64,000 nt of DNA, taken from Lachnospiraceae bacterium MD308 (GTDB lineage Bacteria; Bacillota; Clostridia; Lachnospirales; Lachnospiraceae). Each line of letters begins with the position of its first letter. The first letter of the stretch is position 1. The notes under the pieces are model-generated. The model did not search any database, was not told the DNA's origin, and saw only the letters and a program-made list of their open reading frames with translations. The stretch is taken from assembly GCA_000403475.2 (NCBI GenBank), contig KE159795.1, positions 1 through 64,000 of the forward strand, written 5' to 3'. Shown here in pieces: positions 1 to 64,000 of the stretch. The position numbers and the translations under genes are program-made.

Positions 1-437
1 TGAACTTCTGTGGAAACATCAGTGCCTGCGGGTTCTGCCGCTGTGCCTTCCCCACCTGCGGGCGGCTCTGAAAGGACGAAGTTCTTGACATATATGATGT
101 CCGGCTTTCCCAATCCCTGCCTTTTCTTCTCAATCAGACCAATCCCTTTTTTGCTGTCAAGCTCCGCAAGCACCTTTGCACAGGTGGCTCTGGCGCACCC
201 TAAATCTTCCATGATGTTCTCAACCGTATAATGGATATACGCCCTGTTCTCATCATCAAACCAGCCGTTTTTCATGGATAATGCCATCCTGTCAAGCATC
301 AGACCGTAAAGGAGTTTCGCATCACTGGATAAGCCTTTGAAACGCCTGTCTTTTATCAGCAGCCTCGGCACTCTGTAAAAGGAAAACTGTTCCGCTTCCG
401 CACCGTAATAGTAATCGAATTTCAAACCGCCATCCAT
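1..437 (-). CDS. Replication initiator protein A (RepA_N family), C-terminus beyond window
   Basis: The reading frame begins with MDGGLKFDYYYGAEAEQFSF and continues through PRLLIKDRRFKGLSSDAKLL, the hallmark N-terminus of RepA_N initiators of Firmicute plasmids and integrative elements. A winged-helix region follows (YTVENIMEDLGCARATCAKV). The gene runs off the left edge, so only about 145 residues are visible. The ATG at 437 is preceded by a strong AGGAGGT ribosome site. It lies 17 bp downstream of parB on the same strand, giving a parA-parB-repA order common in Tn1549-like conjugative elements. The inferred role is intracellular replication or maintenance of the excised circle. The family call is from recognised motifs; whether it is still active is unknown. 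Confidence 0.85.
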   Translation of the reverse strand, partial: MDGGLKFDYYYGAEAEQFSFYRVPRLLIKDRRFKGLSSDAKLLYGLMLDRMALSMKNGWFDDENRAYIHYTVENIMEDLGCARATCAKVLAELDSKKGIGLIEKKRQGLGKPDIIYVKNFVLSEPPAGGEGTAAEPAGTDVSTEV

Positions 438-454
438 TCTGCCCGACCTCCTTC

Positions 455-1345
455 CTATTGTCTTTTCTTCCATTCATTCAATAGCTGAATGATGATGCCC
501 TCTATTTCCTCACTGCTGCAATCCTCCGCAAAATATTCGCTGATTTTATCCGCTTTCAGTGTCACTTTCCGTTCCTTCGGCTTTTCCTCCGTCAGTATCA
601 GGCGCACCATTGCAAGGGTAAGCTCCCCTGTCTTGCCGTATTCCTTGATTTTTGCCGACTGCACCATGCTGACGTTACAGCCTTTTTCCTCTATAACCTC
701 CTGTACCCACTGCTGCGCTTCCTCCACCAGAAAGGAAATATCCACGCCCTGTGAGAATCCGAGCTTTTTATTATCCACCATGACAAGGAGTTCATCAGAC
801 AGGCGGGAGAGCCAGATATACCGCTGAACCTTTTTTGCGTTCTCCCCGGCAGCTTCCCCCACTTCATCAAGGGTGTTCTTCCCTGACTTCTTCCCCTGAT
901 GCTTCATGGCTTCGTATTTCATCTTATAGGCTCTCGCCTTTTCACTTGGCAAGATGTCCTCCCGCTGGATATTGGAATCCACCATGATAATCGTAGCTTC
1001 ATCATCGGTGTAGTTGCGGACAACCACAGGCATCTCCGTCTTTCCGGCAAGCTCCGAGCCACGTTTGCGGCGGTGTCCGGCTATGATTTCATAGCCGCCG
1101 CCCTCCCTCGGTCTTGCAATCCCCGGCACAAGCACCCCGTACTGGCGGATACTCTCGGTTGTTTCCTCCATCTTCTCATCGTCCTCCACCCGGAAAGGGT
1201 GGTCTTTGAACGTGTAAAGCTCTGCCAGCGGCGCATTGATAATCTGCTCTACCCCTTTTTCCTGTGCGGCACTCCCGCCGAACAGGTCATCAAACTTTTC
1301 CAGAGTAACCTTCGATGCGCTTCTTGATTTTGTATTACTGCCCAT
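455..1345 (-). CDS. parB: ParB/RepB/Spo0J family partition protein
   Basis: This is a 296-residue protein with a ParB N-terminal domain. The box II-like GHRRKRGSELAG motif lies near residues 90-105, and the segment around SNIQREDILPSEKARAYKMK leads into a helix-turn-helix centre. In this family the N-domain binds CTP and the HTH binds parS-like sites to segregate the element. A TTG two codons upstream would also open the frame, but the AAAGGAGGT site sits 8 nt before the ATG at 1345, which fixes the start. The first 11 nt overlap the end of parA, so the two were translationally coupled. Its partner ParA is disrupted here, so the partition pair is probably non-functional unless another ParA acts in trans. 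Confidence 0.88.
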   Translation of the reverse strand: MGSNTKSRSASKVTLEKFDDLFGGSAAQEKGVEQIINAPLAELYTFKDHPFRVEDDEKMEETTESIRQYGVLVPGIARPREGGGYEIIAGHRRKRGSELAGKTEMPVVVRNYTDDEATIIMVDSNIQREDILPSEKARAYKMKYEAMKHQGKKSGKNTLDEVGEAAGENAKKVQRYIWLSRLSDELLVMVDNKKLGFSQGVDISFLVEEAQQWVQEVIEEKGCNVSMVQSAKIKEYGKTGELTLAMVRLILTEEKPKERKVTLKADKISEYFAEDCSSEEIEGIIIQLLNEWKKRQ

Positions 1346-2078
1346 CTGCAAGCACCTCCTTTGTCAGAGAATCGTAAGCTGACGCCACTTTTCCCTTTGG
1401 ATCATGCTTGTAGATGCTGACACCCTCCGCTGAAATCTCCGCCGCCCGAACAGAAATAGGAATGATATTGGCAAATATTCTTACCCGGCTTCCATAGGCT
1501 TCCTTCAGCATGGCACTGATGTCCTTTGCGTAGTTCGTCCGGCTGTCCACCATTGTAAGCAGAATCCCCTCAATCTCCAGTTTTGGGTTAATCTGCCGCT
1601 TTACCTTTCCCACTGTCTTAATAAGCTGCTGCAAGCCTTTGACGGGCAGGTATGCCGCCTGTACGGGTATCAGGATACTGTCGGCGCAGGCAAAGGCGTT
1701 TATGGTAATCATGCCGAGGGAAGGCATACAGTCAATTAAGATATAATCGTAGCTCTCCCTGACAATCTCTATGTATGACCGGAGTACCGTTTCCCGGCTC
1801 ATGACATTCACAAGGGAAACCTCTAAACCAGATAATTCAATGTTCCCCGGCATAAGGTCTATCCCTTCCTCATGGTGGAGGATACCCTCTCCCGGCTCTA
1901 CTTCCTCGTCATTGATTAGATTGCCCATAATGGTTGCAAGCGTGACTTCCAGACTGTCCGGCTCTGTAAAGCCTAAACTTGCGGTCAGACTGCCCTGTGC
2001 GTCCGCATCAATCAGCAGCACTTTCTTTCCCTGTTTTGCCAGCCCGATTCCTAAATTGCTTGTGGTGGTGGTCTTGCC
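1335..2078 (-). pseudogene. parA: ParA partition ATPase, C-terminal fragment (split by RIT element)
   Basis: This piece encodes GKTTTTSNLGIGLAKQGKK, then VLLIDADAQGSLTASLG (Walker A' region) and YDYILIDCMPSLGMITINAF (Walker B). It is a MinD/ParA-type ATPase lacking only the first 14 codons. Those codons lie 3.46 kb away at 5541-5582. Joining the two fragments restores a 262-codon frame through the P-loop (KGGVG+GKTTTT) without a shift, so the gene was intact before the insertion. A GTG at 2021 could start a shorter product, but it would lack the nucleotide-binding loop. Confidence 0.9.
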
Positions 2079-2082
2079 AGTT

Positions 2083-2102
2083 TTATGTGAAGCTTCACAT
2101 AA
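2083..2102. repeat. Perfect 20-bp palindrome at the left RIT boundary
   Basis: TTATGTGAAGCTTCACATAA reads identically on both strands and lies between the parA codons and the left inverted repeat. No counterpart exists at the right boundary. It could be a recombinase core site, a circle-junction remnant or a transcription-blocking hairpin; which one is not shown by the sequence. Confidence 0.85.
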
Positions 2103-2106
2103 GACG

Positions 2107-2137
2107 GGTTATGAAAAGCTATACATTATGCAAAGTT
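2107..2137 (+). repeat. Left terminal inverted repeat of RIT element
   Basis: The repeat has the form GGTTATGAAAAG - 6 variable bases - ATTATGCAAAGTT and pairs with 5510-5540 on the other strand, matching at 26 of 31 positions. It is probably the recombinase binding site. Confidence 0.85.
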
Positions 2138-2239
2138 AATGATAGAAATCCTTATAAATAAAGGATTCTTTAGTTGATTTACTTTCCATAATCTATCACG
2201 ATTTAAGTGTATTTTATCAAATCACTTAAGGAGGAACAC

Positions 2240-3454
2240 ATGATGGAAAAATCAACTTTGCAGCAACTGATCAACCAAACCGGGGAAGCACTCGTACAGG
2301 CAGGTGCATCCAGCTATTACCAAAAAGTATTTAAAACTCTTACAAAACAGCTTTTGCTCTACTCCCACGAACAAGGTACTGATTCTTTCAGCATGGATTT
2401 TGGATTACAGTTTTTAGAAGACCATTATTCTATGTCATCTAAGATAGCGTTGAAAAAATGGTGTACAGCCTATTCCCGTTGTATAAATGCTTTGGCAGAA
2501 TACCAGCGTTCAGGGAATGTAGTTCTTTATCTTGCCATGGATAAAAGAGCATACACTTTCCCAGAGGGATTTAGATATAGCGCAGAAGCATATATTTCCC
2601 ATCGAGAAGATATCGGGATAATAAAAAAATCAAATAAGATTTTCAGTTTATATTTGGAGCGCTTTTTTGCGTTTTTAAGCAGGAAGAACATTACTTCTTT
2701 AGATACACTGTCTCTCAAAGACGTTTTGGATTTCATGGCATCTTTGAACTGTTATGAAAAGCCAACCATAAATCATACAATGCGTGCGGTGCGCTATTAT
2801 CTGAAATACTGCTATGAACATGGTCTTATGGAGCAGGAGATGTTTTCAAAACTTCCAAACCCTCATTACAACAGGCAGAGCCGATTACCTTCTTCGTATT
2901 CTGCGAATGAGGTGACAAAACTTCTTGACTCGATTGACCTTGGGAATCCCTGTGGAATCCGTGATTATGCAATCATTCTTCTGATTGCAAGACTTGGATT
3001 ACGCAGTAGTGATGTCGCAAATTTAAGGTTTTCCAATATCGACTGGGAAAGAGAAGTAATCCATTTGAACCAGGTAAAAACAGGAAATCCGTTAGAACTT
3101 CCTCTTTTAGAAGATGTTGGCGAAGCGATCATTAACTATCTGAAGAACGCAAGGCCTAAAACCGGCTCGGATCACGTTTTTGTGAGACAGGTTCCTCCTT
3201 ATACGGATTTCAATCCGGGTGCGGTCGGCGCCCTTGTAAGGGTACGTCTCCAGAGATCGGGAATCCATCTTGAAGGGAAAAAGAAAGGCTCCCACACACT
3301 CCGCCACAGCCTTGCGAGCCGCCTGTTGGAGCATGAGATTCCGCTTCCGGTCATTTCAGAAATCCTGGGGCACACAACTACTGAAACTACGATGGCATAT
3401 CTTCGTATTGATATCACCGAGCTTCGGAAATGTGCATTGGAGGTGGCAATCTAA
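2240..3454 (+). CDS. ritA: RIT tyrosine recombinase A
   Basis: This 404-residue protein has a SAM-like N-terminal arm/core-binding region (about 1-200) and a C-terminal catalytic domain. The catalytic set is visible: Arg in ARLGLRSSDVANLRF, His-x-x-Arg in SHTLRHSLASRLL, His in LGHTTTE, and the nucleophilic Tyr in TTMAYLRID. The ATG at 2240 follows AAGGAGGAACAC, which is a better start than the longer frame from 2207. Its stop TAA shares one base with the ATG of ritB (TAATG), indicating coupled translation. In RIT elements the three recombinases are always kept together and are thought to act jointly; the division of labour is unknown. Confidence 0.88.
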   Translation: MMEKSTLQQLINQTGEALVQAGASSYYQKVFKTLTKQLLLYSHEQGTDSFSMDFGLQFLEDHYSMSSKIALKKWCTAYSRCINALAEYQRSGNVVLYLAMDKRAYTFPEGFRYSAEAYISHREDIGIIKKSNKIFSLYLERFFAFLSRKNITSLDTLSLKDVLDFMASLNCYEKPTINHTMRAVRYYLKYCYEHGLMEQEMFSKLPNPHYNRQSRLPSSYSANEVTKLLDSIDLGNPCGIRDYAIILLIARLGLRSSDVANLRFSNIDWEREVIHLNQVKTGNPLELPLLEDVGEAIINYLKNARPKTGSDHVFVRQVPPYTDFNPGAVGALVRVRLQRSGIHLEGKKKGSHTLRHSLASRLLEHEIPLPVISEILGHTTTETTMAYLRIDITELRKCALEVAI

Positions 3455-4440
3455 TGACAAGAATCAGAAAATCTCCATCCATGACAGGTTCATTTGCGGA
3501 AGTTGCCCAGGAATTCATTCAGTACAAAAGAAGCACAGGTTTTAAATATGCAGATGAACCGAAATGTTTATCCCGGTTTTGTCGTTTCAGTGAAGAACAG
3601 AGTGTCACAGAAATAAAAATATCACGCTCCCTTGCAGAAAAATGGACAGCGCCCCGGGCAGGTGAATCCGAAAAAAGTCGGTCACACCGCATTACCTGCA
3701 TAAGACAGTTTGCCATATACCTTAATACCCTTGGTTATGACGCTTATATCGTGCCGGAAGTGAAGGGTTTGAATCACAGTTCATTTGTACCATATATATT
3801 TACACATGAGCAGATAGCAGCTGTAATCAAAGCCGCTGATGAAACAGAACCCAAAGAAGTTGCAAGAAATATGCATCTGGCGTTACCAGTGATCTTCAGG
3901 ATTCTTTATGGCTGTGGACTTCGTGTGTCAGAAGTTGTCGGACTTCGCTGCGGGGATGTAAATCTCGAAGATGGGATTCTTACGATCCGTGAAGCAAAGA
4001 CTGACCGTGACCGGTATATCCCATTATCAGATTCCGTAAAAGAAGCCTGTATATCCTATGCAGATAAAATCTGGTGGGAAAAAGACTGTGACTTTTTCTT
4101 CCCTGCTCCTGATAAGACCATGATCAGTCCGATGACTATCTATCAAAGGTACCGCAGGTATCTGGAAGCGGCAGGGATTTCACATGGAGGAAAAGGGCAG
4201 GGCCCCCGTCTGCATGATGTACGCCATACATTTGCGGTTCATGTTTTACAAAAGTGGATCAGGGAAGAAGCCGATTTAACGGCTATGCTCCCGATTCTTT
4301 CCACATATATGGGGCACAAAACAATACGCTCAACAGCAAGGTATCTGCGCCTGACAGCGGAAGTTTATCCAGACCTGATGAGGGAAGTGGAAAGGTCATG
4401 TGCATACGTCATCCCGGAGGTACGCCATGAAGGAAACTGA
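3454..4440 (+). CDS. ritB: RIT tyrosine recombinase B
   Basis: This 328-residue phage-integrase-fold recombinase carries the catalytic residues in YGCGLRVSEVVGLRCGDV (Arg), LHDVRHTFAVHVL (His and Arg), YMGHKTIRST (His) and ARYLRLT (Tyr). A GGAGG site eight to ten bases before the ATG at 3454 sets the start inside the last bases of ritA. The 3' end overlaps ritC by 14 nt. It is the shortest of the three and has a short N-terminal region (FIQYKRSTGFKYADEPKCLS) like other middle RIT recombinases. It acts on DNA in the cytoplasm, presumably at the terminal repeats. Confidence 0.87.
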   Translation: MTRIRKSPSMTGSFAEVAQEFIQYKRSTGFKYADEPKCLSRFCRFSEEQSVTEIKISRSLAEKWTAPRAGESEKSRSHRITCIRQFAIYLNTLGYDAYIVPEVKGLNHSSFVPYIFTHEQIAAVIKAADETEPKEVARNMHLALPVIFRILYGCGLRVSEVVGLRCGDVNLEDGILTIREAKTDRDRYIPLSDSVKEACISYADKIWWEKDCDFFFPAPDKTMISPMTIYQRYRRYLEAAGISHGGKGQGPRLHDVRHTFAVHVLQKWIREEADLTAMLPILSTYMGHKTIRSTARYLRLTAEVYPDLMREVERSCAYVIPEVRHEGN

Positions 4441-5440
4441 TTTTGCACAGTATTTAACGCAGTTCCTGTCAGTATATCTTCCCTGCCAGGTCGGCAGCAA
4501 ACGTAATACCCAGTTAGCATACAGGGACTCATTCTCATTATTTTTAAGATACTGCAGAGATCAGGAGAACCTTTTGCCGGAAAAGCTGACAGTTGCAAAA
4601 ATAAACAGGGATCTGATCCTCCGCTTTCTGCAATGGCTGGAAGAAGAACGTAACTGCAAAGCGGCGACAAGGAATCAACGTCTCGCTGCAATCCATTCAT
4701 TTTTCAGCTTTTTAATGGTAGAAGAACCACAGTATATACAGCAAAGCCAGAAAATCCTGGCTATTCCAATGAAAAAAACGGATACGGTGCCACTCATGTA
4801 TCTTCCATTGGATAGCATCAAGGGCCTGTTAGAACAACCCGACAGGACAACGATCCAGGGGAAAAGAGATGCTGTTCTGCTGTCACTTTTATATGATACC
4901 GGAGCAAGGGTTCAGGAACTTGTGGATCTAAAAGTTTGTGATGTTGCTTTAAATGATACTGTCACCATCGTACTGACAGGCAAAGGCGGTAAAAGCCGCA
5001 TTGTTCCAGTCATGAGACCAACTGGGGAATTGTTGAAGCAGTATATGGAAGGTTCTGGTCTGGCTTCGCCTGTATATGGTCGCAATCCGTTATTTACCAA
5101 CCGGAGCAATAAACCCCTGACGAGAGCCGGAGTGACATATATTTTGAAAAAATATGCTGCACAGGCTCAAGCAATGGGAATAAAGGATATATCCGATGAA
5201 ATCACACCGCATTGGCTGAGGCATAGCAAAGCAATGCATCTGCTTCAGTCCGGAGTCAATCTTGTTTATATCAGAGATCTACTGGGACATTCTGATATTT
5301 CAACAACCGAAATCTACGCACGGGCAGACGAAAAAATGAAGCGAAAAGCATTGACGGAAGCTTACAACAGTCCATCATCTGACGAACTGCCAGCGTGGAA
5401 AAAGGATAAAGACCTTCTTGATTGGTTGAAATCTTTATAA
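4427..5440 (+). CDS. ritC: RIT tyrosine recombinase C
   Basis: This 337-residue XerC/D-like recombinase keeps all catalytic residues: Arg in YDTGARVQELVDL, His/Arg in PHWLRHSKAMHLL, His in LLGHSDIST and Tyr in TEIYARADE. An N-terminal SAM-like domain spans about residues 1-110. A GGAGG just upstream of the ATG at 4427 fixes the start; an in-frame ATG at 4400 has no comparable site. It is the last gene of the trio, ending about 70 bp before the right terminal inverted repeat. The catalytic motif is closest to classical XerC-type integrases, so this may be the main strand-exchange enzyme, but that is inference. Confidence 0.87.
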   Translation: MKETDFAQYLTQFLSVYLPCQVGSKRNTQLAYRDSFSLFLRYCRDQENLLPEKLTVAKINRDLILRFLQWLEEERNCKAATRNQRLAAIHSFFSFLMVEEPQYIQQSQKILAIPMKKTDTVPLMYLPLDSIKGLLEQPDRTTIQGKRDAVLLSLLYDTGARVQELVDLKVCDVALNDTVTIVLTGKGGKSRIVPVMRPTGELLKQYMEGSGLASPVYGRNPLFTNRSNKPLTRAGVTYILKKYAAQAQAMGIKDISDEITPHWLRHSKAMHLLQSGVNLVYIRDLLGHSDISTTEIYARADEKMKRKALTEAYNSPSSDELPAWKKDKDLLDWLKSL

Positions 5441-5453
5441 GGGTTTACTCCTG

Positions 5454-5522
5454 ATTATGCAAAGTTCAAAAGAGCCTATACCCTATAAAATCAGCAAAAG
5501 TGTAGGCTCAACTTTGCATAAT
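5454..5522. repeat. Subterminal nested inverted repeat / hairpin at the right RIT end
   Basis: An extra copy of ATTATGCAAAGTT (5454-5466) faces the copy inside the right terminal repeat (5510-5522). Between them a second pair, AGCCTATAC (5473-5481) and GTGTAGGCT (5500-5508), also pairs at 8 of 9 positions. Together they can fold a long two-part hairpin just after ritC. The left end lacks this internal copy, so the two ends are not equivalent. Confidence 0.8.
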
Positions 5523-5540
5523 AACTTACTTTTCATAACC
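5510..5540 (-). repeat. Right terminal inverted repeat of RIT element
   Basis: Read on the minus strand it is GGTTATGAAAAG - TAAGTT - ATTATGCAAAGTT, matching 2107-2137. Its outer edge touches the parA codons directly. Confidence 0.85.
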
Positions 5541-5582
5541 GACTCCGCCTTTCTGGTTTGCGATTGCGATTATTTTACACAT
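5541..5582 (-). pseudogene. parA: ParA N-terminal fragment (start codon to P-loop)
   Basis: The 14 codons MCKIIAIANQKGGV begin at an ATG at 5582 preceded by GGAGAG and stop where the RIT element begins, in the middle of the GGVGKT Walker A loop. It continues in frame with 1335-2078 if the element is removed. In the present arrangement the frame runs into the RIT end and stops within a few codons. Confidence 0.9.
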
Positions 5583-5603
5583 GATAATTCTCTCCTTTGC
5601 TTT

Positions 5604-5783
5604 CTACTGGTTTTCTTTTACGTTGCTTTTCCTGACTTCCACATAAGTCCTGTAATATTTCTTTGTCCCTTTGTTTGGGAACATATCGGAAAACTCCGTC
5701 ACTTCGATTTTCGGATTCCTCTGTAAAATCTTCCCGAACCACTTAATATCGTTCTTTGTTCCCATAAGCCTGACTTTTAACAT
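5604..5783 (-). CDS. Small conserved element protein, DUF3970-like
   Basis: A 59-residue basic protein (MLKVRLMGTKNDIKWFGKIL at the N-terminus, a YYRTYVEVRK strand near the C-terminus) resembles the DUF3970 family found beside ParA genes in Firmicute integrative elements. The ATG at 5783 shares one base with the stop of the upstream gene (TGATG), and the ribosome site GGAGGACGGG lies in that gene's last codons, so it is translationally coupled. It ends 21 bp before the parA start. The molecular function is unknown. Confidence 0.7.
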   Translation of the reverse strand: MLKVRLMGTKNDIKWFGKILQRNPKIEVTEFSDMFPNKGTKKYYRTYVEVRKSNVKENQ

Positions 5784-6247
5784 CAATCCCGTCCTCCGAA
5801 CATGGCGTACAGATTGTGGTTATACTTTGCATATTCCGGATACCTGATCTGTACCGCCTGCCAAAAATAAGGTGCATAGGCACAGCAGAATAATTCCTCC
5901 ACTGTATAAAGCCTGCACTCGTCCACCTGTTCCTCCGCATCATCATAATCAAGGACACTCGGCGTACCGTTGCAGTAAAGGTTATACGCCATCCTGACTA
6001 CTTTCACGCTCCCGCTGGTCTGCCAGCCTTCATGCAGGCACTCTGTTTTTACACAGCCTGTCTTAAAATCATAGATACTGTAAATGTTTCTTCTCGTGTC
6101 ATCGCTGATACCAAGACAATATACAAGTGCTTTGTGGTACACGTCCCGATACCTGACCTCTTTCAATTTCTCATAGTAGAATTTTTCATGTGCATCACTG
6201 ATAAAAATAATCGCTTTCTCTGCTCCTAACGCTGTACTACTACTCAT
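5783..6247 (-). CDS. Conserved element protein, DUF6075-like
   Basis: This 154-residue soluble protein begins MSSSTALGAEKAIIFISDAH and contains RDVYHKALVYCLGISDDTRR. It matches the DUF6075 type of protein common in Clostridial conjugative elements; no catalytic motif is obvious. A TTG at 6262 opens the frame earlier, but GGAGGAAAGAAGC sits directly before the ATG at 6247. It is the first gene of the element's parA-parB-repA transcription unit, followed by the coupled DUF3970-like gene. The conserved SIYDFKTGCVKTECLHEGWQ segment suggests a small folded domain, not a membrane protein. Confidence 0.7.
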   Translation of the reverse strand: MSSSTALGAEKAIIFISDAHEKFYYEKLKEVRYRDVYHKALVYCLGISDDTRRNIYSIYDFKTGCVKTECLHEGWQTSGSVKVVRMAYNLYCNGTPSVLDYDDAEEQVDECRLYTVEELFCCAYAPYFWQAVQIRYPEYAKYNHNLYAMFGGRD

Positions 6248-6311
6248 GCTTCTTTCCTCCAATTTTCTTTAATGAATGATTGACAGTTGCTAACGCAGCT
6301 TCCTCAAATAC

Positions 6312-6492
6312 ATTTGTTGCACCTTAAAACCGTCAAAAGTGCGCAAAAAAAGGACATTTCATTATTATTTGAAATGTCCTTTGGGTGGTGCTACTGACAC
6401 CACTAAATTATTTGTTGCACATCGAGTAAAAAATGTAATATGAAGTATTATTACATATTATTCAACAGAAATTTGTTGCACTTATGTTGCAC
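6312..6492. repeat. Cluster of ATTTGTTGCAC direct repeats at the putative element end
   Basis: Exact copies of ATTTGTTGCAC lie at 6312-6322, 6410-6420 and 6471-6481, and a fourth near-copy, TTATGTTGCAC, ends at 6492. They fill the 309-bp gene-free stretch (6248-6556) between the DUF6075-like gene and hemZ. Repeats of this size near the end of an integrative element are typical of integrase arm-type or accessory-protein sites. The exact attachment core cannot be defined because the other end of the element is outside the window. Confidence 0.7.
6349..6382 (-). terminator. Rho-independent terminator, minus strand
   Basis: A 13-bp perfect stem (AAAGGACATTTCA / TGAAATGTCCTTT) with an 8-nt loop is followed on the minus strand by seven Ts (6344-6350 region). 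It would stop transcripts coming from hemZ before they enter the element, or act as a leader terminator for the DUF6075-parA unit. Confidence 0.8.
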
Positions 6493-6556
6493 TTTTGGAT
6501 ATTTTTAGTACCCATTCATGCCTTCCTACCCAATTATTTTCCTTTTAGAAATCCAA

Positions 6557-7963
6557 TCAGCAATCGCTCAAAAGATGCTTTTTGCGCTCAATCATTTCCC
6601 CGATTCTCTCGATATATTGGGCAACATCCTTCACATTCTCGCTTCGCTCAATCCGTCCATCTGGATAAACTCGCTTTGATACGCTCCCGGCACCGCAGGC
6701 GACTATGGTCTGCTTTTCTTCCATTATAAGTATATTGTATATTCCGGCTTTGTCAACCTTTGCATAGCCCACATTTTCAAAATTCCCGGCGATATTCTTC
6801 TGGCGGTACAAGTAGTAAGGCGACATCTCCATCCTCTTTGCCGCCCCGGCCGCTTCTTCAATCATAGCCCCGATATCCCCTGCATCCTTTACATCCTGCC
6901 GCTCCATCCTGGCCGCCCGCTTGATGGCAAGGGAATGGACGGTCAGATTATCCGGCGACAATGCCTCGATTTGCCTGAGCGTGTCTTTTACATCTTCCGT
7001 CGTCTCCCCCGAAAGCCCCATGATCAGATCCATATTGATATTGTCAAAGCCCATCTCTCTGGCAAGCGCGAAGGCTTCCTTCACTTCCTCTACCGTATGC
7101 CTTCTGCCGATAGCATCAAGCGTCCGCTGCTGCATCGTCTGAGGATTGATCGATATCCTGGTAATCCCGTGGTCTTTCAATACAGCGAACTTTTCTCGGG
7201 TAACACTGTCCGGCCGCCCTGCTTCTACCGTATACTCAAGAAGATGCTCCCTCGAAAAATGCGTGTCAATGCAGGATAAAAGCCGCTCAAGCTGCGCTTC
7301 GCCAAGCGTAGTAGGCGTCCCCCCGCCGATATAGACGGTATTGAGCCGCCTTCCTTTAGATACCTGTCCAATGTACCGAAGCTCCTTACTCAGAGCGTCC
7401 AGGTAATCATCAATACGGTTTTTCCACGCCGATAGTTCCCCGGAGCTAAAAGAACAGTAGGAACAGACCGTAGGGCAGAACGGAATTCCCACATACAGAC
7501 TGTATCCGTCCCTGGCATCCAGCCGATCAAGCAGTGCCTTTTCCTTTACCGCAATCTGCCATGCAAGCTCTGATTTTTCCCGGCTCACCAGATAATTTTC
7601 CATAAACCACCGGACAAACTCTGCCCGGGATACTCCTTCACAAAGCTTTTTCATGGCAAGCTTTGTGGGACGGACCCCCATCAGTATTCCCCAGGACAGC
7701 GTGCGTCCTGTCTGTGCGCAAAGCTGGCTGTAGAGAGTTCGGTCCAGCAGATGCTTTTGCTCCCTGGACAGACAATTTCCGACATCCTCTGATAAACTCT
7801 CAATCGAAACCGCTGCCAAGACTGTCCCGTTTGATATCACCGTTACATAATTAGAGGCTTCTTCCTCAATCTGTGAAACAACTTCCACAGACGGGTAAAA
7901 AGCCTTTGTCATATGGTACGCGTTATAGATATATGTTTCTTCCCTGCATATCACCTGTATCAT
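6557..7963 (-). CDS. hemZ: HemZ-type coproporphyrinogen III oxidase-like radical SAM protein
   Basis: This 468-residue cytoplasmic radical SAM enzyme has the cluster-binding Cys-x3-Cys-x2-Cys at about residues 163-170 (PFCPTVCSYCSF) and GGGTPTTL further on. The long N-terminal extension without a cluster (residues 1-150) and the HemN-like core are typical of HemZ. The family is annotated as oxygen-independent coproporphyrinogen dehydrogenase, but many anaerobes carrying it lack a full haem pathway, so the true substrate is uncertain. It follows the MBL hydrolase gene by 65 bp at the end of the recJ-apt-relA gene group. In related genomes hisS and aspS usually follow; here the integrative element begins right after the stop. 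Confidence 0.85.
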   Translation of the reverse strand: MIQVICREETYIYNAYHMTKAFYPSVEVVSQIEEEASNYVTVISNGTVLAAVSIESLSEDVGNCLSREQKHLLDRTLYSQLCAQTGRTLSWGILMGVRPTKLAMKKLCEGVSRAEFVRWFMENYLVSREKSELAWQIAVKEKALLDRLDARDGYSLYVGIPFCPTVCSYCSFSSGELSAWKNRIDDYLDALSKELRYIGQVSKGRRLNTVYIGGGTPTTLGEAQLERLLSCIDTHFSREHLLEYTVEAGRPDSVTREKFAVLKDHGITRISINPQTMQQRTLDAIGRRHTVEEVKEAFALAREMGFDNINMDLIMGLSGETTEDVKDTLRQIEALSPDNLTVHSLAIKRAARMERQDVKDAGDIGAMIEEAAGAAKRMEMSPYYLYRQKNIAGNFENVGYAKVDKAGIYNILIMEEKQTIVACGAGSVSKRVYPDGRIERSENVKDVAQYIERIGEMIERKKHLLSDC

Positions 7964-8028
7964 ACATACTGTCTCCTACGTATATCACAGCCGGGCATAA
8001 CTGCAATGGTTACACCCGCATACTTTCC

Positions 8029-8649
8029 CTACACAAACGGATTATTCACCTTCTCATAACCGATGGTCGTCTCTCCCATATGTCCCGGATACACATGAGT
8101 CTCATCTGGGAGCTTAAGCAGCTTCTCCTTGACCGAATGCATAAGATCCGCAGTGCTGCTGGTCTCAAAATCCGTCCGTCCTACCGAACACTGGAACAAT
8201 GTGTCGCCGCTGAAAAGCACGTTCTCTGACGCAACATAATAGCAGCACCCGCCCCACGTATGGCCCGGCGTGTGAATCACCTCAAAGGTATAGCCTGCGA
8301 GAGCTAACGTCTGTTTGTCCCGCAGATACTGCGCATCGGAGAAAGTATAGCCCGCCGTATAGGTGGAGGACTGATTCAGTCTCGGATCGTTCATCACTCT
8401 CTCATCGTCCTCATGGACGTACACCGGAACCGGAAATTTTTCTAAAAATCCGTCTATTCCCATAATATGGTCAAAGTGTCCATGGGTTAGAAGAATCGCC
8501 TCAATCTTAAGTCCTTCTTCCTCAATATAATCCAGCATCTTCTTCGGACACGCCGCAGGGTCTACGATAACTGCCTGCTTCGTCTCCTCATTTACCGCCA
8601 GGTAACAGTTGGTGCTGATAATCCCTGTCACAAATCTCTCTACTTTCAT
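8029..8649 (-). CDS. MBL-fold hydrolase (glyoxalase II-like)
   Basis: This 206-residue metallo-beta-lactamase-fold protein has the zinc motif THGHFDHIMG, a later HTPGHTWGG, FSGDTLF and a C-terminal PGHMGETT, which supply the usual two-metal ligands. The family includes hydroxyacylglutathione hydrolases and related thioesterases; without glutathione in most Clostridia the physiological substrate is unknown. The start ATG overlaps the relA stop by one base (TAATG), so the two are co-translated, a conserved arrangement in Lachnospiraceae. Cytoplasmic; no signal sequence. Confidence 0.82.
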   Translation of the reverse strand: MKVERFVTGIISTNCYLAVNEETKQAVIVDPAACPKKMLDYIEEEGLKIEAILLTHGHFDHIMGIDGFLEKFPVPVYVHEDDERVMNDPRLNQSSTYTAGYTFSDAQYLRDKQTLALAGYTFEVIHTPGHTWGGCCYYVASENVLFSGDTLFQCSVGRTDFETSSTADLMHSVKEKLLKLPDETHVYPGHMGETTIGYEKVNNPFV

Positions 8650-11012
8650 TATCCCGTCGTCCTTTCAATATCAATCACGCCCTCGATCTGACGAAGCTTC
8701 GAGATTACCTTCTCAAGCTCCGACCTGCCGTGAACGATAAATCCCGTCTCAATAGTGGCCATCCCCTGCTTATTGGTGCGGATATTCATAGACTTCACAT
8801 CCACCCCGTTCTCCGTAAAGATTCTGGTCACTTCCATCAGAAGGCCTTTCCTGTCGTAAGCAAACATCTTAATCTCAGCAAGGTACTGCCCGCCGGCCTT
8901 CTCTGCCACTCCGCCTTCCCACTCGGCGTCGATAAGTCTTGCACGCTCTGCCTCTGTCAGATGAATCATGTTCACGCAGTCTGTCCGGTGAATGGAAAGT
9001 CCCCTTCCTCTCGTGACAAAGCCCACGATTTCATCTCCCGGCACAGGATTGCAGCACCGCGAAAAACGCACAGCCACATCATCGATTCCCTTGACAACAA
9101 TACCGCTCTTCGACTTGGCGATATGAACCTTATTCCTGGCCGCCTCGGCAACCTTTTCTAAGACAACCTCATTGGTCATCTCCTGCTTGTGCTCTTTACC
9201 GTACTCCTCTACAAGCCGGTTCACCACCTGTCCTTCCTTAAGCCCTCCGTGGCCGATAGCCGCAAGAACCGAATCCCAGTCCTTAAAGCCGTATTTATTC
9301 TGGACGATTTCCATGTACTTAGGCTGCAGCACATCCGGAGGATTGATGGACTTTGACTTGCAGTAGGACGCGATCATATCCTTTCCTTTGATGATGTTAT
9401 CTTCTTTAAACTGCTTTTTGAACCACTGGTTGATCTTATTCTTTGCCTGGGTACTCTTTACAATATTCAGCCAGTCACGGCTCGGACCCTTTGAATTCTG
9501 GGAAGTGAGAACTTCAATCCTGTCACCGTTTTGAATCTTGTAGTCAAAGGTCACAAGCTTTCCGTTCACCCTCGCCCCTATCATCTTATTGCCTACGGCA
9601 CTGTGAATCGCGTAAGCAAAATCGATTGGCGTAGAGCCGTTCGGAAGATTTTTCACATCTCCCTGCGGAGTAAAGCAATAAACATCCTCGGCAAAAAGAT
9701 CCAGGTCTCCTTTTAATAGGCTTAAAAATTCCCGGTTGTCCGACATATCCTGCTGCCACTCCAGGATCTGCCTCAGCCAGCTTAATTTTTCTTCCTCCTG
9801 AAGCTTTACATTCTTCTTTCCCCCCTGGGATTCCTTGTACTTCCAATGGGCAGCGATTCCATATTCCGCCGTCTTATGCATCTCCTCTGTACGTATCTGT
9901 ATTTCGAAGGGCTGACCTGCCGTACTTTGCCCCGCCGTACTCATCAGCGTCGTGTGAAGAGACTGGTACATATTAGATTTCGGCATAGCGATATAATCTT
10001 TAAAACGCCCCGGAATCGGCGTATATAATTCATGAATCACGCCGAGCGCCGCGTAACAGTCTTTTACTGACTCTACAATGATACGCACCGCAAACAAATC
10101 ATAAATCTGATCCACCGTCTTATCCTGGTTCACCATTTTTTTATAAATGCTGAAGAAGTGCTTCACCCGTCCGCTGACCTCTGCCTTAATATTAGAGTTT
10201 TTCATATGGTCCGACACTTCTTTTACGATCTGATCTACGAATTCTTCCCGCTCTGTCTTTCTGGCGTTAATCTGGCTTACCAGATCAAAAAAGACCTGGG
10301 GCTCATAATATTTTAATGACAAATCATCAAGTTCCGTCTTGATTTTAGAGATACCGAGCCTATGGGCGATGGGTGCATAGATATCCATCGTCTCCTTCGC
10401 TTTCTCCTTCTGCTTCGCAGGAGTCATAAATTGGAGCGTACGCATATTGTGGAGACGGTCCGCCAGTTTTATGATAATTACCCGGATATCCTTTGCCATA
10501 GCGAGGAACATCTTTCGAAGACTCTCCGCCTGCACCTCAAGCTTGTCGGAAGAGTAAGATAACTGTCCTAATTTTGTCACGCCGTCAACGAGAAAGCAAA
10601 CATCCTCTCCAAAGTCTTTCTTTAACGTCTCCTCCCCAATCTTCGTATCCTCTATCACATCATGCATCATCCCTGCTGCAATCGTCTCTTTATCCATCTC
10701 CAGCTCGGCAAGGATGATTGCCACCCAGAGCGGATGGACAATGTAAGGCTCGCCGGATTTACGAAGCTGCTCCCCGTGTGCCTTTTTCGCCAATTGATAC
10801 GCCTTCGTAATCATAGTGACATCGGTAGACGGGTGGTATCTCCGGATGCAGGCAATCAACATGTCGTACAGCTTATCCGGGTCTTCATAATCTTTCGGCG
10901 CTTTGATTGCATGGCCATCCACAACCTCCAGCCCTGCTGACAAATCTTTGGTTACCGCAGATGATGCAATCCGATTATCCAATGATTCATATGTCGTCTT
11001 TTTTTCTGACAT
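8649..11012 (-). CDS. relA: Bifunctional (p)ppGpp synthetase/hydrolase RelA/SpoT (Rel)
   Basis: This 787-residue protein has the full Rel layout. An N-terminal HD hydrolase domain carries KSGEPYIVHPLWVA and GMMHDVIEDT (about residues 80-125). The synthetase domain carries GRFKDYIAMPKSNMYQSLHT (near 335). A TGS domain (YCFTPQGDVKNLPNGSTPID, about 440) is followed by the conserved RCCNPVPGDEI segment and a C-terminal ACT domain (EVTRIFTENGVDVKSMN). Both catalytic halves look intact, so it should make and degrade the stringent-response alarmone. It lies 36 bp after apt and overlaps the MBL hydrolase start. Confidence 0.95.
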   Translation of the reverse strand: MSEKKTTYESLDNRIASSAVTKDLSAGLEVVDGHAIKAPKDYEDPDKLYDMLIACIRRYHPSTDVTMITKAYQLAKKAHGEQLRKSGEPYIVHPLWVAIILAELEMDKETIAAGMMHDVIEDTKIGEETLKKDFGEDVCFLVDGVTKLGQLSYSSDKLEVQAESLRKMFLAMAKDIRVIIIKLADRLHNMRTLQFMTPAKQKEKAKETMDIYAPIAHRLGISKIKTELDDLSLKYYEPQVFFDLVSQINARKTEREEFVDQIVKEVSDHMKNSNIKAEVSGRVKHFFSIYKKMVNQDKTVDQIYDLFAVRIIVESVKDCYAALGVIHELYTPIPGRFKDYIAMPKSNMYQSLHTTLMSTAGQSTAGQPFEIQIRTEEMHKTAEYGIAAHWKYKESQGGKKNVKLQEEEKLSWLRQILEWQQDMSDNREFLSLLKGDLDLFAEDVYCFTPQGDVKNLPNGSTPIDFAYAIHSAVGNKMIGARVNGKLVTFDYKIQNGDRIEVLTSQNSKGPSRDWLNIVKSTQAKNKINQWFKKQFKEDNIIKGKDMIASYCKSKSINPPDVLQPKYMEIVQNKYGFKDWDSVLAAIGHGGLKEGQVVNRLVEEYGKEHKQEMTNEVVLEKVAEAARNKVHIAKSKSGIVVKGIDDVAVRFSRCCNPVPGDEIVGFVTRGRGLSIHRTDCVNMIHLTEAERARLIDAEWEGGVAEKAGGQYLAEIKMFAYDRKGLLMEVTRIFTENGVDVKSMNIRTNKQGMATIETGFIVHGRSELEKVISKLRQIEGVIDIERTTG

Positions 11013-11048
11013 ATCACTGCCTCCTTCCTTTAATAATTTGATACCCTG

Positions 11049-11573
11049 TTATTTCCCCGGATACACGATAACAGAATCTACATCATACTCTGAAAGCCGC
11101 TCTCTCCCCTTTAATCCGGAAAGCTCCATCAAAAATACACATTTTACTACTTCTCCGCCAAGCCCCTCAATCAGCTCGACCATCGCCTCATTCGTTCCGC
11201 CTGTAGCAATCAGGTCATCAATAATGACAACCCTCTGTCCTTTTTTAATCGCATCCTTATGAATCTCAATCTCAGCAGTGCCGTATTCCAGTTCATAGGT
11301 AACAGAAGATGTCTCACAGGGCAGCTTTCCTTTTTTGCGAATCGGAATAAATGGCTTTTTTAAGTTGTAAGCAATCGGCACTCCGAAGATGAAGCCGCGG
11401 GACTCCGGTCCGACGATCACATCAAACTCCACGCCCTTTAACTTCTCCTGCATCAAATCAATGGCAAGATGAAGTCCGTCTGCATCCTGAAGGACACTTG
11501 TCACATCTCTGAAAATAATTCCCGGTTCCGGAAAATCCGGTATACTTCTTACGTATTCTTCGATTGGTTTCAT
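11049..11573 (-). CDS. apt: Adenine phosphoribosyltransferase
   Basis: This 174-residue enzyme converts adenine plus PRPP to AMP in purine salvage. The N-terminus IPDFPEPGIIFRDVTSVLQD, the central GPESRGFIFG and the PRPP-binding loop VVIIDDLIATGGTNEAM are all present. A frame extending to 11612 exists, but GGAGAG lies 9 nt before the ATG at 11573, and the protein then has the usual family length. It sits between recJ and relA, the same order seen in Bacillus and Clostridia. Confidence 0.95.
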   Translation of the reverse strand: MKPIEEYVRSIPDFPEPGIIFRDVTSVLQDADGLHLAIDLMQEKLKGVEFDVIVGPESRGFIFGVPIAYNLKKPFIPIRKKGKLPCETSSVTYELEYGTAEIEIHKDAIKKGQRVVIIDDLIATGGTNEAMVELIEGLGGEVVKCVFLMELSGLKGRERLSEYDVDSVIVYPGK

Positions 11574-11662
11574 AAATGTTCTCTCCGTTTCTCTCTGTAA
11601 AATTACATACACTAAAGTATAGCATCTTCTGACACGATTTTCAAATAATTCTTGCGTGTTTC

Positions 11663-13423
11663 CTACCGGTAATGAGTAATCACAATCTGAGGCGTTCTTC
11701 TTCCCTGATAATCGTTAATTCCGGGGTAATAGGTTACAGATAGCTCCATACCCTTCGTCCGGCCCGAAAAAAGCCTCTCCTTTGCACCTGCTCCGAACTT
11801 TTTTTCCAGATAATCCAAAAAGATTTCCGTATCGCCAAAAAACATGGCGTCTATCGAGGTGTGTTCTCTGTCTCTTACCCGCAGCTTTACTACATTATGA
11901 TTCTTCCCAAGAATACGGCCTTCTAACAGAGAAATATCTCTTGCCGCAAACACAGGCTTTGTATTTCCTTTCCCAAAAGGCTCCAAAAGCTCCAACTCTG
12001 AAACAAATTCTTCTGTCACGCAGGAAAATGGCATCTCCATATCTATCGATACCTTCTCGGCCATATCCTCCTTAGTCAGTGTGCAATTCTCATTCAGCAT
12101 AAGGCGAAGCGAATCGACGTTATCTTTCTTAAGAGTCAAACCTGCGGCGAGCTTATGTCCTCCAAACTTTTCAAGCAGTCCTCTGCATTGATTCAATTCC
12201 TCATACATATGATACGCTTCAATGGAACGCCCGGACCCCTTTACATCATGCTCGGCATCCGTCAGAATAATTACCGGTCTTGCATACCGCTCTCTGATTC
12301 TCCCTGCGACAATACCGGCAAGACTCTCATGGCAGTCCGGCAAGTAAAGAACAAGTACCCTGTCCATCGCTCCCGAATGTTCTTCCACAAGCTTTGCCGC
12401 CTGCGTCACAGCCTGCTCCGTCATATCTTTCCTGCTGTCATTGAGCGCCTTTAACTCCTCCGCCTGATGTTTTGCCTCCTGCCAGGTCTTGGCCCTTAGA
12501 AGTGCAAGAGAACGCTTCGCCGTGTCAAGCCTTCCTCCCGCATTTAAACAAGGTCCGAGCACAAAACCTATATGGTACGCGCCTATATGGTTCCTGTCGA
12601 TTCCGGTACAGTCAATCAATGCTTCCATTCCCAGATTCTTCGTATTGCAAAGCCTTGAGAGCCCCTCTTTCACAAGTATACGGTTTTCACCCACCAAATC
12701 CATCACATCCCCCACTGTAGCAATCGCTACATTCTCGATAAGATAGGAGAGTTCAGCCACATCACGTCCGAAAGATTCGTAGAGTTTTTCCATAAGCTTA
12801 TACGCAACCGCCGCACCGCACAATCCTTTAAAGGGATAGCCGCAGTCTGCCTGTTTGGGGTCTATGACTGCATCCGCCGGCGGAAGCTTGTAGCACCTTT
12901 CTCCGTCATTTTCTTCAAAAGGAACCTCATGGTGATCCGTCACGATCACCGTCATCCCTAAACTCTTCCCATGTGCAATCTCTTCTGCCGCCGCAATACC
13001 GTTATCACAAGTAACAATCGTATCCGTCCCATCCTTATACGCCCGCTCAATCAGCTCCATATTCAATCCATAGCCGTCTTTGATCCGATCCGGGATATCA
13101 CTGTCTGCGTCTGCCCCGAGACTGCACAATCCTTCTAACAGTATATAAGTAGCATTGACCCCATCAATGTCATAATCGCCAATCACACGGATTTTTTTAT
13201 GTTCTTCTATTTTCTTTTTCAGAATACTGACTGCCCTCTCCATATCCTTCATAAGATTCCCGTCTGAAAGTCCGGAAAGTTTCCCGTTCAGATACAACTC
13301 CAGGGCCTCATCCCCAATGATGTCCCTGTTTCGTATCAGGCAGGCAAGGCGCGGACTTATATGAAACTTCTTTGCTATGCCCTCAAAATCTGCACCCTTT
13401 CTCAGCAGCACCCATTGTTCCAT
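11663..13423 (-). CDS. recJ: Single-stranded-DNA-specific exonuclease RecJ
   Basis: This 586-residue DHH-family nuclease acts 5'-3' on ssDNA in recombination and base-excision repair. It shows IRVIGDYDIDGVNATYIL (motif I), VTCDNGIAA, VIVTDHHEVP (the DHH motif) and the DHHA1-type GGHKLAAGLTLKK segment, followed by an OB-fold domain and a short C-terminus. A TTG at 13438 would add five residues but lies inside the GGAGG ribosome site, so the ATG at 13423 is the start. A terminator hairpin (13451-13501) separates it from secDF, so it probably has its own promoter. Confidence 0.93.
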   Translation of the reverse strand: MEQWVLLRKGADFEGIAKKFHISPRLACLIRNRDIIGDEALELYLNGKLSGLSDGNLMKDMERAVSILKKKIEEHKKIRVIGDYDIDGVNATYILLEGLCSLGADADSDIPDRIKDGYGLNMELIERAYKDGTDTIVTCDNGIAAAEEIAHGKSLGMTVIVTDHHEVPFEENDGERCYKLPPADAVIDPKQADCGYPFKGLCGAAVAYKLMEKLYESFGRDVAELSYLIENVAIATVGDVMDLVGENRILVKEGLSRLCNTKNLGMEALIDCTGIDRNHIGAYHIGFVLGPCLNAGGRLDTAKRSLALLRAKTWQEAKHQAEELKALNDSRKDMTEQAVTQAAKLVEEHSGAMDRVLVLYLPDCHESLAGIVAGRIRERYARPVIILTDAEHDVKGSGRSIEAYHMYEELNQCRGLLEKFGGHKLAAGLTLKKDNVDSLRLMLNENCTLTKEDMAEKVSIDMEMPFSCVTEEFVSELELLEPFGKGNTKPVFAARDISLLEGRILGKNHNVVKLRVRDREHTSIDAMFFGDTEIFLDYLEKKFGAGAKERLFSGRTKGMELSVTYYPGINDYQGRRTPQIVITHYR

Positions 13424-13450
13424 CTCTTTTTCCTCCAATATTTCCTATGC

Positions 13451-13501
13451 AAAACAGCCATCGTCATCTTAAATCCAGTTCTACAGATGGCAATGGCTGT
13501 T
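13451..13501 (-). terminator. Terminator-like hairpin after secDF
   Basis: On the minus strand the outer stem AACAGCCAT pairs with ATGGCTGTT, an inner CATCT/AGATG pair closes the loop, and TTTTG follows. It lies just after the secDF stop and just before recJ. Confidence 0.65.
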
Positions 13502-13518
13502 ATATTCTCAGTGTATCC

Positions 13519-15660
13519 TTATTTTTTAACAATCTTTGTCTTCATTACATACCAGAGTGCTCCTGTGATACATACAGAAGAGTATCCGCCGCACACGATA
13601 CCTACCATGAGCGGAAGTGCAAATTCCTTAATCGAGCTTACACCCATGACAAACAATACCGCTACCATCACGAAAGTTGTCAGTGAAGTATAAATACTTC
13701 TCGTCAATGTCTGAGTGATACTCTTATTCACAAGCGCCTTAAGGTCTGTCGTCCTCGTCCTATAATGAAGCTCCTCTCGAATACGGTCAAAGATAACGAT
13801 CGTCGCGTTGATCGAGTAACCTACAATTGTAAGCATACATGCGATAAATGTATTACCCACCGATACTCTTGCAGCCGCATAAAAGGCAAGAACGACTAAA
13901 ACATCGTGAAGCAGGGCCACAACCGCACTGGTTGCAAACCGGATATCCTTGAATCTGAACCAGATATAAAGAAGCATACACAATGTAGAGATGATTACGG
14001 CAATGATCGCATCCTGGCGCATCTCTCCGCTGACCGTAGAACTGATATTCTCAGCCGTAATCTCTTCTTCTTTCACGCCGAACCCATCAACCAGTGCCTT
14101 GTTAAGCTCCTCGCGCTGGTCAAGCTCAAGCGTTCTTGTCTTGATGATCACTTGCTTTGTACCGGCAACCTTCTGTGTCTGTACATTATTGTCCCCGGTC
14201 ACTTTTTCAACAATCGGCACAATCTCTGCATCGATCTCATCGATTGTATAATCCTTGTCAAATGGAACGGTTGTCGAAGTACCGCCCTCGAACTCCAGAC
14301 TATACTCGAAGGCTCCCTGTCCTTTGGCGCTGTTCACACCCATAAATGCAAACCCGGCAACAATCAATACCAACGATATCGCAAAGCAAACATTTTTCTT
14401 GCTGAGGAAGTCAATCGGCTTTCTCTCTTTTGTCTTATGGTAATACAGCTTCTCATCCCGCAGTCCAATTGCATAAAAAGCAAACACAATGAGACGTGTT
14501 ATCACAAGTGCCGTAAACATAGACACAATGATACCGATGGCAAGCGTCTGGGCGAAGCCTTTTACCGTACCGGAACCCTTGAGCCAGAGAACTGCCGCCG
14601 CGATCAATGTCGTCACATTACCGTCCACGATGGCGGACATCGCTTTCTGGAATCCGGTCTTCAATGAATTCCTGACACTCTTTCCAAGAGCAATCTCCTC
14701 TTTCACACGGGCAAATATAATAACGTTGGCATCCACCGCCATACCGATACTCAGGATAATACCTGCGATACCCGGCAGCGTAAGAGTTACCTCAAAAGCA
14801 TTCAAGATTACCATCACAAGCTCTGTGTAGATAATAAGCGCCAGAGACGAAGCCAGACCCGGAAGATAGTAAGCAAAAATCATGAAAAGAAATACTAACA
14901 CAAGACCAATCGCTCCTGCCTTAAGGCTGGTGCTGATTGCCTGCTCTCCAAGCTGTGCGCCTACTACATTAGAACGCAGCTCTTCAAGCTCCAGTTTCAA
15001 ACCACCGATACGAATCGTAGCGGCCAGATTATCCGCCTCTTCAAAGGTAAAGTTACCCGTAATATGTGCAGTTCCGTTCGGAATCGCCTCTTCTACATTC
15101 GGTGCACTTATCGTCTCACCGTCATAGATAATTGCTATAGGCTTACCTATGTTCTCCTCGGTAGCCTTTGCAAATTTCTCTTTTCCCTCTTCATTCAGGC
15201 TCAATTCTACGGAGTATTCCGTATTCCCCATCTTATTCTGCCCGGATCTTGCTGTTGCCGTATTGACATCCGTACCGGTAATAACTGTCGTACCGTCCTC
15301 AGTCTGAAACTCCAGGGAACCCGGTTTTCCAAGCTCGTCCAATATCTCATTGGCATTGGATACTCCCGGAATCTCGATATTGATTCTATCAGAACCCTCC
15401 TGGTATACAGTCGCTTCTGTACTATACTGTTCTACACGCTTCTGTAGCTTGTAGATGGTATCATTCATCTCACTCTCTGTAGGATTCTTATCCTTTACCT
15501 GATAAGTGATACTGACACCGCCTGCCAAATCCAGGCCAAGCTTAATGTTCTTCGCTGCTCCGGAATGCTTCCCGCCGATTCCCACTACTGTAGTAAATCC
15601 CAGAAAAGCAATCAGGACTACTGTCAGCACAAGACTGAGTATGCCTTTGTTTTTTTTCAT
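13519..15660 (-). CDS. secDF: Fused protein translocase subunit SecDF
   Basis: A single 713-residue polypeptide joins SecD (about 1-410) and SecF (about 420-713). Each half starts with a transmembrane helix and a periplasmic-type domain and ends with a five-helix RND-like bundle. Visible landmarks are LGLDLAGGVSITYQVKD (SecD D1 motif), GMAVDANVIIFARVKEE (SecD D4/D5) and VGYSINATIVIFDRIREE (SecF). It uses the proton gradient to complete Sec-dependent export. It lies directly after the SCIFF maturase gene, a conserved neighbourhood in Clostridia. The fusion form is usual in Firmicutes. Confidence 0.93.
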   Translation of the reverse strand: MKKNKGILSLVLTVVLIAFLGFTTVVGIGGKHSGAAKNIKLGLDLAGGVSITYQVKDKNPTESEMNDTIYKLQKRVEQYSTEATVYQEGSDRINIEIPGVSNANEILDELGKPGSLEFQTEDGTTVITGTDVNTATARSGQNKMGNTEYSVELSLNEEGKEKFAKATEENIGKPIAIIYDGETISAPNVEEAIPNGTAHITGNFTFEEADNLAATIRIGGLKLELEELRSNVVGAQLGEQAISTSLKAGAIGLVLVFLFMIFAYYLPGLASSLALIIYTELVMVILNAFEVTLTLPGIAGIILSIGMAVDANVIIFARVKEEIALGKSVRNSLKTGFQKAMSAIVDGNVTTLIAAAVLWLKGSGTVKGFAQTLAIGIIVSMFTALVITRLIVFAFYAIGLRDEKLYYHKTKERKPIDFLSKKNVCFAISLVLIVAGFAFMGVNSAKGQGAFEYSLEFEGGTSTTVPFDKDYTIDEIDAEIVPIVEKVTGDNNVQTQKVAGTKQVIIKTRTLELDQREELNKALVDGFGVKEEEITAENISSTVSGEMRQDAIIAVIISTLCMLLYIWFRFKDIRFATSAVVALLHDVLVVLAFYAAARVSVGNTFIACMLTIVGYSINATIVIFDRIREELHYRTRTTDLKALVNKSITQTLTRSIYTSLTTFVMVAVLFVMGVSSIKEFALPLMVGIVCGGYSSVCITGALWYVMKTKIVKK

Positions 15661-15704
15661 GTCTCTCTTCCTTTCTTACCTGTCTGAATTATAACGCCCC
15701 GTCT

Positions 15705-17093
15705 CTAAGATAAGGCCGCCTTTATCATAATCGCACATTCCACGCGTTTCCTTTGCATCTCGCACCCAATTTCATAAGCATCATGAATTGTCCCGTGAAA
15801 ATTATATGCATTCGCCATGCATCCGCCGCTGCAATAGAACTTTGCAAAACATCTCCTGCACTTTTCCTTCGTGTAGACATTACAGCTTCTAAAGTCCTCT
15901 GCAATCTCCGGCTTTACAATTCCGTCGTCTACGTTCCCCATAAGAAATTCTTCCTGCCCCACAAACTGATGGCAAGGATACAAGTCTCCCCATGGCGTCA
16001 CAGCCAGATATTCTGTTCCGGACCCACACCCTGACAACCGCTTTGCCACGCATGGCCCACCTTCTAAGTCTATCATAAAATGGAAAAAATTAAAACCTTT
16101 TCCTGACTTTTCCCTTTCGATCATTATTTTCGCCAGTTTATCGTACTCCTCCATAATGGCCGGAAGGTCCGATTCACGGATGGCGTAAGGGTCTGTCTCT
16201 TCCCCCACTACCGGCTCTATGGACATCTGCTTAAAGCCAAGATCTGCAAAATGTAAAATGTCCTCTGAAAAGTCCAGGTTCTCCCTTGTAAATGTCCCTC
16301 TTACATAATACCGCTCCTGATTGCGGCTGTCTGCAAGCTTCCGGAATTTCGGCACAATGAGGTCATAACTTCCCGCGCCGTTCCTGAACGGACGCATGCG
16401 GTCATTCACCGCTTTCCTGCCATCGAGGCTTAACACGACGTTGTCCATCTCCCGGTTGACAAACTCTTGAATCTCTTCGTCCAAAAGCACGCCATTGGTA
16501 GTAACGGTAAACCGGAAGTGCTTGTCGTGCACCTTCTCCTGCTCTCTCCCATAAGCCACCAAGTCCTTCACCACCTGCCAGTTAAGAAGCGGCTCCCCGC
16601 CGAAAAAATCCACCTCCAGATTGCGTCGGCTTCCGGAATTCTCAATCAGAAAATCAAGCGCCTTCTTTCCGACCTCATAACTCATGAGGGCACGTCTTCC
16701 GTGATATTCCCCTTCTTCCGCAAAGCAATATTTGCAGGCAAGATTACAGTCATGGGCAATATGGAGGCACAATGCCTTCACCACAGTCTTTCTCTTCTTC
16801 ACGTCCTCTAAAAGGCACTCATAACAGTCGGGCACAAAAAGCTTCCCGTCTACCGTAAGTTCTGTCACATCTTCTAAGGCTTCTTTAAGGTCGCTCTCTA
16901 TGTACCTGTCCCCCAGATGCTCTTTTAGTAACTCCAAAGAAGCTTTTGCTTTCAATGTTTCCGGCGTGTGCGCCTCATTCTGCCCATTCAGACAGGCAAT
17001 CACATCATAGCACAGCCCGTCCACCACATGGACTGCCCCGCTGTTGACGTCCAGGACAATATTATATCCATTATTCTTATACTGATGTATCAA
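15705..17093 (-). CDS. scfB: SCIFF peptide thioether maturase (radical SAM/SPASM, ScfB-type)
   Basis: This 462-residue radical SAM enzyme has a PqqD-like N-terminal region (HVVDGLCYDVIACLNG), the cluster motif CNLACKYCF in the first half, DFFGGEPLLNW, and a C-terminal SPASM region rich in Cys (CHQF, CNVYTKEKCRRCFAKFYC, CSGGCMANAYN). This matches the enzyme that forms Cys-Thr thioether bonds in the SCIFF peptide. The peptide gene lies just upstream at 17200-17343, which makes the assignment firm. A hairpin separates the two genes and may set their expression ratio. The biological role of SCIFF products is still unknown. Confidence 0.93.
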   Translation of the reverse strand: MIHQYKNNGYNIVLDVNSGAVHVVDGLCYDVIACLNGQNEAHTPETLKAKASLELLKEHLGDRYIESDLKEALEDVTELTVDGKLFVPDCYECLLEDVKKRKTVVKALCLHIAHDCNLACKYCFAEEGEYHGRRALMSYEVGKKALDFLIENSGSRRNLEVDFFGGEPLLNWQVVKDLVAYGREQEKVHDKHFRFTVTTNGVLLDEEIQEFVNREMDNVVLSLDGRKAVNDRMRPFRNGAGSYDLIVPKFRKLADSRNQERYYVRGTFTRENLDFSEDILHFADLGFKQMSIEPVVGEETDPYAIRESDLPAIMEEYDKLAKIMIEREKSGKGFNFFHFMIDLEGGPCVAKRLSGCGSGTEYLAVTPWGDLYPCHQFVGQEEFLMGNVDDGIVKPEIAEDFRSCNVYTKEKCRRCFAKFYCSGGCMANAYNFHGTIHDAYEIGCEMQRKRVECAIMIKAALS

Positions 17094-17142
17094 AATGCTA
17101 CCCCTTTCAGTCCAGGCATTAGATAAGTTTCCTATACGACAA

Positions 17143-17172
17143 GAAACAGCGACCCGTAAAAGACCGCTGTCC
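17143..17172 (-). promoter_or_regulatory. RNA hairpin between the SCIFF peptide gene and its maturase gene
   Basis: GACAGCG and CGCTGTTTC on the minus strand can pair around a 13-nt loop, with TTTCTT after the stem. It lies downstream of the peptide stop and upstream of scfB, as expected for an attenuator or processing site yielding more peptide than enzyme message. The T-run is weak. Confidence 0.5.
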
Positions 17173-17199
17173 CGAGTATTCCTTTTTACTTAAGCACTG

Positions 17200-17343
17200 C
17201 TATTTCTTCTGTTCACAGGTCTGATTTCCTACGGTGCAGGATGTCTTACATGCAGACTGGCAGGATGTCTGGCACTCTCCGCATCCGCCCTTCTTCACTG
17301 TGTTGTTCAAAGTATGTGTATTCAAAGTCTTCACATGCTTCAT
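17200..17343 (-). CDS. scfA: SCIFF ribosomal peptide precursor (six cysteines in forty-five)
   Basis: This 47-residue peptide begins MKHVKTLNTHTLNNTVKKGG and ends with a core containing six cysteines at positions 21, 24, 28, 32, 36 and 43 (CGECQTSCQSACKTSC then TVGNQTC). This is the SCIFF signature, with Thr residues available as thioether partners. A strong AGGAGG site precedes the ATG. The N-terminal half is the leader recognised by the maturase. SCIFF genes are nearly universal in Clostridia beside scfB and secDF, as here. The mature product and its function are not established. Confidence 0.93.
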   Translation of the reverse strand: MKHVKTLNTHTLNNTVKKGGCGECQTSCQSACKTSCTVGNQTCEQKK

Positions 17344-17450
17344 GATAACGTCCTCCTATCTTTCTTATCCACTCTGTAACGCAAATTCTTAAATTTTCAA
17401 CTCGTCCGTAGTATTATATCACCCCGACACTATTTTCGCAATCCTTTTTC

Positions 17451-17825
17451 TTAAGAAATCATGCCGCCTGCCATCCCTCCGCCGGCACACAATATAAACG
17501 TGGTCAAAAGATTCGCTCCGTCACCATTAAGTCCCCGGTACACTCCAAGAGTAATGAGAAGCAGCAATGCAAAATACACTACGCCAAGACCAAGCCCCCA
17601 TATATACCTTTTCACCTTCATAAGCTTGCCGAGAATAAAACCGCCCGCTAAAGTCGACAGTACATAGATTGCCACAATCGATGCAGACACTGTCTTTTCA
17701 TTCAGCTCAAGCCGGTACAGAAGCATCGCAAGCACCACCAAAAGGACTCCTGTAACAATATAAGAAACGAGCAGCGACTTTAACATCCACATAGCTTTCG
17801 GGTTTTTTCGAATCCGTCTCTCCAT
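17451..17825 (-). CDS. TIGR04086-family four-helix membrane protein
   Basis: This 124-residue hydrophobic protein has four predicted helices, at about 16-38 (SYIVTGVLLVVLAMLLYRL), 44-68, 75-95 and 105-124. The short basic N-terminus MERRIRKNPKAMWMLKS suggests an inward N-terminus. It resembles the TIGR04086 family that occurs next to SCIFF and secDF genes in Clostridia. No function is known. It precedes the SCIFF peptide gene by about 107 bp on the same strand. Confidence 0.75.
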   Translation of the reverse strand: MERRIRKNPKAMWMLKSLLVSYIVTGVLLVVLAMLLYRLELNEKTVSASIVAIYVLSTLAGGFILGKLMKVKRYIWGLGLGVVYFALLLLITLGVYRGLNGDGANLLTTFILCAGGGMAGGMIS

Positions 17826-17884
17826 CTTATCCCTCCCTTGTCTAATACAAGGTATGACCCGGAGAGCAAAAATATTCCGGGAAT

Positions 17885-18433
17885 TTACTGCTCCATCTGC
17901 CTCCCCAAAAATCCCGCCGCGCAGGAAGCCATCTTCTGCTCAAGCTCAGAAAACTTCTTCTTCGCCTCTTTTGCCAGAAGAATCACTCCCCCGATCACAT
18001 CCCCCTCGCAGAGAATCGGGCTGATTACCTCATGGGCATATTCATCTTCCTGATTCGTAATAATCTTTATGAATTTTTTATCCTCCTCCGATGCCATAAC
18101 CGAATTTCTATCCTCCAACACCCGCTCTAGCTGTTTACTGATATATTTATCCTGCAGCTCTTTCTTCCCGGTGCCTGCAGCCGCCACAATCTGATCCGTA
18201 TCACACACACAGACAAGACATCCCATTGTCTGCGACAGGCTCTCCGCGTACTGCCTAGCAAATGCCGACAACTCTCCGATCGGCGAATATTTTTTCAAGA
18301 TAATCTCGCCTTCCCTGTCAGTAAATATCTCTAATGGGTCGCCTTCACGAATCCGCAGTGTCCTTCGGATCTCCTTTGGAATAACTACTCTTCCCAAATC
18401 ATCGATTCTACGTACAATTCCTGTTGCCTTCAT
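17885..18433 (-). CDS. spoVT: SpoVT-like AbrB-domain transcriptional regulator
   Basis: This 182-residue protein has an AbrB-type swapped-hairpin DNA-binding domain at the N-terminus (MKATGIVRRIDDLGRVVIPK) and a GAF-like C-terminal domain (about 55-182). That matches stage V sporulation protein T, which modulates sigma-G genes in the forespore. The ATG at 18433 follows CGGAGGAATATAT, and the family's conserved start is exactly here; an extended frame to 18502 is not supported. Its position away from the mfd-spoVT pairing of Bacillus is unremarkable in Lachnospiraceae. Confidence 0.88.
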   Translation of the reverse strand: MKATGIVRRIDDLGRVVIPKEIRRTLRIREGDPLEIFTDREGEIILKKYSPIGELSAFARQYAESLSQTMGCLVCVCDTDQIVAAAGTGKKELQDKYISKQLERVLEDRNSVMASEEDKKFIKIITNQEDEYAHEVISPILCEGDVIGGVILLAKEAKKKFSELEQKMASCAAGFLGRQMEQ

Positions 18434-18470
18434 ATATATTCCTCCGTCTTTGTATTCAGATTTGCTGCTA

Positions 18471-19760
18471 TTATCTGTCAAAATTGGAGAAAATATGCAC
18501 ACACTGTCTCACATCTTCTTTTGTACATTCTTCTTTTCCATACCGCGCTTTTTCATACAATTTATGGGCTGTATATAAATCCCTGCTTTTTTGTAATTCA
18601 CCGGCCCTGTAAAATCCCGCCTTACCTTCCAGCTCAAGGGGAGTCTCACTTCCCAGAATGCTTCCCGATGCCCTGCGCCGCACTGCCCGTTTATAAAGCC
18701 TTCGTATCTTCCGGTCCGCCGAAAAAAAACGCTCTTTTTTCAAGCCGTCCTTCTTCCCTCCGCCGCCTTTTCCCTCTTCCCTGCCGAGAAATACCACCTC
18801 GTCCTCCCACTCATCTGAAAAAGCCGCCGCTGCTCTGCGGACCATCGAGAACACCATCTTAATTGCCAGATAAAAAATCCACACCAACATCAGAGCACAG
18901 ACAAACTTCGATGCCGCCTCCATCCACGCAGGAGTCTCCTTCGCCGACGCTTTCATCCGCATCAGCTCCTCCATCATATAATCCGGCTCTATGTTATCTT
19001 CGTAAGCCGCTCCCCCTTCTGCCGCCTCCATCTGCCGAAGATCAAACCTGACCTTTGTCAGCGGTTCCTTCTGATAAACCGCAGCCGGAAGCATAAATAC
19101 AAAAAGCAGTATTACCCCTGTTCCCATAATCCCCATTCCGGTCCTTTTCATAGCATTTACCGGAAGATTGGCAACATAGCGGTTCTTTTCTGCAAACTCC
19201 GAAAGCTTCCAGAGATATCTGTAGGACAGGCTGACGCAAAAGTCCGCTGCCAAAAGAGCAAGCATCACTTCCATCAGGCCGTAACAATTCAGACTGATAA
19301 TCCCCAGATACATAAAGACGAACAGCAAACCATGCAAAAGCCCCGGCTCATCAAGCAAAGCAGGCACATCCAACCACACTGCCGCTTCTGCGACTCCCGC
19401 TTCGCCTGGAAGCTCCCGCATCTTTCTCCTGATCTCTCCCTGCTTAAGCCTCACATAACAGCGGAACAGACAGATGAACGCCGTAATCCATCTCACAAGA
19501 CTGCTGCCGGAAACGGCCCCCATCATCCATACAAGCACCGCCCCCGACAGGCAGAATACCGCCAGGCTCTTACACCTTCTGGCCAATATATCTGTCAGCA
19601 CCACAGGCACCGCAAGCACCATTCCCTGAGCTAAAAACAGGACAAGCCTCTCCCCCTCCATATGCCGGACACCTGCAAAAAGCACAAAGACTCCTTCAAA
19701 TATAAGCATGCTGTGAACCCATGCAAGAAAGCGCAGTCCTAAGCTTTTATTCCCTCTCAT
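18471..19760 (-). CDS. DUF4129 membrane protein of a MoxR-DUF58 operon
   Basis: This 429-residue protein has about six hydrophobic helices in the first 210 residues and another near residue 295. A basic linker follows, and the C-terminus shows the DUF4129 pattern (ARDLYTAHKLYEKARYGKEE-like, with CTKEDV after it). The start ATG overlaps the stop of the DUF58 gene as ATGA. MoxR-DUF58-DUF4129 sets are widespread and tied to envelope or chaperone functions that are poorly defined. No transglutaminase domain is present here. Because the upstream DUF58 gene is interrupted by an IS, expression may now depend on IS read-through. Confidence 0.75.
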   Translation of the reverse strand: MRGNKSLGLRFLAWVHSMLIFEGVFVLFAGVRHMEGERLVLFLAQGMVLAVPVVLTDILARRCKSLAVFCLSGAVLVWMMGAVSGSSLVRWITAFICLFRCYVRLKQGEIRRKMRELPGEAGVAEAAVWLDVPALLDEPGLLHGLLFVFMYLGIISLNCYGLMEVMLALLAADFCVSLSYRYLWKLSEFAEKNRYVANLPVNAMKRTGMGIMGTGVILLFVFMLPAAVYQKEPLTKVRFDLRQMEAAEGGAAYEDNIEPDYMMEELMRMKASAKETPAWMEAASKFVCALMLVWIFYLAIKMVFSMVRRAAAAFSDEWEDEVVFLGREEGKGGGGKKDGLKKERFFSADRKIRRLYKRAVRRRASGSILGSETPLELEGKAGFYRAGELQKSRDLYTAHKLYEKARYGKEECTKEDVRQCVHIFSNFDR

Positions 19761-20151
19761 CCTTCCATCTCCCATTGAAAAATCCTTATTCCCACTGACT
19801 CTTTAAATTTTCGAACGCCCTCACAAGGTGCCGCTTCTCCTGCAAGTTTCGCAGAATCCACCGGTATAACCCACAGAACAGAATTACCCTTTTCCGCCAG
19901 GGATGCAATGGCTCTCTTCGTTTCCTTATCCCGATTCATGGAGACAATGACATAGATAACATTCGCCATAAGCTCCTTCTTCTCCCGCCAAAGCTCCCCG
20001 CATATTCTCTCCGTTTTCCTGTAGATGTCAATCCGGGCAAGCTCCTCATAGAGCCTTTGGATCTGCCCTGCTCCTTCCTTCAAATGAACCTGCCCCATAC
20101 CGTTTCCTGACACCGTAACCTCCATCCGGCCCTTTACCAGCCGTGAAGCTA
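19757..20151 (-). pseudogene. DUF58 protein, C-terminal fragment (split by IS630 element)
   Basis: Codons after the insertion encode ASRLVKGRMEVTVSGNGMGQ and end IRIFQWEMEG, the C-terminal third of a DUF58 (von Willebrand-like) protein. Removing the IS and one TA restores a 378-codon gene with 21426-22166. The stop overlaps the DUF4129 start. No good start or ribosome site lies in this fragment. Confidence 0.88.
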
Positions 20152-20237
20152 GTGTACTGGCCTGTTGATATTTAACTAAATTATTATGGAAATCACAGCT
20201 GTTTTGATGTATAATAAAAGAAACGGCGGTGATTTCT

Positions 20238-21385
20238 ATGGCAAGACCAAAAAAGTATAGCATCCATCTTACAGAAAATGAATTTAAAAAGTTGAAATCT
20301 GTTATCCGTAAGAAGGAAACTTCAAAAACTATTCGCAGCAGATGTCAGATTATTCTCGACCTGGACGAAGCGCATGGAAAAGTTTTGACCCACGAACAAA
20401 GCGCAAGATCCAATGGTGTCTGCATGGCAACTGTCACGAATACTGTATCAAAATACGTGAATGGCGGCATTGATGCCGTTACCGAATTTAAAAGGAGCAT
20501 AAATTCAGATAATGCAAGGCGCAAGGTTGACGGGCGTACAGAAGCCCGGTTGATTGAGCTTGCCTGCGGCCCCGTTCCAGAAGGACACTCCCGGTGGACC
20601 ATCCGCCTGCTCGAGGAAGAATCAAAAGTGATTCTGGAAACTCCTGTAGGCAGGGAGGCAATCCGCAATGCCTTAAAAAAAACAAACTTCGACCTCACAA
20701 AAACGACTACTGGTGCATCCCGGCAAAAGAAGACCCGGAATTCATAGCCTGCATGGAGGATATCCTTGACGTTTATGAACTTCCCTATGATGAAAAATAT
20801 CCGGTTGTGTGTATGGACGAAAAACCATACCAGCTTCTGGGGGAGGCAAGGGAGCCTTTGCCAATGATTCCCGGAAGCAGCCGGAAAACCGATTCGGAAT
20901 ATGTCCGTAATGGCACTGTGAGCATCTTTGCCTTTGTGGAACCACTTGGAGGGGTTCACCATGTGAGTGTCCGGGAACACCGCGCAGCCGTCGACTGGGC
21001 AGAAGAAATCAGGTATCTGGCGGACATCATGTACCCTGATGCCGAGAAGATTATCCTTGTGATGGATAATCTGAACACCCATAAACCAGCTTCCCTGTAC
21101 AAACGGTATCCGCCGGAAGAAGCAAGGCGTATCATTAAAAAGCTGGAGATACATTATACGCCAAAGCATGGAAGCTGGCTGGACATTGCTGAAATAGAGC
21201 TTAATGTAATGACCAGACAATGCCTCAGCCGCCGCATTGCTGAGATAGGACTATTACGCAAAGAACTGTCCGTATGGGAAGCGAAGCGGAATACAGCTGC
21301 GGCAAAGGTCAACTGGCAGTTCAGAACCAGTGATGCCAGAATAAAGCTCAGCTCCCTGTATCCTGTATTTACTACTGCCTCTTAA
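20238..21385 (+). CDS. IS630-family transposase, expressed through a -1 frameshift at an A8 run
   Basis: The first frame (from ATG 20238, after GGCGGTG) encodes an HTH domain: MARPKKYSIHLTENEFKKLK and SARSNGVCMATVTNTVSKYV. It reaches a run of eight A at 20675-20682. Shifting -1 there enters the second frame, which carries the DDE catalytic domain: VVCMDEKPYQ (first Asp), ILVMDNLNTHKP (second Asp) and WLDIAEIELNV (Glu). The protein joins logically as ..RNALKK/NKLRPHKNDYW. Programmed frameshifting is common in this family, so I read this as an active arrangement and not decay. A start at GTG 20229 is possible but less likely. Confidence 0.85.
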
Positions 21386-21397
21386 TGAGGCGGTAGT
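21371..21397 (+). terminator. Stem-loop at transposase 3' end
   Basis: ACTACTGCCTC pairs with GAGGCGGTAGT around TTAAT and overlaps the transposase stop (TAA at 21383-21385). It could end IS transcription or shield against outside transcripts; there is no strong T-run. Confidence 0.5.
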
Positions 21398-21425
21398 AAT
21401 GCTAAATATCAACAGGTCAGTACAC

Positions 21426-22166
21426 TAGTGAAGCCACGATACGGATACCTTCCTCATTCAGCTTATCCCGCCGGATCATTCCCGTATCCTCCGTGTCCAA
21501 AATCAGCTTCATCCGGATATCCGTAGTAGCATCAAACTGATTCACCAAAAGCCCCTGCCCCTTCGCAGATGCCTTCCAGTTAATCTGATGCATCGGATCT
21601 GAGGGACGATAATCCCGTATTCCCGAAAAACAAAAAGGATCGGGAAACACCCTTTGCTCCGTCGCCGTCATACCTGAGATAGCTCTGCACAAAAGCGCTA
21701 TCCGCCGGCTGTCCACAGGCTTTGGATACACAAATATAGACGTCCGGAACATCCGGTCATCATGAAAGCTTTTGCGGAAGAAAAAGTCATATCCGATAAC
21801 ATCTGCCTTCCTAAGCTCATAATACCCTCTTTTCCCGCACACAAAAGGAAGTCTCCGAATCACCTTCTGGCGGGCGAAAAGCGAGAAAATATCTCTCCGA
21901 TAGCTTTGATCTGTCACATTGGCATTCTCTTTTGCCTCACCGGAAAATTTAAGTGCCCGGTCTACTGCCAGATTCACCTCCAGCACCGGCAGCGGCAATA
22001 GCTTGTCGTTGGTAATCTCCTCCCTCAAAAAAGCAGTATCTCCTTCATACACGGCATGGGTCTCAAATCTGGCCACAATGCCAAGCTTGCGGTTCCAGTA
22101 CTTCTTATACAAAATCTGTTGTAATATACAGAATCCTCCAACCCCCATAAGCAGTAAAAACAGCAT
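21426..22166 (-). pseudogene. DUF58 protein, N-terminal fragment (split by IS630 element)
   Basis: This piece encodes a hydrophobic N-terminus (MLFLLLMGVGGFCILQQILY) and the core DUF58 motif FSGIRDYRPSDPMHQINWKA, then TDIRMKLILDTED. It reads into the IS after IVASL and stops two codons later. It begins 15 bp after the moxR stop. With the C-terminal piece it makes a 377-residue protein of normal family length. The truncated product keeps the DUF58 signature but loses the end of the vWA-like fold. Confidence 0.9.
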
Positions 22167-22180
22167 AATCTTTCACCCTC

Positions 22181-23125
22181 TTATCGTCTTTCCCAATCTT
22201 CTGTCGGGAGCGCCACAGTTTCTAATATCTCCTGAACCACCTTTTCCTCGCTCCGTCCCCCTTCCGAAGATACAGACAGGCTGAGCCGGTGGGAAAGCAC
22301 CGGCACTGCCACGCTCTTTATATCTTCCGGAACTATGTACTTTCGCCCTTCTGTCATGGCAAACCCCTGCGCTGCACGTACAAATGCAATCGTCCCTCTC
22401 GGACTGACCCCATGGATGACCCTTCCATGCGTTCTCGTTCCATGGACTACCTCTATCATATATCTCAAAAGTTCTTGGTGGATATATACGTGACGACACT
22501 CCTCCTGAAGCCTAAGAAGCTCCCTGCCGCCGCAGAGACTTCCAAGCTCCTCCAACGGTTCCGCAAGAAGGAATCTCTCTACCATGGAAAGCTCCTGCCC
22601 CTGCGTCATATCCTCCATAGATATCCGCATGAGAAAGCGGTCCATCTGCGCTTCCGGCAGCGGAAAAGTCCCAAGCGTCTCCAACGGATTCTGGGTGGCT
22701 ATCACAAAAAACGGCTCTGCAAGCTTCCTTGTCACTCCGTCTACCGTAACCTGGTGCTCTGCCATACACTCTAAAAGACTGCTCTGGGTCTTGGGCGTTG
22801 CGCGGTTGATCTCGTCCGCCAGAAGGATATTGCAAAACACCGGTCCTTCCCGGAACACAAACTCCCCCTCCTTGGCGTCAAAATAATTAAGCCCCGTCAC
22901 GTCTGACGGGAGCAGATCCGGAGTAAACTGCACTCTCCCAAACTTCGCATCCACCGACTTCGCAAGAGATTTCGCAAGCACCGTTTTCCCGGTTCCCGGC
23001 ACATCTTCCAAAAGCACATGCCCTCTTGCCAAAAGTGCAGTGAGAATCAGCTTTACTGTTCCCTCGTTTCCAATCATTACCTTCCCGATATTATCCTGAA
23101 GATTTTTTAGAATCCCAACTTCCAT
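22181..23125 (-). CDS. MoxR-family AAA+ ATPase
   Basis: This 314-residue ATPase has Walker A EDVPGTGKTVLAKSL, Walker B ILLADEINRATPKTQSSLLE, sensor 1 FFVIATQNPLE and arginine-finger/sensor 2 regions (DRFLMRISM). MoxR proteins act as chaperone-like partners of vWA/DUF58 proteins, the gene immediately downstream. The ATG at 23125 is preceded by GCAGGAGGG; a longer frame to 23257 has no such site and overlaps the yqeY promoter. With DUF58 broken, this ATPase may lack its partner. Confidence 0.88.
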   Translation of the reverse strand: MEVGILKNLQDNIGKVMIGNEGTVKLILTALLARGHVLLEDVPGTGKTVLAKSLAKSVDAKFGRVQFTPDLLPSDVTGLNYFDAKEGEFVFREGPVFCNILLADEINRATPKTQSSLLECMAEHQVTVDGVTRKLAEPFFVIATQNPLETLGTFPLPEAQMDRFLMRISMEDMTQGQELSMVERFLLAEPLEELGSLCGGRELLRLQEECRHVYIHQELLRYMIEVVHGTRTHGRVIHGVSPRGTIAFVRAAQGFAMTEGRKYIVPEDIKSVAVPVLSHRLSLSVSSEGGRSEEKVVQEILETVALPTEDWERR

Positions 23126-23195
23126 CTTCTTTCCCTCCTGCATCATGTTCTCACACAAGTATACCATATTATCCTTTTTTTGGATACTTTCGAAC

Positions 23196-23224
23196 TTGTC
23201 AATCGAATGACTATCTGCTAAAAT
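23196..23224 (+). promoter_or_regulatory. Candidate sigma-A promoter for yqeY
   Basis: TTGTCA (23196-23201) and TAAAAT (23219-23224) are separated by 17 bp, 35 bp upstream of the yqeY start. Confidence 0.6.
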
Positions 23225-23259
23225 GTGTACCATATTCATTGAGAATGGAGGAATCAATC

Positions 23260-23706
23260 ATGAGTAAAATCGATGAAGTGAGAGCTGACATGGTCAAAGC
23301 AATGAAAGCTGGTGACAAAGGAAAAAAGGACACATTGTCACTTTTATTGTCCGCACTGAAAAATAAAGCGATCGACAAGAGGGAAGACCTGACTCCCGAA
23401 GAAGAGACGCAGGTTATTCTAAAAGAAATCAAACAAGTAAAAGAAACTCTGGATATGACGCCCGCAGAACGCGAAGACATCATCAAAGAATGTACCGACC
23501 GTTTGAACGTGTTGAACGAATACGCACCAAAGATGATGGATGAAGCCGAGATCCGCGAGGTCATAAAAACTGTCCTTACTGAGATTGGCATTGATGCCCC
23601 CACCGCAAAAGATAAAGGCAAGATTATGAAAGTACTCATGCCAAAAGTTAAGGGCAAGGCCGACGGTAAACTGGTGAATGACATATTTACCACATTTTTA
23701 CAGTAA
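23260..23706 (+). CDS. yqeY: GatB/YqeY domain protein
   Basis: This 148-residue helical protein begins MSKIDEVRADMVKAMKAGDK and has the conserved DTLSLLLSALKNKAID and a C-terminal KGKADGKLVNDIF helix. This is the stand-alone YqeY fold related to the tail of GatB of the tRNA amidotransferase. A tRNA-linked role is presumed but unproven. GGAGG at 23248-23252 precedes the ATG at 23260. It is one of the few plus-strand genes in this part and is monocistronic, with a promoter and terminators on each side. Confidence 0.88.
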   Translation: MSKIDEVRADMVKAMKAGDKGKKDTLSLLLSALKNKAIDKREDLTPEEETQVILKEIKQVKETLDMTPAEREDIIKECTDRLNVLNEYAPKMMDEAEIREVIKTVLTEIGIDAPTAKDKGKIMKVLMPKVKGKADGKLVNDIFTTFLQ

Positions 23707-23723
23707 TTTTTAGAAACAGATAG

Positions 23724-23790
23724 GGGGAGGCTTATTTTTATAAATCCTCCCCAGAATTAAGGCCGGGAATTTGTTATTAGATTCCCGGCC
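23724..23790. terminator. Two consecutive terminator stems between convergent genes
   Basis: GGGGAGG/CCTCCCC (23724-23730 and 23746-23752) and GGCCGGGAAT/ATTCCCGGCC (23761-23770 and 23781-23790) lie between yqeY (plus) and the PrsA-like gene (minus). They probably act in both directions. Confidence 0.7.
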
Positions 23791-23824
23791 TGTGATTTAC
23801 CTATTTATATTCTTTTTTCAAAAT

Positions 23825-24898
23825 TTATTCTTCTGCCTCATCGCCTTCTATTTTATCATCCGTCTGTACTTCATCCGCATAAGGCTCTTTTTCCGCCTGC
23901 TTCATCGTCACTCCCAAAGCGTTGAAATCAATCTTCTTCCAGGCCTTTTTATTTACCTCCGTCTTCGCCTCTTTCAGCCACTTATCCGTCACTTCTGTAA
24001 ACAGTTCATTCTCTCGCTCCGTGATAATGTCCTTTTTCTTATCTTCCGTGGCATCCTTATCCATAAGGCTTGTAACCCTTGCAACATAACATCCGTTATC
24101 TGCTTCAATTACATCCGTCACTTCTCCTTTATCAAGAGCGTCCGCCGCTTTTGTAAGCTCTGCATTAGGTGACTGGGATTCCGCATCAAAAGTAGCATCC
24201 TGAGACTCTACGCCTGCCTCTCCTGCAAGCTCTAAGAACTTTTTGCCGTCCGCTTTCGCACTTTTGGCAAAGCTCTCCGCTTTCTCCTTTACCGCTGCTT
24301 TTTCTTCATCGGTCATATCCTCCGAGGTATCCCCCTCCTCTTTCTTATAAGAGAACAGTACATAATCCATCTTCTTCTGGGCAGCTTCCGCATCGGACAC
24401 ATTCGTATCCACATCCTTCTGAATCGCTGCGCGCATACGGTCTTCCACAGCCATCAGCGTAAGCATGCGCTCGACTGCCTCCTTATTGGACATAATCTTT
24501 TCCTTATTTTCCAGGGAATTATCCTCATCAAACTCCTTCGACGCTTTTTTTACCAATTCCTTTTCAGCGTCCGAAAGCGAAACGTTATAATCCTTCATAT
24601 GCTGCTCAAGTACAAGCATCCGTTTGAGGTCATCCTGAATAGACTCTTTCACAGACTCCTCATAGGTCTTGTTTTTATCCGCCTCTGTATTCCACATATT
24701 GTTTCCCATATATGCAAAATAAGTCTCATACTGCGCCTGGGTGTATCGTGCATAAAAATTGGCCACATCCGCCGTAAGCTGTGAATCATTCACTTTCAAA
24801 ACCACCTCATTAGGGTTTGCCGAAATCAGGCTGCATCCGCTCAGAGAGGAAAAAGCAACCGTCAGCGCCATGGCAATTATCAATAATCTTTTTTTCAT
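23825..24898 (-). CDS. PrsA/SurA-like lipoprotein foldase
   Basis: This 357-residue lipoprotein has signal peptide MKKRLLIIAMALTVAFSSLS followed by lipobox GC. An N-terminal SurA-type helical segment (about 30-150) is followed by a degenerate parvulin-like region (DYVLFSYKKEEGDTSEDMTD to TDVIEADNGCYVARVTSLMD) and an acidic C-terminus. The protein should sit on the outer face of the membrane and help fold secreted proteins. Classical parvulin catalytic residues are not clear, so it may be chaperone-only. It lies downstream of mfd, separated by about 50 bp. Confidence 0.8.
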   Translation of the reverse strand: MKKRLLIIAMALTVAFSSLSGCSLISANPNEVVLKVNDSQLTADVANFYARYTQAQYETYFAYMGNNMWNTEADKNKTYEESVKESIQDDLKRMLVLEQHMKDYNVSLSDAEKELVKKASKEFDEDNSLENKEKIMSNKEAVERMLTLMAVEDRMRAAIQKDVDTNVSDAEAAQKKMDYVLFSYKKEEGDTSEDMTDEEKAAVKEKAESFAKSAKADGKKFLELAGEAGVESQDATFDAESQSPNAELTKAADALDKGEVTDVIEADNGCYVARVTSLMDKDATEDKKKDIITERENELFTEVTDKWLKEAKTEVNKKAWKKIDFNALGVTMKQAEKEPYADEVQTDDKIEGDEAEE

Positions 24899-24949
24899 AG
24901 TATCCGAATCCTCCTTGGTACCTGTTAACTTATATATTATACATTCTTT

Positions 24950-27900
24950 CTAACATTCTATCAATCCTTTTATTTCATTTAACATATTTTTCACAACCTC
25001 TATAGAGCTTTGCTGGATTTCTTTTTTATTCTTGTTCAGCTTCCGATAGACAAAACACGGCGCCTGTGTATCTGTTTTCAGCACCAGTTCCCCTTTATGC
25101 CGCTTAATCAGCTCCGGAATTTTTTCCGGATGCACTTTCGCCTTTTCGAACATCGTAAATGTATAGGTCTCTCCCTTCTGCTCCACTGCCGTAACATAGG
25201 AACTGTGTGCCTCTGCTTTCAAAGCAGCCACCGCAAGAAGCTTCTCCACCTTCTTCGGTATATCTCCGAACCGGTCTATAAGCTCCTCTGTCATATCCTC
25301 CATTTCTTCCCCGGACTCTATCGCTGCAATACGTTTGTAGATATCAAGTTTCTGGTACTCGTTAGGGATATAACTGTCGGGAATATATGCATCTACATTC
25401 AGATCAATGGTTGTGGTATAATTCTCTTCCTCAGCCTCCCCCTTCAGATACCGTACCGCCTCATTCAGCATCTTACAGTAGAGATCGTATCCCACCGCCT
25501 CCATATGTCCGTGCTGCTCTGCTCCCAAAAGATTACCCGCTCCGCGAATCTCCAAATCCCGCATGGCAATCTTAATACCAGAACCCAAATCCGTAAATTC
25601 CCGAATTGCCGCCAACCGCTTTTCAGCCACCTCTTTCAGCAGCTTATCCCTTCGGTAAAGAAGAAACGCATATGCCATACGGTTTGAGCGCCCCACACGC
25701 CCCCTTAACTGGTAGAGCTGAGACAGCCCCAGCCGGTCTGCATCATGAATAATCATCGTATTTACATTGGAGATATCAAGCCCTGTCTCAATAATCGTCG
25801 TAGAGACAAGCACATCAATCTCCCCATTGATGAAGTCATACATGATCCGCTCTAACTCCCGCTCCTTCATCTGCCCATGTGCGAATGCAACATTAAGTTC
25901 AGGCACAAGTTTCTGGACATTCGCTGTCACCTCTGCAATGTCCTCCACCCGGTTATAGACATAATACACCTGCCCCTGTCTTGCACACTCCCGCTCAATG
26001 GCCTCCCGAACCATCTCATCATTGTATTCCATGACATAAGTCTGGATCGGAAGCCGGTCATTGGGAGCCTCCTCTAACACGCTCATATCCCGGATTCCGA
26101 TGAGACTCATATGAAGCGTCCGCGGAATAGGGGTGGCTGTCAGCGTCAGCACATCTACGTTTTCCTTCATCTTTTTGATTTTTTCCTTGTGCTGCACTCC
26201 GAAGCGCTGCTCCTCATCAATAATGAGAAGTCCCAAATCCTTGAACTTCATATCATTTCCAAGCACTCTGTGGGTGCCGATCACAACATCCACAAGACCC
26301 CTTTTCAGATCCTCGACCGTTTTCTTCTGCTGGGCGGGAGTCCGGAATCTGCACATCAAATCTACCCGCACCGGAAAATCCTTCATCCGCTGCAAAAATG
26401 TATTGTAGTGCTGCTGTGCCAGAATCGTAGTCGGCACCAGATACACTACCTGTTTATCCTCCTGCACCGCCTTGAATGCAGCCCGAATCGCAATCTCAGT
26501 CTTGCCATACCCGACGTCTCCGCAGATTAAGCGGTCCATAATCTTTTTGCTTCTCATATCCCGCTTCACCGCCTCGATGGCAAGAACCTGATCCTCCGTC
26601 TCCTCAAAGGGGAACATCTCCTCGAACTCCTTCTGCCAGACCGTATCCTCGCCATACTGATAGCCTTCCGCCTTCTCCCTTGCCGCATAAAGCTCTACCA
26701 GGTCTTTTGCAATCTCCTTTACCGCTCCCCGCACCCGGCTTTTCGTGCGGTTCCACTCCTGGGTTCCTAGACTGTTAAGCCTCGGCTTTTTCGCATCTGC
26801 ATTGGCGTACTTCTGAATCAGGTCAAGCTGCGTCGCAGGGATATATAGATTTCCACCCTTTGCATAAGAGATTTTCATGTAATCTTTGGATATCTTGTCA
26901 ATCTCAATCTTTTCGATGCCCTGATAAATCCCAAGTCCATGACTCTCATGAACCACGTAATCACCGGGCTTTAATTCTGCAAAGCTCTGAATTTTACGTC
27001 CTTCATATACCCGGCGCTTTCTTTTTTTCTTTACCTTTCCGAAGATATCTGTCTCCGAGATAACAGTGAATTTAAGCAGGGGATACTCATACCCTTCTGC
27101 CACATGACCGTACACGGTCATGATCTCGCCCGGTTTTACCTCCCGTTCCATGTCATCGCTGTAAAAGCTGCTTAGATTATAATCCCGAAGATCCTCCGCC
27201 AAGCGCTTCGCCCTTGTGCGCGAGCCCGACAGAAGCACTACCCGGTATCCGTTTCGCTTAAGTCTTTTTAAGTCCTGGGTCAGCATATCAAAGCTATTGT
27301 TATACGGATTCACACTTCTCGTCTGAATATTGTAAGTCTCCCGCACCGCAAAGCCCGCGCAGCGCATATCCAACGCCAAAAAACCGATGCTCCGGTAACC
27401 GTTGATCCACTGTACAATTTCCTGTGATGTATAAAGCTTCGCCTCCCCGTCAGTCATCTCGTATCCGCTCTCTACCCGCTTCTTTTGCGCCTCCATGAAT
27501 TCTTCTTCCACGCCCTGTCCCTTTTCCATAAGACGGAACGGCTCATCTAAAAACAGAAGCGTATCTTCTCTGTCAAAATATTCCAGAAACGACACATCTC
27601 TCTCCCCGTTCTCCGGGTACTCTATCGCCGGGTAAATCACAGCCTCCGTAAGGTTTTCTATAGACCGCTGCGTCTCTGCATCAAAAGTACGGATGGAATC
27701 CACCTCGTCTCCCCACAGCTCAATACGCACCGGCAGCTCTCCGGTAAGAGGATAGATGTCGAGTATCCCGCCCCGCACAGCGAACTGGCCGGGCCCTTCT
27801 ACCTGCTCCTCTCTGTCATACCCGATTCCGGAAAGCTGCCGGGTGAGCTGATCCATGTCAACCGGTTCGCCATACGCAATGCGTATCACACGCTTCTTGA

Positions 27901-28294
27901 TCACTTCTTTCGGCAACAGCGCATCCATAAAAGCATCGAACGTTGTCACCACCGTGACAGATTCCTTTGAAATAACCGCCTCTAAAACTTGCATCCGCTG
28001 TTTTATCAGCTCTTTACTCCGAAGATCCGCCTGATAAAAAAGCAAGTCCTTTGCCGGATACAGATAAGTATCTCCGTCGAGAAAACGGTACTCCTCATAG
28101 ACCCTCTTTGCCTTAGACTCACTAGAACAAGCGATGACTTTATATTTACAGCCATCGCTCAGCGCATACATCATATGTGTTTTTTGGGAATTCACGCAGC
28201 CGCAGACACGTATCATTCCCGCACCTTCTTTTCTTGTTTTATACAATTCCCCGAACTCTGCCAGTTCGGCTAACGGCCTTATCAAGGCTTGCAT
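24950..28294 (-). CDS. mfd: Transcription-repair coupling factor
   Basis: This 1114-residue Mfd removes stalled RNA polymerase and recruits UvrA. The UvrB-homology modules occupy the first third (GQFAVRGGILDIYPL). The CarD-like RNA polymerase interaction domain follows (PGDYVVHESHGLGIYQGI, about 475). The translocase has Walker A GDVGYGKTEIAI, DEEQRFGVQHKEK and TATPIPRTLHMSL, with HGQM and QLRGRVGRS further on. The TRCF C-terminal domain closes the protein. It is 3 bp after pth, as in Bacillus. Confidence 0.96.
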   Translation of the reverse strand: MQALIRPLAELAEFGELYKTRKEGAGMIRVCGCVNSQKTHMMYALSDGCKYKVIACSSESKAKRVYEEYRFLDGDTYLYPAKDLLFYQADLRSKELIKQRMQVLEAVISKESVTVVTTFDAFMDALLPKEVIKKRVIRIAYGEPVDMDQLTRQLSGIGYDREEQVEGPGQFAVRGGILDIYPLTGELPVRIELWGDEVDSIRTFDAETQRSIENLTEAVIYPAIEYPENGERDVSFLEYFDREDTLLFLDEPFRLMEKGQGVEEEFMEAQKKRVESGYEMTDGEAKLYTSQEIVQWINGYRSIGFLALDMRCAGFAVRETYNIQTRSVNPYNNSFDMLTQDLKRLKRNGYRVVLLSGSRTRAKRLAEDLRDYNLSSFYSDDMEREVKPGEIMTVYGHVAEGYEYPLLKFTVISETDIFGKVKKKRKRRVYEGRKIQSFAELKPGDYVVHESHGLGIYQGIEKIEIDKISKDYMKISYAKGGNLYIPATQLDLIQKYANADAKKPRLNSLGTQEWNRTKSRVRGAVKEIAKDLVELYAAREKAEGYQYGEDTVWQKEFEEMFPFEETEDQVLAIEAVKRDMRSKKIMDRLICGDVGYGKTEIAIRAAFKAVQEDKQVVYLVPTTILAQQHYNTFLQRMKDFPVRVDLMCRFRTPAQQKKTVEDLKRGLVDVVIGTHRVLGNDMKFKDLGLLIIDEEQRFGVQHKEKIKKMKENVDVLTLTATPIPRTLHMSLIGIRDMSVLEEAPNDRLPIQTYVMEYNDEMVREAIERECARQGQVYYVYNRVEDIAEVTANVQKLVPELNVAFAHGQMKERELERIMYDFINGEIDVLVSTTIIETGLDISNVNTMIIHDADRLGLSQLYQLRGRVGRSNRMAYAFLLYRRDKLLKEVAEKRLAAIREFTDLGSGIKIAMRDLEIRGAGNLLGAEQHGHMEAVGYDLYCKMLNEAVRYLKGEAEEENYTTTIDLNVDAYIPDSYIPNEYQKLDIYKRIAAIESGEEMEDMTEELIDRFGDIPKKVEKLLAVAALKAEAHSSYVTAVEQKGETYTFTMFEKAKVHPEKIPELIKRHKGELVLKTDTQAPCFVYRKLNKNKKEIQQSSIEVVKNMLNEIKGLIEC

Positions 28295-28297
28295 CCT

Positions 28298-28882
28298 CTA
28301 TGCCTCCTCCAGCTTAACTTTTCGGTTATATTCATTCATGGCAGCATCAACCTCTCCCCTAAGGAGCATAACTACCGCTTTCACTGCCTTTTCATACCCG
28401 GCTTCCATCTCTTCTCTCTCTGCCTTTGAAAAATGACCGAGAACATAATCCGCAAGGTCATATTTTTTCGGCTTTTCCCCCACGCCGATCTTGATGCGCA
28501 GGAACACGTCCGTATCCAGGTGGGAGATAATATTTTTCATCCCATTATGTCCTCCGGCACTCCCCTTTTTGCGGATTCGAAGCTGTCCCACTCCAAGGCT
28601 CACATCATCATAGATAACAAGCAGCTCCTCTTCCTCATCAATCTTATAATAATCCACAAGCCCTCTTACACTCTCTCCGCTCAGATTCATATAAGTCTGC
28701 GGCTTGACAAGGATCACCTTCTTCCCCTCTATCATGCCCTTTCCGATCAACGCGCGGTTTTTCCTCGTCTCCACAGTTATATTATATTTATCTGCCAGCA
28801 AATCTATCACATCAAATCCCACATTATGCCTCGTTCCCTCATACTGTAAAGTGGGATTTCCAAGTCCTACGATTACAAACAT
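28298..28882 (-). CDS. pth: Peptidyl-tRNA hydrolase
   Basis: This 194-residue enzyme recycles peptidyl-tRNA. Motifs are VGLGNPTLQYEGTRHNVGFD with the catalytic His in TRHN, KPQTYMNLSGESV and VIYDDVSLGVGQLRIRKKGS. The start ATG opens right after a short intergenic region divergent from the 29008 gene. Length and order (pth-mfd) are typical. Confidence 0.95.
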   Translation of the reverse strand: MFVIVGLGNPTLQYEGTRHNVGFDVIDLLADKYNITVETRKNRALIGKGMIEGKKVILVKPQTYMNLSGESVRGLVDYYKIDEEEELLVIYDDVSLGVGQLRIRKKGSAGGHNGMKNIISHLDTDVFLRIKIGVGEKPKKYDLADYVLGHFSKAEREEMEAGYEKAVKAVVMLLRGEVDAAMNEYNRKVKLEEA

Positions 28883-29007
28883 ATTTTCACCTCATCTCTT
28901 CCTTTTACATTCTACAGGAATGCCCCTGATTTGTCATGCATAATTTTAACAAATATTTCATATCATTATAAAGAACAAAAAAACATACAATTATGAGGAG
29001 GACTGCT

Positions 29008-29442
29008 ATGAGTTCTAAAACTAAAATCGTTGTATTGCATATGAAGGAGATTGTATATACTGCCATTTTCGCAGTTTTAGCAATAGTATTAATCATATTA
29101 CTGATATTTATGTTCCGTCCAAAAAGCCAGGAAACAAGCGCCGAAGCCGAAAAATATGTCCCCGGCGTCTACACGTCTACCGTAACACTCAACAACACGG
29201 CGTTAGAGGTAGAAGTCACCGTGGATGAATCCCATATCAACTCCATTCGCTTCTCCAACTTAGACGAAGCTGTGACGACAATGTACCCTCTGATTCAGCC
29301 AACGATAGAAAATATCGCGGAACAGGTATATGAAAAACAATCTTTAGATAATATCGAATATTCCGAAGAATATCCTTATACCTCTCAGATTCTTACAAGT
29401 GCAATAGACGAAGCATTAGAAAAAGCCACAACTGCCGAGTAG
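29008..29442 (+). CDS. Membrane-anchored FMN-binding-domain-like protein (uncharacterised)
   Basis: This 144-residue protein has one N-terminal transmembrane helix (about 13-36, VYTAIFAVLAIVLIILLIFM) and an extracytoplasmic domain with PGVYTSTVTLNNTALEVEVT and ILTSAIDEALEKA. The repeat pattern of PG-Y-----L near the start and T--I---I--AL near the end resembles FMN-binding/FMN-bind domains, but no Thr flavinylation motif is clear. It is common in Lachnospiraceae without known function. GAGGAGG precedes the ATG at 29008. A terminator overlaps its stop codon. Confidence 0.6.
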   Translation: MSSKTKIVVLHMKEIVYTAIFAVLAIVLIILLIFMFRPKSQETSAEAEKYVPGVYTSTVTLNNTALEVEVTVDESHINSIRFSNLDEAVTTMYPLIQPTIENIAEQVYEKQSLDNIEYSEEYPYTSQILTSAIDEALEKATTAE

Positions 29443-29458
29443 GCAGTTATGGCTTTTC
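29421..29458 (+). terminator. Rho-independent terminator overlapping a stop codon
   Basis: AAAAGCCAcAACTGCC pairs with GGCAGTTaTGGCTTTT around a short loop that contains the TAG stop of the upstream gene; TTTTC ends it. Confidence 0.8.
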
Positions 29459-29462
29459 TTCA

Positions 29463-29726
29463 TCAGCCTTCTACAATCAAATATTTTCCATTCGGAATCG
29501 CAAACACTTCTGATGCCTCTTCTAACTCCTCTGCAGACATCCCCTCTACATCCAGCCCTTCCTCTTCTAAGAACTGCCGCACTTCATCGATACTGTCCAC
29601 CACCACTGCCATACAATCCTCTAAGAAAGCCTCCGCCTCCTCAAGGTTCTTTGCAACCGGCTCATCGAATAGTCTGGACTGATTCTTAAGAAAAGTCGCA
29701 AGACATTCCTCGTCATACTCATACAT
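29463..29726 (-). CDS. Small acidic conserved protein of unknown function
   Basis: This 87-residue, strongly acidic protein begins MYEYDEECLATFLKNQSRLF and contains VDSIDEVRQFLEEEGLDVEG, ending IPNGKYLIVEG. It lacks Cys pairs, membrane segments or catalytic motifs, and probably forms a compact alpha/beta domain. It sits 45 bp upstream of the HAD phosphatase stop-to-start order on the minus strand and is convergent with the gene at 29008. I recognise it only as a type of small protein often found in Lachnospiraceae, with no assigned job. Confidence 0.6.
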   Translation of the reverse strand: MYEYDEECLATFLKNQSRLFDEPVAKNLEEAEAFLEDCMAVVVDSIDEVRQFLEEEGLDVEGMSAEELEEASEVFAIPNGKYLIVEG

Positions 29727-29771
29727 ACCTGACTGCCCTCCCTTCTTCTTTCTATTCTTTTATGTTTACAA

Positions 29772-30422
29772 TTACAATAGTCGAAGCAGCTCTTCTGGTC
29801 TGTGAACCAGATATACTGCCCCCGCGTCCTTAAGCTCTTCCTCTGTCCGAAAGCCCCATGTTACGCCGACCGTCTTTGTCAGGGCATTGCTTCCCGTGGC
29901 AATATCAACCTCCGAATCACCGACATACAGACATTCTTCCGTTGCTGCCCCAAGCTTTTCCAGTATCGTGTAGATGCCCTCGGGCGAAGGTTTCCTCGGA
30001 ATCCCTTCCCGCTGCCCCTGCAAAACATCAAAGACATCTCTCCCAAAGATTTCCTCCGCGACCTTGACCGTCTGCGGATGAGGCTTGTTAGAGAGAACAG
30101 CCAGCTTCACTCCTCTGTTTTTAAGTTCCTTCAAAAGCTTTGGTATCCCTTCGTAGGGTGTTACATGATATGTACAGTTTTCATCAAATATGCGTCCGTA
30201 GATTTCCATAGCCTCATGAATTCTGACACCCCCAAAATCTCCGGCCGCCCGTATAGATTTCTCTAAGAGCACTCTGGCTCCGTTCCCCACAAAACTCTGA
30301 CACTGCTCTTTTGTAATTGCAGAAAGCCCCATCTCTTTCAGTGTCTCCCCCACGGAATAGGTCAATGACTCAATCGTATCCGTAAGTGTTCCGTCCAGAT
30401 CAAAAATACATGCCTTTATCAT
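29772..30422 (-). CDS. HAD-family phosphatase (phosphoglycolate phosphatase-like)
   Basis: This 216-residue hydrolase has HAD motif I IFDLDGTLTDT (nucleophile Asp), motif II LAVLSNKPHPQT, motif III Lys in IPRKPSPEG, and motif IV CLYVGDSEVDIATG. The helical cap lies between residues 15 and 85. The sequence is closest in style to Gph/PpaX-type enzymes hydrolysing small phosphoesters; substrate is not decided by the sequence. Cytoplasmic, apparently monocistronic. Confidence 0.85.
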   Translation of the reverse strand: MIKACIFDLDGTLTDTIESLTYSVGETLKEMGLSAITKEQCQSFVGNGARVLLEKSIRAAGDFGGVRIHEAMEIYGRIFDENCTYHVTPYEGIPKLLKELKNRGVKLAVLSNKPHPQTVKVAEEIFGRDVFDVLQGQREGIPRKPSPEGIYTILEKLGAATEECLYVGDSEVDIATGSNALTKTVGVTWGFRTEEELKDAGAVYLVHRPEELLRLL

Positions 30423-30511
30423 CCTGAATTTCCTCCGTCCTCCTTCATGATAGTATGAACTCGAAAGAATTTCAAGTACAGATTGACGGCAGACACAATT
30501 TTAGGCAGTAT

Positions 30512-31288
30512 TTAGCTCAAATACTGCCTCATAGTCCTCAATGCGTTTTTCTCAAGCCGGCTCACCTGTGCCTGGGAGATTCCCACGTCCTCCGCCACTT
30601 CCATCTGTGTCCTTCCTTCAAAAAACCGCAATCTTATAATATACCGCTCCCGTTCACTCAAATGCTCCATCGCAGCTTCGAGAGACAGATTCTCCACCCA
30701 TCTTTCTTCCTTATTCTTCGTATCGCTTAACTGGTCCATCACATACAGCGCATCACCGCCGTCATTGTATACCGGCTCATTCAGGCTCATAGGCGCCTGA
30801 ATCGCATCCAGTGCAAATACGATATCTTCCTTGGATATGCCAATCTCCTGCGCAATCTCCTGCACCGTCGGCTCCCTCTGGTACTGCTTCACATAATTTT
30901 CTTTCGCATAGATCGCCTTGTACGCTGTATCCCTGAGAGAACGGCTCACACGTATGCTGTTATTGTCCCTCATGTAACGCCGGATTTCCCCTATGATCAT
31001 CGGAACCGCATAGGTACTGAACTTCACGTCCAGCTCCGTATTAAAATTGTTGATCGCTTTAATCAGCCCAATGCACCCAATCTGAAACAGATCATCCGGA
31101 TTCTCATTGCTTGCGCCAAACCTCTTGATCACACTGAGCACAAGCCGGAGATTTCCCTTGATATACTCCTCTTTCGCCTGTTTATCTCCTTGTTTTATTC
31201 TCGCAAACAAAGCTTCCTTCTCCTCTTCTTTCAGGATTGGAAGCTTTGCCGTATTCACACCGCATATTTCTACTTTTCCCTGTGCCAT
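30512..31288 (-). CDS. sigG: Forespore sigma factor SigG
   Basis: This 258-residue sigma-70-family factor begins with the SigG-specific N-terminus (VEICGVNTAKLPILKEEE). Region 2 is [20 protein letters not shown] and KFSTYAVPMIIGEIRRYMRD; region 4 has the HTH MEVAEDVGISQAQVSRLEK. It directs late forespore gene expression. A GGAGG site 8 bases before the ATG is strong. It is separated from sigE by the beta-CASP gene, unlike the adjacent pair in Bacillus. Confidence 0.94.
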   Translation of the reverse strand: MAQGKVEICGVNTAKLPILKEEEKEALFARIKQGDKQAKEEYIKGNLRLVLSVIKRFGASNENPDDLFQIGCIGLIKAINNFNTELDVKFSTYAVPMIIGEIRRYMRDNNSIRVSRSLRDTAYKAIYAKENYVKQYQREPTVQEIAQEIGISKEDIVFALDAIQAPMSLNEPVYNDGGDALYVMDQLSDTKNKEERWVENLSLEAAMEHLSERERYIIRLRFFEGRTQMEVAEDVGISQAQVSRLEKNALRTMRQYLS

Positions 31289-31394
31289 AATGAAAACCTC
31301 CTACCAGATCAAATCATCTAATAGAAATTTTCTCCATATGCACATGACTTATTCTCCATTCAGGAAAATAAAAAAACTTTTAGTCCTTGACAAT

Positions 31395-32999
31395 CTATCT
31401 GTCCCATTTATCCGCAAGATTATGAATCTGTGTCTCGAACTTGGCAAGTTCCTTATTCGCAAGACCTTCATTCTTATATACAACTTCAAGCAGCCGCTTT
31501 GCCGCAGCAACCACACGCTGGAATGCTGTCTTTTTGCGAACATCCGCGGGCTTTGTCACCGTCTTTCGCACCGGAACGCCGGCTGTAAGGATCTCTCCTG
31601 TAGCAAGGTCCACACAACCGCCGGAATACGGCGCCATAGCCGGATATCCAAGCCGGTCTGTAACAGTCTGTGCAAATTCATCCGTCACGCCGTCCTCACC
31701 ATGTACCACAAATACATGCTGCGGCTCTTCTTTAAATCCGGAAAGCCAGTCTAAAAGACCATTCATATCCGCATGGCCGCTGATACCCTTTAAAGATTTG
31801 ATGGTGGCGTTTACCTCCACATTCTCACCAAACAGCTTTACTTCGTCCGCTCCCTCGATAAGCTTCCGGCCAAGCGTCCCCACTGCCTGATATCCCACAA
31901 AGCAGATGGTAGATTCTCTTCTCCAAAGATTATGCTTGAGATGATGACGGATACGGCCTGCCTCACACATGCCGGATGCCGACAAGATTACCTTTGGCTT
32001 CTCATCGAAGTTGATCATCTTAGACTCATCACTCGTTACCGATGTTTTCAAGCCCGGGAACAAAAGCGGGTTAATCCCTTTCCTCAGAAGCTCCATCGCA
32101 TCCTCGTCAAAGCAGGATTGGACATTTTTGTTGAACACCCTCGTCGCCTGCACCGCAAGAGGACTGTCCACATACACTTCAAAGCCCGGGAATTCAGGCA
32201 GAAGATTTTTTTCCTTGATTTCACGGATAAAGTATAAAAGCTCCTGTGTACGGCCAACCGCGAAAGAAGGTACTACCACATTGCCCCCCTTGGAAAATGT
32301 TTCCCGCAAAATAGCAGTAAAATCACCCACATAGTCCGGCTTTTCTGCCGCATGTACCCGGTTGCCGTAGGTGGATTCAATCACTATGTAGTCCGCTTTT
32401 TCCACCTTTACGGGATTTTTGATAATCGGCTGGTCTGCATTTCCCACGTCGCCGGAAAATACAATCTTTTTTGATACCCCGTCCTCCGTAATCCAGATTT
32501 CTATAGAGGACGAGCCAAGAAGATGCCCCATGTCGTTAAATCTGACCTCGATTCCCTCACACAGTTCAATCTTCTGGTCGTAATCCAGCGGATGCAGAAG
32601 CCTGATCGCAGCATCCGCATGCTCCATCGTATAGAGCGGTTCAAATTCCGGCGCGCCGCTCCTTCTCGCCTTACGGTTTCTCCACTCTGCCTCAAATTCC
32701 TGAATATGGGCGCTGTCACGAAGCATGATGTTACTCAGATCCGACGTCGCAAAAGTCGTGATAATCTCTCCCTTAAACCCTTCCTTACACAACACCGGAA
32801 TCTTCCCCGAATGGTCGATGTGTGCATGGGTTAAAAGAACGTAATCGATATCCCCCGCCGCCACAGGAATCTCCTGATTCTCATAAAGATCCGGTCCCTG
32901 TTCCATACCGCAGTCAATCAGGATATTTTTATTACATGCCTGAAGCAGATGACAACTCCCAGTCACCTCATGGTCTGCCCCAATAAAAGTAAGTTTCAT
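31395..32999 (-). CDS. Beta-CASP metallo-beta-lactamase-fold RNase-like protein
   Basis: This 534-residue protein has the MBL zinc motif LTHAHIDHSGKIP, a FSGDVGNADQPI strand, and the beta-CASP insertion with VPSFAVGRTQELLYFIREI, ILSASGMCEAGRIRHHLKHN and SGHADMNGLLDWL. This is the YSH1/CPSF73-like prokaryotic group, predicted RNA endonuclease/exonuclease. About 80 extra C-terminal residues (KTAFQRVVAAAKRLLEVVYK) form helices. GTG 33005 also opens the frame but sits two bases from the GGAG site, so ATG 32999 is chosen. It lies between sigE and sigG on the same strand, which is unusual enough to note. Confidence 0.85.
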   Translation of the reverse strand: MKLTFIGADHEVTGSCHLLQACNKNILIDCGMEQGPDLYENQEIPVAAGDIDYVLLTHAHIDHSGKIPVLCKEGFKGEIITTFATSDLSNIMLRDSAHIQEFEAEWRNRKARRSGAPEFEPLYTMEHADAAIRLLHPLDYDQKIELCEGIEVRFNDMGHLLGSSSIEIWITEDGVSKKIVFSGDVGNADQPIIKNPVKVEKADYIVIESTYGNRVHAAEKPDYVGDFTAILRETFSKGGNVVVPSFAVGRTQELLYFIREIKEKNLLPEFPGFEVYVDSPLAVQATRVFNKNVQSCFDEDAMELLRKGINPLLFPGLKTSVTSDESKMINFDEKPKVILSASGMCEAGRIRHHLKHNLWRRESTICFVGYQAVGTLGRKLIEGADEVKLFGENVEVNATIKSLKGISGHADMNGLLDWLSGFKEEPQHVFVVHGEDGVTDEFAQTVTDRLGYPAMAPYSGGCVDLATGEILTAGVPVRKTVTKPADVRKKTAFQRVVAAAKRLLEVVYKNEGLANKELAKFETQIHNLADKWDR

Positions 33000-33035
33000 A
33001 CGCACAACTCCTTTTTCTTTTATTGTAGCACCTTT

Positions 33036-33770
33036 TTAAGAATATTTCACCATTTCTCGCTTAAGTCTTTGCATAATCTTTTTCTCCAGCCTGGAAATAT
33101 AGGATTGGGAGATTCCCAGGATATCCGCCACCTCCTTCTGAGTCTTTTCTTCGCCGTCCGGCATGCCAAGTCCGAAACGCATCTGGACGATTTTGCGCTC
33201 CCGCCCGGATAATCTGCTGATTGCTTTGATTAGAAGCTTTCTCTCTACTTCGTTCTCAAGATTACGGTAAATAGTGTCTTCCTCTGTCCCAAGAATATCC
33301 GATAAGAGCAGTTCATTGCCATCCCAGTCCACATTCAGAGGCTCATCAATGGAAACTTCCAGTCTCGTTTTATTATTTCTCCTTAAATACATAAGAATCT
33401 CGTTCTCTATACATCTGGAAGCATAGGTTGCAAGCTTGATATTCTTTTCCGGATTAAAGGTATTAATCGCTTTAATCAGGCCAATCGTTCCGATTGATAT
33501 CAAATCCTCCACGCCCACTCCCGTATTATCGAATTTTTTTGCTATGTATACAACGAGACGCAGGTTATGTTCAATCAGTTGATTTCTCGCCCACTCTTCG
33601 CCTGCGGTTCCAAGCTTTTCTATGGCTTCTGTCTCTTCTGTCTGAGCAAGAGGAGGAGGTAAGATATCCGCCCCTCCGATATAATGAACCTCATTGCTCT
33701 CTGAAAATATAAATGCCTTCAAATTTGCGATCATAGATAGCTTTGCTGGTCTTGCTGCTGTATTTATCAT
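33036..33770 (-). CDS. sigE: Mother-cell sigma factor SigE (pro-form)
   Basis: This 244-residue sigma factor has an N-terminal pro-sequence-like stretch (about 1-30, before [13 protein letters not shown], the cleavage region in pro-sigma-E). Region 2 is [20 protein letters not shown] and region 4 is [20 protein letters not shown]. The start overlaps the spoIIGA stop as ATGA, so the sigma factor and its processing protease are translationally coupled. It drives early mother-cell genes, possibly including the cotJ operon at 48.9 kb. Confidence 0.95.
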
Positions 33771-34573
33771 ATCTTTCCATTCCCTCCAAAATAAATATCC
33801 GGATTCAAAATCATCCCATAGCTGTCAGAATCCATCTCATCGCCGCACACTGCAAGCAGCGGCCTGAGTATTTCCACCTTATCTTTCGTAAAACACATTT
33901 TGTCAATCTCAAACACCGGCAGTTTACCCTCTGATTTTCCAATCGAGTGAAAGTGTATATAATGGAGTTCTTTGGAGTTCTCAGGAATCTCGAAAAACCC
34001 CAGCCTGCGCGCAACATCTGGCCGTATGATACTGACCGGCTTTCCCGTCTTATCATCCCTAAGACGATTGCCTGTATCAATCAACGTCTTCACCTGACAA
34101 CTTCTCTCCTTCCAGAACAACACTGCCACACAGTGCGTCCGATTATACTGAATTAATGCCTCTATCAGACTCCAGATTCCAGACGTAAGGCAATAGCCCA
34201 ACAAAGCAAGTGCAAAAAACAGGCTGCCGGTTCTTATATATTGATGTAAAAAGCCAATAATGCCGCCAAGAAGAAAACTTCCGACGTATAGAAACAGGAA
34301 TGCTTTCACAAACGGGCGTCCCCACTCAACGCAAAGCCCCACTTTCAACATTATGACATTTACAACACCGTGGAACAGCAAAAGCTTTACGAATGCCCAT
34401 GGAAACGGAACCACTATGATGACACATGTCAGAACTGCCCCCGCCGCCGCCCCTATAATGACACGTGCATGCGTGGCAGTACATGCAAGCATCTTCCTAA
34501 GAAGCATCAGCAGAATATAGTCCATCATAAAATTCACAAGAAAAAATACGTCTATGTATAATTCATACTGCAC
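33767..34573 (-). CDS. spoIIGA: Sigma-E processing peptidase SpoIIGA
   Basis: This 268-residue protein has five hydrophobic helices in the first 150 residues ([20 protein letters not shown] onwards) and a cytoplasmic aspartic protease-like domain with [20 protein letters not shown], where Asp in DTG is catalytic. It cleaves the pro-sequence of sigma-E at the septum. The start is GTG at 34573, after AGAAGGCGGG. The promoter upstream has the long spacer expected of a Spo0A-activated spoIIG operon. Confidence 0.93.
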
Positions 34574-34618
34574 ATCCCGCCTTCTTTCTAAATTTCTGTC
34601 GGTATTTCAACAAAATCT

Positions 34619-34651
34619 ATTATATGGATTACCTGTGGAAAAATTTGTCAT
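34619..34651 (-). promoter_or_regulatory. spoIIG-type promoter with long spacer and Spo0A-box-like sites
   Basis: On the minus strand ATGACA (34646-34651) and TATAAT (34619-34624) are 21 bp apart instead of 17. TGACAAA at the -35 resembles a Spo0A box (TGNCGAA) with one mismatch. Bacillus spoIIG has the same unusual geometry (22 bp spacer with Spo0A boxes). Confidence 0.6.
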
Positions 34652-34691
34652 ACTCTGAAAGTTATACAAGATTTTTCTCGACAACGAACGA

Positions 34692-34724
34692 CAAAAAGAC
34701 CGTATGAGCTCAACCCATACGGCC
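34692..34724 (-). terminator. Terminator at the end of the dcw cluster (after ftsZ)
   Basis: On the minus strand GGCCGTATG pairs with CATACGGTC and TTTTT follows, just past the ftsZ stop. Confidence 0.85.
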
Positions 34725-34739
34725 TTAATTCAAAGATGA

Positions 34740-35990
34740 TTATCTCTTAAAAAAATCCGGAATCTTAATAGACTGCTCTTTCACCTTCGGTGAAGGCGTC
34801 TTTGGTGCATCCAACGTCGGCGATTGCTGCTGAGGTGATACCGTCCTTCTTGGCACCGCTGTAGTACCTCCGTTCCTTGTAGGCGCCATGCCCAGATCAA
34901 GCTTCGGCGGTTGCTGCTGCTGAGGCGGTACGATTGACTTAATAGAACCACCCTGCTTGTCGAAATTATCATACGGCGACTGTGCCCCTGCCGGTCTCGG
35001 AGTCTCAAGCCTTGATTTCAGCTTGGACGCTGTACCGCCTACATTATGAAGTCCCGTTGCGATAACAGTGATAACCGCTTCGTCTGTTCTGGAATCATCA
35101 TACATAGCACCAAAGATAATATTCGCATCCTCTCCTGCTAACTCTTGTACAAACTCAGCCGCATCTGATGCGTCCATAAGAGTAATATCACCGGATACAT
35201 TAATAATAACGTGTGACGCGCCCGCAATCGTCGTCTCAAGCAGCGGACTGGCAACAGCCTGTTTTACTGCTTCAAGCGCCTTATCATCGCCCCGGCCCTG
35301 TCCGATACCGATATGCGCAATACCCTTATCCGTCATAACAGTCTGTACATCGGCAAAGTCAAGGTTAATAAGAGATGGAACATTGATCAGATCCGTAATA
35401 CCCTGAATACCCTGCTGCAATACCTCATCAGCTTTCTTCAGCGCCTCCGGCATAGTAGTACGTCTGTCAACTACCTCCAACAACTTATCGTTAGGAATGA
35501 CAATCAGTGTGTCTACATTCTCTTTTAACTTCTCGATTCCGCCAAGAGCGTTGTTCATACGTGCCTTCGACTCAAAGCGGAACGGCTTTGTCACAACGCC
35601 TACCGTAAGCGCTCCCAAACTTTTCGCGATACGAGCAACAACAGGAGTTGCCCCTGTTCCGGTTCCGCCGCCCATACCACAGGTGACAAACACCATATCC
35701 GCCCCTTTAAGGGCAGCAGATATCTCTTCCTCGCTCTCTTCGGCCGCTTTCTCTCCTACCTCAGGCTTTGCTCCCGCTCCAAGCCCTTTCGTAATCTTTT
35801 CTCCAATCTGCATAAGCGTCGGGGCCTTGCTCAACTGAAGCGCCTGCTTGTCTGTATTCACTGCAATAAACTCCACACCGGCAATCTGTTCATCAATCAT
35901 ACGGTTCACAGCATTATTACCGCCTCCGCCTACTCCAACAACAATTATTTTTGCCGCCGCTTCCGATTCATTAGTTTTAATTTCTAGCAA
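34740..35990 (-). CDS. ftsZ: Cell division GTPase FtsZ (TTG start)
   Basis: This 416-residue tubulin homologue forms the Z ring. It shows [16 protein letters not shown], the GTP loop [35 protein letters not shown], and a C-terminal linker rich in Gln/Pro (PPQQQQPPK). The last residues [10 protein letters not shown] form the conserved tail. An ATG at 36029 exists but has no ribosome site; AAGGAGGAG lies 8 bases before the TTG at 35990, giving [10 protein letters not shown], the usual Lachnospiraceae N-terminus. It is the last gene of the cluster, about 135 bp after ftsQ. Confidence 0.95.
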
Positions 35991-36125
35991 GAGTTTCTCC
36001 TCCTTCGTTTCCTTATAATATATATCCATCCCATGTAGTAGGGCAATCTAATACATGCACTTCGCCATATATACTATATAATATAAGCTTTTGTACAAAA
36101 TATCAATAGAATTACGCAATTTTTC

Positions 36126-37001
36126 TTAATTTTCTTTTTCCGCGTCATTTTCTTTCTTTTTTGAGGCTTTCTTTTTCTCGAATGTGATGGTTTCCCGGCT
36201 GTCCGAATAATTTTCCATATGAAGCGTTCCCTTACTCCTCCCCAGCTTTTCCATGATCGGCGGAATCTGGGCGATTTTTTCGGCGGAAACTGTATTTCCA
36301 AGGCTCACGCTCACATTGTTTATATGTAAATAGATATTCCCGTCCTTACACTTAAGCTTTTTCGGTGTAATCTCGTACTTCTTAAGCTCCTGGGTAGTCT
36401 CTAATATCGCCTCAAAGATACCGATGTCACTGCTTTCCATCTGCTGATACAGCTTCGTATTTTTAACCGAAATTCCTTCTACGCAAGTAGGGCCTTCTAA
36501 GACCTCATTGCTTACGTAGACCACAAGCCCCTCCTTGTCAAAGTATATGTTCTCCTCTCCCTGTGTCAGATAGCCTACGATCGTCTTTTCCTTTACCTCC
36601 ACTTTCACATGCCAGGGCGCCCGAAGCGTCACCCGCACACTCTCAAAACACGGAAGGACCTCCCCTCTGTCTGTCATATATTTTCCAAGTATGTACAGGG
36701 CATTGACAGAATATTTGTCATTTTGTACCATGTCCTTAATCTGCTTGCTGGTACAGTAATTATTTCCTTTAATCTCTATCTTCTGAACTTTGAACAGAAG
36801 GATAACCACAAGACTTACGATCACTATTCCGAGAAACGACACCGCAAACATGTACAGAAGATTAGCGCCTTTCCTTTTTTTGCGCTTTCTTCTCACCGGC
36901 CTCCTGTCACGTTCGTACCGGTCTCGCTCGTACCGGTCATGTTCATACCGGTCATATTCATACCTGTCATAGTAGCCGTTTCGATCCATTCTCCTCGTCA
37001 C
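36126..37001 (-). CDS. ftsQ: Division protein FtsQ/DivIB with a repeat-rich cytoplasmic tail
   Basis: This 291-residue protein has an arginine/tyrosine-rich cytoplasmic segment (residues 1-45), one transmembrane helix (about 48-70, LYMFAVSFLGIVIVSLVVIL), a POTRA domain (VQKIEIKGNNYCTSKQIKDM), a beta domain and a Lys-rich C-terminus. It belongs to the FtsQBL complex at the septum. The tail contains four 15-bp repeats coding for D-R-Y-E-R/H/Y. It lies between ftsW and ftsZ, without murG or ftsA. Confidence 0.85.
   Translation of the reverse strand: MTRRMDRNGYYDRYEYDRYEHDRYERDRYERDRRPVRRKRKKRKGANLLYMFAVSFLGIVIVSLVVILLFKVQKIEIKGNNYCTSKQIKDMVQNDKYSVNALYILGKYMTDRGEVLPCFESVRVTLRAPWHVKVEVKEKTIVGYLTQGEENIYFDKEGLVVYVSNEVLEGPTCVEGISVKNTKLYQQMESSDIGIFEAILETTQELKKYEITPKKLKCKDGNIYLHINNVSVSLGNTVSAEKIAQIPPIMEKLGRSKGTLHMENYSDSRETITFEKKKASKKKENDAEKEN
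36910..36969 (-). repeat. Four tandem 15-bp repeats in ftsQ
   Basis: Units 36910-36924, 36925-36939, 36940-36954 and 36955-36969 each encode a DRYE-plus-one pentapeptide (R, R, H, Y). The period is in frame, so copy-number change keeps the frame open. Confidence 0.9.
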
Positions 37002-37041
37002 GTATCTTCCTCCCCACTATCTTTTCTGTACTGTCTGATAT

Positions 37042-38121
37042 CTATCGTACCATTGATGACACACTGAGCACAAGTCCCATTTCCAACAACAGGAATACAA
37101 CCGACGTCCCTCCGTAGCTCACAAACGGCAATGTAATACCCGTATTCGGTATCGTGTTTGTCACTACCGCAATGTTAAGAATAACCTGAATCATCATATG
37201 GGCCATAGCGCCCGACGCAATAAGCGCCCCGAACAGATCCTCCGCGTGAGTGGCTATGACAAAAAAACGCCAGATCAGGATTAAAAACAGTATCATCACA
37301 AAGCCGGCGCCAAAAAGACCCATTTCTTCACAGATAATAGAAAAAATCATATCATTCTGCGCCTCCGGCACGAACCCGAGCTTCTGTACGCTCTCCCCAA
37401 GCCCTCTGCCGAACAGCCCGCCGGAGCCGATTGCATAAAGTCCCTGTAATGTCTGGTATCCCTTCTCAAACTTCTCCGGATTCCTCCATATCTCCAGACG
37501 TTCCAGGCGGTAGCTTTCCAGAGCCAGAAATATAGTCATAAACCCGCCGCCAAGCAATCCCATGAATATAAACTGCGCATATTTAGGGCTTGCCACAAAT
37601 ACAACAATAACGCCTATTCCCAGGATGATGATGGCCGTACTTAAATTGCTCGCGCCGACAAGCCCGACAATAGGAAGAATCAGAACCATCACTTTTGCCA
37701 GCGCAGTCAGCTTCCCCATTTCCTTCACATTTTTAGAGACAATATGGGCCAGAAACAAAATCACGGCTACCTTCGCAAACTCAGAGGGCTGGAAAGAAAA
37801 GGGGCCCAAAGACAGCCATCTTTTGGACCCGTTGTATTCTTCTCCTACGAACAGCACCGCAACTGCCAGAAGTATAGCGACAAAATAGCCTAAAAATGCC
37901 AGGTTCCTCCAGATATGGTAATCCATTCTTGAAACAATTAACATACCGATAATCCCAAGCCCGGTGGCAAACGCCTGCTTTTTTAAATAATAAAAGGCAT
38001 CATGGAACTTTACTTCGCCGTTATATGCACTGGTACTGTATAAAATTATCAGCCCGAAGGCTACTAAGAACAATAATGCAGTAAGAAGCGTAATGTCATA
38101 CTTTCTCTTTTTTGGCTGCAA
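37042..38121 (-). CDS. ftsW: FtsW/RodA/SpoVE-family peptidoglycan glycosyltransferase (dcw copy)
   Basis: This 359-residue polytopic SEDS protein polymerises lipid II with a class B PBP partner. It contains the family markers GSKRWLSLGPFSFQPSEFAK, NDMIFSIICEEMGLFGAGFV and GITLPFVSYGGTSVVFLL, with about ten helices. A GTG at 38133 lies only a base from the AAGGAG site; the TTG at 38121 (MQPKKRKYDI) has spacing near 11 and the family's N-terminus, so I prefer it at moderate certainty. It follows murD directly. Confidence 0.9.
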   Translation of the reverse strand: MQPKKRKYDITLLTALLFLVAFGLIILYSTSAYNGEVKFHDAFYYLKKQAFATGLGIIGMLIVSRMDYHIWRNLAFLGYFVAILLAVAVLFVGEEYNGSKRWLSLGPFSFQPSEFAKVAVILFLAHIVSKNVKEMGKLTALAKVMVLILPIVGLVGASNLSTAIIILGIGVIVVFVASPKYAQFIFMGLLGGGFMTIFLALESYRLERLEIWRNPEKFEKGYQTLQGLYAIGSGGLFGRGLGESVQKLGFVPEAQNDMIFSIICEEMGLFGAGFVMILFLILIWRFFVIATHAEDLFGALIASGAMAHMMIQVILNIAVVTNTIPNTGITLPFVSYGGTSVVFLLLEMGLVLSVSSMVR

Positions 38122-38136
38122 CTCAACAAGCACTCC

Positions 38137-39489
38137 TTATAAGGAATTTACGATTTCTTTAAACACTCTCCCGCGTACTTCGTAATTAGGGAACATCCCC
38201 CAGCTCGCACATGCAGGCGAAAGCAGCACCGCCTCCCCGGCACAGGCCGTCTCAGCCGCTAACAATACCGCCTCCTCAAAAGTATCCACGAGAACATAAT
38301 CGTGAAAACCGCACTTTTCAGCCGCATCTGCAATTCTTTCTTTGGTCTGTCCGAGAAGGATCAGCTTCTTAACCTTCCCGTCAAAGGAGCTAATCCACTC
38401 CGTATAGTCGGAATCCTTGTCATATCCCCCGCCAATCAACACCGTCTTACGGTTCATAGCCTGGATTCCTTTAATCGCCGCGTCAGGATTCGTCCCCTTA
38501 GAATCGTTGTAATATGCCACGCCCTTTTTCTCCGTCACATATTCAATCCTGTGCTCCACGCCCTGAAATTCCTTGACCGCCTTTCGGATCACATCAAACG
38601 GCACGCCGTAAACTGCCGCCATAGCGATTGCCGCCATATAATTCTCGTAATTGTGAAGTCCAAGAAGTCTAAGCTCATCCACACTGCAAATTTCCACTTC
38701 ATCCGGATATTTATAGATGATTTTGCCGTCCTCGAGATAAATCCCCTGTTCTATCTTACGCTGACTGCTGAAATATAGAACCTTTGCAGCAATATTTTCT
38801 CCAAATTCCCTTGTGCGCTCATCCTCATAATTTAAAATACAGTAATCAGAGGCCGTCTGGTTCCTGGCAATATTCTTCTTGGCATTCACGTAATTCTCCA
38901 TCGTATGATGACGGTTTAAGTGATCCGGTGCAAAATTAAGAATTGCACTCACCTTAGGCCGAAACTCTGATACTGTCTCAAGTTGAAAGCTGCTCATCTC
39001 CGCCACCGCCACAGACTTGTCCGTCATCTCATCAACCGCGACTGTATAAGGGTTGCCGATATTGCCCACCACAAATACTTCCTCCTGGTATGCCTTCATA
39101 ATTTCGCCGAGCAGCGTCGTAGTTGTAGTCTTCCCGTTTGTCCCGGTAATAGCAAGCACGTCCCCTCTGCCGAACTCATAAGCAAGTTCAACCTCTCCCG
39201 TAACCAATATTCCATGCGCTTGCATCTCTTTCACAACGGGGAGGTCTGTAGGCACACCGGGACTTAACACCGCAATCTCAATCCTGTCAAAAAGCTCCTT
39301 TGGAAATTCCCCGATCACAATCTCTGTCCCGAAGTCTCCTGACAGCTTCTTTCTTACCTCTTCTTTATCAAGCTTTTCATTTCCATCGTAAAGAACCACC
39401 TTCGCACCATGCTTATTCAAAAGCTTCACTGCACCGACGCCGCTGATGCCGGAACCAAACACCAGAACATTTTTCCCTGATACTTCCAT
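38137..39489 (-). CDS. murD: UDP-N-acetylmuramoyl-L-alanine--D-glutamate ligase
   Basis: This 450-residue cytoplasmic Mur ligase adds D-Glu to UDP-MurNAc-L-Ala. It has an N-terminal Rossmann-like VFGSGISGVGAVKLL, the ATP loop AITGTNGKTTTTTLLGE, FQLETVSEFRPK, LNFAPDHLNRHHTM, and a C-terminal domain with YNDSKGTNPDAAIKGI. A GGAGG site precedes the ATG. It sits 9 bp after mraY in the cluster. Confidence 0.95.
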   Translation of the reverse strand: MEVSGKNVLVFGSGISGVGAVKLLNKHGAKVVLYDGNEKLDKEEVRKKLSGDFGTEIVIGEFPKELFDRIEIAVLSPGVPTDLPVVKEMQAHGILVTGEVELAYEFGRGDVLAITGTNGKTTTTTLLGEIMKAYQEEVFVVGNIGNPYTVAVDEMTDKSVAVAEMSSFQLETVSEFRPKVSAILNFAPDHLNRHHTMENYVNAKKNIARNQTASDYCILNYEDERTREFGENIAAKVLYFSSQRKIEQGIYLEDGKIIYKYPDEVEICSVDELRLLGLHNYENYMAAIAMAAVYGVPFDVIRKAVKEFQGVEHRIEYVTEKKGVAYYNDSKGTNPDAAIKGIQAMNRKTVLIGGGYDKDSDYTEWISSFDGKVKKLILLGQTKERIADAAEKCGFHDYVLVDTFEEAVLLAAETACAGEAVLLSPACASWGMFPNYEVRGRVFKEIVNSL

Positions 39490-39498
39490 AGATTCCTC

Positions 39499-40455
39499 CT
39501 ACATAGCCATAAGTGCAATCAGACAGAGCAGAGCCGTTATAATAGAAAACACTGCTACAACCCTCGTCTCTGACCATCCGCACAACTCAAAATGATGATG
39601 TATGGGCGCCATCTTAAAGATCCTCTTACCGCCTGTCTTTTTAAAATATGTGACCTGAATCATAACAGATAACACTTCCACCAGATAAATAAGCCCCACG
39701 ATGATAATAAATACAGGCATCTGCAGCATATACGCTGTAGAGGCCACGAAGCCGCCTAATGCCAGCGAGCCTGTATCTCCCATAAATACACTGGCCGGAT
39801 ACACATTAAATAGAAGAAATCCCAAAAGTGCACCTACAACCGCACAAGTCACCGGTTCAATCCCGCTCTTCGTCCCAATGGCAACAACTGTGAAAAATGT
39901 AGCCACAAGAACCGTCACACTAGAAGCAAGGCCGTCCAAACCATCTGTAAAATTCACACCGTTCACCGTACCAATGACCGCGACAAACATAAGCGGAATT
40001 GAAAGCCAGCCAATATCCAGGTACTTCCCTCCGGAGAACGGAATCAGCATCGCCAGCGGCACATCGGTAAACTTGATAACATAAAAAGCAAACACCGCCG
40101 TCACCACAATCTGCAGCGCCATCTTCTGTCTTGGAAACAACCCATCCGAGCGCCGCATGACAACCTTCAGATAATCATCCAGAAACCCGATAAGCCCAAA
40201 TCCCAGCGTCACAAACAGGATCGGAATAATCTTCGGGTGTCCCTTCATATAAAATACAGAAGTAATCACCACACTGAGCAAAATGATCACCCCGCCCATC
40301 GTAGGCGTCCCCGCCTTTTTAAGATGGGATTTTACCCCGTCTTCTCTCTCCGTCTGTCCCATCTTAAGCCTTCTTAAAACCGGGATAATCACCGGACCCA
40401 TGATCACACTCAGCACGAATGAAACCAACACCGGCATAAATACTGTATAATCCAT
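39499..40455 (-). CDS. mraY: Phospho-N-acetylmuramoyl-pentapeptide transferase
   Basis: This 318-residue membrane enzyme makes lipid I. Ten helices and the motifs KKAGTPTMGGVIILLS, the DDYLKV pair (LIGFLDDYLKVVMRR), NFTDGLDGLA and MAPIHHHFELCGWSE (His triad) are present. The ATG at 40455 follows AGAGGTG; an in-frame ATG 15 bp earlier lies before the site. It comes after spoVD in the cluster order. Confidence 0.95.
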   Translation of the reverse strand: MDYTVFMPVLVSFVLSVIMGPVIIPVLRRLKMGQTEREDGVKSHLKKAGTPTMGGVIILLSVVITSVFYMKGHPKIIPILFVTLGFGLIGFLDDYLKVVMRRSDGLFPRQKMALQIVVTAVFAFYVIKFTDVPLAMLIPFSGGKYLDIGWLSIPLMFVAVIGTVNGVNFTDGLDGLASSVTVLVATFFTVVAIGTKSGIEPVTCAVVGALLGFLLFNVYPASVFMGDTGSLALGGFVASTAYMLQMPVFIIIVGLIYLVEVLSVMIQVTYFKKTGGKRIFKMAPIHHHFELCGWSETRVVAVFSIITALLCLIALMAM

Positions 40456-40509
40456 ACCACACCTCTTCATCTCTTTTGTTCACTAATCTTACCTAGTATA
40501 CTTCATTTC

Positions 40510-42231
40510 TTATTCTTTTTCAATGCCAAGATACGGCAATACGTTTTCAAATATATTTTTTACCACCGGGGCGGCAATTGTCCCGCCGTAATAGATCCCC
40601 TGCGGATTGTATATCACACACATTCCAAGCACCTGCGGGTCGTCCGCCGGAGCGAATCCTACAAAAGAAGAGATATATTTGTTGGCGCTTCTCGGCAATG
40701 TCTGGGAGGTAGCCGTCTTCCCTCCTATATGATACCCTTCTACAAACGCATTTTTCCCGGAGCCTTCCGATACTACGCTCTCTAACAGCTTTTTCATCGT
40801 CTCAGAAGTATCTTTCGATACAATACGCTTTTTGTGGCCGTATCCGAATTTCTCTATCTCTTTTCCGTCACTGTCCAACACGCTCACGCCAAAATGAGGC
40901 GTGATCCGTTCCCCGCCGTTGACGATGGACGCAACTGTAGTCGCAAGCTGCAGCGGTGTAATCTGAAAGGACTGACCAAAACTCATAGTAGCAAGCTCGA
41001 CCTGTCCTACATTTTCCTTTTTGTGCATAATAGTCCCGGCCTCTCCCGGCAAATCCACTCCCGTCGTACCCATCAGACCAAACTGTTCAAAATATTTATA
41101 GAAATTGTCTGTACCGAGCCGAAGACCAATCTCGATAAACACCGGGTTGCATGAGTTCTGGATTCCCTCCACAAAGTTTTCCGCCCCGTGTCCGCCCACT
41201 TTGTGGCAGCGAATCTTCCGATCCTCCACAATCTTGTAACCAGGACAGCTAAAGTTGTCAGTTAACGATACCACATCTGCCTCGAGACAGGACGCGGCAG
41301 TGATGACCTTGAAAGTAGAGCCCGGCTCATAAGTATCGTTAATACAGCCGTTCCTCCACATCTGGTTCAATGCATCCTGCTTCTCTTCATCAGACAGCCC
41401 TCTGGTATTCTCTGTATTCAGCGTGAATGGGTCGTTTAAGTTAAATTCCGGCACGTTGACCATAGCAATGATCTCCCCATTCTGAGGGTTCATCAGAAGT
41501 ATCCCCACTTTATCTGCCTGCTTTTCCTCCATGACCTTCTCAGCCATCTGCTGTGCATACATCTGGACATTGTAATCAAGACTTACTTTAAGAGTGTTGC
41601 CGGCCACCGGCTCAATCCGATCCTCCGCCACACCGTCAAGCTCTACTCCTCTGGCATCGGTAGTCGTAAGAATTGTCCCATTCTTGCCCTTCAAATATTC
41701 TTCATACTTAACCTCAAGACCAATAATGCCCTGATTGTCCCCTCCGGTAAATCCAAGAACTTTGGATGCAAGCTCATTATAAGGGTAATAACGCTTAAAA
41801 TCCTCATCCACCTTCACGCCGTCAAGCTCAAGCTCCCGGATACGGTCGCCTGTCGCCTTCTCCACATTCGTCTTGATCCGTTCCATAGAAGACACTTTCT
41901 CCACCTTCTTACGTACCTCATCCTCCTCAAGTCCAAGCTCTGCTGACAGTGATTTGATAATCTTTTCCGGCTCCTTAATCTGACTGTGGATGACCGATAT
42001 CGTGCAGACTGTCTTGTTAGTGGCAAGAACTGTCCCGCGTGCGTCTACAATCTCCCCGCGCGCCGCCTTAATTTCCCTTTCCCTCTCATGAAGCGCCTCC
42101 GCCTTCTTTTGGTAATATTCTGCGTCAAATACCATCAAATAAACAAGCCGCCCCACAAGTCCAAAAATAACCACAACTGCGCAGACAAATACAACCAATA
42201 TTTTCTTTCTGTTATATGTCTTGTTTTTCAT
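40510..42231 (-). CDS. spoVD: Class B PBP, SpoVD-like, with KTA in place of KTG
   Basis: This 573-residue protein has one N-terminal transmembrane helix (about 10-32), a dimerisation region (ARGEIVDARGTVLATN), and a transpeptidase domain with the serine motif YEPGSTFKVITA, SCNP, and third motif GGKTATSQ at about 503-510. Normal PBPs have KTG there; here the Gly is Ala (GCT, 40711-40713). Other conserved parts are intact. No PASTA domain is present. The ATG at 42231 is 11-12 bases after GAGGT, which is located inside a hairpin arm. A much longer upstream frame overlaps the previous gene and is rejected. Confidence 0.88.
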   Translation of the reverse strand: MKNKTYNRKKILVVFVCAVVVIFGLVGRLVYLMVFDAEYYQKKAEALHEREREIKAARGEIVDARGTVLATNKTVCTISVIHSQIKEPEKIIKSLSAELGLEEDEVRKKVEKVSSMERIKTNVEKATGDRIRELELDGVKVDEDFKRYYPYNELASKVLGFTGGDNQGIIGLEVKYEEYLKGKNGTILTTTDARGVELDGVAEDRIEPVAGNTLKVSLDYNVQMYAQQMAEKVMEEKQADKVGILLMNPQNGEIIAMVNVPEFNLNDPFTLNTENTRGLSDEEKQDALNQMWRNGCINDTYEPGSTFKVITAASCLEADVVSLTDNFSCPGYKIVEDRKIRCHKVGGHGAENFVEGIQNSCNPVFIEIGLRLGTDNFYKYFEQFGLMGTTGVDLPGEAGTIMHKKENVGQVELATMSFGQSFQITPLQLATTVASIVNGGERITPHFGVSVLDSDGKEIEKFGYGHKKRIVSKDTSETMKKLLESVVSEGSGKNAFVEGYHIGGKTATSQTLPRSANKYISSFVGFAPADDPQVLGMCVIYNPQGIYYGGTIAAPVVKNIFENVLPYLGIEKE

Positions 42232-42241
42232 TGCACACAAA

Positions 42242-42288
42242 AACCTCGTAAAAGCTTTTGTATAACTTATTAATACTTTTACGAGGTT
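42242..42288 (-). promoter_or_regulatory. Inter-PBP hairpin enclosing the downstream ribosome site
   Basis: AACCTCGTAAAAG (42242-42254) and CTTTTACGAGGTT (42276-42288) form a perfect 13-bp stem; on the minus strand a TTTTTG run follows, as in a terminator. The 5' arm includes the last bases of the upstream stop codon, and the 3' arm holds the GAGGT ribosome site of spoVD. Confidence 0.7.
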
Positions 42289-44128
42289 ATTCGCTTTTTG
42301 CCACTTTTTCCACGCCAAGATACGGGAATATCTCTTCCATGATATCCGACGCCATCTCTGTCGCAAAACCGCTGTTTGCCTGCTGGCCTGCGTTCGGCTC
42401 GTCAATTACTACATAGACAACCACCTGGGGATTTTGCTGAGGTGCATATCCGATAAAGGAGACCAGGTATTTTCCATTTCCTCTCGGAAGCTTTTCAGCC
42501 GTTCCGGTCTTTCCGCCCACGTCATACCCTTCGACGGCAGCCGTTCCGCCGGTTCCTTCCTCCACAACGCCAAGCATGTACTCTTTGATGAGCTCACTGC
42601 TCTCTTTCGAGATTGTCCGCCGCGACAATACAGGGTCTTTGTTTTCTGTCACATTTCCGTTTTCATCCTCAATCCTTTTTACAATATGGGGCTCATAGTA
42701 ATCACCGCCGTTTACAAGTGAACAAAAGCCCGCTGCAAGCTGAGTGACCGTGACATTAAAGTTCTGCCCGAAAGCGTTGGTTGCAAGACTGGCCGGATCC
42801 ATATTTTCAGCCGTGTATAAAAGTCCGTCTGTGGACGCCTCACCAGGAAGATCGATACCTGTGTATTCACCGAAGCCAAATAACCTCTGGTACCGGCAGA
42901 ATTCTTCTTTCCCGATACTGTTTCCAATGTGCATAAGTGCCACATTGCAGGAGTTTTCCAGAGATTTTTTCAAGCTTTGAGGCCCGTGTCCGCTCCGGTT
43001 GCTACAGTGGATATCATGATCCCCTACATGCAGCATACCGCCGCAGTCATAGAACTCTCCTCCCGTCAAAACTCCAAGTTCAAAACCTGCCGAGATCGTA
43101 AAAGGCTTGATCGTAGAACCTGGCTCAAAAGTCCCGCTGACGCAGAAATTATTCCAGAGATTATTCAGCTTCTCGATTTTTTCCTCATTCGACATCGCCT
43201 TAATCTCTTCTTCGGAATAATACTTTGTCAGATCCCTTGGATTGTTCAAATCATAATTCGGATAAGAGGCTTCCGCAAGAATCTCACCGTTTTGGGGGTT
43301 CATGACAATCACTGCCGTATTCTTGCTTCCTTCGCCCTTTCTCGCCTGATTCTTATGCTTATCGTTAAATTCCAGAATATGTTTCTCCACAATACTCTGT
43401 ACCTGAACATCAATGGTAGATACAACCGTATTTCCGTTTTCCGGTTCCTTCACCGTCCTCTCAACAGAAGAGATATCATCCAGATACCCATACTCCCGCC
43501 CGTCGGTACCATTTAGAATCGAATTGTAAGATGCCTCTATTCCGTTACTTCCCACGTTTCCATCAACTGTAAATCCAATCACATCGCTTGCCAGCGTGTT
43601 ATACGGATATTTTCTGATATAATCTTCCTCCAGCCAGATCCCTTTTACATTCGGATGGTTTTCACTGTCCTTGTCTATCTTTTCAAATTCCTGGGCAGTT
43701 GCATAATCCACGCCTTTTTTCATAATATTATATCTGCCGGAAGGATTCTTCTCAAGAACCTCTCTGATATCTTCATCTTTAATATCAAAACATGACTTCA
43801 GCACTTCAATCGTAGGTTCTTTGTATTTTTTATCACTGAGCAGTACCTTCGCATCCAGTATCACGTTATAAATCCGCTCACTTGTTGCAATCTTCGTACC
43901 ATTGCGGTCTACGATATCTCCCCGTTTAAAAGGAATCACCCTGCTGTCATACTGCTGCTGGTCTAAAACCACTTTCGTGTATTTATCCCCGCTGGCCGCA
44001 TTAATATATGTAATTTTACCGATTAAGAAAACAAAAACCAGTACAATTGCCGCAAAGGACATGACCAGCTTCTTCTGCATTAATCTGTTAAATTTCCTCT
44101 TTAAAAACTTTTTTCTGCGTCTAATCAT
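42287..44128 (-). CDS. Class B penicillin-binding protein (FtsI/PbpB-like)
   Basis: This 613-residue septal transpeptidase has a basic cytoplasmic start (MIRRRKKFLKRKFNRLMQKK), one helix (about 24-45), the PBP dimer region (KRGDIVDRNGTKIATSERIY) and a transpeptidase domain with FEPGSTIKPFTI, SCNVALMHIG and GGKTGTAEKLPR. All three catalytic motifs are standard, unlike the next gene. It follows ftsL by about 15 bp. With FtsW it should build septal peptidoglycan. The ATG at 44128 is preferred over an in-frame ATG three codons upstream by family alignment. Confidence 0.9.
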   Translation of the reverse strand: MIRRRKKFLKRKFNRLMQKKLVMSFAAIVLVFVFLIGKITYINAASGDKYTKVVLDQQQYDSRVIPFKRGDIVDRNGTKIATSERIYNVILDAKVLLSDKKYKEPTIEVLKSCFDIKDEDIREVLEKNPSGRYNIMKKGVDYATAQEFEKIDKDSENHPNVKGIWLEEDYIRKYPYNTLASDVIGFTVDGNVGSNGIEASYNSILNGTDGREYGYLDDISSVERTVKEPENGNTVVSTIDVQVQSIVEKHILEFNDKHKNQARKGEGSKNTAVIVMNPQNGEILAEASYPNYDLNNPRDLTKYYSEEEIKAMSNEEKIEKLNNLWNNFCVSGTFEPGSTIKPFTISAGFELGVLTGGEFYDCGGMLHVGDHDIHCSNRSGHGPQSLKKSLENSCNVALMHIGNSIGKEEFCRYQRLFGFGEYTGIDLPGEASTDGLLYTAENMDPASLATNAFGQNFNVTVTQLAAGFCSLVNGGDYYEPHIVKRIEDENGNVTENKDPVLSRRTISKESSELIKEYMLGVVEEGTGGTAAVEGYDVGGKTGTAEKLPRGNGKYLVSFIGYAPQQNPQVVVYVVIDEPNAGQQANSGFATEMASDIMEEIFPYLGVEKVAKSE

Positions 44129-44142
44129 ACACTCCACCCAAT

Positions 44143-44667
44143 TTATTTTTTATCCGATTGTGCCAGCACTCCATCCTCCGGAATATTCTCATACTGCTTC
44201 ACATAATCCGCAGAAGGTCTCTGATATTCAATTACCTGCTCCGATGTGGCGTATACCATACCCAGATTTTCCTGTGCCCGCTCCCGAATCTCCTCCAGGT
44301 TCACGGAATCCATGATCGCATTGTACTTTGTATTATTCTCCTCCTTCATATTCGCCAGCTGCCCCTGCAGCGCCGAAATATTTTTGGAATAGCCAGTCAT
44401 ACGCGACTGCAGCTTTACATAATTTACACAGATAATCAGAGCCAGAATTGCCGCGGCACTCAAAAACACTACATATCCCGGGCTCATGCGAAGCGCCTTC
44501 TTGCGGTTCCTCTGCACCTGACGGCTGACCTTTTTTTTCGGTCTTCTTACCTGACGCCTCTCTGGTTCCTGTTCTGGCTTCGGGACGACGTTCCCATACA
44601 CATACATCTGTCCCGCCGTATTTCTATATCTCTGGTCATAACCAGTCGGTGTACGTCTTGCTGCCAT
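44143..44667 (-). CDS. ftsL: FtsL-like division protein
   Basis: This 174-residue bitopic protein has a basic cytoplasmic region (about 1-60, with RRPKKKVSRQVQRNRKKALR), one transmembrane helix (YVVFLSAAAILALIICVNYV) and a coiled-coil segment (YSKNISALQGQLANMKEENN). The end is LGMVYATSEQVIEYQRP, typical of FtsL/septum-formation initiators. It stabilises FtsQ/DivIC at the septum. The gene lies between rsmH and the first PBP gene, as expected. AAAGGGGTG precedes the ATG at 44667. Confidence 0.85.
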   Translation of the reverse strand: MAARRTPTGYDQRYRNTAGQMYVYGNVVPKPEQEPERRQVRRPKKKVSRQVQRNRKKALRMSPGYVVFLSAAAILALIICVNYVKLQSRMTGYSKNISALQGQLANMKEENNTKYNAIMDSVNLEEIRERAQENLGMVYATSEQVIEYQRPSADYVKQYENIPEDGVLAQSDKK

Positions 44668-44688
44668 ATACATTCACCCCTTTTACAC

Positions 44689-45624
44689 CTATCTGCGCTC
44701 AAAAATACGAAGCTTCGCGCTCTTTGCACGACTGTTATACGCAATCTCCTCCGCACTTGGCAGAATCGGCTTTTTTGTGATAATACTCCCTTTTGAAACT
44801 TTTCCGCATACACATACCGGAAAATCACTTGGACAGGTACACGGATTCTCATTTTTTCGAAACGCGCTCTTAACAATCCTGTCTTCTAACGAGTGGAATG
44901 TAATAATACAAAGTCTCCCACCCGGGTTTAATATGTCAATCATGTCATCCAGCGACTCCCTCAAAACATCAAGTTCCCCGTTAAGTTCAATACGGATTGC
45001 CTGAAATGTTCTCTTGGCCGGATGGCCGGTTTTCTTCTGGTACTTCATAGGTATCGACTGCCTGATGATCTCTGTGAGCTGTCCTGTAGTCTCAATAGAA
45101 CATTTACCGCGTGCCTGTACGATGTGTTTTGCGATGTTCTTCGCAAATTTATCCTCACCATAGTCTCTGATCACGCGGTAAAGTTCCATCTCACTATACT
45201 CATTGACGATATCTCTGGCTGTCATCTTCTGACGTCTATCCATCCGCATGTCCAGAGGTGCATCTTCGCGATAGGAAAATCCCCGTTCTGCCGTATCTAA
45301 CTGGTAAGACGATACGCCCAGATCCAGTACAATTCCATCGACTTTGTCAATGCCTATGTGATGGAGCAGCGACTTCATTTCACAATAGTTGCTCCTCACT
45401 ATCGTGACCCTTTCCCCGAAGTCTTTTAGTCGGATGCCCGCAGCCTCTATGGCCGCCTCATCCCTGTCTATTCCTACAATACTCCCCTTTTTGCCAAGGT
45501 GCCTTGCAATCTCGTAAGCATGTCCCCCTCCCCCGAGAGTTCCGTCTACGTAGATGCCGTCCACCTTAATGCCTAATCCATTAACTGTTTCGTCAAGTAA
45601 TACTGATTTGTGTCTGAACTCCAT
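44689..45624 (-). CDS. rsmH: 16S rRNA (cytosine(1402)-N4)-methyltransferase
   Basis: This 311-residue SAM-dependent enzyme has [19 protein letters not shown] (SAM motif I), [20 protein letters not shown], and [13 protein letters not shown] helical insert lies between about 110 and 210. It modifies C1402 of 16S rRNA and is always second in the dcw cluster. It starts 12 bp after the mraZ stop. Confidence 0.95.
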
Positions 45625-45635
45625 ATCTTCTCCCT

Positions 45636-46076
45636 CTAGATACTGAATCCACTAGCTTCCATATCAGATGCAATATCTTCAATGTTAAGCTCCACTTCAG
45701 CATTCTTTTCATCCCATCTTGCCTTGTCCCAAATCTCGGCACGCTTCCCCATGCCGATAAAAACTACTTCTTTATCTAACTTTGCATAGTCTCTCAGAAC
45801 AGACGAGATTAATGTTCTGCCTTGCTTGTCTAGATCCCCGTCTATCGCACTCCCCTGAAAGAAATATGCAAAAGCGCGGGCTTTTTTATCCGTGGTGGTT
45901 GGTAAGGCGTTAAGTTTCTCTTCGAAGGCGTTCCATTCATCTTCCGGGTATACATACAGACAATTTTCCATTCCTTTGGTGATGACGAAATGCTCCCCCA
46001 GATCGTCACGCATCTTTGCAGGAATGATAATTCTGCCTTTGGCATCAATATTATGACTGTACTCCCCCTTCAGCAC
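45636..46076 (-). CDS. mraZ: MraZ transcriptional regulator of the dcw cluster
   Basis: This 146-residue protein has two AbrB-like halves: [20 protein letters not shown] and [20 protein letters not shown], each with the DxxGR motif. It binds repeats upstream of its own gene to repress or tune the operon. Four 10-bp repeats lie 47-87 bp upstream. First gene of the cluster. Confidence 0.95.
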
Positions 46077-46122
46077 CGGAACTCACCCTCTTTCAAAGTG
46101 GGCTGCCACTTTTATATCATTC

Positions 46123-46162
46123 GCACCACTTTCTTCTACTTTTCACCACTTTCTACCACTTG
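46123..46162 (-). promoter_or_regulatory. MraZ operator: four tandem 10-bp repeats
   Basis: On the minus strand the units CAAGTGGTAG, AAAGTGGTGA, AAAGTAGAAG and AAAGTGGTGC follow each other at exactly 10 bp. One helical turn spacing and the AAAGTGG core match described MraZ boxes. TATAAA, a possible -10, lies just downstream. Confidence 0.8.
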
Positions 46163-46241
46163 AACCCATTGTAAACTACTTTTTGGGTGATTTCAACCCT
46201 TTTTTTGAAATTTATCTTGATGCACCCCCGGCCGAAAAAAC

Positions 46242-46285
46242 AAAAAAACCGGCAAACCACGAATAATACGTAGTTTAACCGGTTC
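46242..46285 (-). terminator. Terminator upstream of the dcw cluster
   Basis: On the minus strand AACCGG..AAACTACG pairs with CGTGGTTTGCCGGTT and a run of seven Ts follows. It ends the 46336-46590 gene and isolates the mraZ promoter. Confidence 0.85.
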
Positions 46286-46335
46286 TTCAACCTATTTTTT
46301 TCTTCATAATTACTATATGATTTTTTTCTGCCAGT

Positions 46336-46590
46336 CTACTCTTTGTCGCCCGCGGCCTCGTTAAGCTTTTGGGAAAAATCCGTCAAAGCCGTATAGTCAA
46401 TCTCCACCTCTTCCTTCGGCTTCTTTGACTCATACGTACCATACGCCGAATAGCCAATCCATCCGATCAGCAAAATCGCCACAACGCCCACCGCACATTT
46501 GCGGAGTACATTCTGAACCTTCTCTTTTTTTATTGTCTGCTTGCGGTTCGCCTTTTCTTTTTTATATTTGTCAACCTTTTCCTGACTCAT
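46336..46590 (-). CDS. Small single-pass membrane protein, unknown function
   Basis: This 84-residue protein has a Lys-rich cytoplasmic part (MSQEKVDKYKKEKANRKQTI), one helix (CAVGVVAILLIGWIGYSAYG) and a short acidic tail (VEIDYTALTDFSQKLNEAAG). It is adjacent to degV and, through a terminator, to the dcw cluster. No family with known function is recognised. The start at 46590 is chosen because AAGGAC/GGAG lie close upstream; a longer frame begins 45 bp earlier. Confidence 0.6.
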   Translation of the reverse strand: MSQEKVDKYKKEKANRKQTIKKEKVQNVLRKCAVGVVAILLIGWIGYSAYGTYESKKPKEEVEIDYTALTDFSQKLNEAAGDKE

Positions 46591-46674
46591 GTCCTTACTG
46601 CTCCTTTTGCTAAATAAACTGATATAACCTGCCAAACAAGTTATATTAGGATAAGTTTACCACAAATCCAAAGA

Positions 46675-47514
46675 CTAGACAACCACAATTATCCCTCCGT
46701 CCGAGGCGTACATACTGCTGATTCCGGCCGTATCAAGGACAACAATATCTTTGAATTCCGCTTTGGATTCTAACATACGCTTTACCTGCTCCGCCCGCTC
46801 CCTGCAGTTACAGTGGGAAATCGCAAGAATCCGCTCCTTAGACCCTTTCAGATTCTCTATAATCATATCGCACATCTTTGCAAGCGCCTTCTTAATCCCT
46901 CTCGCCTGCCCAAGCTGGCAGATTGTTCCCTCCGGGGTCGCCCCCATCACCGGCTTTATATTAAGCGCTGTTGCCACCACTGCCTTAAGCCCCGTCAATC
47001 TTCCATTTTTGCGGAGTGTATCCAGTGTCTCTAAAACAAAATAAGTATTCTGGCTCTCAATGTAGGCTTCCACCGCCTCAACAGTCTCAGAGAAGCTCAT
47101 TTCACTCTCCTCACATTCCGCAATTTTAAGCGCGATGAGTGTCTCGCCGATTGATGCCGAACGGGAATTGAATACATGGATATCTTTCTTCCCATATTCT
47201 TCATTATAAAGCTTCCTGCCAAGCTCCGCACTGTTATAGGAGCCGCTGAGTTCCGCCGAAAGAGTCACCGCATAGACATGGTCTGCCTCACAGTGATACA
47301 GCTCCATATACCGCTCCGGCGACGGGCAGGAAGATTTCGGACACTCCGGCGACTCTTTCACTCTCCGCAAAAAATCCGCCTGGTCAAAAGTCTCATCATC
47401 CACAATATGATGCCCCGCCACTTCAATACTCAGGGAGGCCGTTTCAAAATGCCCGGTCCCTTTCATGTCACTGCTCAACTCTCCGCAACTGTCAACAATA
47501 ACTTTATAACTCAT
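46675..47514 (-). CDS. DegV-family fatty-acid-binding protein
   Basis: This 279-residue protein has the two-domain DegV fold: VIVDSCGELSSDM at the start, SCPSPERYMELYH, LSAELSGSYNSAELGRKL, and GLKAVVATALNIKPVMG. DegV/FakB proteins bind a fatty acid, often to present it to a FakA kinase, which is not in this window. GGGAGG precedes the second of two close ATGs, giving 47514. Confidence 0.88.
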   Translation of the reverse strand: MSYKVIVDSCGELSSDMKGTGHFETASLSIEVAGHHIVDDETFDQADFLRRVKESPECPKSSCPSPERYMELYHCEADHVYAVTLSAELSGSYNSAELGRKLYNEEYGKKDIHVFNSRSASIGETLIALKIAECEESEMSFSETVEAVEAYIESQNTYFVLETLDTLRKNGRLTGLKAVVATALNIKPVMGATPEGTICQLGQARGIKKALAKMCDMIIENLKGSKERILAISHCNCRERAEQVKRMLESKAEFKDIVVLDTAGISSMYASDGGIIVVV

Positions 47515-47632
47515 ATCCATCCTCCCGGTACACTATGCCAATATACTTTTAGCATGTCATTTATATCTATTAAACATAGTTTTGAATACTACTTGTTCAT
47601 CATAGCATATTTATGCCGGAAAGGAAAGTATT

Positions 47633-48796
47633 TTATTCACTAAATTGGATTCTCCTCGAGACTCCCAGCGCAATCCCCATTTCTACCATCAAAAACAGAA
47701 TTGAAGTTCCCCCATAGCTGATAAAGGGCAGTGTAATTCCCGTCGTAGGGATGAGGTTGATCACAACCGCCACATTCAGTATTACCTGCAAAGCAATATG
47801 TACGAATATACCTGTCACAATCAAAGAGCCATACATATCCGGAGCATTCTGGGCGATAAATAGCAGCCTGTACAAAAGCATCCCAAAAAGAATCAGTATG
47901 ATAATCGCGCCGAATACTCCTAACTCCTCGCAGATAATGGAAAGAATCATGTCATTTTGCACCTCCGGGATAATCATCTTCTGCGCACTGTTCCCAAGCC
48001 CTTTTCCGAAAAATCCGCCCGAACCAATCGCATAGAGCGCCTGCATAACCTGAAATCCTCCCTCTGACGCATGAGCCTCCGGCTCTAACCACACCAGAAT
48101 TCTTTTTAATCTGAAGTTTCCCGTGTGCGTAAGACTTGCACTGAGAATCTGAACTGCAATTATAATGAGCGTAATCCCTCCCACAGCCACAGCAATAAAA
48201 GGCGCTGTCTTCGGATGCACGACAAATACCATCACACAGGAAATCCCCATAACAATAATCGCCGTACTTAAGTTATCCGTCAAAAGATAAACACAGGCCG
48301 CAGAAATCCCTCCCCACACCAGCACTTTTATAACTCCTTCCAGCGTCGTTATCTGCTTTCCTATTTTACAAATTAAAAGCGGAATAAAAAGTATAACCGC
48401 AATCTTCGCCAGCTCCGCCGGCTGGAACTGCTGCCCTGCCGGGAGCCTGAGCCAGCGCCGCGCACCGTTTACTTCCTTACCGATCGGCGTCTGAACAAGG
48501 GCCATCAAAAAAATCGACACAAAATACAGCCGCTTTGCAATCTTTGTATACCACCGGTAATCAAACTTCGAGATAATATACACTCCCGCAAATCCCGCGA
48601 CACAGAAAACCATCTGCCTCTTAAAATAATACATACTGTCGCCATAGCTTACCAACGCACTGTATGCGCTTGTGCTGTACAGCATGACCAGGCCGAAACA
48701 CACAAGAAAGATCAGCACCGCCACCAGACTGTAATCATAATACCTGATTTTCTCCGGCCTTTTGTTTTTTTTCTCCCTTTTTTTCTTTTTTGCCAT
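47633..48796 (-). CDS. Second FtsW/RodA/SpoVE-family SEDS glycosyltransferase
   Basis: This 387-residue polytopic protein has a basic N-terminus (MAKKKKREKKNKRPEKIRYY), GARRWLRLPAGQQFQPAELA, VQNDMILSIICEELGVFGAI and TGITLPFISYGGTSILFLM. It parallels the ftsW copy at 37 kb; one of the two is probably vegetative and the other sporulation-specific (SpoVE) or elongation-linked. Position next to spore-coat cotJ genes hints at sporulation but is not proof. GGAG lies 10 bases before the ATG at 48796. Confidence 0.85.
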   Translation of the reverse strand: MAKKKKREKKNKRPEKIRYYDYSLVAVLIFLVCFGLVMLYSTSAYSALVSYGDSMYYFKRQMVFCVAGFAGVYIISKFDYRWYTKIAKRLYFVSIFLMALVQTPIGKEVNGARRWLRLPAGQQFQPAELAKIAVILFIPLLICKIGKQITTLEGVIKVLVWGGISAACVYLLTDNLSTAIIVMGISCVMVFVVHPKTAPFIAVAVGGITLIIIAVQILSASLTHTGNFRLKRILVWLEPEAHASEGGFQVMQALYAIGSGGFFGKGLGNSAQKMIIPEVQNDMILSIICEELGVFGAIIILILFGMLLYRLLFIAQNAPDMYGSLIVTGIFVHIALQVILNVAVVINLIPTTGITLPFISYGGTSILFLMVEMGIALGVSRRIQFSE

Positions 48797-48892
48797 ATCA
48801 TTTACACTCCAATCGCTATTATTATACTTGGATACAAGCATAAAAACAACCTTCACTTTTATTTCCTTTCCGCACACCTTTTGTCATATTCT

Positions 48893-48900
48893 CATACAAT
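48893..48900 (+). promoter_or_regulatory. Sigma-E-like -10 element ahead of cotJ
   Basis: CATACAAT at 48893-48900 matches the sigma-E -10 consensus exactly, 35 bp before the cotJA start. A matching -35 is not convincing. Confidence 0.45.
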
Positions 48901-48934
48901 AATATTGCAAATATTTATGAAGGGAGAATCATAT

Positions 48935-49264
48935 ATGCCAAATTACCGTTATCAATCACCAGAATATATGAATATGAGACGTGGAAATTGTGCAAGGCCT
49001 TACACCAACACACAAGGCTCCTGCCAGTCCCCCCGGGAACCTGTCTGCCAGCCGGCATGCGAGACTGCCTGCCAGGAGCCGGAAATCGTGTGCTGCAATG
49101 ATAAGGGACATTATGACGAACTGCGCGGGATGCCTCTGGCGATGGCCTACGTGCCGTGGCAGGAATGGTGCGACATCTATGAGGTCGACAAAGGCTTTTG
49201 CCATGGCACGATCTTTAAGGAACTGAATAAACCGTTTCGGGGAATAGGAGGGTGCTGTAAATGA
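48935..49264 (+). CDS. cotJA: CotJA spore coat protein
   Basis: This 109-residue protein starts MPNYRYQSPEYMNMRRGNCA, has a Cys/Pro-rich middle (CQPACETACQEPEIVCC) and the CotJA core LRGMPLAMAYVPWQEWCDIY. It is part of the coat built by the mother cell. AGGGAG precedes the ATG at 48935. Its stop overlaps cotJB (ATGA). Confidence 0.85.
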   Translation: MPNYRYQSPEYMNMRRGNCARPYTNTQGSCQSPREPVCQPACETACQEPEIVCCNDKGHYDELRGMPLAMAYVPWQEWCDIYEVDKGFCHGTIFKELNKPFRGIGGCCK

Positions 49265-49530
49265 GCGAACAGAGACCTTGCCGTCATGAATTAATGGAAT
49301 GGATCAACATCGTAAGCTTTGCTGTTGATGATGTAAAGCTCTTCCTGGATACACACCCCTGTAATACAGAGGCCCTTGAATACTTTGAAGAATTTAAAAA
49401 ACAGCGCGTGCAGGCACTGAAAGAGTATGCGAAATTCTACGGCCCGCTGACTCTTGACACCGCAAGCTCGTGCGAGGATCACTGGACATGGATTCATGAG
49501 CCATGGCCGTGGCAGGAAGGGGGCTGCTAA
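49261..49530 (+). CDS. cotJB: CotJB spore coat protein
   Basis: This 89-residue protein matches CotJB: LMEWINIVSFAVDDVKLFLD, TEALEYFEEFKKQRVQALKE, YGPLTLD, and a Trp-rich end (DHWTWIHEPWPWQEGGC). It is coupled to cotJA by a 4-bp overlap and followed 3 bp later by the cotJC remnant. Confidence 0.87.
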   Translation: MSEQRPCRHELMEWINIVSFAVDDVKLFLDTHPCNTEALEYFEEFKKQRVQALKEYAKFYGPLTLDTASSCEDHWTWIHEPWPWQEGGC

Positions 49531-49533
49531 TCT

Positions 49534-49758
49534 ATGTGGAATTATGAAAAAAGATTACAATATCCGGTAAAAATCACACAGACAAATCCTAAAATTGCCC
49601 AGGTAATCATCAGTCAATTCGGAGGGCCGGACGGAGAACTGGCCGCATCCATGCGGTATCTCTCCCAGCGGTATACGATGCCTTACAATGAAGTGACAGG
49701 GATATTGACGGATATCGGTAGAGAAGCTGCTGAAATGTTCCATTTCAGCAGCTTCTAA
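49534..49758 (+). pseudogene. cotJC: CotJC (manganese catalase-like) truncated after about 62 residues
   Basis: The frame starts MWNYEKRLQYPVKITQTNPK and continues through IISQFGGPDGELAASMRYLS to TDIG, all as in CotJC, which normally has about 190 residues and Mn-binding EExxH motifs. Here the sequence departs right at the first metal motif (GREAAEMF) and stops at 49758. The rest of the gene is absent; the next gene is the convergent GH112 operon. A 16-bp perfect inverted repeat occupies the junction. Confidence 0.82.
49722..49756. repeat. Perfect 16-bp inverted repeat at the cotJC break
   Basis: AGAAGCTGCTGAAATG and CATTTCAGCAGCTTCT flank a 3-nt loop. Neither side has a T-run, so a normal terminator is not obvious. 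Confidence 0.8.
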
Positions 49759-49778
49759 AATCCAATTGCGGTTATCGG

Positions 49779-51950
49779 TTATATCTCATACCATTTAATC
49801 TCATTTGCCTCAAGGGCAAGCTTAAAGCTTTCTTTGTTCCCCTTGTACACGACCGTTTCCTGGGGCTCATAAGTGTTGTTTACCACACAGTATTTCCCAT
49901 TCTTCACATAAGCGTGGACATCTACATTCCAGTTGCTTGAAAACCACCGGCAAAGCTCTCCTTCGCTATGGCTGCTCCAAAGAATGGCCCGGTACAGTAT
50001 CCGGCTGTTAATAAAACTGTAGGGAAGACCGGAAATATAAACACAACGGCCTTCACCGTACTCATTCACAGCCATCTGCACCTCTTTTTCCCGCTGCACC
50101 AGAATCTTAGTTCCCTCCAGCGCATACATACTCTTCTTTCCCTCGCCGAAATCAACCTCTTCCTGACAGTCCTCCAGTATAAAGTGCTCCCGATGCTCTT
50201 TCCAGTTGTACTTATCGTACCCCAGGGTGAAGCCGGTCTCCTTCTCTACCCCCAGCGCCGAAGCCAGCTGCAGATACCGGCCCTGATACGCATGTCCCGA
50301 AGGCTCTCCCACGCCGATGAATCCGCCGCCCCGGAAGATAAATCTCCGGATTGCCGAGGACACCTGTGCATCTTCCCAAACCGCGCCTCCCGTATGGGCC
50401 GTATCTCCGTCCCCCACATTGATCAGCACGTCAATCTCATCTAAGATTCGGGGATTCTCCCGAATCTGATCAAAGGACAGGAAAGACACGTCAAAAGGTG
50501 CTCCTGACAAAGCCTCGATAACTCCGGCATAGCTGTAATTCTGCTTCTGGTACAGCGCGTGGTGTACCATATGGCATCCCCAGGAACGCATAGCCCCCCA
50601 GCAGTTCAGCACAGCCACCCTCTTATGGCAGAAGGCTTCTGTCCCCCGTATATTGTCATAGAGCTCCCTGAATTCCCGGCACACACTCTCCACATAATCC
50701 ACAAACTCCGGGAACTGGCAGGCAAGTTTCAGATACCCCCCATATCCGATGCGGTCGATGGGCTTTCTCAAAATGGCGCGGCGGGCCGTCACCCAGTTCT
50801 CCCTGGCCTCTTTCACCGGATCTCCCCCATCGTGGAAAGTATCCGGAAAGAAATACGGCAGAAATCTCCCTTCCGTGTAGCGCACTCCCGGAATATCCGC
50901 AATGAGCCGCAGCGTAGCCCCGTTTCCTACAGAACCTACTACCGCATCCAGCCCGATGGACGCAAACTCTTCCATAAATGGCTCCGTACCAATCCAGTGG
51001 TCCCCCAGAAACATCATGGCTTCTTTCCCAAGGGTATGGGTCAGCTCTACAATCTCCTTTGCAAGAGCCGCCACCTCCCGGCGCTGGAATGCCATAAAAT
51101 CCTTATACTCCGGGCTGGGCGCCCGGTACTGGTTATTATAGTAGCCTTGGTCAATGATAAATTCCGGCCGGAACCGATACCCTGCCTCCCTCTCAAACTG
51201 CTCTAATATATAAGGCGACACGGAGGCCGAATAGCCGTACCAGTCCACATATTTCTCCCGCTTCAGCTCGTCGAAAATAAGCGTAAACTGGTGAAAAAAT
51301 GTGGTGTAACGGATCACATCCACGTACGGGTGCTCCTCCACGAACCGGCGCAGCCTCTCCATCGTATATTCCCTTGTCTTTGGCTGACGCACATCAAAGG
51401 TAATCTGGTGCTCAAAATCCTTCCAGTCGTTCACGACCGCATTGTACATATGCACCGGGTCCCAGATCAGATACGCCAGAAAGCTGACTGTATACTCATG
51501 CCAGGCTTTCGGAGCCGGCAGTATGACACAATCCTCCTCCGGGACATATTCCCAGGAATCCGGCTCTACCGGACAGCCTTCTGTCCGATCCATAACCTCC
51601 CACCAGCGTTTTATATCATCCCTCGTATTGACCTTAAGAAGCTCCCGGCTGATACCGTCCATCAGCGGAATCCGAAGCGCCTCTTCCCCCGCCGTATAAA
51701 AGCCGGTCATAATATAACACTGCTGCACCTCATCCGGGTTTGCCTTAGCCCAGGCATTGTCCTTTCTGGTGGTGTAATAGGTAGAATACACCTTTGCATC
51801 CACCTCTTTCAGAGCCTCCGGATAATCTGTGCCGTCACAGTCACGGATGGCATCCGCCCCCCAGCGTTTCAATAATTCCAGCGTCTCCGGAACCACATCC
51901 ACATCGGTGGGAATCGTAACCCGTCCACTCTTCTCAATCTGCTCGCTCAT
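49779..51950 (-). CDS. GH112 1,3-beta-galactosyl-N-acetylhexosamine phosphorylase
   Basis: This 723-residue cytoplasmic enzyme cleaves galacto-N-biose or lacto-N-biose with phosphate to Gal-1-P and GalNAc or GlcNAc. It has the family landmarks: GRVTIPTDVDVVPETLELLK at the start, FLGDHWIGTEPFMEEF in the TIM barrel with the acid region, VGSVGNGATLRLIADIPGVR and GEPSGHAYQGRYLQLASALG in the glutamine-amidotransferase-like domain. No signal peptide. It closes an operon with an ABC importer, so imported disaccharide is split internally. Confidence 0.92.
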   Translation of the reverse strand: MSEQIEKSGRVTIPTDVDVVPETLELLKRWGADAIRDCDGTDYPEALKEVDAKVYSTYYTTRKDNAWAKANPDEVQQCYIMTGFYTAGEEALRIPLMDGISRELLKVNTRDDIKRWWEVMDRTEGCPVEPDSWEYVPEEDCVILPAPKAWHEYTVSFLAYLIWDPVHMYNAVVNDWKDFEHQITFDVRQPKTREYTMERLRRFVEEHPYVDVIRYTTFFHQFTLIFDELKREKYVDWYGYSASVSPYILEQFEREAGYRFRPEFIIDQGYYNNQYRAPSPEYKDFMAFQRREVAALAKEIVELTHTLGKEAMMFLGDHWIGTEPFMEEFASIGLDAVVGSVGNGATLRLIADIPGVRYTEGRFLPYFFPDTFHDGGDPVKEARENWVTARRAILRKPIDRIGYGGYLKLACQFPEFVDYVESVCREFRELYDNIRGTEAFCHKRVAVLNCWGAMRSWGCHMVHHALYQKQNYSYAGVIEALSGAPFDVSFLSFDQIRENPRILDEIDVLINVGDGDTAHTGGAVWEDAQVSSAIRRFIFRGGGFIGVGEPSGHAYQGRYLQLASALGVEKETGFTLGYDKYNWKEHREHFILEDCQEEVDFGEGKKSMYALEGTKILVQREKEVQMAVNEYGEGRCVYISGLPYSFINSRILYRAILWSSHSEGELCRWFSSNWNVDVHAYVKNGKYCVVNNTYEPQETVVYKGNKESFKLALEANEIKWYEI

Positions 51951-52014
51951 CTGCTATACCTTGGTAATCCTCTCTCTTTTTATAGTGATAAACATTTGCT
52001 TCTCTGCGTTATTA

Positions 52015-52212
52015 CTAGCGTTTCGGATCTTCAAACGGCTTATTGTAAATCATAAGCGCCGACAAAAGAAGCACCAGTCCTGCGATCATAATCCCAAGTC
52101 CTGTCATCTTTCCCGTCATCTTCCATCCTCCGATCACCATTGCCAGTCCTGCCGCAAAGAATACGATCATAATAATAATTCTTAAATTCCCGTGTTCTTT
52201 CCAAAATCTCAT
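52015..52212 (-). CDS. Small two-helix membrane protein (DUF6903-like)
   Basis: This 65-residue protein has two helices (about 12-30 and 36-55: IIIMIVFFAAGLAMVIGG and GLGIMIAGLVLLLSALMI). It lies between the permease and phosphorylase genes, a position such small proteins hold in Lachnospiraceae phosphorylase operons. Its role is unknown; it may assist the transporter. Confidence 0.65.
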   Translation of the reverse strand: MRFWKEHGNLRIIIMIVFFAAGLAMVIGGWKMTGKMTGLGIMIAGLVLLLSALMIYNKPFEDPKR

Positions 52213-52221
52213 ACTCTCACC

Positions 52222-53109
52222 TTACCCTTTCAGTCCGCCCAGGGTCATGCCCTGCGTCAGCTTTCTCTGTACACATATGTAAAGAATCAGGGTAGGCAGC
52301 ATAACGAGCACAAGGCCTGCATAGAGCTGGCCGTACTGAGCCGCCGACTGCTGCGCCTGAGTCAGTTGCATAAGCCCCACCGGCAGTGTCTTTCCGCCCT
52401 TTGGATCTGACAGAAGCGTCATGGCAATGATGTACTCATTCCAAAAAGACAGAAAATTGAACAAGATCACGGTAATAATGGATGGCTGTGCCATAGGGAA
52501 GATGATCCCCACCATAGTCTTTCCATAACCGGCTCCGTCAATATAAGCCGCCTCTTCATAATCATGAGCCAGCGTAGAAAAGTACCCTGACAGGAGATAT
52601 ATCGTAAAGGGCAGCGCCGTAGACGCATAGACTAAAGACAGCACAAAAATATTGTTGAGCAGAAAACCACTTCCTGCGATTCCCATCAAAAATTTGTCGC
52701 CGTCCACCAGCATGAGAAAGATAGGCACTACAATATAATTTACATTGATAAAAAGGCCGCCCATAAAAATCGCATTTAAAAATTTCCGTCCCCTGAATTC
52801 AAAACGGGACAACACGTAAGCCGCCGGAAGAGCCACTACAAGCAATATCAGCAGGGCCAACGCCGTGACCAGAACAGAATTCAGCATGTATTCGCCCATC
52901 TTGGCCTTTCCCCAGGCATCGGCAAAATTCTGGATATAGAATCCCGCCGGCATTGCCCACGGATTTCCGTAAAACTCACTATTCTCCTTGACAGACGCCA
53001 TAAACACCCAGGCCACCGGCACAAAGATGGAGATTGCAAGGGTAATCAGCGCCACATAGATAAATACTTTATACAGCCGTTCGGCTGATGATTTTTTCGT
53101 CTGTTCCAT
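52222..53109 (-). CDS. Carbohydrate ABC transporter permease, MalG type
   Basis: This 295-residue protein has six helices and the EAA loop EEAAYIDGAGYGKTMVGIIF, which docks the ATPase. The C-terminus RKLTQGMTLGGLKG is typical of sugar permeases. No ATPase gene is in the operon; a shared MsmK-like ATPase elsewhere is likely. It follows the MalF-type permease by 12 bp. Confidence 0.9.
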   Translation of the reverse strand: MEQTKKSSAERLYKVFIYVALITLAISIFVPVAWVFMASVKENSEFYGNPWAMPAGFYIQNFADAWGKAKMGEYMLNSVLVTALALLILLVVALPAAYVLSRFEFRGRKFLNAIFMGGLFINVNYIVVPIFLMLVDGDKFLMGIAGSGFLLNNIFVLSLVYASTALPFTIYLLSGYFSTLAHDYEEAAYIDGAGYGKTMVGIIFPMAQPSIITVILFNFLSFWNEYIIAMTLLSDPKGGKTLPVGLMQLTQAQQSAAQYGQLYAGLVLVMLPTLILYICVQRKLTQGMTLGGLKG

Positions 53110-53121
53110 TGACTGTCCTCC

Positions 53122-54009
53122 TTAAAATTCCAGCGGTTCACGCTTGGTAACTATATTCACCAGCGCTGATAATCCAAAGGAAAACAGGAAGACCAGCGCG
53201 CCTATCGCCATCCCGTAGCCATAGGAAGAGTTCGTGTAAGCCTGCTTGTACATATAGGACAGCGCCACCTCGGAGGCACCGTTTGGCCCGCCGGAAGTCA
53301 TAGCTTTTACAAAAAGGAACGCCATGTTGATCGTACTGATAATAAAGAATGTCAGCGTAGTGCGGATATTCGTCCAGATTAACGGCAGCGTAATCTGAAA
53401 AAACTGTGTAATCCGGCCCGCCCCGTCTAATCCCGCACTCTCATACAAGCTCTGGGGAACACTGGCCATGGACGCCATATACATGACCATATAATAACCG
53501 ATCGCCTGCCAGATCATAGCGACAATAAGGCTGGTCATAACTACAGTCTCTCCCTTCCACAAAATTGCCACCGTCTTCCCTGAAATCAGGGAGAGCAGGC
53601 TGTTTAACATGCCGTTGTTGGTATCATAAATGGCACTGAAAATAGCCGAAATTACTACTACGGACAAAATATTCGGGATATAAAAGATAATCCGGAAAAA
53701 ATTCTGCCCCTTAATCTCCTCTCTGGTCAGAATCGCCGCGAACACAAGTGCAAAGGCAAAGGTAACGATAGTCACCACCACGATCAGGAGAATCGTGTTC
53801 TGCATTGAGCGGATAAAATACTCATCACTCATAAGACGCGTGAAATTCTCTATCCCTACAAACTCCTCATTAACAGAATAAGCGCTGCGCCGAAACAGCG
53901 ACATGCGAAATACATTTATAGTAGGAATGATCATAAAAATCATAAACAGCAACACTGCGGGCGCCGCACATAAAAATACAAATCTGCTGCGGCCTGAACC
54001 TTTCTTCAT
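53122..54009 (-). CDS. Carbohydrate ABC transporter permease, MalF type
   Basis: This 295-residue protein starts MKKGSGRSRFVFLCAAPAVL and has the EAA motif YESAGLDGAGRITQFFQITL. The ATG at 54009 follows AAAGGAG; a frame to 54096 would run through a terminator hairpin and is rejected. It is the second gene of the import operon after the binding protein. Confidence 0.88.
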   Translation of the reverse strand: MKKGSGRSRFVFLCAAPAVLLFMIFMIIPTINVFRMSLFRRSAYSVNEEFVGIENFTRLMSDEYFIRSMQNTILLIVVVTIVTFAFALVFAAILTREEIKGQNFFRIIFYIPNILSVVVISAIFSAIYDTNNGMLNSLLSLISGKTVAILWKGETVVMTSLIVAMIWQAIGYYMVMYMASMASVPQSLYESAGLDGAGRITQFFQITLPLIWTNIRTTLTFFIISTINMAFLFVKAMTSGGPNGASEVALSYMYKQAYTNSSYGYGMAIGALVFLFSFGLSALVNIVTKREPLEF

Positions 54010-54052
54010 AGGCCAGAACTCCTTTCCCCCTTTGGGATCTTTCTGTTTCTTG

Positions 54053-54086
54053 TTAAAAAAACGGCGGTGAACAGCCTGCCACCGCC
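54053..54086 (-). terminator. Terminator between binding protein and permease genes
   Basis: On the minus strand GGCGGTG pairs with CACCGCC and TTTTTT follows (T-run over 54057-54062). Partial read-through would give more binding protein than permease. Confidence 0.8.
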
Positions 54087-54106
54087 ATTCCTTCATTCAC
54101 TTTTTA

Positions 54107-55480
54107 CTACTTGATCAGATTCTCGCGCATCTGGTCATTGTTCTTCTTGATTCCTTCAATCCACTCTTCCTCGGTGATATTGCCGGATACAAGAGAGTTA
54201 ACCGGATCGAACCATACCTCACGGTTGCTTACTCCTACAACTCCGCTGTCATATGCGGCAAAATTACCCATAGCAGCCTTCGCGCCATTGTCATAGATGC
54301 CATAGAACATCTGATTATCGCCTTCTAATGTGTCAGCAATACCAAGTACAGGCTGAATAGCCGGCGCCGGCTCGCCTTCTGCGTTTACAGCGCCTGCGAA
54401 AAGTTCACATGCTTTGTCGCTGTACAGGAATGCAACAAACTGCTTCGCATCATCCTGATTCTTTGCGCCGCCTGGAATCCATGCCTGCTCGAACCATGTA
54501 TAGCTGTAGCTGTCGCCGCCCTCTTTTACTGCCGGAAGAGCAGTCATGCCCCACTCGAAACCTTCCGCTCTCGGAGCCTCTGCCATCTCGCCTACGATCC
54601 ATGTTCCATTCGGCATGAACAGAGCCTTGTTATCAAGCACGAGCTGCTGATTCTTCGTGAAGTCCTGGTCATTTGCCTGGGAAGGTGTGGTAGGCTCTGT
54701 ATAGCTGGCCAGTTTTGCTACGATATCAAAGCAGGTCTTTGCCTCCTCGGAATCCCAGATACCTTCTTCGTAATTGGTTGCTTTGTCAAAGAACTCAGGG
54801 CCGCCTACAGAATACATCAGCGCATAGAAAAATGCGTCGAAATAACCGGTTGTAGGATAAGTGAACAAAGAGATTCCCTCTTTCTTAGCCTTATCTCCCA
54901 GCTCCCACATCTCATCCCATGTAGCCGGCATCTCCCAGCCTTTCTCCTTCATCAGCCCTGCATTGTAAAACAGACCGCAGGGAGAATAGAACATCGGAGC
55001 AAGATATGTCTTGCCGTCTCCGTAAGGATTGGTCAGGCTTGTCTCGGTAAAGCCGCCGGCAATCTTATCGCCTACTTTTTCGGACTCGCCCGGCACTGTC
55101 ATAGACAGAACGTCCGTGATATCCACAATATTCTGATCCTTGATAAAAGTCTCTGTGAGAGCCTTCTCACGGCCGGTTGCCAGATGGATTACATCCGGGT
55201 AATCTCCTGCCTGCATGGATGGCCCGATCACATCTTCCAGATTCTTATCTGTGATCAGCTCTACTTTAACGCCTGTCTCTTCCGTAAAGGCTGCGCATAC
55301 ATCTTCCCACATCTTGCTGCCGTAAGCAGTCTCGATAGCGGCTACGGTAATGCCTCCTTCTTTGGAATCCCCTGAGGACTCTCCCTCAGCGGGCGCTTCC
55401 TGTTTCTTGCCGCACCCGGCAAACATAGACACGGTCATTGCAGACACTAAAAGGATACTGAGTATCTTTTTCTTTTTCAT
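54107..55480 (-). CDS. Extracellular solute-binding lipoprotein, sugar ABC importer
   Basis: This 457-residue protein has signal peptide MKKKKILSILLVSAMTVSMF and lipobox AGC, then an acidic linker. The type 1 binding fold follows: GGITVAAIETAYGSKMWEDV and NGTWIVGEMAEAPRAEGFEW. With the GH112 enzyme downstream, the ligand is probably galacto-N-biose/lacto-N-biose, by context only. First gene of the operon; promoter about 70 bp upstream. Confidence 0.88.
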   Translation of the reverse strand: MKKKKILSILLVSAMTVSMFAGCGKKQEAPAEGESSGDSKEGGITVAAIETAYGSKMWEDVCAAFTEETGVKVELITDKNLEDVIGPSMQAGDYPDVIHLATGREKALTETFIKDQNIVDITDVLSMTVPGESEKVGDKIAGGFTETSLTNPYGDGKTYLAPMFYSPCGLFYNAGLMKEKGWEMPATWDEMWELGDKAKKEGISLFTYPTTGYFDAFFYALMYSVGGPEFFDKATNYEEGIWDSEEAKTCFDIVAKLASYTEPTTPSQANDQDFTKNQQLVLDNKALFMPNGTWIVGEMAEAPRAEGFEWGMTALPAVKEGGDSYSYTWFEQAWIPGGAKNQDDAKQFVAFLYSDKACELFAGAVNAEGEPAPAIQPVLGIADTLEGDNQMFYGIYDNGAKAAMGNFAAYDSGVVGVSNREVWFDPVNSLVSGNITEEEWIEGIKKNNDQMRENLIK

Positions 55481-55916
55481 AATTTTTCTACCTCCTGTTA
55501 TAAATTTGTGTTTCTCAGGTTCTTATAACCCTCTTAACTGTTCATCCTAAGTATAACAACCACACCTGTTTTTTCCAATACCGATGTTGCTTACTTTTTT
55601 ATGTATCTTGCTCGTTTTGGATATTTTTGTGAAAAAAACCTTATATTTTCCCGCAGCTCTATACAGGTTGACGGAAGCTTTTCTTCTTCTCTTCTTCTAT
55701 TTTTAATAGAATCCACTTATTTTTTATATATCAGGAGCTTGCTCTTGCCATTTTTACAGTTGAATATTATAATAAAGTCATTATACAGGACATATATTAA
55801 AAAATATTTTTATATATATTGTCTGTCACTTTATTTTTATTGCTCATTTTTATACTATTTACAAGATATCTGAGGGGCACCGTTAGACATCCGCCCCGCC
55901 AAAGGAGGCCGTTTTT
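55481..55916. other. Divergent regulatory region, 436 bp, no gene
   Basis: The stretch between the binding protein gene and araC is AT-rich and codes for nothing credible. It contains the promoter at 55550-55578 and AT tracts around 55795-55825; an AraC operator is expected here but I could not define repeats with certainty. Confidence 0.7.
55550..55578 (-). promoter_or_regulatory. Sigma-A promoter of the galacto-N-biose import operon
   Basis: TTGGAA (55573-55578) and TATACT (55550-55555) on the minus strand are 17 bp apart, about 70 bp before the binding protein start. Confidence 0.7.
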
Positions 55917-56771
55917 ATGAGTACCAGCCACTATGTCCTTGATCCTCTGACAGTCACCCCGGTAGACCGCTCCGTCACCAAGCTTCTCTATGTCAGCGTC
56001 ACCCGCTACAGCCCCGAGTGGCATTCCATCCTCCACACCCATCCATGTGCCGAGATGTTCTTCGTCACAGGCGGTTCCGGTTTCTTAAGTCTCACAGATA
56101 AGACAGTACCTATCGGCAGCAATGACGTGATCATCGTCAACCCCAGCACTGAACACACGGAAATCAGCTCTGAAGACAAGCCCCTGGAGTACATTGTCAT
56201 GGGTGTAGACGGTCTTGAGGCCATTTCCGGTGATGACGGAGGAGACGGATATTCCATTATCCATTTCCAGACCGACGGGGAGCAGATCTTATTCTATCTG
56301 CGCCGCCTTTTAAATGAAATCGAAAAAAAACTTCCCGGCTACAGTACCATCTGTCAGGATTTGCTGGAGGTCGTACTGCTCCTGCTCATGCGGCGCAGCC
56401 AGTTTACCGTCACCTTCGTGCCCTCCGTCCATAAATCCAGCAAGGAATGTGCCATCGTGCGCCGTTATATCGAAAATCATTTCAAAGAGAGCCTGACTCT
56501 GGATGACTTAGCTGCCGTAGCCCATGTAAGCAAGTACTACCTGGTCCATGTTTTCAGCCGGGAATACGGCACTTCACCTATCAATTACCTACTGTCCTGC
56601 CGAATCCAGGAGAGCCTGTACCTCCTGGCAGAAACCCGCATGTCCCTCTCCCAGATTGCCGGCATGCTGGGTTTTTCCTCACCCAGCTATTTTTCCCAGA
56701 GCTTCCGCCGAATCCAGGGAATGAGCCCTATGGCCTACCGCAGCCAATGCCGGGAATCCAACAAAGCCTAA
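55917..56771 (+). CDS. AraC-family transcriptional regulator
   Basis: This 284-residue regulator has an N-terminal cupin sensing domain (HSILHTHPCAEMFFVTGGSG) and a C-terminal pair of HTHs (LDDLAAVAHVSKYYLVHVFS and ISQIAGMLGFSSPSYFSQSF-like). It is divergent from the GH112 import operon and is its likely activator. Its stop overlaps the stop of the serine recombinase on the other strand. AAAGGAGG precedes the ATG. Confidence 0.88.
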   Translation: MSTSHYVLDPLTVTPVDRSVTKLLYVSVTRYSPEWHSILHTHPCAEMFFVTGGSGFLSLTDKTVPIGSNDVIIVNPSTEHTEISSEDKPLEYIVMGVDGLEAISGDDGGDGYSIIHFQTDGEQILFYLRRLLNEIEKKLPGYSTICQDLLEVVLLLLMRRSQFTVTFVPSVHKSSKECAIVRRYIENHFKESLTLDDLAAVAHVSKYYLVHVFSREYGTSPINYLLSCRIQESLYLLAETRMSLSQIAGMLGFSSPSYFSQSFRRIQGMSPMAYRSQCRESNKA

Positions 56772-58378
56772 TGCCTTTTTGACGTTTCCACGGCTTTATA
56801 GCTCCATTTGACAGGGAGCATATTCAAATAGACATCCATACCACCCTGACTGCCCACAACTATTTTATCCAGAATCTGCCTGTAAAACTCATCTTCATAC
56901 TCAACACCGCCCATAAGCTCATTGACTGCTTCCCCAATCTCACGTACGAGCCTGTGCTCTCCTGCCACCGTCTGCTGCGTATCAATACTGTCAAGAGCTT
57001 CCTGAAGCCCTTTCATCTCGGCGCCGCACTTAGACCGCGCCGCTAAAAACTCTTCTTTGTCTATATCTCCGGACATGTAAATATCGAGCAGTCTCGCCTG
57101 CCTGTCCTCGACGTCCTTAATCTGAGCTCTTAACTTGCCGGCATCCGTACCCGCCATATCCACAGCAATCACCGGCTTAATAACTGAAAGCAGATGATTT
57201 GCAACCTTTTCCTTATTATATTGAAGGCTCCTGGCGACAAGGCGCATGATGTGGAGCACATCCTCATTACGGATGGTATTGCTTTTGCATCCGACCCTGG
57301 CCCCCGCCTTATCTACATGAGGGCCTCCATGCTTTGCCGCCTCGCTGCAGCGCCAGGCTTTATAGACGCCCCCGCTCTTTCTTGTCTTATATCTTGCCAC
57401 ATAGCTTGAGCCGCAGCATCCGCATTTGATCTTCCCGGAAAAAAGATAACGGTTGCTGTATTTTGCTCTGCCCTCCTGGGACAAAGAGCGCTCCTCTAAA
57501 ATGCGGTTTGCCTCATCGAACACTTCCCGGGATATAATAGGCTCGTGATGGTCTTTGATAATGATAAACTCCTCCTGCCCGAGGTTTACTTTCTTTTCAT
57601 GGGAAAGGAAATCGGGAGTATAGGTTTTCTTCTGTACCAGGTCGCCGCAATATTTTTCATTGCGGATGATGCGCAAGATCACTGTATTGTGCCACCCTTT
57701 CACACGGCCCGCGGGCCGCACTCCTGCCTCCCGAAGCTCCCGGGCGATGACATAGGAGCCTTTCTTCTCATTGACAAATTTGTGGAAAATAAGGCGGACA
57801 ATCTCCGCTCCCTCCTCGTTGATATACATCTTGCCGCCGCGAACATCATAGCCCAGCATATCCCTTCCGAATACCACGCCCTCTTCCATCCGGCGTTTCT
57901 GCCCCCACTTCACACGCTCGGACGTCTTACGGCTTTCCTCCTGCGCAATCGAGGACATAATGGCAAGCCGAAGCTCCGCATCGCCGTCTAAAGTATTGAT
58001 GTTATCATTCAGAAAGATAACGCCCACCCCATGCCTTTTAAGGTCACGGGTGTAGTAAATACTGTCCAGAGTATTTCTCGCGAAACGGGAAATTTCTTTT
58101 GTAATGATCAAGTCAAAATCTCCATGCTTGGCACACGCAACCATACGATTAAATTCCTTCCGCCTCTTCGTATTCGTGCCGGAGATGCCTTCATCTGCAA
58201 ATATTTTGTAAAGCTCCCAATCGGGATTGCGTTCAATATACTGCTTAAAAAATCTGCGCTGGCTTTCAAATGAATTCGCCTGGTCTTCATTGTCTGTCGA
58301 TACACGGCAATACGCCGCCACACGCTTTTTCTTCTCTTCAATTTTTCGCTCCTGATTTAACCGTTCGTATCTATTCAT
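56768..58378 (-). CDS. Large serine recombinase (integrase) of an integrative element
   Basis: This 536-residue protein has an N-terminal resolvase domain (RVAAYCRVSTDNEDQANSFE with the Ser nucleophile, and ISRFARNTLDS with catalytic Arg), a recombinase domain (KGSYVIARELREAGVRPAGR), a zinc ribbon (GKIKCGCCGSSYVARYKTRK) and a coiled coil towards the C-terminus. Such proteins integrate mobile elements at att sites next to their own gene. The gene's last bases overlap the araC stop, so the junction is probably here. It overlaps the 70-residue gene upstream by 8 bp. Confidence 0.9.
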   Translation of the reverse strand: MNRYERLNQERKIEEKKKRVAAYCRVSTDNEDQANSFESQRRFFKQYIERNPDWELYKIFADEGISGTNTKRRKEFNRMVACAKHGDFDLIITKEISRFARNTLDSIYYTRDLKRHGVGVIFLNDNINTLDGDAELRLAIMSSIAQEESRKTSERVKWGQKRRMEEGVVFGRDMLGYDVRGGKMYINEEGAEIVRLIFHKFVNEKKGSYVIARELREAGVRPAGRVKGWHNTVILRIIRNEKYCGDLVQKKTYTPDFLSHEKKVNLGQEEFIIIKDHHEPIISREVFDEANRILEERSLSQEGRAKYSNRYLFSGKIKCGCCGSSYVARYKTRKSGGVYKAWRCSEAAKHGGPHVDKAGARVGCKSNTIRNEDVLHIMRLVARSLQYNKEKVANHLLSVIKPVIAVDMAGTDAGKLRAQIKDVEDRQARLLDIYMSGDIDKEEFLAARSKCGAEMKGLQEALDSIDTQQTVAGEHRLVREIGEAVNELMGGVEYEDEFYRQILDKIVVGSQGGMDVYLNMLPVKWSYKAVETSKRH

Positions 58379-58583
58379 TGTGACGCCCTCCCCTTACCTG
58401 CTTTGAGCTGTGCCGCCTTTCAAGCTCAAGCAAACAGCGTTCCCGCTGCGATGCGGTCAGCAGGTTCCGTTTTTCCAGCGATAAAAGGATTGCTGTCTGA
58501 ATATTCATAAGAAACGCTGCGTGTTCCCGCTCATTCAATTCCAAAACAGGTTCACCAACATAGACAAACTCTCTGTGCTTCAT
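58371..58583 (-). CDS. Small accessory protein of the serine recombinase
   Basis: This 70-residue protein (MKHREFVYVGEPVLELNERE, then NLLTASQRERCLLELERRHS) ends inside the recombinase start, implying coupled translation. Small charged proteins of this sort often precede serine recombinases in Clostridial elements; function is unknown, perhaps a directionality aid. GGGAGGTG precedes the ATG. Confidence 0.7.
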   Translation of the reverse strand: MKHREFVYVGEPVLELNEREHAAFLMNIQTAILLSLEKRNLLTASQRERCLLELERRHSSKQVRGGRHNE

Positions 58584-58684
58584 ACAACAGGCACCTCCCT
58601 CTTCCCTAATGTATGAGCCGATGTTTGTACCATATAACGAAAGAACCCATTCACTTTTTTCCTTCGATATATTTCCTTAGATGC

Positions 58685-58713
58685 TTGATTTCGTTCGCTT
58701 AACCAACTATAAT
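58685..58713 (+). promoter_or_regulatory. Promoter of the two-component system
   Basis: TTGATT (58685-58690) and TATAAT (58708-58713) are 17 bp apart, 47 bp before the response regulator start. CTTGATT and AATCAAG at the two hexamers form an inverted repeat, a possible operator. Confidence 0.75.
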
Positions 58714-58759
58714 CAAGAATACTTTTATACGCGTCGGCAAAGCCGCAAGGAGACAAAAA

Positions 58760-59431
58760 ATGATGGAAATCTATTATATTGAAGATGATGAGAATATTGC
58801 AACAGCCGTAAAAGAATATCTGTGCCGGAAAGGATATGAAGTTTCCATATTCGGGACGTTAGAAAACGGAAAAAAAGCAATCGAATCCCGCATTCCAAAT
58901 ATTGTGCTGATTGACTGGAATATGCCGGACGGCGGGGGAGACAGCTTTTGCAGGTGGATTCGTTCAAACTGGAAAGAACTGCCGATTATTTTTCTCACTG
59001 TCCGGAATGACACCCGTGATATTATTTCTGGCTTTGAGGACGGGGCGGATGATTATGTGACAAAACCTTTCGAATTAGAGGTTCTATATTCCCGCATCCA
59101 GGCATTACTTCGCAGGGCAGGAAATGTGCAGAGCCGATATCTGTCCTGCGGTTCTATTTCAATTGACAAAAGCAGGACATCCGTATTGTGCAGCGGAAAG
59201 GAAATCATTGTAAGCCAGTCAGAATATCGGCTTTTGCAGCTTTTGATGGAAAATAAAGGAAAGACCGTCACAAGAGAACGTCTGCTAACGCAAATCTGGG
59301 ACAATAACGGGAATTATGTCAATGATAATACATTGACCGTGACGATGAAACGTCTGAGGGAAAAGCTCCATCATCCATCCTGCTTAAAAACAATCCGGAG
59401 CTTTGGCTACCGTATGGAGGATGGCATATGA
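58760..59431 (+). CDS. OmpR/PhoB-family response regulator
   Basis: This 223-residue protein has a receiver domain (acidic pair at 9-10, phospho-acceptor Asp52 in VLIDWNMPDG, Thr80, Lys102) and a winged-helix DNA-binding domain (LLTQIWDNNGNYVNDNTLTV). AAGGAG precedes the ATG. The ATGA overlap joins it to the kinase gene. Likely target: the ABC transporter promoter at 60.65 kb, which has suitable direct repeats. Confidence 0.9.
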   Translation: MMEIYYIEDDENIATAVKEYLCRKGYEVSIFGTLENGKKAIESRIPNIVLIDWNMPDGGGDSFCRWIRSNWKELPIIFLTVRNDTRDIISGFEDGADDYVTKPFELEVLYSRIQALLRRAGNVQSRYLSCGSISIDKSRTSVLCSGKEIIVSQSEYRLLQLLMENKGKTVTRERLLTQIWDNNGNYVNDNTLTVTMKRLREKLHHPSCLKTIRSFGYRMEDGI

Positions 59432-60600
59432 ATAAAAAATCAAACATAAAAATAACGTTCTTATTTGTATTGTCGGTCAGTTTGATTGTCGCAGCAGTAA
59501 TCACATTCCTTCTTACTTTGTACTACCGCCATATATGTTTTCAAATGTTGGGCGGATTATGCGAAAGAATAATTCAGAGCTGTCCGGACTCTAAGCAGAA
59601 TGTTTTGGAATTATTGAAAACGCAAAAATTTTATACAACAGAGAAAGATATATTGTCATCCTTTGGTTATACTCCATCAACTTTAAAAACTGTAGAGCCA
59701 GCCGTCCTCTGGATTGCCCTTTCAGGATTTTTCGCAGGAATCTTCCTGTTCCTTTTCGCTTTCTGGTATTGGCATCGGAAATCGTCCCTCCGCATCCAGG
59801 CATTGACAAAATATTTAGAAAAAATAAATACAGGAGGCCAGAGATTGCTTTTTGAGGCTTCCGATGATGAATTCTCGAAACTGCAGGACGAAATATATAA
59901 AACCGTAACGCAGCTTTACCAGACAAGGGACGACGCACTGACAGACCGGAACAATTACGCAGAAAACCTTTCTAATATTGCGCATCAGCTTAAAACACCG
60001 ATTACTTCTATTTCATTAACTGTCCAGATGGCGAAAGAACATCCGGAAAATGCCCGAATCGCAGATATAGAACGGCAGCTGTATAGGCTCATGCATTTAG
60101 AAGACGCATTATTGCTCTTATCCCGCATTGATGCGGGAGGGCTGGTACTCGAAAGGAAACCGTCGGATATCTTTACCATCCTGTCTCTGGCGTCGGAGAA
60201 TCTATACGAACTGTATATACGAAAAGGCGTATCGATGGATATTCCGGAAATGGGTGAGCTGGATATCAATGTAGATTTAGATTGGACGATAGAAGCAGTC
60301 ATGAATTTAATGAAAAACTGCATAGAAGCAGCACAGCCGGACACTACCATTCATTGTTCTTATGAAAAAAACCCGCTCTATGCCCAGATACGGGTATGGG
60401 ACGAAGGAAAAGGATTCGCAAAAAAAGACTTGCCTCATTTGTTTGAGCGGTTCTATCGCGGAGAAAAAGCCAAAAATACCGGAATCGGAATCGGTCTCTC
60501 CCTCTCAAAATCAATCATAGAAATGCAAAACGGGATCATTCGTGCATTTAATCTCCCAAATGGCGGAGCTTGCTTTGAAATCCGTTTCTATACTTCATGA
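59428..60600 (+). CDS. Sensor histidine kinase
   Basis: This 390-residue kinase has two helices (about 10-31 and 91-114) enclosing a 58-residue outer loop, a linker, the H-box with His186 (SNIAHQLKTPITS), and the ATPase domain with NLMKNCIEAA (N box), VWDEGKGF (G1) and NTGIGIGLSLSKSII (G2). The short sensor loop resembles envelope-stress or peptide-antibiotic sensors working with ABC transporters. It is not the intramembrane-sensing BceS type, whose loop is only a few residues. Confidence 0.88.
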   Translation: MNKKSNIKITFLFVLSVSLIVAAVITFLLTLYYRHICFQMLGGLCERIIQSCPDSKQNVLELLKTQKFYTTEKDILSSFGYTPSTLKTVEPAVLWIALSGFFAGIFLFLFAFWYWHRKSSLRIQALTKYLEKINTGGQRLLFEASDDEFSKLQDEIYKTVTQLYQTRDDALTDRNNYAENLSNIAHQLKTPITSISLTVQMAKEHPENARIADIERQLYRLMHLEDALLLLSRIDAGGLVLERKPSDIFTILSLASENLYELYIRKGVSMDIPEMGELDINVDLDWTIEAVMNLMKNCIEAAQPDTTIHCSYEKNPLYAQIRVWDEGKGFAKKDLPHLFERFYRGEKAKNTGIGIGLSLSKSIIEMQNGIIRAFNLPNGGACFEIRFYTS

Positions 60601-60643
60601 AAACAGCGAAAAGCGCATAAAATATGGGAAATCCCCCGATGCA

Positions 60644-60675
60644 GTCACTAAGATGTCACTTTCACTTGTTATAAT
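60644..60675 (+). promoter_or_regulatory. Regulated promoter of the ABC transporter with 11-bp direct repeats
   Basis: GTCACT occurs at 60644-60649 and 60655-60660, eleven bp apart, and TATAAT (60670-60675) follows 10 bp later. No good -35 exists, as expected for activation by a PhoB-type regulator bound to the repeats. Confidence 0.6.
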
Positions 60676-60758
60676 AAAAATACTTTCATGAAGTTCAAAA
60701 AAATAGAACGGGGTTTGTCTCAAGATACAGAGAATCACAAACAGGAGGAGCTGGTAAC

Positions 60759-61445
60759 ATGGAAATACTAAGATGTAATGGTATAGAAAAAATATTCGGC
60801 AAAGGTGAAAATCAAGTTACTGCTTTAAACGGAATCAACCTATCTGTCGAAAAAGGGGATTTTGTTGCAATCACCGGGGCTTCCGGCTCTGGGAAATCAA
60901 CGCTCCTACATATTCTAGGAAGCGTGGACAAGCCGACAAAAGGCACTGTGACAATAGACGGCGTTGACATTAGCGGACTGAATGCTACGGACTCCGCAAT
61001 TTTCAGAAGAAGAAAGGTCGGCCTGGTTTATCAGTTTTACAATCTGATCCCAACCCTGACAGCAGAAAAAAACATCCTTATGCCAATGCTTCTTGACAGG
61101 AGAACGCCCAATGCCAAATACTTTAAAGCGATTGTAAAGACACTGGGATTAGAAGATAAACTGGAATGCCTGCCAAGCCAGTTATCTGGAGGCCAGCAGC
61201 AGCGTGTCGCAATCGCAAGGTCTTTGATTTACCGCCCTGCCATTCTATTCGCTGATGAGCCCACAGGAAATCTTGACCAGAAAAATTCAAAAGAAATTAT
61301 TGACCTTTTAAAGCTGTCAAACCGAAATTTAAAACAAACGATACTCCTTATTACCCATGATGAAAAAATCGCATTGGAAGCCGACCGAATTGTGACCATT
61401 GAAGACGGAAAAATTGTCAGCGACCAGACAGAGAAACGGAGGTAA
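60759..61445 (+). CDS. ABC transporter ATPase (antimicrobial-peptide type)
   Basis: This 228-residue ATPase has Walker A GASGSGKSTLLH, signature LSGGQQQRVAIARSL, Walker B ILFADEPTGNLD and H-loop LLITHDEK. The MacB/BceA-like sequence and position before an FtsX-type permease point to peptide-antibiotic detoxification or signalling. GGAGGAG precedes the ATG. Confidence 0.9.
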   Translation: MEILRCNGIEKIFGKGENQVTALNGINLSVEKGDFVAITGASGSGKSTLLHILGSVDKPTKGTVTIDGVDISGLNATDSAIFRRRKVGLVYQFYNLIPTLTAEKNILMPMLLDRRTPNAKYFKAIVKTLGLEDKLECLPSQLSGGQQQRVAIARSLIYRPAILFADEPTGNLDQKNSKEIIDLLKLSNRNLKQTILLITHDEKIALEADRIVTIEDGKIVSDQTEKRR

Positions 61446-61450
61446 ACAGC

Positions 61451-63640
61451 ATGTGGCGATACTATTCCAGAAATTATATCAAAAACAACCGCGCATCCAG
61501 CATATCAATTATGGCGGCTGCCCTGGCTGCCACAATGTTTTTGTCTCTGCTTTGCAGCATAGCCTACAATTTTTGGATGTATGATATTGAAAAAATCATG
61601 TTGGAGGAAGGCGACTGGCAGGGACGCATTGTTTGCGAAACATTCGATGCAGATGACTTATCTATAGTATGTCAATTTGCAAACGTAGAAAAAGCAGTCA
61701 TCAACAGAGAAAAATCTAACAAAAACGAAACAGTGATCAACGTTTATTTTCGGAATGCCAGAACAATCTACCGTGATCTGCCATTCATTGCAGCGCAGCT
61801 CGCACAAGATAAAGATTCCGTCCAATACAACTCATTACTCCTGTCCCGATATCTTATACACAATCCAGAAGACGATACGCCGCCGATGCTTTTATCTCTG
61901 TTTTTAGCAATCCTGATGATTGTGGCGGCGTCATTAATTTTAATTATCCGAGGCTCTTTTGAATTATCAATGAACGCCAGAATCCATCAATTCGGCATCT
62001 TTTCCAGTATCGGCGCCACGCCGGCACAGATTAGAACCTGTCTTATGCAAGAAGCGATGGCTTTAAGCCTGCTGCCGATACTATTGGGCAGTATATCGGG
62101 AATTGTAATAAGCTTTTGTGCAATAAGAGCAGTCAACTTCTTTGCTTCGGATGTATCCGGACGCCACGAAGCTGTCTTTCAGTATCATCCGTTTATATTT
62201 GCGGCTACGGTTTTAATCTCCTTTTTAACAGTAATTTTTTCTGCATGGATACCTGCAAGAAAGTTGAGCAAAATGACTCCGCTCGAAGCGATTAGAAATA
62301 CCGGTGATTTATTTTTAAAGAAAAGAAGACATTCTCGGATTTTAGCTTTTATCTTTGGCATAAAAGGCGAACTTACCGGAAACTCACTGAAAGCCCGGGC
62401 GAAATCTATGAGAATATCTTTCGTTTCATTATTGCTGTCTTTTCTGGGCTTTTCTATCATGCTCTGCTTTACTGCACTTGCCGATATCAGTACCAGATAT
62501 ACTTATTTTGAACGGTATCAGAACGCCTGGGATGTCAGTGTAACCTTAAAGGACACAGAACTATCAGATTTTAGTTTGACAACAGAACTACAGAAGATTT
62601 CTGGTATACAAGAGGCCACAGTGTATCAAAAGGCAGAATCAACGGTATTTCTGTCCGAAGAACTGCAGAGCGATGAGCTGACAGCTCTTGGCGGACTTGA
62701 AACAATTTACAAAACTCCAAAGTCCGACGGCCGGTTTCAAGTGTCCGCCCCGATCATCATATTGGATGATGCAAGTTTTTCAGACTACTGTACAAAGATC
62801 GGTGTCGCACCAAGACTTGACGGAGCAGTCGTATTAAATAAGATCTGGGACAGCGTGAACAGTAATTTCCGTCACAAAGAGCATATTCCCTTTGTAACGG
62901 AAGACAGCCGGACAACCACTCTTTATAAAAATGACAAGAGCGCAGAAATTCCCATTATATCCTATACACAGACAGCCCCAAAACTGAGGGAAGAATATAA
63001 AGATTATTCCCTTGTGCACTTTATTCCCGTTTCGATGTGGAAAGACACCTTAAAGCAGATTGGCGAGGCTGATGAAGACAGCTATATCCGTGTTTTTTCA
63101 AGCGGAAATGCAAGCCTTGCTGACTTAAACCGTCTGGAAGAAGAAATCGTACAGCTTGTATCGAGCCAATATGAAATTGAAAGCGAAAACCGCGTACAGG
63201 AACAATTATCTAATGACCGTTTAATCCGGGGCATGAAAGTGATTTGGGGAGCTTTCTGTGTACTGCTTGCTATTATTGGTATTGCAAATGTATTTTCAAA
63301 TACGTTAGGGTTCCTCCGCCAGAGGAAGCGGGAATTTGCAAGGTATTTGTCCATTGGCCTGACACCGCAGGAAATGAAAAAAATGTTCTGCATCGAAGCG
63401 TTTATAATAGCAGGGAAGCCTCTTTTGATCACATTTCCCCTCACTGTACTGTTTGTGCAGTTTGCCGTGACAGCAAGCTATTTAGACCCAATCGTATTCT
63501 GGTCAGAAGCACCGATCCTTCCGATTCTGATATTTGCAGCCGCGATCGTACTATCCGTGGCGCTCGCTTATTACGTTGGCGGAAAGCGCCTTTTGCAGTG
63601 CGATTTGAATGAAATATTACAAAACGATGCCTTCGTTTAG
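61451..63640 (+). CDS. FtsX-like ABC permease (antimicrobial-peptide type)
   Basis: This 729-residue protein has a first helix (about 15-38), a small outer loop, three helices around 145-285, and a large extracytoplasmic domain (about 350-590) before three final helices. FtsX cores are visible at FGIFSSIGATPAQIRTCLMQ and FARYLSIGLTPQEMKKMFCI. The layout resembles BceB-type permeases, which have a large loop between helices 7 and 8. It begins 5 bp after the ATPase. Cargo and sensing role are inferred. Confidence 0.87.
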   Translation: MWRYYSRNYIKNNRASSISIMAAALAATMFLSLLCSIAYNFWMYDIEKIMLEEGDWQGRIVCETFDADDLSIVCQFANVEKAVINREKSNKNETVINVYFRNARTIYRDLPFIAAQLAQDKDSVQYNSLLLSRYLIHNPEDDTPPMLLSLFLAILMIVAASLILIIRGSFELSMNARIHQFGIFSSIGATPAQIRTCLMQEAMALSLLPILLGSISGIVISFCAIRAVNFFASDVSGRHEAVFQYHPFIFAATVLISFLTVIFSAWIPARKLSKMTPLEAIRNTGDLFLKKRRHSRILAFIFGIKGELTGNSLKARAKSMRISFVSLLLSFLGFSIMLCFTALADISTRYTYFERYQNAWDVSVTLKDTELSDFSLTTELQKISGIQEATVYQKAESTVFLSEELQSDELTALGGLETIYKTPKSDGRFQVSAPIIILDDASFSDYCTKIGVAPRLDGAVVLNKIWDSVNSNFRHKEHIPFVTEDSRTTTLYKNDKSAEIPIISYTQTAPKLREEYKDYSLVHFIPVSMWKDTLKQIGEADEDSYIRVFSSGNASLADLNRLEEEIVQLVSSQYEIESENRVQEQLSNDRLIRGMKVIWGAFCVLLAIIGIANVFSNTLGFLRQRKREFARYLSIGLTPQEMKKMFCIEAFIIAGKPLLITFPLTVLFVQFAVTASYLDPIVFWSEAPILPILIFAAAIVLSVALAYYVGGKRLLQCDLNEILQNDAFV

Positions 63641-64000
63641 AAAGCTTTAAATAGCAAATATACTGTTACGATGAGCGCGAAAAACTCAGCAAGCGGGACA
63701 GCAAGCCATACACCCGTTACCCCTAAAAATTGAGGCAATGCCAAAAGGAACATCGTAATAAATACAAATGTCCGCAGGAAAGATATAGCTGCAGACGCCT
63801 TTCCGTTAGATAATGCCGTAAATAAAGCAGACGAAAAAATATTGTATCCCGAAAACAGAAAACTAAATGAAAAAATGGAAAACCCTGTTTTTGTAATCTC
63901 AAATACATTCCTGTTGTTCTCTGCAAATACTCTTGCAATGTTTTCCCCGCCAAGCAGGGAAAACAAAAATACGAGCATGGAAATCCCTGCTATAAAGCGG
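63637..64000 (-). CDS. MATE-family multidrug transporter, N-terminus beyond window
   Basis: The visible 120 or so residues are the last three or four helices of a MATE exporter (FSFLFSGYNIFSSALFTALS, TVFITMFLLALPQFLG-like, and VPLAEFFALIVTVYLLFKAF). The frame is open to the right edge without a needed start, so the gene continues outside. It converges on the permease, the stops overlapping by 4 bp. Confidence 0.75.
   Translation of the reverse strand, partial: RFIAGISMLVFLFSLLGGENIARVFAENNRNVFEITKTGFSIFSFSFLFSGYNIFSSALFTALSNGKASAAISFLRTFVFITMFLLALPQFLGVTGVWLAVPLAEFFALIVTVYLLFKAF

Follow-up and report, generated by a model that had tools for sequence, protein, structure and literature searches.

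A RIT transposon within parA and the probable recognition of ParA P-loop codons as DNA

Within a 64,000-nucleotide stretch of DNA from Lachnospiraceae bacterium MD308 (contig KE159795.1, positions 1 to 64,000; the window), a recombinase-in-trio (RIT) element splits the partition gene parA inside its Walker A codons. The position raises the question of whether these codons are themselves the site that the element recognises.

The RIT element and the parA gene that it interrupts

The RIT element (2109-5538) comprises three tyrosine recombinase genes and inverted repeats, with a 20-bp palindrome adjoining. Its span of 3430 bp between the outer arms fits that of a ~3.5 kb RIT with terminal inverted repeats and an adjoining palindrome. 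The genes ritA (2243..3454, 403 aa), ritB (3454..4440, 328 aa) and ritC (4427..5440, 337 aa) lie adjacent on the + strand with short overlaps. All three products match the Pfam family Phage_integrase, and RitC also carries a SAM-like N-terminal domain. RitA is the longest, and in RIT elements this protein is described as carrying two core-binding domains in succession (PMC8138268). Open reading frames and Pfam matches revealed no cargo beyond these three genes between the inverted repeats. In tblastn searches with each protein, the best counterparts of RitA, RitB and RitC kept this order in numerous, more distantly related trios, some of which are cut by a contig end; the RitA alignment contained 23 rows. 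The host is a gut-type bacterium.

Comparison of six genomic copies located the outer arms of the left (TTATGAAAAG, 2109..2137) and right (CTTTTCATAA, 5510..5538) terminal inverted repeats. The perfect palindrome (TTATGTGAAGCTTCACATAA, 2083..2102) was found in five genomic places, every one attached to a RIT copy. It is separated from the left repeat by the hexamer GACGGG (2103..2108), which includes a pentamer, ACGGG, that we read as a putative scar of an earlier P-loop target.

On the minus strand, the head of parA starts with the codon at 5582-5580, reads MCKIIAIANQKGGV and breaks off within the next Gly codon; this 5′ part (MCKIIAIANQKGG, 5544..5582) runs to the exchange point. The tail, which matches Pfam AAA_31 and CbiA, picks up again as KTTTTSNLGIGLAKQGKKVL and extends from 2076 to 1335, next to parB of the carrier element (455..1351, minus strand, Pfam ParB_N). 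As read from the flanks on the same strand, the overlap pentamer is GTCGG on the head side (5539..5543, the V codon plus two bases of the G codon) and ACTGG on the tail side (2077..2081), with only GG in common. The palindrome has a different pentamer on either side, and ACTGG is read as having probably come in with the element. The open reading frames, repeats, head and tail readings and Pfam matches confirm the placement of the RIT element in the Walker A codons given in a preliminary description of this DNA. The CC duplication that the same description had allowed for is absent: the palindrome sits between repeat and tail, and the flanking pentamers differ. Uninterrupted parA genes, which it suggested looking for in sister elements, show the empty site: that of L221 is 96% identical and has the same head pentamer as L094, and for the window parA itself the uninterrupted relatives are 70-82% identical.

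Insertion sites in the genome and in the close lineage

All six RIT copies of the genome occupy ParA P-loops; they are spread over at least four parA genes, and both orientations occur. For the copy that lies at the end of contig C3, the tail side alone can be read. Four ParA-type P-loops of the same genome carry no RIT element, which means either that the motif is insufficient or that insertions there are selected against.

We defined the close lineage by a RitC identity of at least 62% and collected its loci from genomes, many of them metagenome-assembled or in draft contigs, and from viral contigs. The lineage is a single clade (SH-aLRT 100) in a tree of 60 rows, which left out L113, L118, L207, L213, L219 and nine flankless rows. 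Of 25 distinct loci whose flank could be read, 22 have the element at the ParA P-loop codons; the count of 25 omits L091 and L092 (further rows of one carrier), L041, L059, L060, L061 and L119-L121 (duplicate contig or flank) and nine further rows with an unreadable flank, among which L105 and L179 may be one contig. Every ParA insertion is at the same codons (22/22 loci, 21 distinct head sequences), although the ParA families that are hit differ (NQKGGVG, NLKGGVA, NMKGGVA, NNKGGVS, NQKGGCG), and both orientations occur. A plasmid search with the element DNA gave one short match only, and a second viral scan gave no new lineage relative.

The remaining three loci (L107, L180, L181) lie outside parA and keep a weak DNA similarity to the site. 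At L181, the RIT element is antisense in a MerR gene; therefore DNA, not protein, is read, and we reject the view that the motif is recognised at the protein level. The preliminary description had proposed that a recombinase recognising P-loop codons would find targets in many mobile elements, and both the lineage and the six copies of this genome support it. As to whether homologous elements share the site, the proposal stands for the close loci at P-loops and fails for these three exceptions and for distant RIT elements, which lie elsewhere.

Exchange takes place in an overlap of 5 bp, GTNGG (codons V-G) or one of the variants ACNGG, GTNGC, GTNAG, GTNTC and TGYGG, with AARGGNGGN as the head arm on one side and NAARAC as the tail arm on the other, giving the target pattern AAAGGNGG-GTNGG-NAARAC. 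In each of the 15 distinct loci whose tail side could be read, a palindrome separates one repeat from the tail; two-headed forms lack it. Head and tail pentamers are unlike in 12 of the 13 loci where both were read, which rules out a target-site duplication of CC; in the exception, L180, they are the same. Wherever an uninterrupted relative could be compared, the head pentamer is the target's own. All 15 elements have a P-loop-like pentamer between palindrome and repeat, and 12 of the 15 have one on the tail side; the pattern was defined after the data were seen, and the pentamers of related copies are not mutually independent. The three tail-side misses are all TTAGA and all from genome G413, whose copy L180 is inserted at a TTAGA site. 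We read the pentamers beside the palindrome as a probable record of earlier targets.

Targeting, its possible mechanism and other explanations

The targeting of ParA P-loop codons by RIT is well supported, and we regard it as very probable that the recombinases of this RIT-type transposon recognise these codons in ParA-family ATPase genes as DNA. The clustering at one position has to be weighed against wide insertion followed by survival mainly in the dispensable parA genes of mobile elements, with which the intact chromosomal-type P-loops of the same genome agree (by our reading, the Soj-like L128 and the MinD-like L131, for example). Selection of this kind would scatter insertions over the whole of parA and over other mobile genes, yet the 21 different heads break at the same codons in every locus. 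Chance or selection after random insertion is rejected on this clustering and is, as the sole cause, refuted and extremely improbable; selection may nevertheless account for which P-loops remain occupied. No more credible is a single ancient insertion in a shared ancestral parA, later inherited or shuffled by recombination. Some carriers are indeed common to several rows (L090, L091 and L092; L039 and L041), and events are fewer than rows, but the different ParA families, both orientations, the different scars, the hits in several parA genes of one genome and the close uninterrupted relative L221 lead us to reject such inheritance.

The preliminary description had also suggested that the insertion disables the partition of a rival. 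Targeting would then have been selected to inactivate competing plasmids or integrative conjugative elements (ICEs), and the removal of the Walker A motif should indeed leave this ParA copy inactive. However, at least two ICE-like copies whose sequences diverge outside the RIT element keep the interrupted parA, as do the viral contigs L039 and L041, which have identical tail-side scars; the interruption is therefore tolerated by the vehicle. The element holds only three recombinase genes, and distant RIT lineages occupy conserved motifs of many unrelated genes, some apparently non-mobile (L192, asparagine synthase; L202, TetR). With carriers persisting in several copies, such a strategy is not supported and we consider it very unlikely. 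Conserved codons serving as a widespread address are the simpler reading.

How might recognition of the P-loop codons operate? The multiple copies and differing sites suggest that the element is mobile, and its mobile form would be a circle with the order repeat-pentamer-palindrome-pentamer-repeat. Each side of the palindrome would form a core site of two facing arms around an overlap, one of which would recombine with the P-loop site, so that the palindrome flanks would keep the pentamers of earlier targets. In Tn916-type elements, the circle takes along short overlaps from its previous target as coupling sequences. Tn916 has little target specificity, and in the RIT lineage, by contrast, the overlaps are themselves P-loop codons. 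Two-headed loci could result if a resident copy underwent a further exchange with another parA, joining the two parA heads and dropping the intervening DNA. The need for three recombinases has been called hard to see (PMC3414803); they may be required because the head and tail arms are unlike the element's own arms. The benefit to the transposon is probably a conserved, widespread and usually dispensable address in mobile elements that then carry it.

Known elements, distant RIT loci and implications

RIT elements are already known, from Cupriavidus metallidurans and others. They resemble the window element in their three adjacent overlapping tyrosine recombinase genes, ~3.5 kb size, inverted repeat with overlapping palindrome and several identical copies, but no targeting rule is given in the available parts of these reports (PMC3414803, PMC2864759). 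Two similar rit elements each inactivate a radC gene (PMC2864759), and a 2023 table records no formal test of target site specificity for RIT elements (PMC10214605). The mobile integrase cassettes (MIC) of Bifidobacterium longum, one copy of which borders a deletion, share the architecture of three contiguous integrases, an inverted repeat (96-bp), a 20-bp palindrome and several copies. Their palindrome and repeat sequences are different, and the available part of that report describes flanking IS3 elements but no target motif (PMC2430713). Several tyrosine recombinases also act together in SE and GInt elements; SEs carry six bases from beside one end into the circle and ssb genes are a recurrent site of several unrelated GInts, but the accessible text describes no active-site codon preference (PMC10214605, PMC5385486). 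Their four core genes include Tfp/GinC and Srap/GinD, whereas the window RIT is a trio only, as judged from its open reading frames and Pfam matches. A literature search of titles and abstract openings found no description of such RIT targeting.

No parA insertion was found among 74 distant RIT loci, counted after removal of the lone recombinases L087 and L088. By our reading, made in many cases by eye and in some from one flank, 42 of the 74 are at other conserved motifs, among them those of the group II intron RT (PQGGxxSP, divided after PQGG), IstB (Walker A and B), ArdC-type proteins (HExxH, divided after HE) and recombinases (the catalytic Tyr). In a further 27 the contig ended, no terminus could be detected, or the flank was non-coding or unassigned; five (L071, L082, L184, L193, L208) are within identifiable genes, at positions not established as a motif. 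The targets track phylogeny. On balance, we favour the view that the RIT class consists of motif-homing transposons, with cytosine methyltransferase motifs and the ParA P-loop as further examples: the trio of each lineage would read the DNA of a catalytic motif, lineages would switch motifs, some motifs would have been adopted more than once, and palindrome pentamers would record earlier visits.

RIT elements occur in diverse bacteria, and with a defined target their transposition can be tested directly on a short cloned site. If the general rule is true, protein active sites, in which DNA sequence is frozen across unrelated replicons, provide addresses for an entire transposon class, whose members disrupt the gene, unlike inteins and introns that splice out. 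The class would then supply recombinases for conserved coding motifs, and the rule may explain part of the recurrent loss of parA, group II intron and IS21 functions in mobile elements.

Split parA genes in the window and in the host genome

The first 5.6 kb of the window hold parB (455-1351) and, on the minus strand, a parA gene with a trio of tyrosine recombinase genes between its halves. An inverted repeat bounds the RIT element proper (2109-5538) at each end, the outer arms being TTATGAAAAG and CTTTTCATAA, and a 20-bp perfect palindrome (2083-2102) lies on the parA-tail side. As the preliminary description had it, the element splits parA within the Walker A codons: the head stops two bases into the Gly codon that follows NQKGGV, and the first codon of the tail is the Lys of GKT. 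With parA, parB and several copies, the carrier resembles an integrative element. Words resembling TTTGTTGCAC recur at 6300-6490, near its presumed end, possibly marking an attachment region.

A DNA search found six RIT copies in this genome, all of which, once oriented and read, occupy a ParA-type P-loop. Three lie in the window's parA at contig ends (C1 start, C1 end and C3 end, the last with only the tail side visible), one in a second parA (C1:1417771, GGVG/KTTTCANL, the slash marking the junction) and one in a third (C1:245591, GGVA/KTFTAVNL). The sixth (L089, C4:339405-342856) is flanked by a parA head on either side and lacks the palindrome, of which the genome has five occurrences, all adjoining a RIT. 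The same carrier stands at the C1 start and the C1 end in opposite orientations; the two copies are 99.46% identical across 6262 bases, and all but one of the differences fall beyond position 5588, outside the RIT. Four P-loops of this genome that match the pattern AARGGNGGNNYNGSNAARACN lack a RIT; by our own naming they include Soj-like and MinD-like genes.

Uninterrupted parA genes, which the preliminary description proposed to look for, were found for both genes examined. Separate tail searches for the parA of locus L094 and for that of the window, in 150 family genomes each, gave relatives in 10 and 14 genomes, counting MD308 itself. The P-loop is intact in L221-L230, L232 and L233 (relatives of L094) and in L235-L247 and L249 (relatives of the window's parA). 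At L231 (G025:C35 near 320), a parA tail is preceded, directly upstream of GKT, by unrelated sequence with an imperfect palindrome, perhaps a different element that uses this site.

Targets of the ParA lineage and of distant RIT elements

RitC was searched against 299 genomes of the family, 392 of the order and 391 of the class; a RitC alignment searched against genome contigs gave 24 loci, and viral contigs gave 20 loci with RitC and 4 with the alignment. In the window's lineage, defined by RitC identity of at least 62%, the ParA P-loop is the target at 22 of 25 distinct loci with readable flanks (duplicates removed; nine further rows have no readable flank). The shared site envisaged for homologous RIT elements thus holds for most of this lineage, but not for three of its loci (L107, L180, L181) or for the distant trios. 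The motifs are NQKGGVG, NQKGGTG, NQKGGCG, NLKGGVG, NLKGGVA, NMKGGVA and NNKGGVS, in 21 distinct head sequences. Hosts include Lachnospiraceae, a Sarcina and one genome from another family of the order; three viral contigs carry a lineage RIT, two of them (L039, L041) with an identical flank.

The head at L107 reads NLKEAAS, L180 (LQKDVLD/KES) lies in a gene that we read as resembling a secretion adaptor, and L181 is antisense inside a MerR gene. With a matrix built from the 21 ParA heads, these sites fall among the top 75, 467 and 18 of 127,954 window positions, respectively. Such near matches, one of them antisense, indicate that recognition acts on DNA and tolerates imperfect sites.

Among the 74 distant loci examined (RitC about 32 to 54% identical), no insertion in parA was found. 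By our own reading, 42 lie in named conserved motifs, often one motif across different replicons; the motif names are those we presume to apply, and at some loci only one flank is visible. The sites are PQGG/xxSP of group II intron reverse transcriptases (RTs; L074, L135, L136, L138, L196, L201), HE/xxH of ArdC-type metallopeptidases (L142, L143, L213, L214, L218, L219), IstB Walker B (L139, L140, L207, L210, L215, L216) and Walker A (L203, L206), the recombinase catalytic Tyr (L065, L132-L134, L183) and HxLR/H (L066), AlbA/HATPase_c_4 (L067, L068), the integrase core close to its last catalytic residue (L073, L195, L204), Strawberry notch (L141, L212), cytosine methyltransferase (L191, L199), ExQ nuclease-like (L069, L187) and single cases in an M23 peptidase (L137), asparagine synthase (L192), a type III restriction subunit (L197), TetR (L202) and IS256 (L209). 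These loci are partly non-independent: L213 and L142 share a flank, L135 and L136 lie in related introns, and several carry the same RIT. Of the other 32, five are in a gene that can be recognised but at no established motif, and the remaining 27 could not be assigned.

Flanks of L184 and of 22 of these 42 loci (23 in total, as 40 pieces) were searched against Pfam. Both flanks match one family at adjoining profile positions at ten loci (L066, L135, L138, L140, L142, L143, L191, L203, L206, L209), for example IstB 158/156 (L140), RVT_1 126/124 (L138) and MPTase-PolyVal 51/52 (L142). Pfam gave no match for the flanks of L069 and L187, and L192, L199 and L202 each had one flank without a match to the family given above for that locus.

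When 60 RitC rows are placed in a tree, the 17 ParA rows and three exceptions form a single clade (SH-aLRT 100). With the exceptions as their own group, target labels change 23 times; the figure for shuffled labels is 41.3, and none of 200 shuffles came down to 23. Near-copies contribute to clustering of this sort. Insertions in RT, at the recombinase Tyr and in IstB Walker B are each present in two separate groups. Long branches meet in several places, and we are unsure of the deep branching order.

Exchange anatomy and consequences of insertion

Along the ParA strand, the head arm (AARGGNGGN) is followed by pentamer, repeat, element, repeat, hexamer, palindrome, a base with a pentamer, and finally the tail arm (NAARAC). 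Target duplication is ruled out because head and tail pentamers differ at 12 of the 13 loci where both are readable, L180 being the exception. Interrupted L094 and its uninterrupted, 96% identical relative L221 share the head pentamer GTGGG, and the GGVA gene (L093) retains GTAGC at the head while its tail has ACGGG, a pentamer that such a gene would not supply. All 15 elements have a P-loop-like pentamer between palindrome and repeat, and 12 of 15 have one on the tail side; the pattern applied was devised post hoc and spans 26 of 1024 pentamers (hand count), and related copies have scars in common. We read the palindrome-flank pentamers as a probable record of earlier targets, comparable to the coupling sequences of Tn916. 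The three tail-side departures are all TTAGA and all in one genome, G413, whose sister copies L180-L182 include two off-target insertions (L182 is in a ParA); L180 itself sits at a TTAGA site. As the target arms look unlike the element arms, different proteins among the three recombinases may read each.

At L089, L095 and L111 one RIT joins two different parA heads and the palindrome is absent. Because no palindrome joined to two tails was found in the MD308 genome, we favor a loss of the stretch that separated two parA genes over a simple inversion. RIT-mediated deletion or fusion is probable at these loci. A Bifidobacterium cassette adjoins a deletion, according to PMC2430713. The opposite form, a palindrome on each side of the RIT, is seen at L065, where both flanks read as recombinase tails starting close to the catalytic tyrosine.

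RIT elements with an inverted repeat and palindrome are already published (PMC3414803), and inactivation of radC by two similar rit elements is described in PMC2864759. According to PMC10214605, the target specificity of RIT elements is untested and their transposition is yet to be reproduced; our search of open-access papers found no ParA or motif rule for RIT targeting. Insertion should inactivate ParA. Compared with selection for ParA inactivation, the more economical account of the benefit is that the P-loop offers RIT elements a site that is conserved, recurs and can usually be dispensed with, on vehicles that pass from cell to cell.
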